From: a virus
Direction: 5' to 3' (one strand)
Length of the DNA stretch: 28,224 bases
Virus record (IMG/VR): IMGVR_UViG_3300044646_001083
Span: 1 to 28,224 of that record
Position 1 is the first letter of the stretch. Every line of letters starts with the position of its first letter. Shown here one piece after another: positions 1 through 28,224 of the stretch. The notes below the pieces were generated by a model. That model saw only the letters and a list, made by a program, of their open reading frames with translations, was not told the DNA's origin and did no database searches. The translations under genes were made by a program, and so were the position numbers.

Positions 1-145
1 GTATTGGATCTCCGATGGGCGGAGCCTGTGTGATAATGGTCTTCAAATGAGGATTGGCAACGAGGTACTCTTCTCGTGCGGAGATTGACATGAACTCCTC
101 ATGGACCTCACCCGTAAGGGTGTTTTCAAATGTGTATGTAGGCAT
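1..145 (-). CDS. Small conserved phage protein (partial, N-terminus only)
   Basis: The reverse strand reads an open frame starting MPTYTFENTLTGEVHEEFMS and running off the window edge after about 48 residues, so the C-terminus is missing. The opening (PTYxFxNxxTGE, then an acidic FMS segment) resembles small proteins that recur in marine T4-like phages; their function is unknown to me. No Shine-Dalgarno sequence is visible. A late-type promoter octamer lies so close (151-158) that the predicted transcript would begin at or next to the ATG, suggesting a leaderless message. The start is chosen because the reading frame begins immediately after the upstream gene's stop. Function unassigned. Confidence 0.6.
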   Translation of the reverse strand, partial: MPTYTFENTLTGEVHEEFMSISAREEYLVANPHLKTIITQAPPIGDPI

Positions 146-149
146 ATGT

Positions 150-362
150 TTATTTATCTATCTTGAAATCTTTGCCTGTAAGATTATTGACAAATTCAAT
201 AAATTTTTCTGCTTCCTTTTTTTTACCATTCACTGTCATAAAAATTACGGCTGCACTGACCCCGGCGAGTGTGCCCTTGGTTGCACCTTGGAAATACATC
301 CAGGTACCAAATACACAACTCATAAAAAACCAGAGAATGTGGATTGCATATTGTTCTATCAT
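150..362 (-). CDS. Small membrane protein, unknown function
   Basis: A 70-residue protein with a hydrophobic N-terminal half: one segment at about residues 6-25 and a second at about 28-44, followed by a charged, Lys-rich tail. This suggests one or two inner-membrane segments with a cytoplasmic C-terminus. It sits 2 nt after the stop of the preceding gene and its own stop overlaps the GATAAATA late box. I do not recognise a family. It could be a minor membrane or holin-like factor, but nothing specific supports that. Confidence 0.6.
   Translation of the reverse strand: MIEQYAIHILWFFMSCVFGTWMYFQGATKGTLAGVSAAVIFMTVNGKKKEAEKFIEFVNNLTGKDFKIDK
151..158 (-). promoter_or_regulatory. T4-type late promoter octamer (GATAAATA)
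   Basis: The minus strand reads GATAAATA, one change from the canonical T4 late -10 box TATAAATA. In T4 this box spans about -13 to -6, placing +1 near position 145, the A of the downstream ATG. It overlaps the stop codon of the upstream gene. The match is by sequence only. Confidence 0.5.
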
Positions 363-364
363 TA

Positions 365-565
365 TTAGCGCCTATAGTCTAAGTCGTAATCATCAAACAA
401 GTCTTCTTCCATGTCTTCACTTGAAAGTCTCTTTAGCGTGTCAAGATCGTGGCCTCTTAAAGCATTACGAATATGCTTCTCACTACGGTCCTTCTGCTTT
501 GGTTTAGATGGGCGGTCCTCATAATCCTCAAAGCGCTGGTTACGAGAATACTTCTTGATCGTCAT
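365..565 (-). CDS. Small charged protein, unknown function
   Basis: A 66-residue, highly hydrophilic protein. The N-terminal half is basic (many Lys/Arg) and the C-terminal third is strongly acidic (Glu/Asp runs with DDYD). No membrane segment or catalytic motif is visible. The start has a good Shine-Dalgarno (AGAGGT) about 9 nt upstream. It lies between a small membrane protein and a conserved phage gene in the same polycistron. The charge pattern would suit a nucleic-acid or protein-binding accessory factor, which is inference only. Confidence 0.55.
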   Translation of the reverse strand: MTIKKYSRNQRFEDYEDRPSKPKQKDRSEKHIRNALRGHDLDTLKRLSSEDMEEDLFDDYDLDYRR

Positions 566-580
566 GGAACTATAAACCTC

Positions 581-1021
581 TTACTTAACATCATCCGGTA
601 GGATATCAGGGAATGCTAACTTAGCAACATCAGCTGTGATTCCCTTATACAGCTTATGTAGTTTCTTGTCCTTGGCAGCAATCAACATTAATGCTTCAGG
701 ACCAGGAAGGGATTCTAGAATAGTAATGAATATATTCTCACGCTTAATCTTGTTGAGGTTCTGACCTGGCTGGTCAACTAGGTAACCCATCTTACGTGAT
801 TCAGCATGGAGGTAACCACGATGGTAATCGTACTGGTTCTCAGGCACTGGCTTATAAGGAGGTGCTCCTTCTGGCAAAGCTGCTGCTACATTAGGATGAA
901 AGGCTAGCTGAAGAACACTCTTCATAGCAAACGAATCATTTGCCTTTAGGACATCAGCTCTTTCCTGCTTCGTCTTATAGCGGCAGGCAACTTCAAACAC
1001 ATCACATACGTTACTGTTCAT
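581..1021 (-). CDS. Conserved T4-like phage protein (DUF6433-like)
   Basis: A 146-residue soluble protein. The pattern 'lead helix, then FHPNVAAALPEGAPPYKP, then ...RRENIFI.LLESL, and KGIT...AFPDILP' matches what I recall of the DUF6433 family, common in marine T4-like phages. That assignment is from memory. No catalytic motif is evident. The ATG overlaps the RNase H stop by one base (TAATG), with GGAG about 7 nt upstream, so it is probably translationally coupled to RNase H. Its conserved place next to rnh hints at a replication-linked role, but its function is unknown. Confidence 0.6.
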   Translation of the reverse strand: MNSNVCDVFEVACRYKTKQERADVLKANDSFAMKSVLQLAFHPNVAAALPEGAPPYKPVPENQYDYHRGYLHAESRKMGYLVDQPGQNLNKIKRENIFITILESLPGPEALMLIAAKDKKLHKLYKGITADVAKLAFPDILPDDVK

Positions 1022-1890
1022 TAGAATTCTCCAATATGTTCCATTAAGTTTTTTAACTTGAATTTGATAAAGTAATTAAGTAGGTCTGCTTTCTTCTTAC
1101 CTTCTTGCTCATTATATTGAGCAAGAATATTCTTATAGACCTCACCTGGAATCTTCGATAGGTCTACTAGTGCCTCGTTTCTCTTATAGCCACGGAGCAT
1201 GTTTTGGTCACAAAAGTCTTCTGGATTAGAATGCTTGACCCACTGGTCAAGACTCTTCTGGCGAACTGGCTTCTGTCTAGTACCAGAGATGAAACAATCA
1301 TCACCTGATAGGAAGTTAGGAATACCATCACCAGAGTCACCCCTCATAATATGTTCCTTGAGATATAACTCAGGATTCTTATGAGAGATAAACTTCTTAC
1401 GGACCGGATCGTACTGAGTGACGTTGACAAACTTCTGAAGCTGGATGAAGTCCTTATCCCCAGAGAGGATAAGAATCTTTTCTGCACTGCCTGTCATTAG
1501 CAATGAACCATTGTGGTGAACAAGGGCTGAGATAATATCATCTGCTTCTGCCGTCTCGATCTTTAGGACTCGATATGGAAAGTACTCCTTCAGCTCTTCC
1601 CGAATCTTATTGAAGCACTCGAAGATCGAGGTCCAATCAATATCAGATTCCTCTCTAGCCTTCTTTCGGTTGGCTTTGTAGTATGGGTAGATCTTTCTAC
1701 GCCAATAGTTCTTATCGTCACATGCAATAACAATCTCGCCATACTCCTCACCAAACTTTTGTTTGTATGATCGGATGGCGTTCAAGACCATGTGACGGAC
1801 AAGAGCCTCTTCAATCTTGGCATCCGTATGGTTACCAAGCTGCATCATCAGGTTAGAAATCATAACCTGGTTTAGGTCAACAATAATCAT
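1021..1890 (-). CDS. rnh: RNase H / 5'-3' exonuclease (T4 Rnh-like)
   Basis: A 289-residue FEN/5'-nuclease family protein that in T4 removes RNA primers from Okazaki fragments. Visible motifs are the N-terminal IVDLN (residues 3-7), ACDD plus the basic YWRRKIYPYYKANRKK arch region (56-77), the acidic ETAEADDIISA site (112-122), LSGDKDFIQL (142-151) and RGDSGDGIPN (183-192), the helix-hairpin-helix metal site. Together these supply the expected Asp/Glu ligands. Length is close to T4 RNase H (about 305). The start overlaps the upstream stop as ATGA. The C-terminus is Lys-rich and ends in a short hydrophobic tail, which could be a partner-docking peptide. Confidence 0.9.
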   Translation of the reverse strand: MIIVDLNQVMISNLMMQLGNHTDAKIEEALVRHMVLNAIRSYKQKFGEEYGEIVIACDDKNYWRRKIYPYYKANRKKAREESDIDWTSIFECFNKIREELKEYFPYRVLKIETAEADDIISALVHHNGSLLMTGSAEKILILSGDKDFIQLQKFVNVTQYDPVRKKFISHKNPELYLKEHIMRGDSGDGIPNFLSGDDCFISGTRQKPVRQKSLDQWVKHSNPEDFCDQNMLRGYKRNEALVDLSKIPGEVYKNILAQYNEQEGKKKADLLNYFIKFKLKNLMEHIGEF

Positions 1891-2285
1891 GTTTGGTTTG
1901 GTCCTTCATCATCTGGATCATCATAGTCATCTTCGTCAGCGTTATGCCACTCAGAATCCAGAAAAAATTCAAGTCTGTTAAAGTATTTATCAAATTCATC
2001 TACAAACGAATGTAGAGGATGATGTTCTTCCCTATACCGTAGTATAATGGAAAAGATGGCTTCCCTCAACAGCAAGACATCCTTTCTGTCAAAGTCTTCT
2101 GTCTCAAAACCATATGCTCTGAGCAACATCATTGTCTTATTGAACACATCAGTTGCTTCTGGACCAGCCTCATGGTAAGCCTCAACAAAGCTTTCGAGAT
2201 GCCTTGTCCTTTTCATCTTTGGTTCCATCTTCTTCTGACGGAACTCAGCTAGGCTAACGACATTGTCGTTATTCGAGGATTCCAT
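1887..2285 (-). CDS. Conserved hypothetical protein with acidic tail
   Basis: A 132-residue protein beginning with VVSLAEFRQKK, a short motif seen at the N-termini of many small phage proteins, followed by a predicted all-helical body and an Asp/Glu-rich C-terminal tail. No enzyme motif is seen. Its stop overlaps the RNase H start (ATGA), suggesting coupled translation. The ATG is preceded by GAGG at only about 3 nt, so initiation may depend on the preceding gene, which it overlaps by 17 nt. Function unknown. Confidence 0.6.
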   Translation of the reverse strand: MESSNNDNVVSLAEFRQKKMEPKMKRTRHLESFVEAYHEAGPEATDVFNKTMMLLRAYGFETEDFDRKDVLLLREAIFSIILRYREEHHPLHSFVDEFDKYFNRLEFFLDSEWHNADEDDYDDPDDEGPNQT

Positions 2286-2478
2286 CTTCCTCTTCCTTTG
2301 CTAAGACATTGTCTGTAAAGTAAGGAGTGTTGAATGTTGGAACCATATCAAGCTCCGTAAACCCATCATCCTTCATCTCCTTGACCAGCTTTAGGGCATC
2401 TGTCTTATTGAGGTCAAAGAACTCAATGATACCACCATCAGCGTTCCGAACAAATACAGAAAAGGTATTAGAAGCCAT
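2269..2478 (-). CDS. Small conserved phage protein
   Basis: A 69-residue acidic protein starting MASNTFSVFVRNADGG, predicted to be a small alpha/beta fold (strand, turn, helix ALKLVKEMKDDG, strand). I chose the internal ATG because the longer frame begins at a TTG and the ATG has AGGA at 7 nt. It overlaps the end of the tiny membrane ORF upstream and the start of the next gene. No catalytic motif. Function unknown. Confidence 0.6.
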   Translation of the reverse strand: MASNTFSVFVRNADGGIIEFFDLNKTDALKLVKEMKDDGFTELDMVPTFNTPYFTDNVLAKEEEDGILE

Positions 2479-2554
2479 GTGCAAATCCTATAAAGAAACC
2501 AATAAACCAAGGAGCGAGAGCAATGATGATAAGAGCAATTAGGAAGCGCTTCAT
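2468..2554 (-). CDS. 28-residue hydrophobic mini-protein
   Basis: A short frame starting MKRFLIALIIIALAPWFIGF, almost entirely one membrane helix with a positively charged start. Its ATG overlaps the upstream stop as TAATGA and its stop lies inside the next gene, so it fits the coupled chain of this operon exactly. Such single-helix phage peptides are often overlooked. The coupling and the coherent hydrophobic sequence argue it is real. Role unknown. Confidence 0.5.
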   Translation of the reverse strand: MKRFLIALIIIALAPWFIGFFIGFAHGF

Positions 2555-3612
2555 TACCAAACCCTCAAGAGGACAGTGAACTCATTCAGTCGGCCATTCA
2601 TCGGCTTGGCAACAGCCTTGATAGCATCGAACTGTTTGTTGAGTTGAGACTTAGAGGCATTCATTACAACCTTGAGGAACTCCTCAGGCTTTCGAAGCTT
2701 CTTGGATACGCTTTGCTCAAGCTCAATGTTAAGAAGGCTCGAACGCTTAAACTGGATGTTGCTACCAACATAGCGGCCAAGCTGACGAGTCTTAGTGTTG
2801 AAGATCCAAAGTTGCTCAGAGCCAAGAACCTTCTGGGGGTGGATTGAACCAACCTTAAACTCGGTAGACTCCTTCAGGTACTTGACCTTCGACAACATCT
2901 TCTCGACGTTTGGCTTACGGACCTTACGGACACGAGCAGCCTTCTTAGTCTGCTCAAGCTGAGCAAGATCAGATTCCAACTTCTCGTAGAATGCAACAAG
3001 GACCTTGATAGCCTTCTTGCCATAGGCCTCATAACATTCGACAACAGCAGGGTCACCATCCTTGAGGAGAGCCATCTCGTTAAAGTTGAACTCAAACGCT
3101 TCTCGAATCATGCGAGCATGGCCAGCCTTACAGCCTTGACCATTCAAATAGTCATATATGTTATCATCGTATGACTTGCCAGCAATGAAGTTATCAATCT
3201 GCTGGTCAATCCAAGCGACATACGGAGTACAAGACTCCTTCAGACGGTCGCGAATTGAAATGACATTAGTCGGTACAACATCTTCCTCTTCCACATAGGT
3301 AGAGGATTCAATTGCCTTCATTGCGAACGCAATAACACGAGCCTGCTCACCAGTTGCCACACCACGAGATTCCATTCGGGCAAGCGCGGCAATGGCACGA
3401 GGAACATCACCACTCGTAGCCTTGGCAATGTCGCTCTTAGAGAATGACTTCTGCTGGGCGAGGAACTGCCGCAACCAAATCTTATAGTTGCCATCATCGC
3501 TGTTGTAGTTGTACCAGTTAAGAGCCTCAATGAGGTTCAACTTGGTAGGTTCAGTAAACGTCGGTTCTTGGCCGAGTGCTCGAGCAAGAGAATCGTTACG
3601 CTGCTTTGCCAT
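2554..3612 (-). CDS. Conserved hypothetical protein, basic C-terminal half
   Basis: A 352-residue soluble protein and one of the larger genes here. The N-terminal region has LNLIEALNWYNYNSDD, a motif I associate with a conserved marine T4-like phage protein. The middle is helical and acidic. Around residues 225-245 is a Lys/Arg-rich patch, followed by a beta-rich segment (LWIFNTKTRQLGRYVG), which could contact nucleic acid. There is no zinc cluster or OB signature like that of T4 gp32, so I do not call it the single-stranded DNA binding protein. Function unknown; abundant structural or DNA-binding roles are both possible. Confidence 0.6.
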   Translation of the reverse strand: MAKQRNDSLARALGQEPTFTEPTKLNLIEALNWYNYNSDDGNYKIWLRQFLAQQKSFSKSDIAKATSGDVPRAIAALARMESRGVATGEQARVIAFAMKAIESSTYVEEEDVVPTNVISIRDRLKESCTPYVAWIDQQIDNFIAGKSYDDNIYDYLNGQGCKAGHARMIREAFEFNFNEMALLKDGDPAVVECYEAYGKKAIKVLVAFYEKLESDLAQLEQTKKAARVRKVRKPNVEKMLSKVKYLKESTEFKVGSIHPQKVLGSEQLWIFNTKTRQLGRYVGSNIQFKRSSLLNIELEQSVSKKLRKPEEFLKVVMNASKSQLNKQFDAIKAVAKPMNGRLNEFTVLLRVW

Positions 3613-4015
3613 AAATCTTACTTTTTACCTGTGCTATGTGCTTACATTGATTACGGAATTCGAAACCTGTACAAGTGCAGGACCACTTCCCACCCTTGGA
3701 CATGACATTATACACGTTACCCTTACTGCCGGCAACAGTGCATTCAATAGTTAGTAATTTGCTAAACTCAGTCTTGTTCAGAGCCTGCCCTTCTAGAATC
3801 TGAAGGTCAATGACCCTCTGAGTATAGATAAGGGAGATGGGATGATAGGAGCGGCCAGTTTCTACAGCGAAGGTATTACCGACCTCATCCTTCCAATATA
3901 ACGGAATTGGTACGACTCTGCCAGTATGAGTCCTGTCATCCCATTCTCGACCGGCAACATTACTCGGATACCGAGTAGTAACCTTAACGAGAGAACCTAT
4001 AGACGGAATCTGCAT
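3596..4015 (-). CDS. SWIM-type zinc-finger protein
   Basis: A 139-residue protein starting MQIPSIGSLVKVTTRYPSN. The first two thirds look beta-rich (a small barrel-like region). The end carries CTC-(8 residues)-CKH, i.e. CxCxnCxH, the SWIM zinc-finger signature that binds DNA or protein. The start is 1 nt after the upstream stop (TAACATG); a longer in-frame extension would run through the preceding gene and is rejected. SWIM domains occur in helicases, transposases and recombination factors; a stand-alone phage version suggests a DNA-associated accessory protein (inference). Confidence 0.65.
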   Translation of the reverse strand: MQIPSIGSLVKVTTRYPSNVAGREWDDRTHTGRVVPIPLYWKDEVGNTFAVETGRSYHPISLIYTQRVIDLQILEGQALNKTEFSKLLTIECTVAGSKGNVYNVMSKGGKWSCTCTGFEFRNQCKHIAQVKSKIYGKAA

Positions 4016-4016
4016 G

Positions 4017-4196
4017 TTAGATAGGATGACGCTTGTCAAACGTCGCCATCCACTCATTGAGCAGCTCTCGAGCTGCCTTACGGTCAACTCCAAAGAACTC
4101 TTGGATGTAGGGGGCAGCACCAAACATGTTGGTGATACCAGTGCTTCGAAGTTCATCCAAGAACATGAAGACTTCTTGTTTGTCAGAATTAGACAT
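4017..4196 (-). CDS. Small conserved phage protein (59 aa)
   Basis: A 59-residue frame containing FLDELRSTGITNMFGAAPYI and ending in a helix ending MATFDKRHPI. This pattern (a loop 'TNMFGAAPYI' then 'FGVDRKAARELLNEWM') recurs in marine T4-like phages. It looks like a small helix-turn-helix fold, so a DNA-binding or adaptor role is possible. Its ATG overlaps the upstream stop as TAATG and it ends one base before the SWIM-protein start. It was found by translating the gap between neighbouring genes. Confidence 0.65.
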   Translation of the reverse strand: MSNSDKQEVFMFLDELRSTGITNMFGAAPYIQEFFGVDRKAARELLNEWMATFDKRHPI

Positions 4197-4402
4197 TACG
4201 CTTCCACCTTTGCAAACATCTGACGGGCGCTATTCATAAAAACATAGTAGGCCGACCGAAACTCAGGATCCAGATCCAGACAATACAATTCCGTATAATC
4301 ACGTATACCGTAATGGTCAATGGTCTGAAGAAGTTCAAGGATACCAGTCCCTTCCAACTTGGCCTGGCGATCAAGAATCACACATGCTTGACTGACATCC
4401 AT
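4196..4402 (-). CDS. Small conserved hypothetical protein
   Basis: A 68-residue soluble protein starting MDVSQACVILDRQ, mostly helical with an acidic centre (YCLDLDPEFRSAY). I chose this ATG because it overlaps the upstream stop as TAATG; the longer in-frame version would extend into the preceding gene. Its own stop overlaps the next start the same way. I recognise no family. It sits in a run of tiny coupled genes typical of the early accessory regions of T4-like phages. Confidence 0.6.
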   Translation of the reverse strand: MDVSQACVILDRQAKLEGTGILELLQTIDHYGIRDYTELYCLDLDPEFRSAYYVFMNSARQMFAKVEA

Positions 4403-4668
4403 TAGGCAAGCACCTGGATGCGAGGAGCAGCATCCTTCCATTCAGCCATGTCGTCGAAGAAATCGTGGCCAGGAAGCGGAGCGAAGAACTCGTCAGCAAG
4501 AGGACGCTTATCAGCCTCGCCCTTCCACACACGCTTGATTGCCTTAGCCTTGAACCGACCGTCACTTAGAATGTCGGTCACGAGACCAATGTAGAAGCAG
4601 TCGTTAATACCAACGAAGTCAAGGCTCTTGACGACGTCACCAATTCGTACTTGTTGTTTGCTTTCCAT
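4402..4668 (-). CDS. Small conserved phage protein behind a leaderless-type promoter
   Basis: An 88-residue protein beginning MESKQQVRIGDVVKSLDFVG. The first half looks like a small beta barrel (RIGDVVKSLDF, FYIGLVTDIL, RFKAKAIKRVW), the kind of fold seen in RNA- or DNA-binding barrels. An ATG three codons upstream overlaps the -10 TATAAT of the promoter and so cannot be on its transcript. The chosen ATG lies 7 nt after the hexamer, predicting a leaderless or 1-nt leader mRNA. Function unknown. Confidence 0.6.
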   Translation of the reverse strand: MESKQQVRIGDVVKSLDFVGINDCFYIGLVTDILSDGRFKAKAIKRVWKGEADKRPLADEFFAPLPGHDFFDDMAEWKDAAPRIQVLA

Positions 4669-4675
4669 GCCGTCC

Positions 4676-4703
4676 ATTATACACGGTTGGTCAATAGATG
4701 CAA
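4676..4703 (-). promoter_or_regulatory. Putative sigma70-like early promoter
   Basis: Minus strand TATAAT at 4681-4676, with a weak -35 candidate TTGCAT at 4703-4698 (16-nt spacer). A TTGACC sits closer, at 4694-4689, but too near for a standard -35. The -10 is followed by GGACGGC and then ATG. The same arrangement (CTATTGACCAA..TATARTGGACRGYATG) is found near 16600, which supports a shared promoter design. Confidence 0.5.
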
Positions 4704-4714
4704 CAGGGAGTGCT

Positions 4715-4798
4715 CCTTTAGAATCAAGGAGTTACACGTGTTTTAAAAATCCCTGTAGAATCAGTAAGTTACAAGTCCTTAAGAATCAAGGGGTTACA
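4715..4798 (-). repeat. Array of three 22-nt imperfect direct repeats with hairpin cores
   Basis: On the plus strand three related 22-mers lie at 4715-4736, 4752-4773 and 4777-4798, with the shape CCTTnnGAATCAAGGnGTTACA; the last two are in a 25-nt tandem (spacer AGT). On the transcribed strand each forms a small hairpin (CCTT-GATTCTT-AAGG type; CTCCTT/AAGGAG in the outer copy). A short T run follows the middle copy. The array lies at the end of the glycan operon and the last copy encodes the C-terminus of the methyltransferase. Role unknown: weak terminators, RNA processing or recombination sites are candidates. Confidence 0.7.
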
Positions 4799-5461
4799 AG
4801 TCCATAGGGAAACTGGCATGGAATCCACGACTTCTAGACCGGGTGTAAAGCATGGAACATTATAATCCATAACATGGTGGAATGCTTCATGCTTGATTTC
4901 ATATGGTGGATTCTGACGACCTGACTGAGCAAGGATGACGGTTGAGGTCTGACCTAGGTCGGCTAGGTAGTTTAAGAGGTCGTCACTCGTCTGCTGGCCA
5001 TAGATAAGATCGGATGCAAAGACAACAGACTGCTCCGCAATCTTAGCTTTGAACAAATCTTTAATGTATGCTGTTACAATTTCATTATTACGATTACTAT
5101 TAACAGCAATAGTAAAATCACTATACACACAACAATCTATACCAATTGAAATCTTGGCTCCTGCTCTCTTAGCAGCAATGGCGCCAGTACCCTGACCTGT
5201 TCCAATATCGTAGACAACCTTATCCTTAACAATACTTGGATTGTCGAGAATCCATCTACCAAGGGCAACACCACATTCCCAAAGGTAGGGCCATTGCCAT
5301 GAGTGATGTGCATCCTGGAGCTGTTTCTTAACGCCATCGTCCTTTTGTTTGAGGCAAAAGAATTCTAGCTCTGGAAGAAGTGGATGCTTCCTCCAAGCAA
5401 AGTTATCTAGTAGGTCTTCAACGTTTGGTGTTATAGAAGAGAATTTAGCAGGAATGTCCAT
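4769..5461 (-). CDS. SAM-dependent methyltransferase (METTL20/PrmA-like)
   Basis: A 230-residue class I methyltransferase. Motif I is VVYDIGTGQGTG (residues 82-93), the acidic strand end is around IGIDCC (107-111), and DLIYG (151-155) fits the motif IV position. The stretch PYLWECGVALGRWILDNP (58-75) resembles the METTL20/nicotinamide-N-methyltransferase-like group, which methylates protein lysines or small molecules. The substrate cannot be told from sequence. It overlaps the GT4 gene by 31 nt and is the last gene of the glycan operon. Its last residues (NPLILKDL) are encoded within the repeat array, so the C-terminus may have been replaced by the repeat. Confidence 0.75.
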   Translation of the reverse strand: MDIPAKFSSITPNVEDLLDNFAWRKHPLLPELEFFCLKQKDDGVKKQLQDAHHSWQWPYLWECGVALGRWILDNPSIVKDKVVYDIGTGQGTGAIAAKRAGAKISIGIDCCVYSDFTIAVNSNRNNEIVTAYIKDLFKAKIAEQSVVFASDLIYGQQTSDDLLNYLADLGQTSTVILAQSGRQNPPYEIKHEAFHHVMDYNVPCFTPGLEVVDSMPVSLWTCNPLILKDL

Positions 5462-6393
5462 TCATCTTTCCTCAAGTTCCAATCATAATTTCTATCAAAG
5501 TATTCTTTCTGGGCCTTTAGATAGTTGTCAACAGAATTCTTCTTAACTACATCAATTGCATGATATAAGATTTTAAAGAACATATTAGCATGGCTATTAA
5601 CATCTTCCGTATAGTTATACATTAAGGCGTAATTAGCACAGGTCTCAGGCAATGCAGCAAGAGAAGATGTTACAGTTAAGCATTGAGCAGACATCGCCTC
5701 TAGAGCACATAGGCAGCTTGTCTCTTGCCAAATAGATGGGTAGGCAAAGATATGGGCTTTACCAATAGCCGTTCTGAGTTCATCCTGGGTGACAGAACCG
5801 TGATAGGTCATGCTTGGATGTTCCTGAATCTCTTTAAAGAGCTCCTGATATGGAGCATCTCTTTCAGCCCAACCATATAGCTTAAAGCTCGAGAATACGT
5901 CTAGATGAATATCAGGATGATACTTCAGCATCTCTTTAAACACTGGTACTAGAATCTCTAGGCCGCGGTGAGGTGTTGGGTGGTAGATTAGTCTAATCTT
6001 ATTGTGTCTGATATCAGATTCATCTAGAGGCGACTTATCAATCATATCCATTGGAATAGGGTTGATTGCATTCTTGATTACTACACCTTCTGAGTATGGT
6101 ACACCAAGGACAGTGTTGTACATTTGCTGCTGCCAATGAGACACAAAAACAATCTTTTTAAATTGCTTTCTATACTCTGGATCTTTTAGCTTGGCTGATT
6201 CAGGGTCCCAAGGTAGATCATGCAACCAAAGGATTGGAATCTTATCTGGATTGATTTCCCTAACTCTAGAAGGAATAATTTGAAACTTACTTAGTAGTTC
6301 CTTATCAACATACTGCTCAAGCCCTTCAGCCATAAGCTCTGTACCACCTTTAGAATTCTTATTTGTTTCATTTCTTTCAATCACTAGTTTCAT
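5431..6393 (-). CDS. GT4-family glycosyltransferase
   Basis: A 320-residue GT-B fold glycosyltransferase, short for the family (usually 350-400) with a reduced N-terminal domain. Visible features are the N-terminal GGTE loop (16-19), VSHW (84-87), the TPHRGLEIL donor-domain motif (140-148) and the nucleotide-sugar binding motif YPSIWQETSCLCALEAM (218-234), with the Glu pair of retaining GT4 enzymes. Donor and acceptor are unknown. It overlaps both neighbours in a five-gene block with a GT29-like, a GT8-like and two methyltransferases, suggesting assembly of a modified glycan on a phage or host target. Confidence 0.8.
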   Translation of the reverse strand: MKLVIERNETNKNSKGGTELMAEGLEQYVDKELLSKFQIIPSRVREINPDKIPILWLHDLPWDPESAKLKDPEYRKQFKKIVFVSHWQQQMYNTVLGVPYSEGVVIKNAINPIPMDMIDKSPLDESDIRHNKIRLIYHPTPHRGLEILVPVFKEMLKYHPDIHLDVFSSFKLYGWAERDAPYQELFKEIQEHPSMTYHGSVTQDELRTAIGKAHIFAYPSIWQETSCLCALEAMSAQCLTVTSSLAALPETCANYALMYNYTEDVNSHANMFFKILYHAIDVVKKNSVDNYLKAQKEYFDRNYDWNLRKDEWTFLLNSLL

Positions 6394-7225
6394 TTTCTTC
6401 TCTCACTTTGAATTCTGATGTTTCAACATTTAGTAGAGTTGCCCTCTTTCTAAATTTATCCATCATTAATTGAACTTTATCCTGAAGCTCAGGCGTATTG
6501 ACAAGAGGCTCCATCTCGTGGAAAATAATCTTCCCTTGATCCCGTAACCTTTGAATGTATCGTTTATCAGGATGACCTTCTACGAGCATTCCGGCATGAG
6601 GGTTAGAGTTGCTACCCTTTAATGATGGAACGGGTAAATGAAAACTACTTACTTCATTTACCTCACCATTCATCTCATACTGTACTTTACCTTCAAAGAA
6701 ATCAAATCCAATTACATGGAGCTCTTTATAGGAGCGGATGATATTTGTAAAATATGCTAATGTCAATGCACCCTGAGATGCTCGCTGATTAATATCTACA
6801 GTACCATAAGCAGTTTTAATTAATGCTCTTGTCTTCTTTATATCACCCATCACGAAGTAATCTTTATATATCTCAAAGTCTTCTTCGTAAAAATGTTTGG
6901 ATATTGTTGTCGTACTTTTCTTTGAATCGTATACAGATATCTGAGATATATTTAAAACCTGAAATGGAGTTCCTTTAAAATCTGGATAGTGATTAGCTCT
7001 TAATATAGAGAGGACCCACACATCTGTTTTGCTACCTAAGTGTTCTTTAAACTCAGGCCATGGATATCCTTTACCCATTCTAACTACAACATCAAAGCTA
7101 TCTATAAACTCACCATATGGTTTATTAAACAGAGAAATTGAATTGCCAACAATAAGAACTCTCTTATTCTGACAGTATCCAATTAATCTATTTTCAAACT
7201 TGTCGTTGAGTCTTCTATTCCACAT
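6377..7225 (-). CDS. GT29 sialyltransferase-like glycosyltransferase
   Basis: A 282-residue protein whose first half carries VLIVGNSISLFNKPYGEFID (23-42) followed by SFDVVVRM, a close match in shape to the sialylmotif L of GT29 sialyltransferases (GNSGSL..YG..ID..D.V.RMN). A second motif, QGALTLAYFTNII...LHVIGFDFFEG (151-179), matches the sialylmotif S position. Several histidines follow (H206, H210, H218) and could supply the catalytic base. There is no signal anchor, unlike Golgi enzymes. CMP-sialic acid or a related nonulosonate donor would be expected from the family, but a different donor is possible. Its ATG overlaps the GT8 stop (TAATG). Confidence 0.75.
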   Translation of the reverse strand: MWNRRLNDKFENRLIGYCQNKRVLIVGNSISLFNKPYGEFIDSFDVVVRMGKGYPWPEFKEHLGSKTDVWVLSILRANHYPDFKGTPFQVLNISQISVYDSKKSTTTISKHFYEEDFEIYKDYFVMGDIKKTRALIKTAYGTVDINQRASQGALTLAYFTNIIRSYKELHVIGFDFFEGKVQYEMNGEVNEVSSFHLPVPSLKGSNSNPHAGMLVEGHPDKRYIQRLRDQGKIIFHEMEPLVNTPELQDKVQLMMDKFRKRATLLNVETSEFKVREENETSD

Positions 7226-7917
7226 TAAAATCTACCATATTTTTCTTCTACCTTGTGTTTATAGAAATTAAATCTATCGGCAAATTCAACATTCTCGTAT
7301 CCAGGATGCCAAGGGCCACCGTCCGTAAAGTGAATTGCTTTTGGATTAACTTCATCGCTGTAGTAACCTACAAGATAGTTATATGTATGGGGTATAGAAC
7401 CAATGTATTGATCATCGCACCAGCTAAACTCATGTAGGTAACCAGCTGGTGATTCAGAAACGACTTGTGGAGTCAACCTTTTTGTAAAGGCATGATCACA
7501 ATTGAATACCATTAATGAAGACCAATTCTTTCTTGGATACCAACTTTGTTTTTTGCCATCCATCTTTAGCGGTTTAATTTGATCCTTCTGAATATTATGT
7601 TTAACTACACTAACAGCTTTGGTTGGATCAATAACATCTAGAAGTTCAAGAGGGTCACAATTCCAAATAAAGTCGCTATCACAAAAGATAGCATACCCAT
7701 AGAAACCCTTGAGGTAGGGAGTTAGGAATCTTGTAAACGCAAACTCTGTACTACCAACAGCTTGCTCTCTCCAGAAGTAACCTCTACTCACGACAGAGGT
7801 TAAGTGTATTGTTTCAACTTGTATTTTTGAATAGTCTTCAATAGAGAGTCTGCATGTATCAGCTATACCAGCCTGCTTACTATCATGCCCAATAAAGAGT
7901 TTTACTTTCTCTTTCAC
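7225..7917 (-). CDS. GT8-like glycosyltransferase (DxD)
   Basis: A 230-residue GT-A fold protein. LFIGHDSKQ opens the Rossmann-like strand, FCDSDFIW (78-85) holds the metal-binding DxD (D80, D82), and HFTDGGPWHPGY near residues 197-208 is the C-terminal His/Gly motif typical of glycogenin/LgtC-type GT8 enzymes. It probably transfers a hexose or hexosamine from a UDP-sugar. Start is GTG, overlapping the upstream stop as GTGA, with GAGG nearby. It follows the methyltransferase and precedes the GT29-like enzyme, so the two are likely made together. Confidence 0.75.
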   Translation of the reverse strand: MKEKVKLFIGHDSKQAGIADTCRLSIEDYSKIQVETIHLTSVVSRGYFWREQAVGSTEFAFTRFLTPYLKGFYGYAIFCDSDFIWNCDPLELLDVIDPTKAVSVVKHNIQKDQIKPLKMDGKKQSWYPRKNWSSLMVFNCDHAFTKRLTPQVVSESPAGYLHEFSWCDDQYIGSIPHTYNYLVGYYSDEVNPKAIHFTDGGPWHPGYENVEFADRFNFYKHKVEEKYGRF

Positions 7918-8711
7918 TTAACCTCTCCAGTATTAACATCAGTGTAGTATCCACTTTGTACGGCATCATAATGCCAAATATTGAAGTTAGGAGAATTATA
8001 AAAACGCAACGAGGTATTGCATATTGGTTTCTTACCAACTGCCTCTAACTCCTTCCATCTTTCTTGGGAGACACTTGTTGGCTCTACCAACTCATTGTCG
8101 TCATTTTGAATTAACAAAAATGATCGGTCACCGCAATACCGCTTAATGGCATCTACCCACCAATTTAAATCTTTAATTGTTGCATGGAGATTCTCTCCAT
8201 CCTTAAACATTTTCTTAGCAGAGTTGGAGGAAATTGAGAATATAATTGTACCATCTTCCTTAGTATAGTTACCAATCTCTGTTAGAACCTGAGGCACAAA
8301 CTCCTCTGGCACATGCTCCATAACATCAGCACAGCATGTAATATCAAACACCATACCAGTTGGCGGTTTAGTTGCATATTGTGGTACGGCTGGGTCATAA
8401 GAATAATAGCATTGAATCATGCCATTTAATCTACCAAGTAGTGTCTTATTGCCGTGGGCTGAAAGGGGCATGTATGTGTGGATAGCCTTTCCACACCCAT
8501 AGTCGAGTAATGTTACTGCCCTACCCTTAGCATTGATTACTTGTTGGATGTAAGGTGGGAACTTCTTACCAAGCTGGGAACCATCAAACAGAGTTTTACC
8601 TTTGGATGGGTCTATTTCGTTGGTGTGGAGATTGCCATCAAGTGCCAAGTACTTCTCAGCAGCAGTATGGATTCCCTGGTATCTTAAAATATACTCTTCT
8701 AATTTGTTCAT
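7914..8711 (-). CDS. SAM-dependent methyltransferase in glycan operon
   Basis: A 265-residue class I methyltransferase. Motif I is TLLDYGCGKA (67-76), an acidic strand end YDPAV (105-109), and DITCCADVMEHVPEE (123-137) is the 'DVxEHV' motif seen in sugar- and lipid-modifying SAM enzymes. The rest is a helical insertion around the substrate site. Good Shine-Dalgarno (AGGA) before the ATG. As first gene of the glycan block, it probably methylates a sugar or a precursor; the substrate is inference. A CTAAATA sequence just upstream could be a weak late promoter. Confidence 0.75.
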   Translation of the reverse strand: MNKLEEYILRYQGIHTAAEKYLALDGNLHTNEIDPSKGKTLFDGSQLGKKFPPYIQQVINAKGRAVTLLDYGCGKAIHTYMPLSAHGNKTLLGRLNGMIQCYYSYDPAVPQYATKPPTGMVFDITCCADVMEHVPEEFVPQVLTEIGNYTKEDGTIIFSISSNSAKKMFKDGENLHATIKDLNWWVDAIKRYCGDRSFLLIQNDDNELVEPTSVSQERWKELEAVGKKPICNTSLRFYNSPNFNIWHYDAVQSGYYTDVNTGEVK

Positions 8712-8746
8712 TTCAATTCCTACTAAAGAAATAACTAATGCTATAT

Positions 8747-8959
8747 TTAGTCCTTCTTTAGATAGGGGCTAAGAAAATGTCTAATTAACTTATTGTTAAT
8801 CATTGAAGGTATATCTTGGAATGGTTGCTCAAGTAGATACCTACAACCACTAGACCAATTTGATTGCTTAATGAAGTTAGCATAATCCTCAACATGCTCA
8901 CTATTAGCTGGATCAAAATGAATTCGTTCACGAGGCTTCAACACACTTTCACTATACAT
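8747..8959 (-). CDS. Conserved small phage protein
   Basis: A 70-residue protein, MYSESVLKPRERIHFDPANS at its start. The stretch FDPANSEHVEDYANFIKQSNW and the following CRYLLEQPFQDIPSMI resemble a protein family I have seen in T4-like marine phages; its function is unknown. A longer frame reaches back through the preceding gene, but the ATG used here has a clear GGGAG at 7-8 nt and starts 12 nt after the preceding stop, so the short form is favoured. Confidence 0.65.
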   Translation of the reverse strand: MYSESVLKPRERIHFDPANSEHVEDYANFIKQSNWSSGCRYLLEQPFQDIPSMINNKLIRHFLSPYLKKD

Positions 8960-8970
8960 GATATTACTCC

Positions 8971-9165
8971 CTAGGCAATCTTTCTTGCTAGTTCTAACAC
9001 TTGATCCACTATTGGATTGTTTCTGTTTTGAACGTATCCTGTTCTTATAAACCATCTTGCATTCAGTGGCGTGGCGGCCTTCCTGTCCTCTGGTACGTTT
9101 AACTTTTGAATTAACTTTTCGTATAATTCAACATTAGTGTCCTTGATAACCCTGTTCATATGCAT
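8971..9165 (-). CDS. Small conserved hypothetical protein
   Basis: A 64-residue soluble protein with NVPEDRKAATPLNARWFIRT in the middle and an aliphatic helical C-terminus (VDQVLELARKIA). Two ATGs compete (at 9165 and 9159); a GGAG precedes them at 4 and 10 nt respectively, so the start is uncertain by two residues. It overlaps the end of the glycine-zipper gene by 32 nt. Function unknown. Confidence 0.55.
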   Translation of the reverse strand: MHMNRVIKDTNVELYEKLIQKLNVPEDRKAATPLNARWFIRTGYVQNRNNPIVDQVLELARKIA

Positions 9166-9544
9166 GTTGCTCCAATTCTCTCATTTCTTCACTTAGACGC
9201 TGTACACAACCTCTGTTGTATTGCCAGTATAATCTTGAATCTTTATGATATGGATTCTCTCTATCACACAACTTGTATACGTCTGCTTGTCTATATCTTG
9301 GCTCTCTCCAACTTCTATCGTCGTGATAGCCATAGGTGTATCCTTGACTGTTACCTAGTACTTGTGGGCCAACATTGTAGCCTATAATTGCTCCAAGTAC
9401 TGTTGCTACCTTCTTCCCATCTCCACCACCAATAGTGGAACCAAGGTAACCTCCTGCAATTGCTCCAAGAAGTTTCTCATCTTTATCTTCAGCATAAGCT
9501 GCTGGCACAAAGAGTACAAGTGTTAGTAGCAGTAACTTCTTCAT
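9134..9544 (-). CDS. Secreted glycine-zipper envelope protein
   Basis: A 136-residue protein with a clear signal peptide (MKKLLLLTLVLFVPAAYA, cleavage after AYA) and a glycine-zipper segment (LLGAIAGGYLGSTIGGGDGK, then a second AIIGY helix) typical of the 2TM glycine-zipper family of outer-membrane or periplasmic proteins. The Tyr/Arg/Gln-rich C-terminal half contains two Cys (around DVYKLCDR and NRGCVQR). The start is the ATG following GGAGG (spacing about 6); a longer start would put the Shine-Dalgarno inside the coding region. A canonical late promoter lies just upstream. It may act on the host envelope late in infection, by insertion or superinfection exclusion (inference). Confidence 0.7.
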   Translation of the reverse strand: MKKLLLLTLVLFVPAAYAEDKDEKLLGAIAGGYLGSTIGGGDGKKVATVLGAIIGYNVGPQVLGNSQGYTYGYHDDRSWREPRYRQADVYKLCDRENPYHKDSRLYWQYNRGCVQRLSEEMRELEQHAYEQGYQGH

Positions 9545-9567
9545 ACACACCTCCAAGGTTATACGAA

Positions 9568-9575
9568 TATTTATA
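9568..9575 (-). promoter_or_regulatory. Canonical T4 late promoter (TATAAATA)
   Basis: Exact late-promoter octamer on the minus strand. The implied +1 is about 9562, followed by GGAGG and the ATG of the glycine-zipper protein at 9544, an ideal spacing. It overlaps the end of the adenylosuccinate synthetase gene. Confidence 0.75.
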
Positions 9576-10557
9576 TTGAATGTGGAGTATCAGAGAATAT
9601 AACTTGAACATTATCTGGTAATGCTCTCACAATAACATCGATTAGCCCAAGGCGGCTACCAGCATCCCACTCAACATCATTCTTAAAATATCTATATGCA
9701 TTAGCCTGGTCAAGGATATCAATCTTATTAACAACAAGATGGGTAATGTCATTTACCCTTGCAGCATATGCAACCTTATCTAAGTTAATCCAATTGCACT
9801 TTCTTGGGCGGCCAGTGGTTGCGCCAAACTCTTGACCGTGAATCTGAACCTTCTTGAGTTCCTCGCAATGCATTCCGAAGTCTTTGGTTCCAACATATGT
9901 TTCATATGCTTTGGCAACACCATAGATTTTTCTAATTTTTCTAGGCGACACACCATTTAGAACAACAGAACCAATAGTACAGTGGGAAGAAGTAACATAA
10001 GGATAATCACCCCAATCAATATCCAAAGCAAAGCCTTGAGCACCTTCGGCGAGAACACGAGCGCCATCAAGAAGATGAAGACTATCAACAATGGTGAACT
10101 TATCAGTATTAATAAGCTGATCACCAATCCTAATACCAGTGCGTCCATATTTGTTCCTGTAGGCTGGGCCTATTCCTTGCTTAGTTGTACCAATGGCTGT
10201 ATCGTTATTGTCTTCTGCCAAATGCTCTTCAGTTACGACATGAGCCCTTGAGTCAACAAAAATAAGGCCTTCTGTTTTGAATCCATTTGCATTAAGATAT
10301 GCAATTTCCTCTTCAAGCTTCCTTACATTAACTACACAGCCAATACCAATTAAAGATCGGATGCCGTAGAGAACTCCAGCTGGCACTTGATGTGTGACAA
10401 TCTTCTCGCCATTGTGGTAGATAGTATGTCCAGCATTCGAGCCACCATTATATCGGAGAACTAGGTTGTACTCTCCACCACTTAGTAAAGAATGAGTAAC
10501 CTTACCTTTTCCAGTATCACCTGACTGGAGGTCTACAACAACATCGCAGTAATTCAT
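9571..10557 (-). CDS. purA: Short adenylosuccinate synthetase (PurA/PurZ family)
   Basis: A 328-residue member of the adenylosuccinate synthetase family, which joins IMP and aspartate using GTP in AMP synthesis; the PurZ subgroup instead uses dGMP to make diaminopurine nucleotides in Z-genome phages. Visible are GDTGKGK (13-19, aligned with GDEGKGK), SNAGHT with the catalytic-position His (H44), GIGPAY (129-133), EGAQG, FGATTGRPRK (244-253) and NKID (277-280, the guanine specificity motif). About 100 residues shorter than E. coli PurA, lacking about 50 around residue 160, as in archaeal and PurZ enzymes. D14 at the catalytic-Asp position is retained, which favours PurA; PurZ is reported to lack it. 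ATGA overlap upstream. Confidence 0.85.
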   Translation of the reverse strand: MNYCDVVVDLQSGDTGKGKVTHSLLSGGEYNLVLRYNGGSNAGHTIYHNGEKIVTHQVPAGVLYGIRSLIGIGCVVNVRKLEEEIAYLNANGFKTEGLIFVDSRAHVVTEEHLAEDNNDTAIGTTKQGIGPAYRNKYGRTGIRIGDQLINTDKFTIVDSLHLLDGARVLAEGAQGFALDIDWGDYPYVTSSHCTIGSVVLNGVSPRKIRKIYGVAKAYETYVGTKDFGMHCEELKKVQIHGQEFGATTGRPRKCNWINLDKVAYAARVNDITHLVVNKIDILDQANAYRYFKNDVEWDAGSRLGLIDVIVRALPDNVQVIFSDTPHSI

Positions 10558-11027
10558 TTGGACCTCAAATGTCGGCCGTGTGAACCTCGAGCAACCTTTG
10601 CTACCAAGTTGCTTCTGATATTAAACTTGTAATTATCTTGTCTCAGCAACCACTCTTCAACACCGTACTGATTATAAATTGGACCTTGTATTTGTTTAGC
10701 TAACTGCTCTTCTGAAACAGCGTACACAAACACTCTACCATCCATTGAATCTTTTAGAAAGTCATTGAACTTATCATGTCGACCTAACTTCTGTCTACGG
10801 TTTCCAACATTCAACCATCGACGGTATAGAAGTTCTGCATACGAACCAACATAAGTGGTTTCCCACCTATCTTGCTTATTCTTATAACGAACTGCATATA
10901 CTCCTTTCAAGGAATCAAACAGTTCTTCATTGTGAATAATATAACCACCCTTTGTATAAGAAAAGGCTAACTTTAACAACAAGTCCCGGAGTGTCAGTTT
11001 AGTAGGTAATTTCACTTTATGCTCCAC
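10554..11027 (-). CDS. GIY-YIG-like nuclease-fold protein
   Basis: A 157-residue basic protein. The segment GVYAVRY (42-48) followed 14 residues later by TYVGSYAELLYRR (58-70) matches the GIY...YIG frame with a conserved Arg following, as in GIY-YIG endonucleases. The expected catalytic Glu is less clear (a late PIYNQYGVEEW segment could supply it). It could be a small homing- or repair-type nuclease, or a degraded one. Start is a GTG overlapping the upstream stop (TAGTG). It lies directly before the adenylosuccinate synthetase and overlaps it by ATGA. Confidence 0.5.
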   Translation of the reverse strand: MEHKVKLPTKLTLRDLLLKLAFSYTKGGYIIHNEELFDSLKGVYAVRYKNKQDRWETTYVGSYAELLYRRWLNVGNRRQKLGRHDKFNDFLKDSMDGRVFVYAVSEEQLAKQIQGPIYNQYGVEEWLLRQDNYKFNIRSNLVAKVARGSHGRHLRSK

Positions 11028-11212
11028 TACGAAGGGTAACGCTCATTATGACCAGCATACCACAAATTGATCTTTTCAATCTGTGCTAGCATTGATTGAG
11101 GAGTAAGATCGTGGCTTTGCGAGAGAGCAGTTAACTTATGAACAAACTCACGAAGGACACGCAGCTCTTCAATTGAGCCTCTGGAAAGAACTTCAAAGTC
11201 ACCATTAGACAT
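11027..11212 (-). CDS. Small helical protein, unknown function
   Basis: A 61-residue soluble, mostly helical protein with leucine-rich segments (SIEELRVLREFVHKLTALSQ). GAGGTG precedes the ATG by 4-5 nt. It is the first gene after the sigma70-like promoter at 11241-11268 and overlaps the next gene's GTG. No recognised family. Confidence 0.6.
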   Translation of the reverse strand: MSNGDFEVLSRGSIEELRVLREFVHKLTALSQSHDLTPQSMLAQIEKINLWYAGHNERYPS

Positions 11213-11240
11213 AAATCACCTCACTTACAAACATGATAAC

Positions 11241-11268
11241 ATTATACACACATCACAAGGAAAGACAA
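11241..11268 (-). promoter_or_regulatory. Putative sigma70-like promoter
   Basis: TATAAT at 11246-11241 with TTGTCT at 11268-11263, spacer 16. The -35 is a poor match but the -10 is perfect. It lies directly after the cell-wall hydrolase stop and would start a transcript about 22 nt before the next ATG, which has a good Shine-Dalgarno. It would allow early expression of the GIY-YIG/PurA block. Confidence 0.5.
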
Positions 11269-11895
11269 CTAGTGGTAGAAGATATGATTACCAATCTGTC
11301 TTACGACCTTTTTGGTATTTGACCAAGTAGGGTCAACATAAGTTGCATGGAAGAACTTTGCGCTGCCGACAACATTGTACGATCTCTTGTTAATCAGAAT
11401 GTTTTCGGCAATCTTTAGAGATTCTCTCCATGCAGGACCAGATCGAGCATGAAGGTCATTTTCACACACCCAAGAGAATTGACAGACGCCTTTATACTTT
11501 TGGTAAACAACACCACATACGGATCTTGGAAACTGATTGCTCTTTACTCTATTCATTGTAACTTGAGCAACAGCAAGTTTACCATCACGAGGCTCGGAAC
11601 CGGCCTCATAGTAGATGTTCTTAGCAAGACATTCGACCTCTCGCATGACCTTTTGCTTCTTATCATAAGATAGCTCAAGGAACTCCATACGGGTGTTCAT
11701 GTCCTCCATTTGAGCCATGAGAAAGATATTTCTTTGTTGCTCGGCTTCGAGTTTGTCCATTGATTCAAAATGTATTGTGAATGGTACATAAAGAAAAAAG
11801 AACAACATTGCAAATAGGCCGCCAAACCTAATAAACAAGTTATGGTTTCTATCAAAATATGCTTCAATACGATCTAAAATTTCTACTGCTTTCAT
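11269..11895 (-). CDS. SleB-like cell-wall hydrolase with membrane anchor
   Basis: A 208-residue protein. Residues 21-39 form a transmembrane segment after a short charged N-terminus, then a coiled-coil linker (about 45-85), then a Hydrolase_2/SleB domain from about 88 to the end: AKNIYYEAGSEPRDGKLAVA (91-110) with the catalytic Glu in YYEA (E97), TMNRV, CQFSW, and the final ATYVDPTW. SleB-type enzymes are peptidoglycan amidases or lytic transglycosylases. The membrane anchor suggests a signal-anchor endolysin facing the periplasm. Preceded by GGAGG. It lies just after the tmRNA terminator, far from the spanins and holin candidate. Confidence 0.8.
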   Translation of the reverse strand: MKAVEILDRIEAYFDRNHNLFIRFGGLFAMLFFFLYVPFTIHFESMDKLEAEQQRNIFLMAQMEDMNTRMEFLELSYDKKQKVMREVECLAKNIYYEAGSEPRDGKLAVAQVTMNRVKSNQFPRSVCGVVYQKYKGVCQFSWVCENDLHARSGPAWRESLKIAENILINKRSYNVVGSAKFFHATYVDPTWSNTKKVVRQIGNHIFYH

Positions 11896-11923
11896 GTTGT
11901 TACCTCCATTTATGCAGTCGGAA

Positions 11924-11954
11924 GAAAAAGGCGGACGGTTTTTACGCCGCCGCC
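11924..11954 (-). terminator. Rho-independent terminator after tmRNA
   Basis: On the minus strand a stem GGCGG-CGG pairs with CCG-T-CCGCC (8 bp, one bulged T, loop of about 8 nt), followed by TTTTT. It lies a few bases after the last tmRNA pseudoknot and before the next gene's Shine-Dalgarno. This is the strongest terminator in the window. Confidence 0.85.
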
Positions 11955-11956
11955 TC

Positions 11957-12280
11957 TGACCTTTCTGTTACCAAGTGGTCAACTCTGGTAATCTACAACT
12001 GCAATTAAGCAGCTAGAGCCATGTTGTAAACATCATCGTTTGCGTTTACTAGTTTTGCGCTGATTAAGTCAGTCGCCTCACTGGTAGCCCTTAGGTTATT
12101 ACTTGCCCTGTCGAAGCCAAATTCATCCCCGTCAGATAGCCACCACGTACATTGCTGCAGAGGTGATGGGCATTTGGTGGAGATGTCGGGGGTCGAACCC
12201 GAGTCCAGAACACCTTTAGCTATGAGTTTACTACCATTACTTTTTTGCAAACTGGTAGATGTAATTCAACCAGATTGCAA
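11957..12280 (-). ncRNA. ssrA: Circularly permuted (two-piece type) tmRNA
   Basis: Ribosome-rescue tmRNA with permuted order. First comes the acceptor half: T arm TCGGG-TTCGACC-CCCGA (12202-12186), acceptor strand CATCTCC, discriminator A and CCA (12185-12175). After a 44-nt intervening segment with its own hairpin comes the coding half, starting GGGGATG (12130-12124) and TTGGCTTCGACAGGG, then the tag. GGGGATG pairs with CATCTCC over 7 bp, with G3 opposite U, the alanyl-tRNA synthetase identity pair. Pseudoknots: stem 12280-12269/12256-12245 with loop ATTAC pairing GTAAT at 12240-12236, and after the tag TTACCA/TGGTAA interleaved with TGACC/GGTCA (11991-11957). A P2-like pairing joins 12096-12086 to 12221-12212. 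Outer ends are approximate. Confidence 0.9.
12005..12043 (-). other. tmRNA tag reading frame (ANDDVYNMALAA)
   Basis: The tag part of the tmRNA: GCA AAC GAT GAT ... GCT GCT TAA, giving ANDDVYNMALAA and a stop. It ends in the Ala-Ala proteolysis signal seen in tmRNA tags and starts with the usual AND pattern. The exact resume codon could be one or two triplets earlier, since the upstream CTAGTA is not a perfect match to the E. coli signal. Confidence 0.8.
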
Positions 12281-12300
12281 TACCTATCAACCAATAATAA

Positions 12301-12465
12301 TTAGGCAACAATTCCATACTGTTCACGTAGAATCTTTTTATAGGGACCACCTTCTTCAATCAACCTGCTAACAAGCATTAACTTCTGAGCAAGATCATTA
12401 TCACCGCTCTTTTCTAAAGCAGCAACAATTGTACGAAGGTCTACATTATCGATAGGAAGATCCAT
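12301..12465 (-). CDS. Small phage protein upstream of tmRNA
   Basis: A 54-residue acidic helical protein beginning MDLPIDNVDLRTIVAALEKS and ending with GPYKKILREQYGIVA. It follows a tandem early/late promoter by about 25 nt with a weak GAGG Shine-Dalgarno and ends about 20 nt before the first tmRNA stem, so it is co-transcribed with the tmRNA. No recognised domain. Confidence 0.6.
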   Translation of the reverse strand: MDLPIDNVDLRTIVAALEKSGDNDLAQKLMLVSRLIEEGGPYKKILREQYGIVA

Positions 12466-12489
12466 TTGTTCAACCTCAACTTTACCAAA

Positions 12490-12497
12490 TATTTATC
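12490..12497 (-). promoter_or_regulatory. Late-type promoter octamer (GATAAATA)
   Basis: Late-promoter octamer one base from canonical, lying directly downstream of the sigma70-like -10 at 12503-12498. The implied start is about 12484, still upstream of the 54-residue gene. It would let the tmRNA transcript be made both early and late in infection. Confidence 0.5.
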
Positions 12498-12526
12498 ATT
12501 ATACAGGATTCAAATGGTCAAGTCAA
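12498..12526 (-). promoter_or_regulatory. Strong sigma70-like promoter (TTGACT-N17-TATAAT)
   Basis: Near-consensus promoter: TTGACT at 12526-12521 and TATAAT at 12503-12498 with an ideal 17-nt spacer. It would drive the 54-residue protein and the tmRNA using the host's housekeeping RNA polymerase. Confidence 0.75.
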
Positions 12527-12536
12527 CTGCGGATGT

Positions 12537-12572
12537 TTAAATGCTTTCTTTAATTTGTTCTACCCAACTCAT
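12537..12572 (-). CDS. Possible 11-residue micro-ORF
   Basis: ATG overlaps the SGNH hydrolase stop as ATGA and encodes MSWVEQIKESI before a stop. GGAG sits about 10 nt upstream inside the hydrolase gene. It may be a real coupled micropeptide, a remnant of a longer gene, or chance. Too short to judge from sequence. Confidence 0.25.
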   Translation of the reverse strand: MSWVEQIKESI

Positions 12573-12961
12573 TTTGTAATGTCTCCTATTTTTTGATAAC
12601 CCCTATATGTGGGGTGAATTCCGTCCCTAGATAAACTAGGAATTTTAACAATTTGGTCTTTGTTCTTGTATGCAATCTGTTCTACGATACGTTGTACCTT
12701 AGGTTTAATTGCAGGCACAATCCAATAAACTTTCTTTGCCTTTACCCGTGACCTTAGTTTAGTCAATTCTTTTTCAGTATCGATACCCGCATCATTGGAT
12801 CCTAAACTGATAACTACTGTATCAGCATTTAGTTCCATCATTCTGTAGTTGATGTTCCATTGAGCAGAATTGATTCCTGATTTAGCATACACTCCACAAT
12901 TAGGTCTAAAATATTGTGTACCAACTGCGATACTATCACCAAGAATTAAACACTCAATCAT
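12569..12961 (-). CDS. Small SGNH/GDSL-type hydrolase
   Basis: A 130-residue minimal SGNH hydrolase. Block I is ILGDSI (6-11, the nucleophile Ser of GDS at 10), block III is SLGSNDAG (52-59), and block V is DGIH (113-116, catalytic Asp/His), in the right order and spacing. It is smaller than typical family members (about 180-200). The family covers esterases, lipases and carbohydrate deacetylases; for a phage a deacetylase acting on surface glycans is a reasonable guess. No signal peptide. It follows the peroxiredoxin by about 20 nt. Confidence 0.75.
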   Translation of the reverse strand: MIECLILGDSIAVGTQYFRPNCGVYAKSGINSAQWNINYRMMELNADTVVISLGSNDAGIDTEKELTKLRSRVKAKKVYWIVPAIKPKVQRIVEQIAYKNKDQIVKIPSLSRDGIHPTYRGYQKIGDITK

Positions 12962-12980
12962 GATTTAAATGGCTCTCTGA

Positions 12981-13559
12981 TTAAAGATCTTTAAGAGTCT
13001 TCTCACCAACTTGACGATTACACTGGCAAAGTTCCTTTGTCTGCAATGCATCTAGAATGCGAAGTGTCTCATCAGGATTACGACCAACATCTAGATTATT
13101 CACACTTACATGCTGAATTTCGTTGTTTGGATCAACAATGAATGTTGCACGAAGGGCTGCACCAGCTGGATTGAAGAATACACCTAACTGATCAACTAGG
13201 CTTAGATTAACATATTCTTCATCAGTGTGATATACTCTTTGTGTATCAGCAAACAACCAAGAAGTTGTCTTCTTTAGATCTTCATGTGCATTCTTCCATG
13301 CTAGCTTACAGAACTCGTTGTCTGTTGAACCAATTAGAAGAACTGCATCGCGATCAGCAAAGTCCTTATTCAACTTATCGTAGGCCACAATCTCTGTTGG
13401 GCATACAAATGTAAAATCCTTTGGATAGTAAACAATTACTTTCCATCTACCCTTCCAGGTTTCTTCTGTAATGTCAACAAATGCACCTTCTGGTGCTAGG
13501 GCACCTGGCTTAACGCCTGTTACAAGAAACTTTTCTAGCTTATCACCTACCGTCTTCAT
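12981..13559 (-). CDS. ahpC: 2-Cys peroxiredoxin (AhpC/TSA family)
   Basis: A 192-residue peroxiredoxin that reduces hydrogen peroxide and organic peroxides. The peroxidatic Cys lies in DFTFVCPTE (48-56, C53). The partner Cys is in LCQCNRQVGEKTL near the C-terminus (C178/C180), corresponding to the typical C-terminal CPC-type motif with P replaced by Q. VDPNNEIQHVSVNNLDVGRN matches the family's central region. Good AAGGAG Shine-Dalgarno. In a phage it probably protects against oxidative stress during infection; reducing partners (AhpF, thioredoxin) are not in this window. Confidence 0.85.
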   Translation of the reverse strand: MKTVGDKLEKFLVTGVKPGALAPEGAFVDITEETWKGRWKVIVYYPKDFTFVCPTEIVAYDKLNKDFADRDAVLLIGSTDNEFCKLAWKNAHEDLKKTTSWLFADTQRVYHTDEEYVNLSLVDQLGVFFNPAGAALRATFIVDPNNEIQHVSVNNLDVGRNPDETLRILDALQTKELCQCNRQVGEKTLKDL

Positions 13560-13577
13560 TATTCAACTCCTTTGTTT

Positions 13578-13676
13578 TTATTTAACTAATTCACGTTGAA
13601 GCTTACCAAACTCCCTTCGGTAAACTGTCTTACCTTTATCAGGGGACTCATAAATGTGCTTCTTTTCTTCACTCAT
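13578..13676 (-). CDS. 32-residue conserved phage mini-protein
   Basis: A short frame starting MSEEKKHIYESPDKGKTVYR and ending REFGKLQRELVK. A 'TVYRREFG' peptide like this recurs in marine T4-like phages as far as I recall. It lies directly before the peroxiredoxin. Highly charged, no membrane segment, function unknown. Confidence 0.5.
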   Translation of the reverse strand: MSEEKKHIYESPDKGKTVYRREFGKLQRELVK

Positions 13677-13733
13677 ATGTATTACACTCTAACTGATTTT
13701 AACCGTTTTATCTAATTGATTGTTTCTTAAGAA

Positions 13734-13754
13734 TTGATAGACTTACTCTATCAA
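13734..13754 (-). terminator. Perfect 8-bp hairpin at gene end (weak terminator?)
   Basis: TTGATAGA / TCTATCAA stem with a 5-nt loop overlapping the stop codon of the APS-kinase fusion gene, followed by TTCTT. It separates that gene from the mini-protein and peroxiredoxin. The T run is weak, so it may instead stabilise the mRNA 3' end. Confidence 0.4.
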
Positions 13755-14542
13755 CCAATTCCCATCTCTTTTCTGATCTTGGTGGCAGAGATTGCTTGAA
13801 TGTCTTCTGGCAATTCAATCTTACTAATTGTATAACCAACATCTCTACCATAAGAAATATCTACAATGTTTGGAACCCAAACGATTGTGAACTTACCAAT
13901 ATAGTTTTGAAGCTTACGCATGATGAGACGCTCTGTCTCGATAATAGTAAATGGATTATTATCATCCTTAGGCATCTGTCTGACCATAATTGCAACCTGA
14001 CCAGTTTTCTTCAATGCCTCTTCAAACAATGCTTTGTGGCCATCGTGGAATGGTTGGTATCTACCCATCATTTGCACTGTTGGTTTAGTGTTATCCCAAG
14101 TATCATACTTTAATTGGTATACGATCTCAAGTGTGAGATCATCACTCTCTTCCCAAGACATAACCCAATGAGTAATATTTTTTGGTCTTGCAAACACCTT
14201 ATTTGTATCTTCAAATCTACCTTCAGTGATGGTATCCATAAAGATGATAGTATCAAACTTGAAAAGATCCTGTGCCTCTAGTGTAGGGCAGACAAAATCG
14301 CAAACAGCATGATAGCCTCTTTTCAATGACTGCTCAGCTAGATCTCTCATTCGCTTGGCTTGTCTCATTCTACCTTCTGGCGAGAAGTCCCAATCATTAT
14401 GCAACTGTCTTACAAGGTCTGCATTATAGTGCTCGACTTTTTCGTCGTTAGCTCTGAGTAGCTCTACCAACTTTGTGGCAAATGTTGTCTTACCGGAACC
14501 AGGTAATCCCATAACGAGAAAAATTTGTGGATGCGTTTCCAT
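13751..14542 (-). CDS. APS-kinase-like / nucleotidyltransferase fusion
   Basis: A 263-residue two-domain protein. The N-terminal half is a P-loop kinase like CysC (adenylylsulfate kinase): Walker A GLPGSGKTT (12-20), ADLVRQ (41-46) and CDFVCP (81-86), the PAPS-forming kinase pattern. The C-terminal half is an HIGH-type nucleotidyltransferase: GRYQPFHDGH (160-169) and ISATKIRKEM (251-260), as in NMN/cytidylyl transferases. A sulfurylase plus kinase would give PAPS, but the second domain is not clearly ATP sulfurylase. Start is an ATG with GAGG at 6 nt (a longer TTG start is rejected). It follows two sulfotransferase-like genes, which supports a sulfation role. Confidence 0.75.
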   Translation of the reverse strand: METHPQIFLVMGLPGSGKTTFATKLVELLRANDEKVEHYNADLVRQLHNDWDFSPEGRMRQAKRMRDLAEQSLKRGYHAVCDFVCPTLEAQDLFKFDTIIFMDTITEGRFEDTNKVFARPKNITHWVMSWEESDDLTLEIVYQLKYDTWDNTKPTVQMMGRYQPFHDGHKALFEEALKKTGQVAIMVRQMPKDDNNPFTIIETERLIMRKLQNYIGKFTIVWVPNIVDISYGRDVGYTISKIELPEDIQAISATKIRKEMGIG

Positions 14543-14543
14543 A

Positions 14544-15398
14544 TTAAACCTCAACTAGATACCTGTGTCTATCAACATAATACAATGCCTGCTGCCAGGC
14601 TCCTAGTATTGGAGCTGGTAAGTCATCAGTAATAACTACTTTGTTTGTATTGTGAGGAGTTGGCACAAGGTGAACCTTCTCCTTCTGATACTGCTGGATA
14701 TGCTGCTGTGTGATACCAAACTTTTCAAGTTGAAGAGGTTTGATATTATCTTCATATGATACTAACTTGATATCATTTTTAAATCTATCGTATACAACAC
14801 GCCACATGAATAGCTGACTAATAAAGATTTGTGTATACATATTTAACCAACTAAATGGTACATGCATCGTATCATACTTAATGCAACTATCTTCATTTGT
14901 AAAAATAAACGTACTCGACCTCACGTTTGGTCTAAGGTTTGGAAACTTTCTGTAATTTTCATCTTGTTGTATTCTGTATCTAGCATTTATCTTAGATATA
15001 AACTGCTCAATAATATTTTTACGGTGGGTCATGTATACATTGACACCATTGTCAATACAGTACTGAATAAAAGAGAAGTCTATAGTTTGCTTTTCAAGCT
15101 GCTCTTTTGCTGTCCAGCTCTCATTGGATTGTTTTAAAATTTCAATTCTTTTAGACTTTGCCTTGAAGAAACCTATATTATCAAACCCGTTTGTAGTTTC
15201 ATTATGGTACCTCGCTGTTAAGTTACTAGAGAATTGATTATATAATTCACTCTGTCTCTGAGTATCTTTATTGTAGTTATATGGTCGTACAAGACTATGC
15301 AGACCTTCACCCAGATTAATAGTACCTTGACTATAAGATATTAAATCAGTTAGTACAGTGCTACCCGATCTATTTGTAAATAAGATTAAATTATTCAT
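14544..15398 (-). CDS. Sulfotransferase-like protein 1
   Basis: A 284-residue protein with the N-terminal P-loop-like motif TNRSGSTVLTDL (8-19), the 5'-phosphosulfate binding loop of PAPS sulfotransferases, and MTHRKNIIEQF further on, matching the 3'-phosphate binding Arg region. No signal peptide. Acceptor unknown. It overlaps the second sulfotransferase-like gene by 8 nt and is followed within 2 nt by the APS-kinase fusion, so all three are probably one transcript. Confidence 0.7.
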   Translation of the reverse strand: MNNLILFTNRSGSTVLTDLISYSQGTINLGEGLHSLVRPYNYNKDTQRQSELYNQFSSNLTARYHNETTNGFDNIGFFKAKSKRIEILKQSNESWTAKEQLEKQTIDFSFIQYCIDNGVNVYMTHRKNIIEQFISKINARYRIQQDENYRKFPNLRPNVRSSTFIFTNEDSCIKYDTMHVPFSWLNMYTQIFISQLFMWRVVYDRFKNDIKLVSYEDNIKPLQLEKFGITQQHIQQYQKEKVHLVPTPHNTNKVVITDDLPAPILGAWQQALYYVDRHRYLVEV

Positions 15399-16230
15399 GC
15401 AGATTAGGAACTTCGTATTGTTTTGCTATTTCAAGAATTTCTTGCCAGTTAGATATTTGATCGCCAACATTATATCTATGTGTTGGTCTTAATGAAATTT
15501 CTTCTTTTCCATAGGCTTGCAACAAGTCGGGGCTAATGTCTAGCAGACTATAATCTCCTCTAACAATAGTATCCTCATAGTACATTACCTTACCATACTT
15601 GCCATAAGCATTAACATATGCCTTCCACATATTATTAATAACAGTAAGTTTTACAATTTGTTCTATTGCCTGCTCAGGAGGAACATTTACAGGGGGGAAT
15701 GAAACATTCAAACTACCCCTTGTATTGAGGAAACCATTGATCTCTGGAATTTCAAGTCTTCCTGCTTTCTTAGCTTTTCTATAAAAATTAGTCTTTACTT
15801 CTGCAAGCAGGGTACTATATAGTTGTTTCTTGAAATTTCTTCTACTTGCAAAATACAGCTCAAAATTGTTTTCTATAGCCCACTCTACAATTCCAATTCC
15901 AGGTAGCATCGCTGTCGGATAGTATTTTACTACTATAGGATATTTTTGCGTTATTTCTTTTACAAATTCAAACCTTTTGTTGTATAGGTTGAATGTGTCA
16001 TAAAAATACGAGTCCCTTTCTTTCTTAGAAGTTGGATTTGGCTGCGGATCTAGTAATGACCGTTCCTTTAGAATAACTTTAATATCTTCAGGTATCTTAT
16101 CATATAGCACACTTCTTATTGTAGTGTCAAGCATCTCATCCAAGTTCAGAGCATTATACTTATAGGCGAGTAGATCGCTTACAATAGTGCTGCCAGACCT
16201 AGGTGTGAATACTACAAGAACATTAGCCAC
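15391..16230 (-). CDS. Sulfotransferase-like protein 2
   Basis: A 279-residue protein with FTPRSGSTIVSDL (8-20) as the 5'-phosphosulfate loop, and FASRRNFKKQLYS in the position of the 3'-phosphate binding motif. It shares overall layout with its neighbour but has little direct identity, so it is probably an older duplicate with a different acceptor. Start is GTG, with AGAGG about 10 nt before. It overlaps the preceding gene's stop region. Confidence 0.7.
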   Translation of the reverse strand: MANVLVVFTPRSGSTIVSDLLAYKYNALNLDEMLDTTIRSVLYDKIPEDIKVILKERSLLDPQPNPTSKKERDSYFYDTFNLYNKRFEFVKEITQKYPIVVKYYPTAMLPGIGIVEWAIENNFELYFASRRNFKKQLYSTLLAEVKTNFYRKAKKAGRLEIPEINGFLNTRGSLNVSFPPVNVPPEQAIEQIVKLTVINNMWKAYVNAYGKYGKVMYYEDTIVRGDYSLLDISPDLLQAYGKEEISLRPTHRYNVGDQISNWQEILEIAKQYEVPNLHE

Positions 16231-16600
16231 CGCGTCTTAGCCTCTCTCCACTACCAATTGTCTTAGGATCTGTTTCGTCAGTAACATACTGATAAGCACC
16301 CTTGTTATAAGCAATAGCAATTCGCTTACTCTTAGCAATGATTTCATCCTGAACGTGCTGGGGTTCTTTAGCCAAGGAAGCTGCATCAGTCATTGACTGT
16401 CGAGCGGTAAAGCACGCGGTTGTTACTAGCGACTTTGCCTGCATGACAACCTCGCTTTCAGCTCGCGGCGGCCGGCGATCCCGAGGAGCATATACAGACT
16501 TGCTATCCATATACTTCTTGGCATCATACTTAGTAGCGATAACGCCACGAACCTTGCGCTTCTTTTTAGGCTTGAAGCGAGCACGAGTGTATACTAACAT
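16223..16600 (-). CDS. Basic conserved phage protein behind leaderless-type promoter
   Basis: A 125-residue basic protein starting MLVYTRARFKPKKKRKVRG, which matches small phage proteins beginning MLxYTR that I recall from marine T4-like genomes. It is Lys/Arg-rich at the start and ends in GERLRRGG, suggesting a nucleic-acid contact. An upstream ATG lies inside the promoter region; the one used here follows the -10 by 7 nt, so the mRNA is predicted to be leaderless. Function unknown. Confidence 0.6.
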   Translation of the reverse strand: MLVYTRARFKPKKKRKVRGVIATKYDAKKYMDSKSVYAPRDRRPPRAESEVVMQAKSLVTTACFTARQSMTDAASLAKEPQHVQDEIIAKSKRIAIAYNKGAYQYVTDETDPKTIGSGERLRRGG

Positions 16601-16607
16601 ACTGTCC

Positions 16608-16636
16608 ACTATACGCACATTTGGTCAATAGGTCAA
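16608..16636 (-). promoter_or_regulatory. sigma70-like promoter (TTGACC-N17-TATAGT)
   Basis: TTGACC at 16636-16631 and TATAGT at 16613-16608 with a 17-nt spacer. It is followed by GGACAGT then ATG. It shares its layout with the promoter at 4676-4703. Confidence 0.65.
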
Positions 16637-16646
16637 CAACTAAATT

Positions 16647-16669
16647 CCTAATATAATCAAGGAGTTACA
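16647..16669 (-). repeat. Isolated copy of the 22-nt GAATCAAGG repeat
   Basis: Plus strand CCTAATATAATCAAGGAGTTACA, closely matching the array at 4715-4798. It overlaps the 3' end of the cytidylyltransferase-like gene, just as the third array copy overlaps a gene end, though in a different reading frame. Confidence 0.55.
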
Positions 16670-17109
16670 TCGATCCCAGCTTGCCGTAGTGTTTTATCAA
16701 CTTCTGCATCTACAACTCTCTGCCGTAATTCGGTAGTTGAGAAGGTATGTTCGCGTTTATTAAAATAGAACTTAATGCCTCTTTCAATACAGTCATTACG
16801 ACCAGTAAACTCTCTATGCTCATATTCATTGCCTAGGATACGAACATTGATTGGATATGCTAGAAGAATATCAACAAGATCTTTCTCTGTTGCATATACA
16901 ACAATCTCATCAACATACTTACAAGCCTGTAGCTGAACATATCTCTCGAAGATACTCTGCACTGGCTCATTCTTTTCTTTTCTATCAATTGTTGGATCTG
17001 TCTGTAGACCAACAATTAAGTAATCACACTGAGTCTTTGCTTCCTTCAACATAATGACATGGCCAGCGTGAAACAGATCAAATGTTGAACAAGTGAATCC
17101 TACTTTCAT
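16657..17109 (-). CDS. Glycerol-3-phosphate cytidylyltransferase-like protein
   Basis: A 150-residue nucleotidyltransferase with GFTCSTFDLFHAGH (4-17, the HxGH active-site motif) and STTELRQRV (124-132, the ISTT/R motif). These are hallmarks of the TagD/RfaE-type cytidylyltransferase family, which activates small alcohols or sugars by CTP transfer. The exact substrate (glycerol phosphate, heptose phosphate) cannot be assigned. It overlaps its upstream neighbour as ATGA. It may supply an activated sugar or polyol for the glycosyltransferases in this window. Confidence 0.75.
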   Translation of the reverse strand: MKVGFTCSTFDLFHAGHVIMLKEAKTQCDYLIVGLQTDPTIDRKEKNEPVQSIFERYVQLQACKYVDEIVVYATEKDLVDILLAYPINVRILGNEYEHREFTGRNDCIERGIKFYFNKREHTFSTTELRQRVVDAEVDKTLRQAGIDVTP

Positions 17110-17501
17110 AATCCAATATTCCTTCTTGTGAATTTCACTAGGATGTTATCGTTATAGTATTTGTCAGACTCTAGCACTTGGTTGGCAAACTGCAACTTGG
17201 CTTCCCAATAGTTGGTTTCGCCTCGAGTCTTACATAGGCGAACAATTCTTCTAACAAATTTATCTTTACCAAGCTTCTCGATGTCTTCTAACAAACGAGG
17301 GGACGACCCATAATAGTCTTTCCAATCAGACTCCTTACGTGTCTTTCGCTTTTTACCTTTAACTTGCTTGGTGCCAGCCTTTGTAAAGTACTTACGGCCT
17401 AGATAGAGCTTGCTATTAACTAAACACTCAATCTCGTAGATGAAGCCATAGTAGCCCTTTATATCTTCATCCGTAAGTTCTTTGCCATCATATAGCCACA
17501 T
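17106..17501 (-). CDS. SegE-like GIY-YIG endonuclease family protein
   Basis: A 131-residue protein resembling the T4 Seg-type homing-endonuclease-like proteins common in T4-like phages. GYYGFIYEIE (16-25) then KLYLGRKYF (31-39) form the GIY-YIG core with Arg/Lys after YLG, followed by KESDWKDYYGSS and NYWEAKLQFAN with the likely catalytic Glu. It is preceded by a canonical late promoter and a good AGAGGT. It could be a mobile endonuclease or one domesticated for host DNA or recombination. Confidence 0.7.
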   Translation of the reverse strand: MWLYDGKELTDEDIKGYYGFIYEIECLVNSKLYLGRKYFTKAGTKQVKGKKRKTRKESDWKDYYGSSPRLLEDIEKLGKDKFVRRIVRLCKTRGETNYWEAKLQFANQVLESDKYYNDNILVKFTRRNIGL

Positions 17502-17518
17502 AATATACCTCTTGGGTA

Positions 17519-17526
17519 TATTTATA
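17519..17526 (-). promoter_or_regulatory. Canonical T4 late promoter (TATAAATA)
   Basis: Exact octamer. The implied +1 is near 17513, with AGAGGT and the ATG of the GIY-YIG gene following at normal spacing. Confidence 0.7.
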
Positions 17527-17528
17527 TG

Positions 17529-18266
17529 TCAGCTAGCAGTAATTCTTAGAGGCCCAGCCTTTAGTCCTTTCATAAAGCCAGGGGACACACTAGCATTATA
17601 GGCAGCTGGCCGACCTTGGATAGTTGATATCCTATCACCCACTACACATACCACTGGCGGAGGGTCCATTACACATCTAGCAATACCAAAACTATCATGG
17701 ATAGAAAGAATGCCATCAATTGTAGTATTGACCCCACCAAACTCCGTTGTGTAGTATCCTTGCATTCTATCAATCATGTATCTAGCCATTGCAGGTGTGA
17801 TGGCATAAGCATGGGTACCTTCAAACTTATTGATATCCATGAATTTGATGGAGTCAGCTGGACGCTCGTAGTCTTCTGCCTTGTTGACTCTATACCCAAG
17901 CATCACTAACTTGTTATCTGGTATCTCTGTATCGTAGAGTTTATCCTTCAAAATAGCATCATGCTCGAACACACAACATGCGTGTGGTTGTTCGGCTATT
18001 ACTCTCCAAAGTTTGAGGTGGCTAGCAGTGCATCCCATTTCATTGTTTACTGTAACCCAATGAAATCCTGTCTCTTCATCGAGACTGCAGGTTCCAGCAT
18101 TTTCAACACCTTTCCATAATGTGTAGGGCAGCCCATACTGCTCGCATGACCTAGCACATTCATTTGCATACTCAATGGATTCAGGTCTATCGATATAGAT
18201 GATATATGCATGACGAATCTTACCTGTCTCGCCAAAAGCTTTGTGGTTTGTTCTATCTAATTCCAT
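17529..18266 (-). CDS. GT25-family glycosyltransferase
   Basis: A 245-residue protein beginning MELDRTNHKAFGETGKIRHA. EMGCTASHLKLW (76-87) and VFEHDAIL (99-106) are the conserved motifs of GT25 (LgtB/LpsA-type galactosyl- or glucosyltransferases), including the EDDA-type acidic pair (here EHDA). Start is the ATG with a GGTGGGG Shine-Dalgarno at 5 nt; a longer TTG start is not favoured. Donor unknown, perhaps UDP-galactose or UDP-glucose. It is separate from the main glycan operon and lies next to a 2-oxoglutarate oxygenase-like gene. Confidence 0.75.
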   Translation of the reverse strand: MELDRTNHKAFGETGKIRHAYIIYIDRPESIEYANECARSCEQYGLPYTLWKGVENAGTCSLDEETGFHWVTVNNEMGCTASHLKLWRVIAEQPHACCVFEHDAILKDKLYDTEIPDNKLVMLGYRVNKAEDYERPADSIKFMDINKFEGTHAYAITPAMARYMIDRMQGYYTTEFGGVNTTIDGILSIHDSFGIARCVMDPPPVVCVVGDRISTIQGRPAAYNASVSPGFMKGLKAGPLRITAS

Positions 18267-18334
18267 GCTATCCCCACCTATGACCTTTTCACCTTTTATT
18301 TTGTGGCCTCTAACTATTATAGATCCCAAACTAC

Positions 18335-18910
18335 TTACCCCGGTATCATATCGTATGATAATACAGCTCTAGAAGATAACTTTGGTATGCCAACACTATG
18401 TTTGATTGTACCATCAAATATTACAAGTCTATTTCTTTTTGGTTCCACCTCTGTTCGAAGTGTTCCATCAGGATTGTAGAATGCTGTAGTTCCATCTGCA
18501 TCATTAATGTAATACAAAACAACCCAATGTTTACCTAGTAAGTTCACATGAGGCTTTTTGTGCTTTTCATCTATTGGCATTGGTACTTGCAAGTACATTC
18601 TACCATGTAACGGTTTAAAACCATCTAGCATCTTATTAGACAATAAGAACTTGGTAGATATATCATGCAGTGCCTTCTTTACTCTCATGCTAGGATTTTG
18701 CTCGTTATACTGCATTTGGTTTGTATATACCATAGAAGCAAAACTAATCATTCCTGGGCTTGTCTTGTCAATTTTGATCAGGAATGGTATTGAACCATTA
18801 ACATCACAAGTTTGATTTGTTAAATTACCAGTACCAAAGACTATATTTGAAATCCTTTCAGCTATAGCCTCTGGTAGGTAATTATCAAAGACATTAATTT
18901 GCCCAGACAT
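18335..18910 (-). CDS. 2-oxoglutarate/Fe(II) oxygenase-like protein with altered metal site
   Basis: A 191-residue double-stranded beta-helix protein. KPHVNLLGKHWVVLYYIND (119-137) corresponds to the first metal motif, but the usual His-x-Asp reads His-x-Asn (H121, N123). GTIKHSVGIP (167-176) supplies the second His (H171), and SSRAVLSYD (179-187) the oxoglutarate-binding Arg (R181). Phage relatives are common in marine T4-like viruses. Asn in place of Asp may weaken iron binding or change the reaction. It overlaps the NrdB end by 17 nt. Confidence 0.65.
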   Translation of the reverse strand: MSGQINVFDNYLPEAIAERISNIVFGTGNLTNQTCDVNGSIPFLIKIDKTSPGMISFASMVYTNQMQYNEQNPSMRVKKALHDISTKFLLSNKMLDGFKPLHGRMYLQVPMPIDEKHKKPHVNLLGKHWVVLYYINDADGTTAFYNPDGTLRTEVEPKRNRLVIFDGTIKHSVGIPKLSSRAVLSYDMIPG

Positions 18911-19874
18911 CTTCCCATGAGCCGCTCAAGGCACCCTTAGCATAATCTGTTGCTCTATTTTCGAAGAAGTTGGTATGGGTAGGAGCATTAATCATCTCCT
19001 CAACCCATAGTAATGGATTCTTCTTTACCTTAAAGATGCCCTTCATCCCAAGCGATATGAGACGGCGATCAGCGATGTACCGGATATATTTCTTGACGTC
19101 TTCCGAAGTAAGATTTTCCATCTCTCCCCCTTCGAACGCCAAATCAATAAATTGATCTTCGAGTTCCACCATCTTAGTTGCAATAGTATAAATTTCAGAT
19201 TTGAGTTCATCATTCCACAACTCCCTATTCTCTTCGATATAGGTTCGGAACAACTTAATCATTGCTTCGGCATGTTGAGTCTCATCAACAATACTCCAAG
19301 TAATGATCTGGCCCATTCCCTTCATCTTGCCATGGCGCGGAAAATTTAGTAGCATAATAAACGAACTAAACAATTGCATACCTTCTGTGAAGGCAGAGAA
19401 TGCAGCAATGTTCTGTGCAATTCTCTTCTTATCACTCTTTGTAAACTTTGCTAGATAGTCATGCTTATCCTTCATCGCTTGATATTCAAGGAACTGATTG
19501 TATGTATCTTCCGGCATGCCTAATGTCTCAATCAAATGAGAATAGGCAGCAACGTGCAATGCTTCACGAGCAGCAAAGCCAGCAAGCATCATTCTAATCT
19601 CTGGTTGGGGAAAGAATGGAAGGTAAGTCTTAATATAACCACCGGCAACATCAATATCGCCCTGCGTAAAGAATCTAAAGATTTGAGTTAGAAAGCTCTT
19701 CTCATTATCAGAAAGCTTCTGCTTCCAATCCTTTGTATCTTCAAGCATTGGCACTTCGGTGTGGAGCCAGTGGCTTTGCTCATGCTTTAACCACGCATCA
19801 TAGGCCCATGGGTAGTTGAATGGCTTAAAGTAGCTTCTTTCGTCTGTAAGAATTAGGTCTTGTTTTGTTGTCAT
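18894..19874 (-). CDS. nrdB: Class Ia ribonucleotide reductase small subunit
   Basis: A 326-residue NrdB that carries the di-iron tyrosyl radical for making deoxynucleotides. Ligand motifs are visible: REALHVAAY (103-111; E104, H107 and radical Tyr Y111), TEG (E164) and DETQHAE (197-203; E198, H201), plus an acidic D73/D75 for the first iron. Length is a little shorter than E. coli NrdB (376). It follows the NrdA gene and a 2-oxoglutarate oxygenase gene. Its partner is nrdA at 20548-22329. Confidence 0.92.
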   Translation of the reverse strand: MTTKQDLILTDERSYFKPFNYPWAYDAWLKHEQSHWLHTEVPMLEDTKDWKQKLSDNEKSFLTQIFRFFTQGDIDVAGGYIKTYLPFFPQPEIRMMLAGFAAREALHVAAYSHLIETLGMPEDTYNQFLEYQAMKDKHDYLAKFTKSDKKRIAQNIAAFSAFTEGMQLFSSFIMLLNFPRHGKMKGMGQIITWSIVDETQHAEAMIKLFRTYIEENRELWNDELKSEIYTIATKMVELEDQFIDLAFEGGEMENLTSEDVKKYIRYIADRRLISLGMKGIFKVKKNPLLWVEEMINAPTHTNFFENRATDYAKGALSGSWEDVWAN

Positions 19875-19916
19875 TTTATTTCTCTTGTATGTAGGGCTGG
19901 GAGATGTATTTAGCTA

Positions 19917-20546
19917 TTATTTCTCAATCCATCCAGTAACAATATACTTCTCACCACTCAGCGGTTGGTTGCCCCTGTGAGCGTGGGTGAAGTAGGCTGG
20001 CCAAATTAATAATTGACCTGCAATTGGTTTAAACCTCACCGTCTGGTAAAGGAACTCTGTTTCCCCACCCTCATCAACAGTATTCAGATAGAGCGAAAAG
20101 GCTAGCAAACGTCTGTGGGCTCTGCCACCTGTACCATGCTCGTGGTGCCAAACATGATAACCTTGACCAGGAATTGTTTTCTGAACCTTTGAATCTTGTA
20201 TAGAAAGTTTCTTTTCTGCATCAGGAAATCCAGCTAGACCCGGATAGGCTCTGCAGTATTCCTTCAGAGCCTGCTCCATTAATACCTTGCTGAATTCATT
20301 TGAGTGCATATACACTTCAGCAAGTTCGGGATGCTTATCTAACATGAACTGGGTAATGTGTGTACCATTAGCAGTTGTGGATAAGTCATCCTTATTGAAT
20401 GGCGAAACATTCTCACTTGATTGTCTATTGACAACCATACCAGCCTTCTCAGCATTCTTAAAGAAGCGAATGTAATCATCACATTGCTTCTGTGTATAAG
20501 CATCATTGAAGACACCAATAAAGTCGTTTCTTATTTCAGATTTCAT
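19917..20546 (-). CDS. Prolyl-4-hydroxylase-like 2-oxoglutarate/Fe(II) oxygenase
   Basis: A 209-residue P4H-type oxygenase. YHVWHHEHG (130-138) gives the first metal motif His-x-Glu (H134, E136), TVDEGGETEF (156-165) is the conserved DSBH segment, and WPAYFTHAHRGNQPLSGEKY (182-201) supplies the distal His and the oxoglutarate-binding Lys (K200). The start is an ATG with AAGG ahead, two codons after the NrdA stop; the alternative GTG start inside nrdA is rejected. It sits between NrdA and NrdB. Substrate unknown; phage P4H-like enzymes could modify proteins or DNA bases. Confidence 0.75.
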   Translation of the reverse strand: MKSEIRNDFIGVFNDAYTQKQCDDYIRFFKNAEKAGMVVNRQSSENVSPFNKDDLSTTANGTHITQFMLDKHPELAEVYMHSNEFSKVLMEQALKEYCRAYPGLAGFPDAEKKLSIQDSKVQKTIPGQGYHVWHHEHGTGGRAHRRLLAFSLYLNTVDEGGETEFLYQTVRFKPIAGQLLIWPAYFTHAHRGNQPLSGEKYIVTGWIEK

Positions 20547-20547
20547 A

Positions 20548-22329
20548 TCAGCCTTCACAGGCTAGGCATTCATTGCCTTCTGTTAGAGCCTTGATATCAA
20601 TCTCCTGAATGATCTCTCGCTCAATCTTCCTGGCAACCTTATCAGCCTTGCCAATCTTTTCAGAACGACAATAGTAAAGAGTCTTTAGTTCGTGCTTCCA
20701 TGCCATAAAGTGTACAGCATGAAGGTACTTGATATTAACATTTGGTCTAAAGAATAAATTAACTGACTGACCCTGATCAATGAATTGCTGGCGGTCAGCT
20801 GCATGCTCAATAATCCAACGCTGGTCAATTTCCATTGAGGTTTTAAATACATCTCTCTCATACTCCTCGAGGATATCTAAATGTTGAACGGAACCATCAT
20901 TAGCAATAATTGAAGACCAGATATCTGCAAGGTCTTCTTCCTTAACCTTTGTCTTTAGTAAATTATTCAGATACTTATTCTTATAGAAGTATGCACCTGA
21001 TAGGGTGTCTTGTCTAAATCCATTGGCTCTATAGGGCTCAATTGAAGGGCTGGTATTACCCATAATGATGCTACTAGAAGCATTAGGAGCAACAGCCATA
21101 AGGTGACTAAAGCGTAGACCTGTGCCCGCGGCATCTGGTGCCTCTCCTCTTTCCTTTCCAAGCTGCTTGTTGGCTTCATTTAACTTCTCTCTAATATTTT
21201 TGAACATTCTCATGTTAGCTGACTTAGCCATTGCAGACTCAAATGCTAACATATTCTTTTGGAGATAGGCATGGAAGCCGAGCGCACCAACGCCAATAGA
21301 TCTTTCACGAGTGGCAGAATATACAGCACGATGAACTGGCTTAGGTGCATTGTCGATGAAGTGTTGAAGGACATTATCCAACATCTCAGCAACATCACGT
21401 AGGAACCTCTTGTCATCCTTCCACTCATCGTAGTACTCTAGGTTAACAGAAGATAGACAGCAAACAGCAGTCCTCTTCTTATCTGTTGGTAGAATAATCT
21501 CAGAGCAAAGGTTAGATTGCTTGACCGACAAGCCCTTATCCTTTAGCCACTGCGGTAGATACTTATTAGATGTATCAACGAAGTGAAGGTATGGTTCACC
21601 AGTCATCATTCTTAGTTCGAGAATCTTCTGCCAAAGTTCTCTTGCCGAAACCTTCTCCTTTACTTCACCAGATGCTGGGTCAACAAGTTCCCATGTGTCA
21701 TCAGCCTTAGGGTCTGTCATACACTTTTCAACAAGCTGCATAAACTTATCAGGAACATTGATACCATGATGAAGATTCATGCAACGAATATTCTGATCAC
21801 CAGTTGGCTTTCTCATCTCTAAGAATGAAATGATGTCTGGATGGCTAATATCTAGATAGGCAGCATATGAGCCTCGGCGAGTTCTACCTTGACGATAAGC
21901 CAAGCAAGAAGCATCATAGATCTTTAGGTGGGGCATAATGCCAGTAGATTTCTCATCCGATGATCTAATACCTAGACCAATACCAACACCGCCACCAAGC
22001 ATGGATAGCCAATTAGTTTCTGAAAGAGTGTCTACTAGACCTTGGGAAGAATCATCCATATAGTTGAGAAAACAAGAGATAGGCAATCCCTTAGTTGTTC
22101 TGCCATAAGAAAGAATAGGTGTAGAGTAAGAAAGCCAATGCTTAGAGGAGTAATCATATAGCCTCTGGGCATGCTTCTCATCTGTACCAAATGCTTTAGA
22201 TACAAAAGCAAAACGGTGCTGGGGAGATGTCTCATCATCACGCATATAAGAATCTTTCATTCTCTTCATGCCGTGATCATCAAACAACTCGTCTCGTGAT
22301 AGATCAATATTGATATCTAGATATTTCAT
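20548..22329 (-). CDS. nrdA: Class Ia ribonucleotide reductase large subunit, no ATP cone
   Basis: A 593-residue NrdA reducing ribonucleotides. Active-site Cys motifs are PISCFLN (83-89, C86), QSNLCSEI (271-278; N273, C275, E277) and CCLSS (290-294), the radical-chain Tyr pair TLYY is near the C-terminus, and the tail CLACEG holds the shuttle cysteines. E. coli NrdA is about 761 residues; this one starts directly at the equivalent of the catalytic core, so the N-terminal ATP-cone (overall dATP inhibition switch) is missing. The start follows the previous stop within a base and has GAGG ahead. Partner: NrdB (18894-19874). Confidence 0.92.
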   Translation of the reverse strand: MKYLDINIDLSRDELFDDHGMKRMKDSYMRDDETSPQHRFAFVSKAFGTDEKHAQRLYDYSSKHWLSYSTPILSYGRTTKGLPISCFLNYMDDSSQGLVDTLSETNWLSMLGGGVGIGLGIRSSDEKSTGIMPHLKIYDASCLAYRQGRTRRGSYAAYLDISHPDIISFLEMRKPTGDQNIRCMNLHHGINVPDKFMQLVEKCMTDPKADDTWELVDPASGEVKEKVSARELWQKILELRMMTGEPYLHFVDTSNKYLPQWLKDKGLSVKQSNLCSEIILPTDKKRTAVCCLSSVNLEYYDEWKDDKRFLRDVAEMLDNVLQHFIDNAPKPVHRAVYSATRERSIGVGALGFHAYLQKNMLAFESAMAKSANMRMFKNIREKLNEANKQLGKERGEAPDAAGTGLRFSHLMAVAPNASSSIIMGNTSPSIEPYRANGFRQDTLSGAYFYKNKYLNNLLKTKVKEEDLADIWSSIIANDGSVQHLDILEEYERDVFKTSMEIDQRWIIEHAADRQQFIDQGQSVNLFFRPNVNIKYLHAVHFMAWKHELKTLYYCRSEKIGKADKVARKIEREIIQEIDIKALTEGNECLACEG

Positions 22330-22330
22330 T

Positions 22331-22525
22331 TCAGGCCTCGGGTGATTGTAGTTTAATAATAGAGCATTGTTTACCATCATCAGATATAACCCATGCTAAA
22401 TTGTCACCCTCTTTCCAACCAACACTTTCCATAAGGTCTGGTGGAAACAAAATAACTAGTTCACCCGTTTCTTCATCTTCGACTACTTTTGTAGTCCATA
22501 CCTTTGGTTCACTCGTTTCACTCAT
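22331..22525 (-). CDS. AbrB-like small protein
   Basis: A 64-residue protein with TGELVILFPPDLMESVGWKE and GDNLAWV, matching the AbrB/MazE swapped-hairpin fold seen in small transcription factors and antitoxins, and closely resembling a short protein I recall in marine T4-like phages. Start overlaps the primase stop (ATGA) and the stop lies one base before nrdA. A role in regulating the neighbouring nrdAB genes is possible, but that is inference. Confidence 0.55.
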   Translation of the reverse strand: MSETSEPKVWTTKVVEDEETGELVILFPPDLMESVGWKEGDNLAWVISDDGKQCSIIKLQSPEA

Positions 22526-23568
22526 TGTACTTTCTTCCATTTTTGTAATTCTAATAAGGCTTCCATGCCCTTTTTGGCATTTCGGTATACTATACCAGAA
22601 ATCTCCTCTTGGCTCAACCCATTTAACACCATATCATTAACATCTTTATGTTGAATGGTACCTGGCCAAAAAGTTACTCTGTATCCTTTATCTATCATCT
22701 TTTTCATACGCTTGACAGTATCCACATTACGTGGTTCATTATCAAAGCAGAAAATAAGTTTGCTATCCAATCCTAACTTCTCAACATCTCCATTGTCACC
22801 GCCAGCCATAGCAATAGCATTGGGCAAGAAGAGCGAATCAATAGGACCTTCTACAACAATTACATCTTGGTTGATATCAAGAGTATCTAGACCAAATACT
22901 CTTGGCTTACTTTCATCCAAAACGATAGTTATGTATCTAATCTTATCATTGTTCAATGCTCTACCCTGATATCCAAATATTGTACCTTCTCGGTCAATTA
23001 ATGGTATCAAAAGTCTACCACTATCATGGTCAGTGTTCTCAAACTTACCTGGAATTAACTTATTGGTAAACTCTTTGAACTTAGGACAGTAGTAAAGCAT
23101 ATAGTGCTTATTGGAAGGGATCTGTCTACTAACCACATACTTCTTGGCGATGTGATCTGGTTGTAGCTGGGAGACCTTCTTTAGCTCTTTCAATGGCTCA
23201 AACTTCTCGAATCTCCTCTTAGCAAACTTAGACATATCCGGCTGGAACACATTCGCAGAAACAGTAGAGGTAACGGTTTGCGTTGCCCTCTCCTTATATT
23301 TCTCGAGAACATATTCCTTATGTAATACTGGGTCGACAAATTTAAGAGCACTGTCGAAGCTCGTAGACGTACCACAGTTATGGCAATGATATACCACATA
23401 CCCCTTAGTATTCTCTAAGAGATAACCTCTGGTCTTATATTTATTGTTCTTAGAGTCGCCGCAGTACACACAGCGGAAGTTAGCCTGGAACGGCTTCTGC
23501 TTTTTTACTTTATACCGGGGGAACTTGCTCGAGGCAAGGTTAGCGTACTTAATATCAATCCAAAGCAT
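22522..23568 (-). CDS. DNA primase (T4 gp61-like)
   Basis: A 348-residue primase. The N-terminal zinc ribbon has CVYCGDS (33-39) and CHNCG (62-66). The TOPRIM domain contains VIVVEGPIDSLF (236-247; E240, D244) and FCFDNEP (273-279), the acidic pair of primases. It makes RNA primers with the phage's helicase, which is not in this window. A strong sigma70-like promoter and AGGG with 7-nt spacing support the start. It heads a transcript including the AbrB-like gene, nrdA and nrdB. Confidence 0.88.
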   Translation of the reverse strand: MLWIDIKYANLASSKFPRYKVKKQKPFQANFRCVYCGDSKNNKYKTRGYLLENTKGYVVYHCHNCGTSTSFDSALKFVDPVLHKEYVLEKYKERATQTVTSTVSANVFQPDMSKFAKRRFEKFEPLKELKKVSQLQPDHIAKKYVVSRQIPSNKHYMLYYCPKFKEFTNKLIPGKFENTDHDSGRLLIPLIDREGTIFGYQGRALNNDKIRYITIVLDESKPRVFGLDTLDINQDVIVVEGPIDSLFLPNAIAMAGGDNGDVEKLGLDSKLIFCFDNEPRNVDTVKRMKKMIDKGYRVTFWPGTIQHKDVNDMVLNGLSQEEISGIVYRNAKKGMEALLELQKWKKVQ

Positions 23569-23600
23569 CTTATAACCCTAATCAGAATGGCGACACGCTG

Positions 23601-23629
23601 ATTATACAGAGAGGGTGCTAAAAGGTCAA
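23601..23629 (-). promoter_or_regulatory. Strong sigma70-like promoter (TTGACC-N17-TATAAT)
   Basis: TTGACC at 23629-23624 and TATAAT at 23606-23601 with a 17-nt spacer. It is the best early-type promoter for the primase/nrd operon, with a roughly 26-nt leader to the primase ATG. Confidence 0.75.
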
Positions 23630-23821
23630 CTATTTCCTTTTGCTATGCATATTGATGAACCAATGTGCAAGCTGTTTTTTCCTTGGAGATGCTGTACTAG
23701 ATGATCTAACTTTCTTTAGTTGAGCAATTGATTTACCCTTCAAACCATGGCGAGCCATATCACCCTTATCTTGAGGGTTCCTGCCGTCCATGAAGTTTTC
23801 TAGGAATTGCTTGAATCTCAT
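23630..23821 (-). CDS. Conserved small phage protein
   Basis: A 63-residue basic protein beginning MRFKQFLENFMDGRNPQDKG and containing RHGLKGKSIAQLKKVRS and SPRKKQLAHWFINMH, a pattern I associate with a conserved marine T4-like phage protein. Ser/Lys/Arg-rich; perhaps an RNA- or DNA-binding or virion-core protein. The ATG overlaps the preceding stop (ATGA). Confidence 0.6.
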   Translation of the reverse strand: MRFKQFLENFMDGRNPQDKGDMARHGLKGKSIAQLKKVRSSSTASPRKKQLAHWFINMHSKRK

Positions 23822-24078
23822 ACAACTATATGAATCCGGTCTTTTGCCTTTTCCCAAGCCTCAAGTTGTCTTTGTATTTCTTGTGGACTAGTTGAAAGTA
23901 AACTACTATCAGGCGTAGGTAGCAGTCTTGAATTATTCGAGATCAAGCTTACAGAAGTTAGGGCAACATCTTGTCTAACTAATGGCATATCATTGCGGAT
24001 ATTATTAACGGATTCGACCACGTATTTACTCCTTAAACGTACTGTAGGAGTTCTATTAACTTGACCTGGTATAAACAT
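23818..24078 (-). CDS. Hypothetical protein
   Basis: An 86-residue protein of mixed composition with a Ser/Thr-rich middle and a helical end (EIQRQLEAWEKAKDR). I see no Shine-Dalgarno near the ATG, and no recognised family. It sits between two phage genes and is coupled to the next one, which supports it being translated. Confidence 0.5.
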   Translation of the reverse strand: MFIPGQVNRTPTVRLRSKYVVESVNNIRNDMPLVRQDVALTSVSLISNNSRLLPTPDSSLLSTSPQEIQRQLEAWEKAKDRIHIVV

Positions 24079-24084
24079 TAATAA

Positions 24085-24429
24085 CTATCGACCCAAGAAA
24101 CTTTTTGTAAATGTTGATACTACCCAGGCAACTAGGCCTGCAGCACCAACAACAATCCAACGCCATTTATTCAAGTCGTCAATCTTTTGTCTCTCGAGAT
24201 TATGCTGTTTTGCCATATCCTCTCTGAGAGCCTTAATCTCTTGCATGATGTTGGCTTGGAGTGTGACCATCATCTCATTAATTTCTTTTCTGTCTTCTAG
24301 CTGACGCTCATCTAACTTATCTAGAGTTTTATCAAACTTTTCATAGATAACAGAGAAGAAACTAACTTTCTCTTTCATAGCTGCTACATCAGCTTCCATT
24401 TTGGATAGTCTTGACTCAAAGTCAATCAT
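24085..24429 (-). CDS. Coiled-coil protein with C-terminal membrane anchor
   Basis: A 114-residue protein that is almost wholly a charged coiled coil (heptads of Leu/Met/Ile from residue 5 to 85) ending in a transmembrane helix (WRWIVVGAAGLVAWVVSTF). This looks like XhlA-type or tail-anchored phage proteins linked to lysis or membrane assembly. A strong Shine-Dalgarno (GTAGGAG) sits in a small hairpin just upstream. Function is inference. Confidence 0.6.
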   Translation of the reverse strand: MIDFESRLSKMEADVAAMKEKVSFFSVIYEKFDKTLDKLDERQLEDRKEINEMMVTLQANIMQEIKALREDMAKQHNLERQKIDDLNKWRWIVVGAAGLVAWVVSTFTKSFLGR

Positions 24430-24437
24430 GTCGCTCT

Positions 24438-24453
24438 CCTACAATACCGTAGG
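24438..24453 (-). promoter_or_regulatory. Small hairpin holding the Shine-Dalgarno
   Basis: The minus strand reads CCTAC-GGTATT-GTAGG, a 5-bp stem whose right arm overlaps the start of GTAGGAG, the ribosome-binding site of the coiled-coil gene. It could mask or stabilise initiation. Weak, so only a candidate. Confidence 0.3.
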
Positions 24454-24454
24454 A

Positions 24455-24739
24455 TTATTTATTATACTTGCTTTTTTCCATGATAATAGCAAGCTCACGA
24501 TCTGACATTCTGCTATAGATGCTTGGCTCTTCATACTTCTTTTCAACAATGCCATACATGTGTTTTAGCATATGAGCGCGAGTGGCATTATCACCTAACC
24601 GTTCTTTACAAAGCTCGTCACTGGCTTTTGTTTTCCATACATTTGGAAATAAGCCATGAACAAGCAAAATGAAAGCAAACTTCCAAGCGTAGAACAAATG
24701 TTGGAAATAACTACGACCTACTTCATTAAGGTGTGACAT
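24455..24739 (-). CDS. Conserved phage protein (DUF6356-like)
   Basis: A 94-residue protein with an N-terminal MSHLNEVGRSYFQHLFYAWK and an adjacent hydrophobic run (FAFILLVHGLFPNVW), resembling the DUF6356 family of small phage membrane-associated proteins as I recall them. One likely membrane segment at about 18-34. Overlaps the Rz1-like gene by 14 nt, so it may belong with the lysis genes. Function unknown. Confidence 0.5.
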   Translation of the reverse strand: MSHLNEVGRSYFQHLFYAWKFAFILLVHGLFPNVWKTKASDELCKERLGDNATRAHMLKHMYGIVEKKYEEPSIYSRMSDRELAIIMEKSKYNK

Positions 24740-24923
24740 CTCTTGTTAACTCCGCTTGTGGTGTTGATGGAGGTGCGGCTGGCTTTTCAATTGTTTTTAG
24801 TTCCTGAGGTGGCTTCATCAACTCTTCAGGTAAATCAATTTTTTCTAGCTTAGGTAATAATCTTGTCATTGTACTACAACCAGCTAACATTAAAGACATA
24901 GAAATTACTAGAAGGTATTTCAT
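24726..24923 (-). CDS. Rz1-like outer-membrane spanin lipoprotein
   Basis: A 65-residue lipoprotein. A signal peptide with lipobox LAGC (residues 13-16) precedes a Pro/Glu/Ala-rich mature region (PAAPPSTPQAE), the pattern of outer-membrane spanins that join to an inner-membrane partner and disrupt the outer membrane at lysis. It is directly downstream of the Rz-like gene with an ATGA overlap, the usual i-spanin/o-spanin arrangement. Identification rests on architecture; o-spanins are rarely recognisable by sequence identity. Confidence 0.7.
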   Translation of the reverse strand: MKYLLVISMSLMLAGCSTMTRLLPKLEKIDLPEELMKPPQELKTIEKPAAPPSTPQAELTRDVTP

Positions 24924-25480
24924 TGCTTAGCCTCCTTCTTCCAAGGCATATCTGGAAGCTTAATATCAATACCACGCTTCTCATTTTCCTTGTCAATAAC
25001 ATTATTGACTTCAATTAAGTATTTTTGTAGAGAGGTCAATTGCTGGGCATTTTGCAAGCAAATGGAATAGTTTTCTACAACTGTCTGGAGAGCTACATTA
25101 TCTCTAACAAAAGAGCTTGATCCATCAGAAGCAATGTTCATATCAAGATCAATCTTTGGAGAAGCTGCAGCGTTGTGTGCGTGTACCCAACCATTAGACA
25201 TATCATACTGTCCAGGTACCGTCTCAGCTGCTGCTTGTACAATCTGTGTTTCCTTTTCCTTAATTCGTGTAACTCTATCAACGTATTCTACCTTCACTAC
25301 TTCGCGAACCATTGCCTGCTCTTTCTTTAACTGGGCAGCTAAACTTTCTGCCTCATTGGCAGCCCGCTGGATTTCTAGCTCACCAGCCTCTCCACCTTTT
25401 TTGAAGCCAGCAGCAAATGCACCAGCAACAATGCCAGCAAACAATAAAATTCTATATGGCAATGGAATCATACTTAGCAT
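24920..25480 (-). CDS. Rz-like inner-membrane spanin
   Basis: A 186-residue protein with a short N-terminal membrane anchor (IPLPYRILLFAGIVAGAFAA) followed by a long coiled coil (LEIQRAANEAESLAAQLKKEQ and later KYLIEVNNVIDKENEKR), as in i-spanins of the Rz type. It has two Cys-free helical parts around a central linker with CLQNAQQLTSLQ. Coupled to the o-spanin-like lipoprotein. Together they would fuse or tear the two membranes in the last step of lysis. Confidence 0.7.
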   Translation of the reverse strand: MLSMIPLPYRILLFAGIVAGAFAAGFKKGGEAGELEIQRAANEAESLAAQLKKEQAMVREVVKVEYVDRVTRIKEKETQIVQAAAETVPGQYDMSNGWVHAHNAAASPKIDLDMNIASDGSSSFVRDNVALQTVVENYSICLQNAQQLTSLQKYLIEVNNVIDKENEKRGIDIKLPDMPWKKEAKQ

Positions 25481-25488
25481 AAACTACC

Positions 25489-25905
25489 TCACTCACACCA
25501 TGACTTTTTGGCATCACCAAAATATGGTCTTGCCAAGTTCTTTTTAATTAATTCTTCACTTAACTTTTTGCCATCAATAATAACATCACCTAAAACTCTA
25601 CCACCAAACTTATCCCATTCTTTAATTTCAATCTGGACTTTCTTGGCTTCGTTGACAGCTTTCTTGGCAAACTCTGTGGCAGCCAAACCTGCTGCTGCTT
25701 CCTTCTCACATTTGGCTCTAGGAGCCTTCTCTGGTGTATCAACACCAAGGACTCTAATCTTTAACTTATCACCAAGTTCAGGGGGAAGGAACTTGGCTTC
25801 AAATTCTACTGTATCACCATCAACGACCCTTGTTACTTTCCAATCATAAGGATTGGCTAGAGTGGTTGTTGGGATTAGTGCTAGTACAAATAAAAACTTT
25901 TTCAT
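25489..25905 (-). CDS. Secreted SNase-type (thermonuclease) homolog
   Basis: A 138-residue nuclease-like protein with a signal peptide (MKKFLFVLALIPTTTLA). The SNase-domain motifs follow: VVDGDTVEF (27-35), IRVLGVDTPEK (50-60) with catalytic Arg and Asp, and EWDKFGGRVLGDVI (95-108) with the second Arg. It would cut DNA or RNA in the periplasm or outside the cell, perhaps degrading competing phage DNA or host nucleic acid. GAGG precedes the ATG. Confidence 0.8.
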   Translation of the reverse strand: MKKFLFVLALIPTTTLANPYDWKVTRVVDGDTVEFEAKFLPPELGDKLKIRVLGVDTPEKAPRAKCEKEAAAGLAATEFAKKAVNEAKKVQIEIKEWDKFGGRVLGDVIIDGKKLSEELIKKNLARPYFGDAKKSWCE

Positions 25906-25923
25906 AGGTCACCTCAAGAAGTT

Positions 25924-25945
25924 GGGGCGAGGTTTCCCTCGCCCC
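25924..25945 (-). terminator. GC-rich 9-bp hairpin with GAAA loop
   Basis: GGGGCGAGG-GAAA-CCTCGCCCC on the minus strand, a perfect stem with a stable GNRA tetraloop, between the lipoprotein and nuclease genes. The following T run is poor (AACTTCTT), so it may be a weak terminator or a message stabiliser. Confidence 0.55.
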
Positions 25946-25958
25946 ATTCACAGTATTA

Positions 25959-26162
25959 TTACTCTACTGCTGGTGCTTCGGCTGCTGGAGCCTCGGCTGG
26001 TGCAGCTGCATCTGCTGGCACGCCACCAACTTCTGCTGGGGCTGCTTCGGCAGCTGGAGCCTCGGCGGCTGGGGCTGCTTCTTCAACTACAACGGCCTCT
26101 TCCTTGGCGGCGCATGCAGTTAGGGCTAGTGCTAGAACAGACAATGCAATAAACTTCTTCAT
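25959..26162 (-). CDS. Low-complexity Ala/Pro/Glu lipoprotein
   Basis: A 67-residue lipoprotein: signal peptide with lipobox LTAC (about residue 14-17) followed by a repetitive Ala/Pro/Glu tail (PAEAPAAEA units). The unusual composition makes it look like an outer-membrane tether or spacer. It is made with a good AAGGAG. The complementary strand is also open over much of this stretch because of the repeat, but only this strand has a signal peptide and Shine-Dalgarno. Confidence 0.65.
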   Translation of the reverse strand: MKKFIALSVLALALTACAAKEEAVVVEEAAPAAEAPAAEAAPAEVGGVPADAAAPAEAPAAEAPAVE

Positions 26163-26185
26163 TTAATATACTCCTTATTTAAAAA

Positions 26186-26410
26186 TTATTTCTTGGCAAA
26201 CTTTTCTGCTACAGTTGTACCAAGACCTGCTACGACAATCATCATCATTGAATCATACATGTTAGCGTCAACATCTAGGTCCCAGAATAGATTTAGCACG
26301 AATGCTAAAGCAACCAGGAATGTTGCCATAACTGTAATCACTCTCTTTGATGAGACTGATCCATCTACACCATCTGATATCATTGACTTTAGATTTGCTA
26401 GGATACTCAT
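26186..26410 (-). CDS. Two-helix membrane protein, holin candidate
   Basis: A 74-residue protein, MSILANLKSMISDGVDGSVS at the start, then two hydrophobic segments (VITVMATFLVALAFVLNLFW and MMMIVVAGLGTTVAEKF) and a Lys-rich end. This size and topology fit small phage holins, and the spanin genes lie just downstream, but no unique holin signature is visible. The start has AAGGAG at 7 nt. Confidence 0.55.
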   Translation of the reverse strand: MSILANLKSMISDGVDGSVSSKRVITVMATFLVALAFVLNLFWDLDVDANMYDSMMMIVVAGLGTTVAEKFAKK

Positions 26411-26472
26411 ACTCGTCTCCTTATAGACTTGTGATAATAGTATGAATAATAACAAACACCGGCAACACTATC

Positions 26473-26490
26473 AAAAAGTATAATATACTT
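26473..26490 (-). terminator. AT-rich hairpin and T run (weak terminator)
   Basis: AAGTATA-T-TATACTT palindrome overlapping the stop of the 54-residue gene, followed by a run of T. Low GC makes it a weak candidate. Confidence 0.35.
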
Positions 26491-26653
26491 ACCTCTTAAC
26501 AACTACCTCATATGATTTGGGATAGTTGTTACTCTTAACTAACTTATCAATATGCTCGGCATACTTGCGGTTATAAGTTACTACAAGTATTTTGCCCTTA
26601 TTAGTAACAATATATCGTTTTTCACAAACAGGTATGTTTAAAGTTTCCATCAT
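26489..26653 (-). CDS. 54-residue hypothetical protein
   Basis: An open frame starting MMETLNIPVCEKRYIVTNKG and ending SYEVVVKR, basic and beta-rich. A late promoter octamer abuts its ATG so closely that the predicted transcript would begin after the start codon; expression would then need read-through from upstream. No Shine-Dalgarno. Its smooth composition suggests a real gene, but the promoter position makes that uncertain. Confidence 0.45.
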   Translation of the reverse strand: MMETLNIPVCEKRYIVTNKGKILVVTYNRKYAEHIDKLVKSNNYPKSYEVVVKR

Positions 26654-26661
26654 TATTTATA
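26654..26661 (-). promoter_or_regulatory. Canonical T4 late promoter (TATAAATA)
   Basis: Exact octamer on the minus strand, immediately 5' of an ATG. With T4 spacing, +1 falls near 26648, inside codon 2 of that ORF, so it more naturally serves the holin-candidate gene downstream. Confidence 0.65.
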
Positions 26662-26671
26662 TAGTCAATAT

Positions 26672-27211
26672 CTACTTTGCTAGAGGGTTTTCCCAAGCTT
26701 TTTGAATTTTTTCGTCGACCTTCTTTTCTAGCTCTTTTAGCTTTTGGTCAGTTTCACGTTCAATAGCTCTTAGACGGGCTGACATATCGCGATCTGTTAC
26801 ACCAACGAATCCACGAACTTCCTTATCTAATTCGCGATTGCGTCTTTCAGCTGCATCGACATCTGCTTGGAGACTATCAATATCGCCCTTTAGGTCTATA
26901 CGAACATCGCGAATAATATCGCCACTTTCGTCAACCAATACTACTGCATTATCAACGCGCTCTTCCATTTTAGTGATGCGTTCTTGAATTGCAGATAGGT
27001 CAGGGGCAACATACTCCTGAATCTGTTGCTTCATATCCATGTAATCTTTATAGAACTCAAATGCGCCATAAAGACCACCTAGGACCGATGAAACAATACC
27101 AGCAGCAATCATAAGTTTGGCTGGGGTAAAGCTATATCCACCAATGCTTATAACAGTGTTTGGGTCAACAGCAGCTTCTAACTTATCGACCTTTTTGTCT
27201 AAATCGCTCAT
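26672..27211 (-). CDS. Coiled-coil membrane protein
   Basis: A 179-residue protein: short charged N-terminus, one hydrophobic stretch at about residues 31-53 (LMIAAGIVSSVLGGLYGAF), then a long coiled coil rich in Glu/Lys/Asp (ITKMEERVDN ... ERRNRELDKEVRG ... KLKELEKKVDEKI). Marine T4-like phages often carry membrane coiled-coil proteins near structural genes. A tail, assembly or envelope scaffold role is plausible. AAGGAG precedes the start. Confidence 0.6.
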   Translation of the reverse strand: MSDLDKKVDKLEAAVDPNTVISIGGYSFTPAKLMIAAGIVSSVLGGLYGAFEFYKDYMDMKQQIQEYVAPDLSAIQERITKMEERVDNAVVLVDESGDIIRDVRIDLKGDIDSLQADVDAAERRNRELDKEVRGFVGVTDRDMSARLRAIERETDQKLKELEKKVDEKIQKAWENPLAK

Positions 27212-27236
27212 TTGTATTGCTCCTTGTTTTTATACT

Positions 27237-27680
27237 TTATCTAGTTATCAGATAAACAAATCCAAATAATCCACCAGCAAACATAACAAATAAAATTCCT
27301 ATACAGATCATCAGTGTAATTTCTTCTTGCCTTTGCGCGGCTTCAATTTCAGCGCGTCGTCTTGCTTGCGCTGCTGCTAATTCCATCTGCGCATGCATTT
27401 TCTGAAACTTCACCCAATCATCCCATAATCCAGGGCGCCCAGCAATCAGCATATAGTCTTTGAGTTCTCTTTCTTTTCTTCGTACTTCTTCTAATGCAAA
27501 AAATTCTTCTAGTCGGCTACGCTCATTTGCAGGTGTTTCAATAACTTTCTTTTCTAACTTTCGTTTACCTTCAAAGAAACTTCCTAGTTGACTAGCGCAC
27601 TCGCCCAACTCTCTACCGTTGCTCACCACTTCTTTGATGACGGCATATGCTGCATTGACTGCTGCTAGTTCTGCTAACAT
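27237..27680 (-). CDS. Conserved phage protein with C-terminal membrane helix
   Basis: A 147-residue protein with a helical, charged body (YAVIKEVVSNGRELGECASQ, then ERELKDYMLIAGRPGLWDDW and VKFQKMHAQMELAAAQ) and a C-terminal transmembrane helix (ICIGILFVMFAGGLFGFVYL). The 'GRPGLWxDW' element matches a protein I recall next to VrlC-like genes in marine T4-like phages. Starts by overlapping the upstream stop (TAATG). Function unknown, likely structural. Confidence 0.65.
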   Translation of the reverse strand: MLAELAAVNAAYAVIKEVVSNGRELGECASQLGSFFEGKRKLEKKVIETPANERSRLEEFFALEEVRRKERELKDYMLIAGRPGLWDDWVKFQKMHAQMELAAAQARRRAEIEAAQRQEEITLMICIGILFVMFAGGLFGFVYLITR

Positions 27681-28224
27681 TACTTATACTGCTCCTCAAC
27701 CATCTTTTTATAGGTGTCGGTATTTCCCTTTTCAAGGAAATATGCGCCACGGGCATTGTCCTTAATAATAACACCTTTGTAGATGTCTTCTGGTCTATAG
27801 AACGGTACATCTGGAATTCTTTGTGTTAGATACGAACTTACATCTGCATCTACTGCAATTGCTGATACAATGCCTGATTGATCAGCGTCCATATAATTTG
27901 CATTAATTGCATCTTGTTGCTCTTTATTAGCAGCAACTACCTGCTCTGCTCTAACTTCAGCATCACTCTTTTCTTCTATTGGCTTGATAATTCCAAGGAA
28001 TTCTAGACTCATAGCATTTGGTGCTTGGTTGAATGTGTTTGCCATTGCTAATGCTGGGTCAACCATCGCTGTTGTTACTTCTGCGTCTTTGCTTGATTCA
28101 TCATCAAATGCACTTTGCTCTGCTGTGGCGCGACTGGCTTCCACAATTGCAAGTGCCTCATCTGTTTCTGCAGTATCAGCAGTTGGACCACGAACAAATG
28201 ATTCAGCAAGCATCTCGGCTTCTT
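27680..28224 (-). CDS. VrlC-like structural protein (partial)
   Basis: At least 180 residues are visible and the frame stays open past the first in-window ATG to the edge, so the N-terminus is missing. The sequence is acidic with Ala/Glu-rich parts, then NAMSLEFLGIIKP, and ends VPFYRPEDIYKGVIIKDNAR followed by KKMVEEQYK. The C-terminal pattern 'FYxPxxIYxGxxIxDNxR...EEQY' is what I recall of the VrlC-like virion proteins in marine T4-like phages. It would be part of the particle, but its position there is unknown. Confidence 0.65.
   Translation of the reverse strand, partial: EAEMLAESFVRGPTADTAETDEALAIVEASRATAEQSAFDDESSKDAEVTTAMVDPALAMANTFNQAPNAMSLEFLGIIKPIEEKSDAEVRAEQVVAANKEQQDAINANYMDADQSGIVSAIAVDADVSSYLTQRIPDVPFYRPEDIYKGVIIKDNARGAYFLEKGNTDTYKKMVEEQYK

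Follow-up and report, generated by a model that had tools for sequence, protein, structure and literature searches.

The closest described systems to the enzyme considered here are the GT29 sialyltransferases ST3Gal1, ST6Gal1, ST8SiaIII, and ST6GalNAc2. In ST3Gal1, a pair of asparagines in sialylmotif L (N150/N173 in pig, N147/N170 in human) contacts the CMP phosphate, and the second of them can also bind the C8 hydroxyl of Neu5Ac, a probable contact; the histidine of motif III is the acid and that of motif VS the base (PMC6884586). Conserved cysteines have not been reported in bacterial GT29 proteins (PMC5811610). For a plant member of the family, RCKT1/MGP2 (RG-II), CMP-Kdo has been proposed as the donor in a Kdo transfer, which gives a precedent for this donor. 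The paper presents the transfer as a proposal without in vitro activity, and it has been hard to test in vitro because the acceptor of the protein is not known and CMP-Kdo is short-lived (PMC11288761).

GT29 genes are carried by some coccolithoviruses (PMC5371807), and an Azotobacter phage has a gene annotated as a putative alpha-2,3-/2,8-sialyltransferase (PMC12772287). Databases already include proteins named GT29 from herpesviruses and giant viruses, as well as from an uncultured Caudovirales phage. Both kdsA and kdsB have been reported as viral genes (PMC10653327; for kdsB also PMC9529941).

The window analyzed here is a stretch of 28,224 nucleotides of viral DNA (IMG/VR record IMGVR_UViG_3300044646_001083). 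An open reading frame with an ATG start occupies exactly positions 6377..7225. It lies on the minus strand, which the initial annotation had not stated, and its product has 282 aa. PF00777 (Glyco_transf_29) was the sole Pfam family found in it, scoring 38.3 bits where the gathering cutoff is 23 (E 1.3e-9), the match being confined to residues 22-129. The same cutoff was passed by the homologue in Stenotrophomonas phage DLP6 (31.8 bits) and by the relative L032 (28.9). The PHROGs and NCBIfam collections gave no family for the protein. A phmmer search of the PDB with the single sequence returned weak matches only, all of them sialyltransferases (Cst-I of family GT42, E 0.0014; ST3Gal1, E 0.0036). 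With a profile of 11 relatives, only GT29 sialyltransferases were found (ST3Gal1, 1.4e-8; ST6Gal1, 9.6e-8; ST8SiaIII, 1.6e-5). A profile of 43 relatives matched porcine ST3Gal1 across most of the domain, chain residues 99-281, with E 5e-14 and the VS histidine region aligned; as a sequence comparison, this similarity is far beyond chance.

An AlphaFold2 model built on the 43-sequence alignment (pLDDT 79.9, pTM 0.85) superseded an earlier, weak one made from 11 sequences (pLDDT 67.6). Its confidence is low in parts of loop 199-214, adjoining H210, and side-chain geometry there is not readable. VIA-align placed ST3Gal1 closest (2wnb; Z 15.3, rmsd 3.2, 194 residues), followed by ST6GalNAc2 (Z 13.9), ST6Gal1 (13.7), and ST8SiaIII (13.1). 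Outside GT29, the scores were 11.0 for the Methanocaldococcus jannaschii HPPK (8sd5), 10.8 for Cst-I, 10.4 for CstII, and 7.8 for Maf (5mu5). The 30 best Foldseek rows were all GT29. Since sequence profiles, motifs, and predicted fold agree, the ORF encodes a true relative of the animal sialyltransferases and a member of GT29, as the initial annotation had proposed from the letters alone; a family-profile search and a structure comparison, checks of the kind it called for, bear this out, with no other fold matching better. The GT42 enzymes CstI and CstII are soluble bacterial proteins of related fold, and CstII followed ST3Gal1 with the 43-relative profile, in a full-length match. The window protein is closer to GT29 than to GT42 by profile (E 6e-7 for CstII against 5e-14) and by structure (Z 10.4-10.8 against 15.3).

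The pair of sialylmotifs that the annotation had noticed is present, and counterparts of motifs III and VS were found in addition. Motif L spans residues ~22-70 (7016..7162, minus strand; VLIVGNS...IDSFDVVVRMGKG...LGSKTDVW), as delimited by ST3Gal1 alignments and conservation in relatives, and motif S spans residues ~146-178 (6692..6790, minus; NQRASQG...HVIGFDFFEG). In motif S, S150-Q-G152 is the counterpart of S-T-G, and G173-F174 that of GF. The motif III counterpart is SFHLP at residues 194-198 (6632..6646, minus), with His196 assigned by position, as the consensus H-Y-Y-D/E is not retained; the form is SFHLP or SWHLP, and S194, H196, and P198 are invariant in 16 G-type sequences. The motif VS counterpart covers residues 208-223 (6557..6604, minus), from NPH210 to Y223, and aligns with the VS region of ST3Gal1. 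H210 (codon 6596-6598) is invariant over 43 diverse relatives and by analogy is the probable catalytic base. In the VS pattern H-x4-E, the +5 position is V215 in the window protein and a glutamate in most other relatives; E216 lies at +6 through a short insertion.

The donor site keeps one asparagine of the ST3Gal1 pair and not the other. N28 aligns with the first, and Gly51 (codon 7073-7075) replaces the second, so that R-M-N-K-A of ST3Gal1 reads R-M-G-K-G. The loss of nucleotide-binding residues that the annotation had set against its own assignment is thus partial: one phosphate-contacting asparagine is gone, but N28 and both catalytic histidine positions remain. Like the animal enzymes, the protein has motifs L, S, III, and VS with the VS histidine, and its predicted fold is theirs, at ~16-22% identity in structure alignments. 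It differs from them in Gly51, in the displaced VS glutamate, in having no transmembrane anchor that we could see, and in having none of their disulfide cysteines in motifs L and S. These cysteines are absent from bacterial GT29 proteins too and so do not define prokaryotic members. RCKT1, a plant Golgi protein (PMC11288761), is likened to the window protein by the proposed donor.

A five-sequence profile scan of viral contigs gave 125 related stretches, of which 80 were kept; together with earlier loci, these yielded 58 distinct proteins. The initial annotation took the family to be mainly animal and plant, with scattered viral and marine microbial members. Such rarity does not hold in view of these stretches and of the proteins already named GT29 in phages, in giant viruses, and in herpesviruses; finding the family in a phage is no surprise by itself. 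Residue 51 was Gly in 43 of the 58 proteins and Asn in 15. We call the first class G-type (the window protein and DLP6 belong to it) and the second, which keeps the donor-contacting asparagine, N-type. A branch supported at 99/94, or at 87/84 with the defining residue masked, separates the Gly group from the rest. Besides Gly at position 51 throughout, the G-type class has N28, R49, R148, S150, G152, G173, and H196 invariant, and G152 and G173 are invariant in all 43 relatives as well. A literature search that covered few subscription papers found no report of this class or of a Kdo-linked phage GT29.

DLP6 is the only isolated phage in which we found a G-type member. Its hypothetical protein AAY80_202 is 34% identical to ours, with the G-type motif and the same cassette order, and differs in that a glutaredoxin gene lies between the GT29 and GT4 genes. 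The bacterial distribution was barely sampled, with one bacterial relative in a single genome-contig scan; a family search found GT29 in 4 of 150 genomes of that relative's phylum. Helicobacter mesocricetorum (L036) has a prokaryotic GT29 like the window protein, but it is N-type, fused behind a GT2-like domain, and without the GT-A/GT4/methyltransferase cassette.

In the window, the GT29 gene is the third of five head-to-tail overlapping genes, all on the minus strand. The first encodes a methyltransferase (phrog_24759, 7914..8711) and the second a GT-A-like glycosyltransferase (phrog_28018, 7225..7917), the translationally overlapping partner of GT29, whose homologues are annotated as nucleotide-diphospho-sugar transferase or GT24. 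The gene for a GT4-type glycosyltransferase (phrog_2170, 5431..6393) shares 17 bases with the GT29 gene; DLP6 has a homologue of it, as do Sinorhizobium phage phiM12 and Caulobacter phage Cr30. The last gene, which shows synteny in relatives, encodes a lysine-methyltransferase-like protein (PF10294, 4769..5461). PADLOC gave no defence-system match in the cassette. A T4-type RNase H, RNR, and primase among the genes of the window indicate a phage, and a 188-kb relative (G001) encodes the terminase, tail sheath, portal, and major head protein of a tailed phage.

The GT-A gene is a fixed companion of the class. A homologue lies within 4 kb of the GT29 gene in 39 of the 40 distinct G-type genes with enough flank and in none of the 12 N-type genes. 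Two other phages with GT-A homologues were considered. In Pelagibacter phage Mosig, methyltransferase genes accompany the GT-A homologue and the gene that follows is not GT29. The gp126 of CcrColossus (L055 3620-4270), encoded near a homologue of the window GT-A gene, is annotated as alpha-2,3-sialyltransferase-like; it does not match GT29, its match being to the MptE-like PF01973 (31.8 bits, cutoff 34.6), and by sequence the sialyltransferase annotation looks doubtful.

The genes linked to the G-type class point to Kdo. In one G-type subclade, ten loci (L063, L070, L076-L080, L086, L087, L091) have the operon kdsB-kdsA-GT-A-GT29. At L070 all four genes overlap, the kdsB-like gene and kdsA standing upstream of GT-A and of a GT29 gene that encodes 264 aa. 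The KdsA (Kdo-8-phosphate synthase) of this subclade scores above the NCBIfam cutoff (TIGR01362, 364 against 314 bits); its cytidylyltransferase, which is CMP-Kdo synthetase-like, is nearest to the KdsB models, yet below their cutoffs. The linkage is limited to this subclade, with none in the branch of the window protein itself. Nevertheless, because the same GT-A partner is found across the class and in no N-type locus, the gene pair of the window and the one linked to kdsAB are taken to be a single module. Neither G001 nor DLP6 encodes a cytidylyltransferase of the CTP_transf_3 family or NeuB, so their donor would come from the host.

N-type genes often adjoin genes for CMP-nonulosonates (NeuB, PseF-like cytidylyltransferase). 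NeuB occurs in six N-type records. PseF is the closest model, with scores below its cutoff, for the cytidylyltransferases that lie close to N-type genes in L035, L089, L108, L118, L119, L123, and L128. In the phage contigs L108 (3365-9906), L089, L119, and L123, the GT29 protein is a fusion encoded next to a PseF-like cytidylyltransferase, and the record also has NeuB; these are apparent phage nonulosonate pathways. A rule by which Asn means nonulosonate and Gly means Kdo is too strong. Two N-type records have both KdsA- and KdsB-type genes, namely W02 (L020), where KdsA, KdsB, and a SIS-domain gene are contiguous, and G026 (L099), and a third, G017 (L069), has a KdsA-family gene. The Asn/Gly difference alone, then, does not fix the donor. 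In the 462-kb uncultured phage L037 (LR756500.1), a SIS-domain gene, KdsB, and KdsA are contiguous at 203-3168 and an N-type GT29 lies ~8 kb away, which looks like a phage pathway for Kdo. In cyanophage S-SCSM2R, the GT-A, KdsB, and KdsA genes cluster without a GT29 gene, so that KdsAB may serve another enzyme there; Pfam does not assign to GT29 the hypothetical proteins encoded in the interval from GT-A to KdsB. Taken together, the records suggest that the phage GT29 family generally accompanies CMP-sugar synthesis, and that the class of the window protein accompanies Kdo wherever sugar genes are linked.

From the operon in related phages and by analogy with known enzymes, we propose, with moderate confidence, that the window protein is an inverting CMP-3-deoxy-ulosonic-acid transferase working within a phage glycan cassette, and that it most likely uses host-made CMP-Kdo as its donor. 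The sialic-acid-like donor of the initial annotation would then survive only in a wide sense, Kdo being a CMP-activated 3-deoxy-2-ulosonic acid; in the narrow sense it is at odds with the lost motif-L asparagine and with linked genes that are of Kdo type rather than NeuB. A more tentative proposal is that phages evolved a separate, Kdo-dedicated GT29 class, with R-x-G in motif L, SWHLP as motif III, and a fixed GT-A partner, which would build a Kdo-containing glycan on the virion or on surface intermediates of the host and draw CMP-Kdo from its own kdsA-kdsB or from the host.

It is less probable, though a serious alternative, that the enzyme is a true sialyltransferase or another nonulosonate transferase, moving host-made CMP-Neu5Ac, CMP-Pse, or CMP-Leg to a phage or host glycan. 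Every characterized structural neighbour uses CMP-Neu5Ac, and the N-type relatives have the PseF-like and NeuB neighbours already described. However, the asparagine that contacts the CMP phosphate and can bind the C8 hydroxyl of Neu5Ac (PMC6884586) has been replaced by Gly throughout the G-type class, the linked G-type genes are of Kdo type, and NeuB was found in no G-type record, nor in G001 or DLP6, with the reservation that the records are fragmentary and the donor may be supplied by the host. A GT29-fold transferase with a donor other than a CMP-sugar, such as a UDP-sugar, with the cassette neighbours supplying the rest of the glycan, is improbable: one of the two phosphate-contacting asparagines is lost and a CMP-sugar synthetase is absent from G001 and DLP6, but N28, S150, G152, and both histidine positions are kept, and CMP-Kdo genes are linked in the sister subclade. 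That the protein is no glycosyltransferase but an MptE-like or Maf-type protein sharing the fold (8sd5, Z 11.0; 5mu5, Z 7.8) is very improbable, given GT29 structures clearly in front (Z 15.3, and in Foldseek 1e-7 compared with 4e-3 for 8sd5), a PF00777 match above the cutoff with none to PF01973 at E<1, and a VS histidine invariant over 43 relatives.

The chemistry of the window enzyme can be drawn from the characterized GT29 enzymes. As a CMP-Kdo transferase, it would be soluble and would hold CMP and the donor by N28, S150, and G152. H196, in motif III, would serve as the acid for the departing phosphate, H210 of motif VS would take the proton from the acceptor hydroxyl, and this hydroxyl would attack Kdo at its C2 in one step of SN2 type, a single-displacement inverting transfer. 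A virion protein glycan and a cytoplasmic LPS/O-antigen intermediate are the leading acceptor candidates, about equally likely. DNA-base glycosylation of the T4 type was also considered. Because a PF00303 gene (thymidylate synthase/hydroxymethylase) is absent from G001, DLP6, and two shorter relatives, a canonical hydroxymethylated base is an unlikely acceptor for the window enzyme, with other routes possible.

Should Kdo be the donor, the name sialyltransferase would be too narrow for GT29, which would be a family of CMP-ulosonate transferases with phages as a large reservoir, and the cassette would point to Kdo-decorated phage particles or to LPS altered by the phage. The soluble phage homologues within the kdsB-kdsA operon also offer a simpler enzyme with which to ask whether the GT29 fold accepts CMP-Kdo.

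The phage of the window is rich in candidate decoration genes outside the cassette. A GT25-family glycosyltransferase is encoded at 17529-18329 on the minus strand (PF01755, 43.2 bits against a cutoff of 24). At 13751-14554, also minus, an APS-kinase-like domain is fused to a cytidylyltransferase-like one (PF01583, PF01467), and the adjoining region 15391-16230 has a weak sulfotransferase match; these are possible phage sulfation genes.

Two further features were observed on the minus strand. An adenylosuccinate synthetase-like protein of 328 aa (9571-10557; PF00709) belongs to phrog_1211, a 2-aminooxy adenylosuccinate synthetase family, and may be PurA-like or PurZ-like; its motif S-G-D-T-G-K-G-K is kept in relatives. 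A permuted two-piece tmRNA of betaproteobacterial type lies at 11914-12282 (Rfam RF04321, 144.5 bits; RF01850, 121.2 bits) with the tag ANDDVYNMALAA. Permuted tmRNAs were called in the relatives L047, L025, and L028 as well, and that of the window hints at a betaproteobacterial host.

Follow-up and report, generated by a model that had tools for sequence, protein, structure and literature searches.

The permuted tmRNA locus

The window, i.e. the whole stretch of DNA analysed here, is a virus record of 28,224 bases. Its minus strand carries a circularly permuted (two-piece) tmRNA gene at 12282-11926. ARAGORN reports one permuted tmRNA (11914-12267, minus strand) with the tag ANDDVYNMALAA*. Using cmscan, matches were obtained to the Rfam families RF04321 (tmRNA_permuted; 12235-12005, 144.5 bits, E 8e-29, model positions 1-213 of 213) and RF01850 (beta_tmRNA; 12282-11926, 121.2 bits, E 1e-36, full length). 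The gathering cut-offs are 47 and 84 bits, respectively, and both scores are thus far over threshold. This confirms the first-pass annotation, which had proposed a phage-borne permuted tmRNA and named the permuted Rfam models as a check.

The permuted order can be read directly from the sequence. The precursor starts with the acceptor half including the T arm, followed by a segment of 44 nt and the coding half. The discriminator A is located at 12178, the encoded CCA at 12177-12175, and the coding half begins with GGGGATG at 12130. Together with the permuted call by ARAGORN, this agrees with the proposed arrangement of acceptor before coding half. The acceptor stem forms 7 of 7 pairs with G3.U70 (alanine-type), as had been described. 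An intact tag frame (GCA..TAA) is found exactly at the predicted position 12043-12005; it encodes ANDDVYNMALAA* and terminates in the degradation signal ALAA. A candidate sigma-70-like promoter stands upstream of a 54-codon ORF and the tmRNA. The features of the region are as follows.

12981-13559, minus strand: AhpC/TSA peroxiredoxin (PF00578), upstream neighbour of the tmRNA in most of the clade
12498-12526, minus strand: candidate promoter, sigma-70-like TTGACT-17-TATAAT, 11/12 consensus matches (2.1 expected by chance in the region)
12300-12464, minus strand: 54-aa ORF, phrog_38428 (phage family, unknown function), directly upstream of the tmRNA
12175-12239, minus strand: acceptor piece with P2 5' strand, T arm, 3' acceptor strand, discriminator A and CCA (5' end approximate)
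12131-12174, minus strand: 44-nt intervening segment, expected to be removed from the precursor
12140-12169, minus strand: conserved hairpin CCAUCAC[CUC]UGCA(GCAA)UGUA[C]GUGGUGG with GNRA tetraloop
11930-12130, minus strand: coding piece with GGGGATG 5' end, P2 3' strand, PK1 region, tag frame and 3' domain (3' end approximate)
12083-12093, minus strand: P2 3' strand (inter-piece helix), pairs with 12235-12231 and 12226-12221 (covariation)
12005-12043, minus strand: tag reading frame GCA..TAA, ANDDVYNMALAA* (sequence and ARAGORN)
11934-11951, minus strand: intrinsic-terminator-like stem followed by a T run
11269-11895, minus strand: SleB-type cell wall hydrolase (PF07486), downstream neighbour of the tmRNA in most of the clade

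The best-scoring subtype of the window tmRNA is betaproteobacterial (beta_tmRNA, RF01850), whereby the subtype is defined as the best-scoring Rfam model above its cut-off, with lower-scoring members of the clan omitted from the output.

Phage relatives and setting

The window encodes a T4-type RNase H, a primase, a ribonucleotide reductase, PurA, 2OG oxygenases, a peroxiredoxin and a SleB-type hydrolase. Its metabolic genes include adenylosuccinate synthetase (9571-10557), a kinase fused to a nucleotidyltransferase-like domain (13751-14554) and the peroxiredoxin (12981-13559). A comparison of the window's first 25 kb with INPHARED, at the sensitivity of megablast, gave no matching phage. A relative of 173 kb (L409) carries a T4-type capsid protein that is 55-56% identical to those of cyanophages and of Pelagibacter phage HTVC008M, and we therefore place the lineage of the window among uncultured T4-like phages.

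A pattern scan of IMG/VR yielded at least 119 contigs, and in about 100 of these a permuted tmRNA was confirmed by ARAGORN. Rfam splits the pattern-matched relatives into an alpha-type (Melnitz, L025, L062 and others) and a beta-type (the window, L027, L040, L074 and others). In the tree, the window groups with full support in a clade that has a long stem and comprises 18 distinct tmRNAs. The same tmRNA is present in at least 52 further IMG/VR contigs, the union of two scans with 50 contigs each, one based on the hairpin sequence and the other on the coding piece without fixing the hairpin. Peroxiredoxin upstream and SleB hydrolase downstream of the tmRNA are found in most clade contigs with enough flanking sequence. 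In one contig (L391, 565-991, minus strand) the two-piece tmRNA is recombinant: its T arm and acceptor half differ from the usual ones and stand 85 nt upstream of the conserved hairpin, and the stretch between acceptor half and hairpin contains what is left of a second acceptor end (ATCCACCAAA).

The peroxiredoxin of the window is closest to homologues in the Burkholderiales-type sample (70% versus 61% elsewhere in the phylum), a mild hint that the phage may have a betaproteobacterial host. Assigning a host from the tmRNA was not possible. An SmpB gene was found neither in the window nor in ten clade records, one of them 173 kb in length, and the tmRNA would therefore depend on the host for this protein.

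Permuted phage tmRNAs as such have been published (PMC9004378), hence the tmRNA of the window is not a new kind. The study of Methylophilales phage Melnitz counted 53 suggested structures of this two-piece kind among phage genomes, of which 50 came from marine or aquatic samples (PMC9004378), and a tmRNA database holds 79 bacteriophage sequences of all forms (PMC11915505). Melnitz (MZ577097) and the pelagimyophages resemble the window in having a permuted tmRNA in a lytic T4-like (Kyanoviridae-type) aquatic phage (PMC9004378). In Melnitz, for which the authors report no integrase (PMC9004378), the tag likewise ends in ALAA and a cell wall hydrolase gene is found nearby. In contrast to the window, Melnitz is best described by the alpha model (106.7 bits), its tag is ANDNYVPVDYALAA instead of ANDDVYNMALAA, and a glutamine riboswitch adjoins its tmRNA, whereas an Rfam scan of the window gave no riboswitch match. 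Moreover the intervening segment of the window is distinct. Nearest by DNA in INPHARED are tmRNA-carrying phages such as Stenotrophomonas phage Mendera and mycobacteriophage Kumao. They also carry a phage-borne tmRNA and align in the T-arm region, but only 8-17% of the query is covered, on the T-arm side. We take both to be standard one-piece genes.

Structure and comparison with bacterial two-piece tmRNAs

The search pattern for relatives fixed acceptor pair 3 and left pair 5-68 free. The latter occurs as A-U, G-C, U-A or C-G in related phages and is never unpaired, so that the acceptor-stem covariation asked for in the first reading is indeed present. Pair 3 is G.U in the window and in all pattern-matched relatives, as set by the pattern.

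In the alignment of 13 clade members 99.8% of the cells pair, a value that leans toward the drawn structure because the latter was drawn with these sequences in view. The compensatory changes are stronger evidence than the percentage paired. Seven pairs show two-sided changes, comprising 20 cells; neither this cell count nor the covariation score was reached by any of 500 shuffles, and two-sided changes are absent from slid controls of the alignment. Five of the seven covarying pairs fall in P2, whose strands are located on different mature pieces; along the strand 12083-12093 five of ten pairs change on both sides. The P2-like helix postulated earlier is thereby strongly supported. The other two compensatory pairs belong to a single small hairpin within the PK1 region (columns 176-188 of the alignment). 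An H-type knot near the tag region can be drawn by hand; the Rfam models carry no pseudoknot there. Taken together, the strong covariation argues that the tmRNA structure is under selection and kept as a working structure.

Among the closest known systems is also the betaproteobacterial two-piece tmRNA (RF01850; Rhodocyclaceae, Cupriavidus and others). Permuted order, acceptor stem, P2, PK1 region and 3' domain of the window tmRNA fit the whole model, and both precursors form a hairpin between the halves. There are three differences. Bacterial tags are mostly 10 aa long and of the ANDERF or ANDEQF type (ANDERFALAA, ANDEQFAIAA etc.), while clade tags mostly comprise 12-14 aa (ANDDVYNMALAA, ANDDYYEMALAA, ANDDSFTPMALAA, ANDAYYDQELPLAA and others; the recombinant L391 has the 10-aa tag ANDDVYSLAA). 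Secondly, the bacterial gene mostly lacks the last A of CCA: it is unencoded in 114 of 118 sampled betaproteobacterial permuted tmRNAs (loci L123-L242), for which the search pattern left the last base free. As these genes encode only CC, their 3' end must be completed after transcription. In contrast, CCA is encoded in the window and in all 50 phage contigs found by the hairpin sequence alone. The unencoded A is a statistical habit in betaproteobacteria rather than a formal criterion of RF01850, and the window does not share it. Thirdly, the intervening segment varies in bacteria and is near-invariant in the phage clade. Bacterial genome contigs scanned for CCA together with TTCGACAGGGC gave no match. 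A MAG contig labelled Rickettsiales (L200, around 2004) carries a permuted tmRNA with a long intervening inverted repeat of GGACTAGGACTAGG-like units.

Among the bacteria sampled, no coding piece comes closer than 76% identity, as compared to 87-100% in most of the phage clade. In the order containing Cupriavidus, the majority of the sampled genomes carry a standard tmRNA. For these reasons, and because the beta model scores best rather than the alpha or cyano type named in the first reading, the clue to the host lineage that was drawn there from the permuted type is weak. A recent bacterial capture was considered and rejected: BLAST against the 399 genomes sampled from the order to which Cupriavidus belongs returned short pieces only (e.g. 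93% over 29 nt or 83% over 47 nt), and a search of the family added one further match of 69%. The encoded CCA, the longer tags and the best bacterial identity of 76% point to a long phage history, and the tmRNA does not appear to be a recent capture from any bacterium sampled. Of the proposed alternative "captured or phage-tuned", the first part is thus not upheld for recent events; phage tuning is plausible in view of the longer tags, the encoded CCA and the conserved precursor hairpin.

The conserved hairpin and the role of the RNA

Between CCA and GGGG the clade keeps AATGCCCATCACCTCTGCAGCAATGTACGTGGTGGCTATCTGAC nearly unchanged. The intervening segment is 0.93-1.00 identical to that of the window in 14 of 16 representatives; the remaining two reach 0.75-0.76 and have an insertion of 7-8 nt beside the hairpin. 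Four-fold sites of the flanking peroxiredoxin and hydrolase show identities of 0.34-0.63, which is close to saturated given a chance level of 0.32. At a neutral identity of 0.52, the probability of at least 41 matches in 44 positions is 4e-9. At a core identity of 0.90-0.95, the segment is 0.65 identical among bacteria versus 0.93 in the phage clade, although equal core identity may mean older divergence in bacteria. Other phage clades show intervening identities close to 0.93 at comparable core identity.

The hairpin consists of a 7-bp stem and a 4-bp stem capped by a tetraloop. The loop is GCAA in 31 members, GUAA in 13, GAAA in 6 and another sequence in 2, i.e. GNRA in 50/52, or 51/53 including L391. 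One stem pair occurs as U.G, U-A or C-G; this single variable pair is not above shuffles by itself. In all members the hairpin ends exactly 9 nt before the GGGG of the coding piece, while the spacing between CCA and the hairpin ranges from 5 to about 85 nt. L391 has retained the hairpin below a different acceptor half. Precursors of betaproteobacteria form a hairpin at the same place as well (103/103); hence what distinguishes the phages is the near-invariance of the hairpin and not its mere presence in the precursor. A peptide reading of the segment (ATGCCC..TGA, 13 codons) was rejected: L036, L412 and L391 have lost the start codon, and the changes observed are not synonymous.

Judged from its position near the future 5' end, the hairpin probably guides processing of the precursor. 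The broader proposal that the excised segment is a conserved structured RNA element with a dedicated role, e.g. a cis processing element or a released regulatory RNA, has in our view a somewhat less than even chance of being right. The literature searched, which missed the primary two-piece tmRNA papers, assigns no such role to the segment that is excised from two-piece tmRNAs.

A less likely reading is that the hairpin has a function of its own instead of aiding processing, and that cutting of the tmRNA sets it free as a stable small RNA or a site for protein binding. Its conservation, which about equals that of the tmRNA core, would be expected in this case, as would the maintenance of the GNRA-capped form through substitutions in loop and stem and its persistence in L391 despite a different acceptor half 85 nt away. 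However, in the viral contigs searched it was found only attached to this tmRNA, it is absent from the 399 bacterial genomes of the sampled order, and the constant 9 nt to the coding piece fit a role in cis.

We consider it rather improbable that the segment merely seems conserved through recent recombinational exchange of a short tmRNA cassette among phages. T4-like phages are mosaic, and across the clade neither T arm nor acceptor varies, which would fit such an exchange. But P2, tag and 3' domain of the very same gene differ strongly, the hairpin and its surroundings show independent indels as well as changes that preserve pairing, and L391 has kept the hairpin with a different acceptor half.

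As to the RNA as a whole, the sequence data make it very probable that the locus encodes the complete permuted tmRNA of a long-established T4-like phage lineage, functional in ribosome rescue together with host SmpB. According to this model host RNase P would cut the precursor at 12130/12131 and tRNA 3'-end processing would trim it after 12175, with the hairpin in the discarded segment most probably positioning or protecting the precursor for correct 5' processing. The two mature pieces would stay joined by the acceptor and P2 helices and, by analogy with tmRNA biology, would be charged with alanine. Host SmpB would then bring the RNA to ribosomes stalled on fragments of phage or host mRNA during infection, where the ANDDVYNMALAA tag would be added and the ribosome freed. 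Obvious options for a benefit to the phage are the rescue of ribosomes stalled on mRNA degraded in infection, or the disposal of truncated proteins.

Alternatively, the phage RNA could be a decoy which competes with or inhibits host trans-translation. A tag-less tmRNA-like RNA with a reported inhibitory effect is known from mycobacteriophage DS6A (PMC11915505), and SmpB is not encoded in the window or the ten clade records. A decoy would not need a tag, a stop codon or an [LM]AA end, but the full frame with stop codon and [LM]AA ending is found in every clade member whose tag was read, which makes this explanation still more improbable than a cassette exchange. Integrating phages often use ssrA as their target, and pieces of this gene are known from prophages (PMC9004378); the locus might accordingly be a non-functional leftover of host ssrA, acquired when an integrating phage excised imprecisely. 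This is already contradicted by the covariation, and the gene is complete, spread over 53 contigs and no more than 76% identical in its coding piece to any bacterial tmRNA sampled, in phages with T4-like gene content and, in a clade member, a T4-like capsid, so that we regard it as next to impossible.

The functional two-piece tmRNA favoured here extends phage-borne two-piece tmRNAs, so far mainly of the marine alpha-type, to a T4-like lineage of the beta-type with more than 50 contigs. This beta-type lineage and its conserved hairpin in a stretch expected to be discarded are the new part. They raise the questions why a ribosome-rescue RNA with a longer tag of its own kind is maintained by the phages themselves, and why a presumed waste segment ranks among the most conserved parts of the precursor. 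To our knowledge, the cutting of permuted tmRNA precursors in bacteria has seemingly been little studied, and the conserved hairpin offers a concrete handle on this step.

Tags of unusual length were observed in other phage tmRNAs. Permuted tmRNAs in eight contigs (L258, L266, L277, L267, L256, L257, L309 and L304) have odd tags of 24-30 aa according to ARAGORN, e.g. ANDDSFDFAALSFTGNTVGGRVALAA, AKASTGEVTVSGKNVKFSARTAKAESFAV and ANADTFEFGALNFTGNTVGAANEGRFALAA, some of which end without the usual degradation signal. Among the phage tmRNAs of L008, L021 and L066 and of L003, L014 and L076, some carry the 8-aa tag ADAELVAA and others tags of 22-25 aa (ANKRALGFADLT..RLAA); those of L008 and L003 score as alpha-type.
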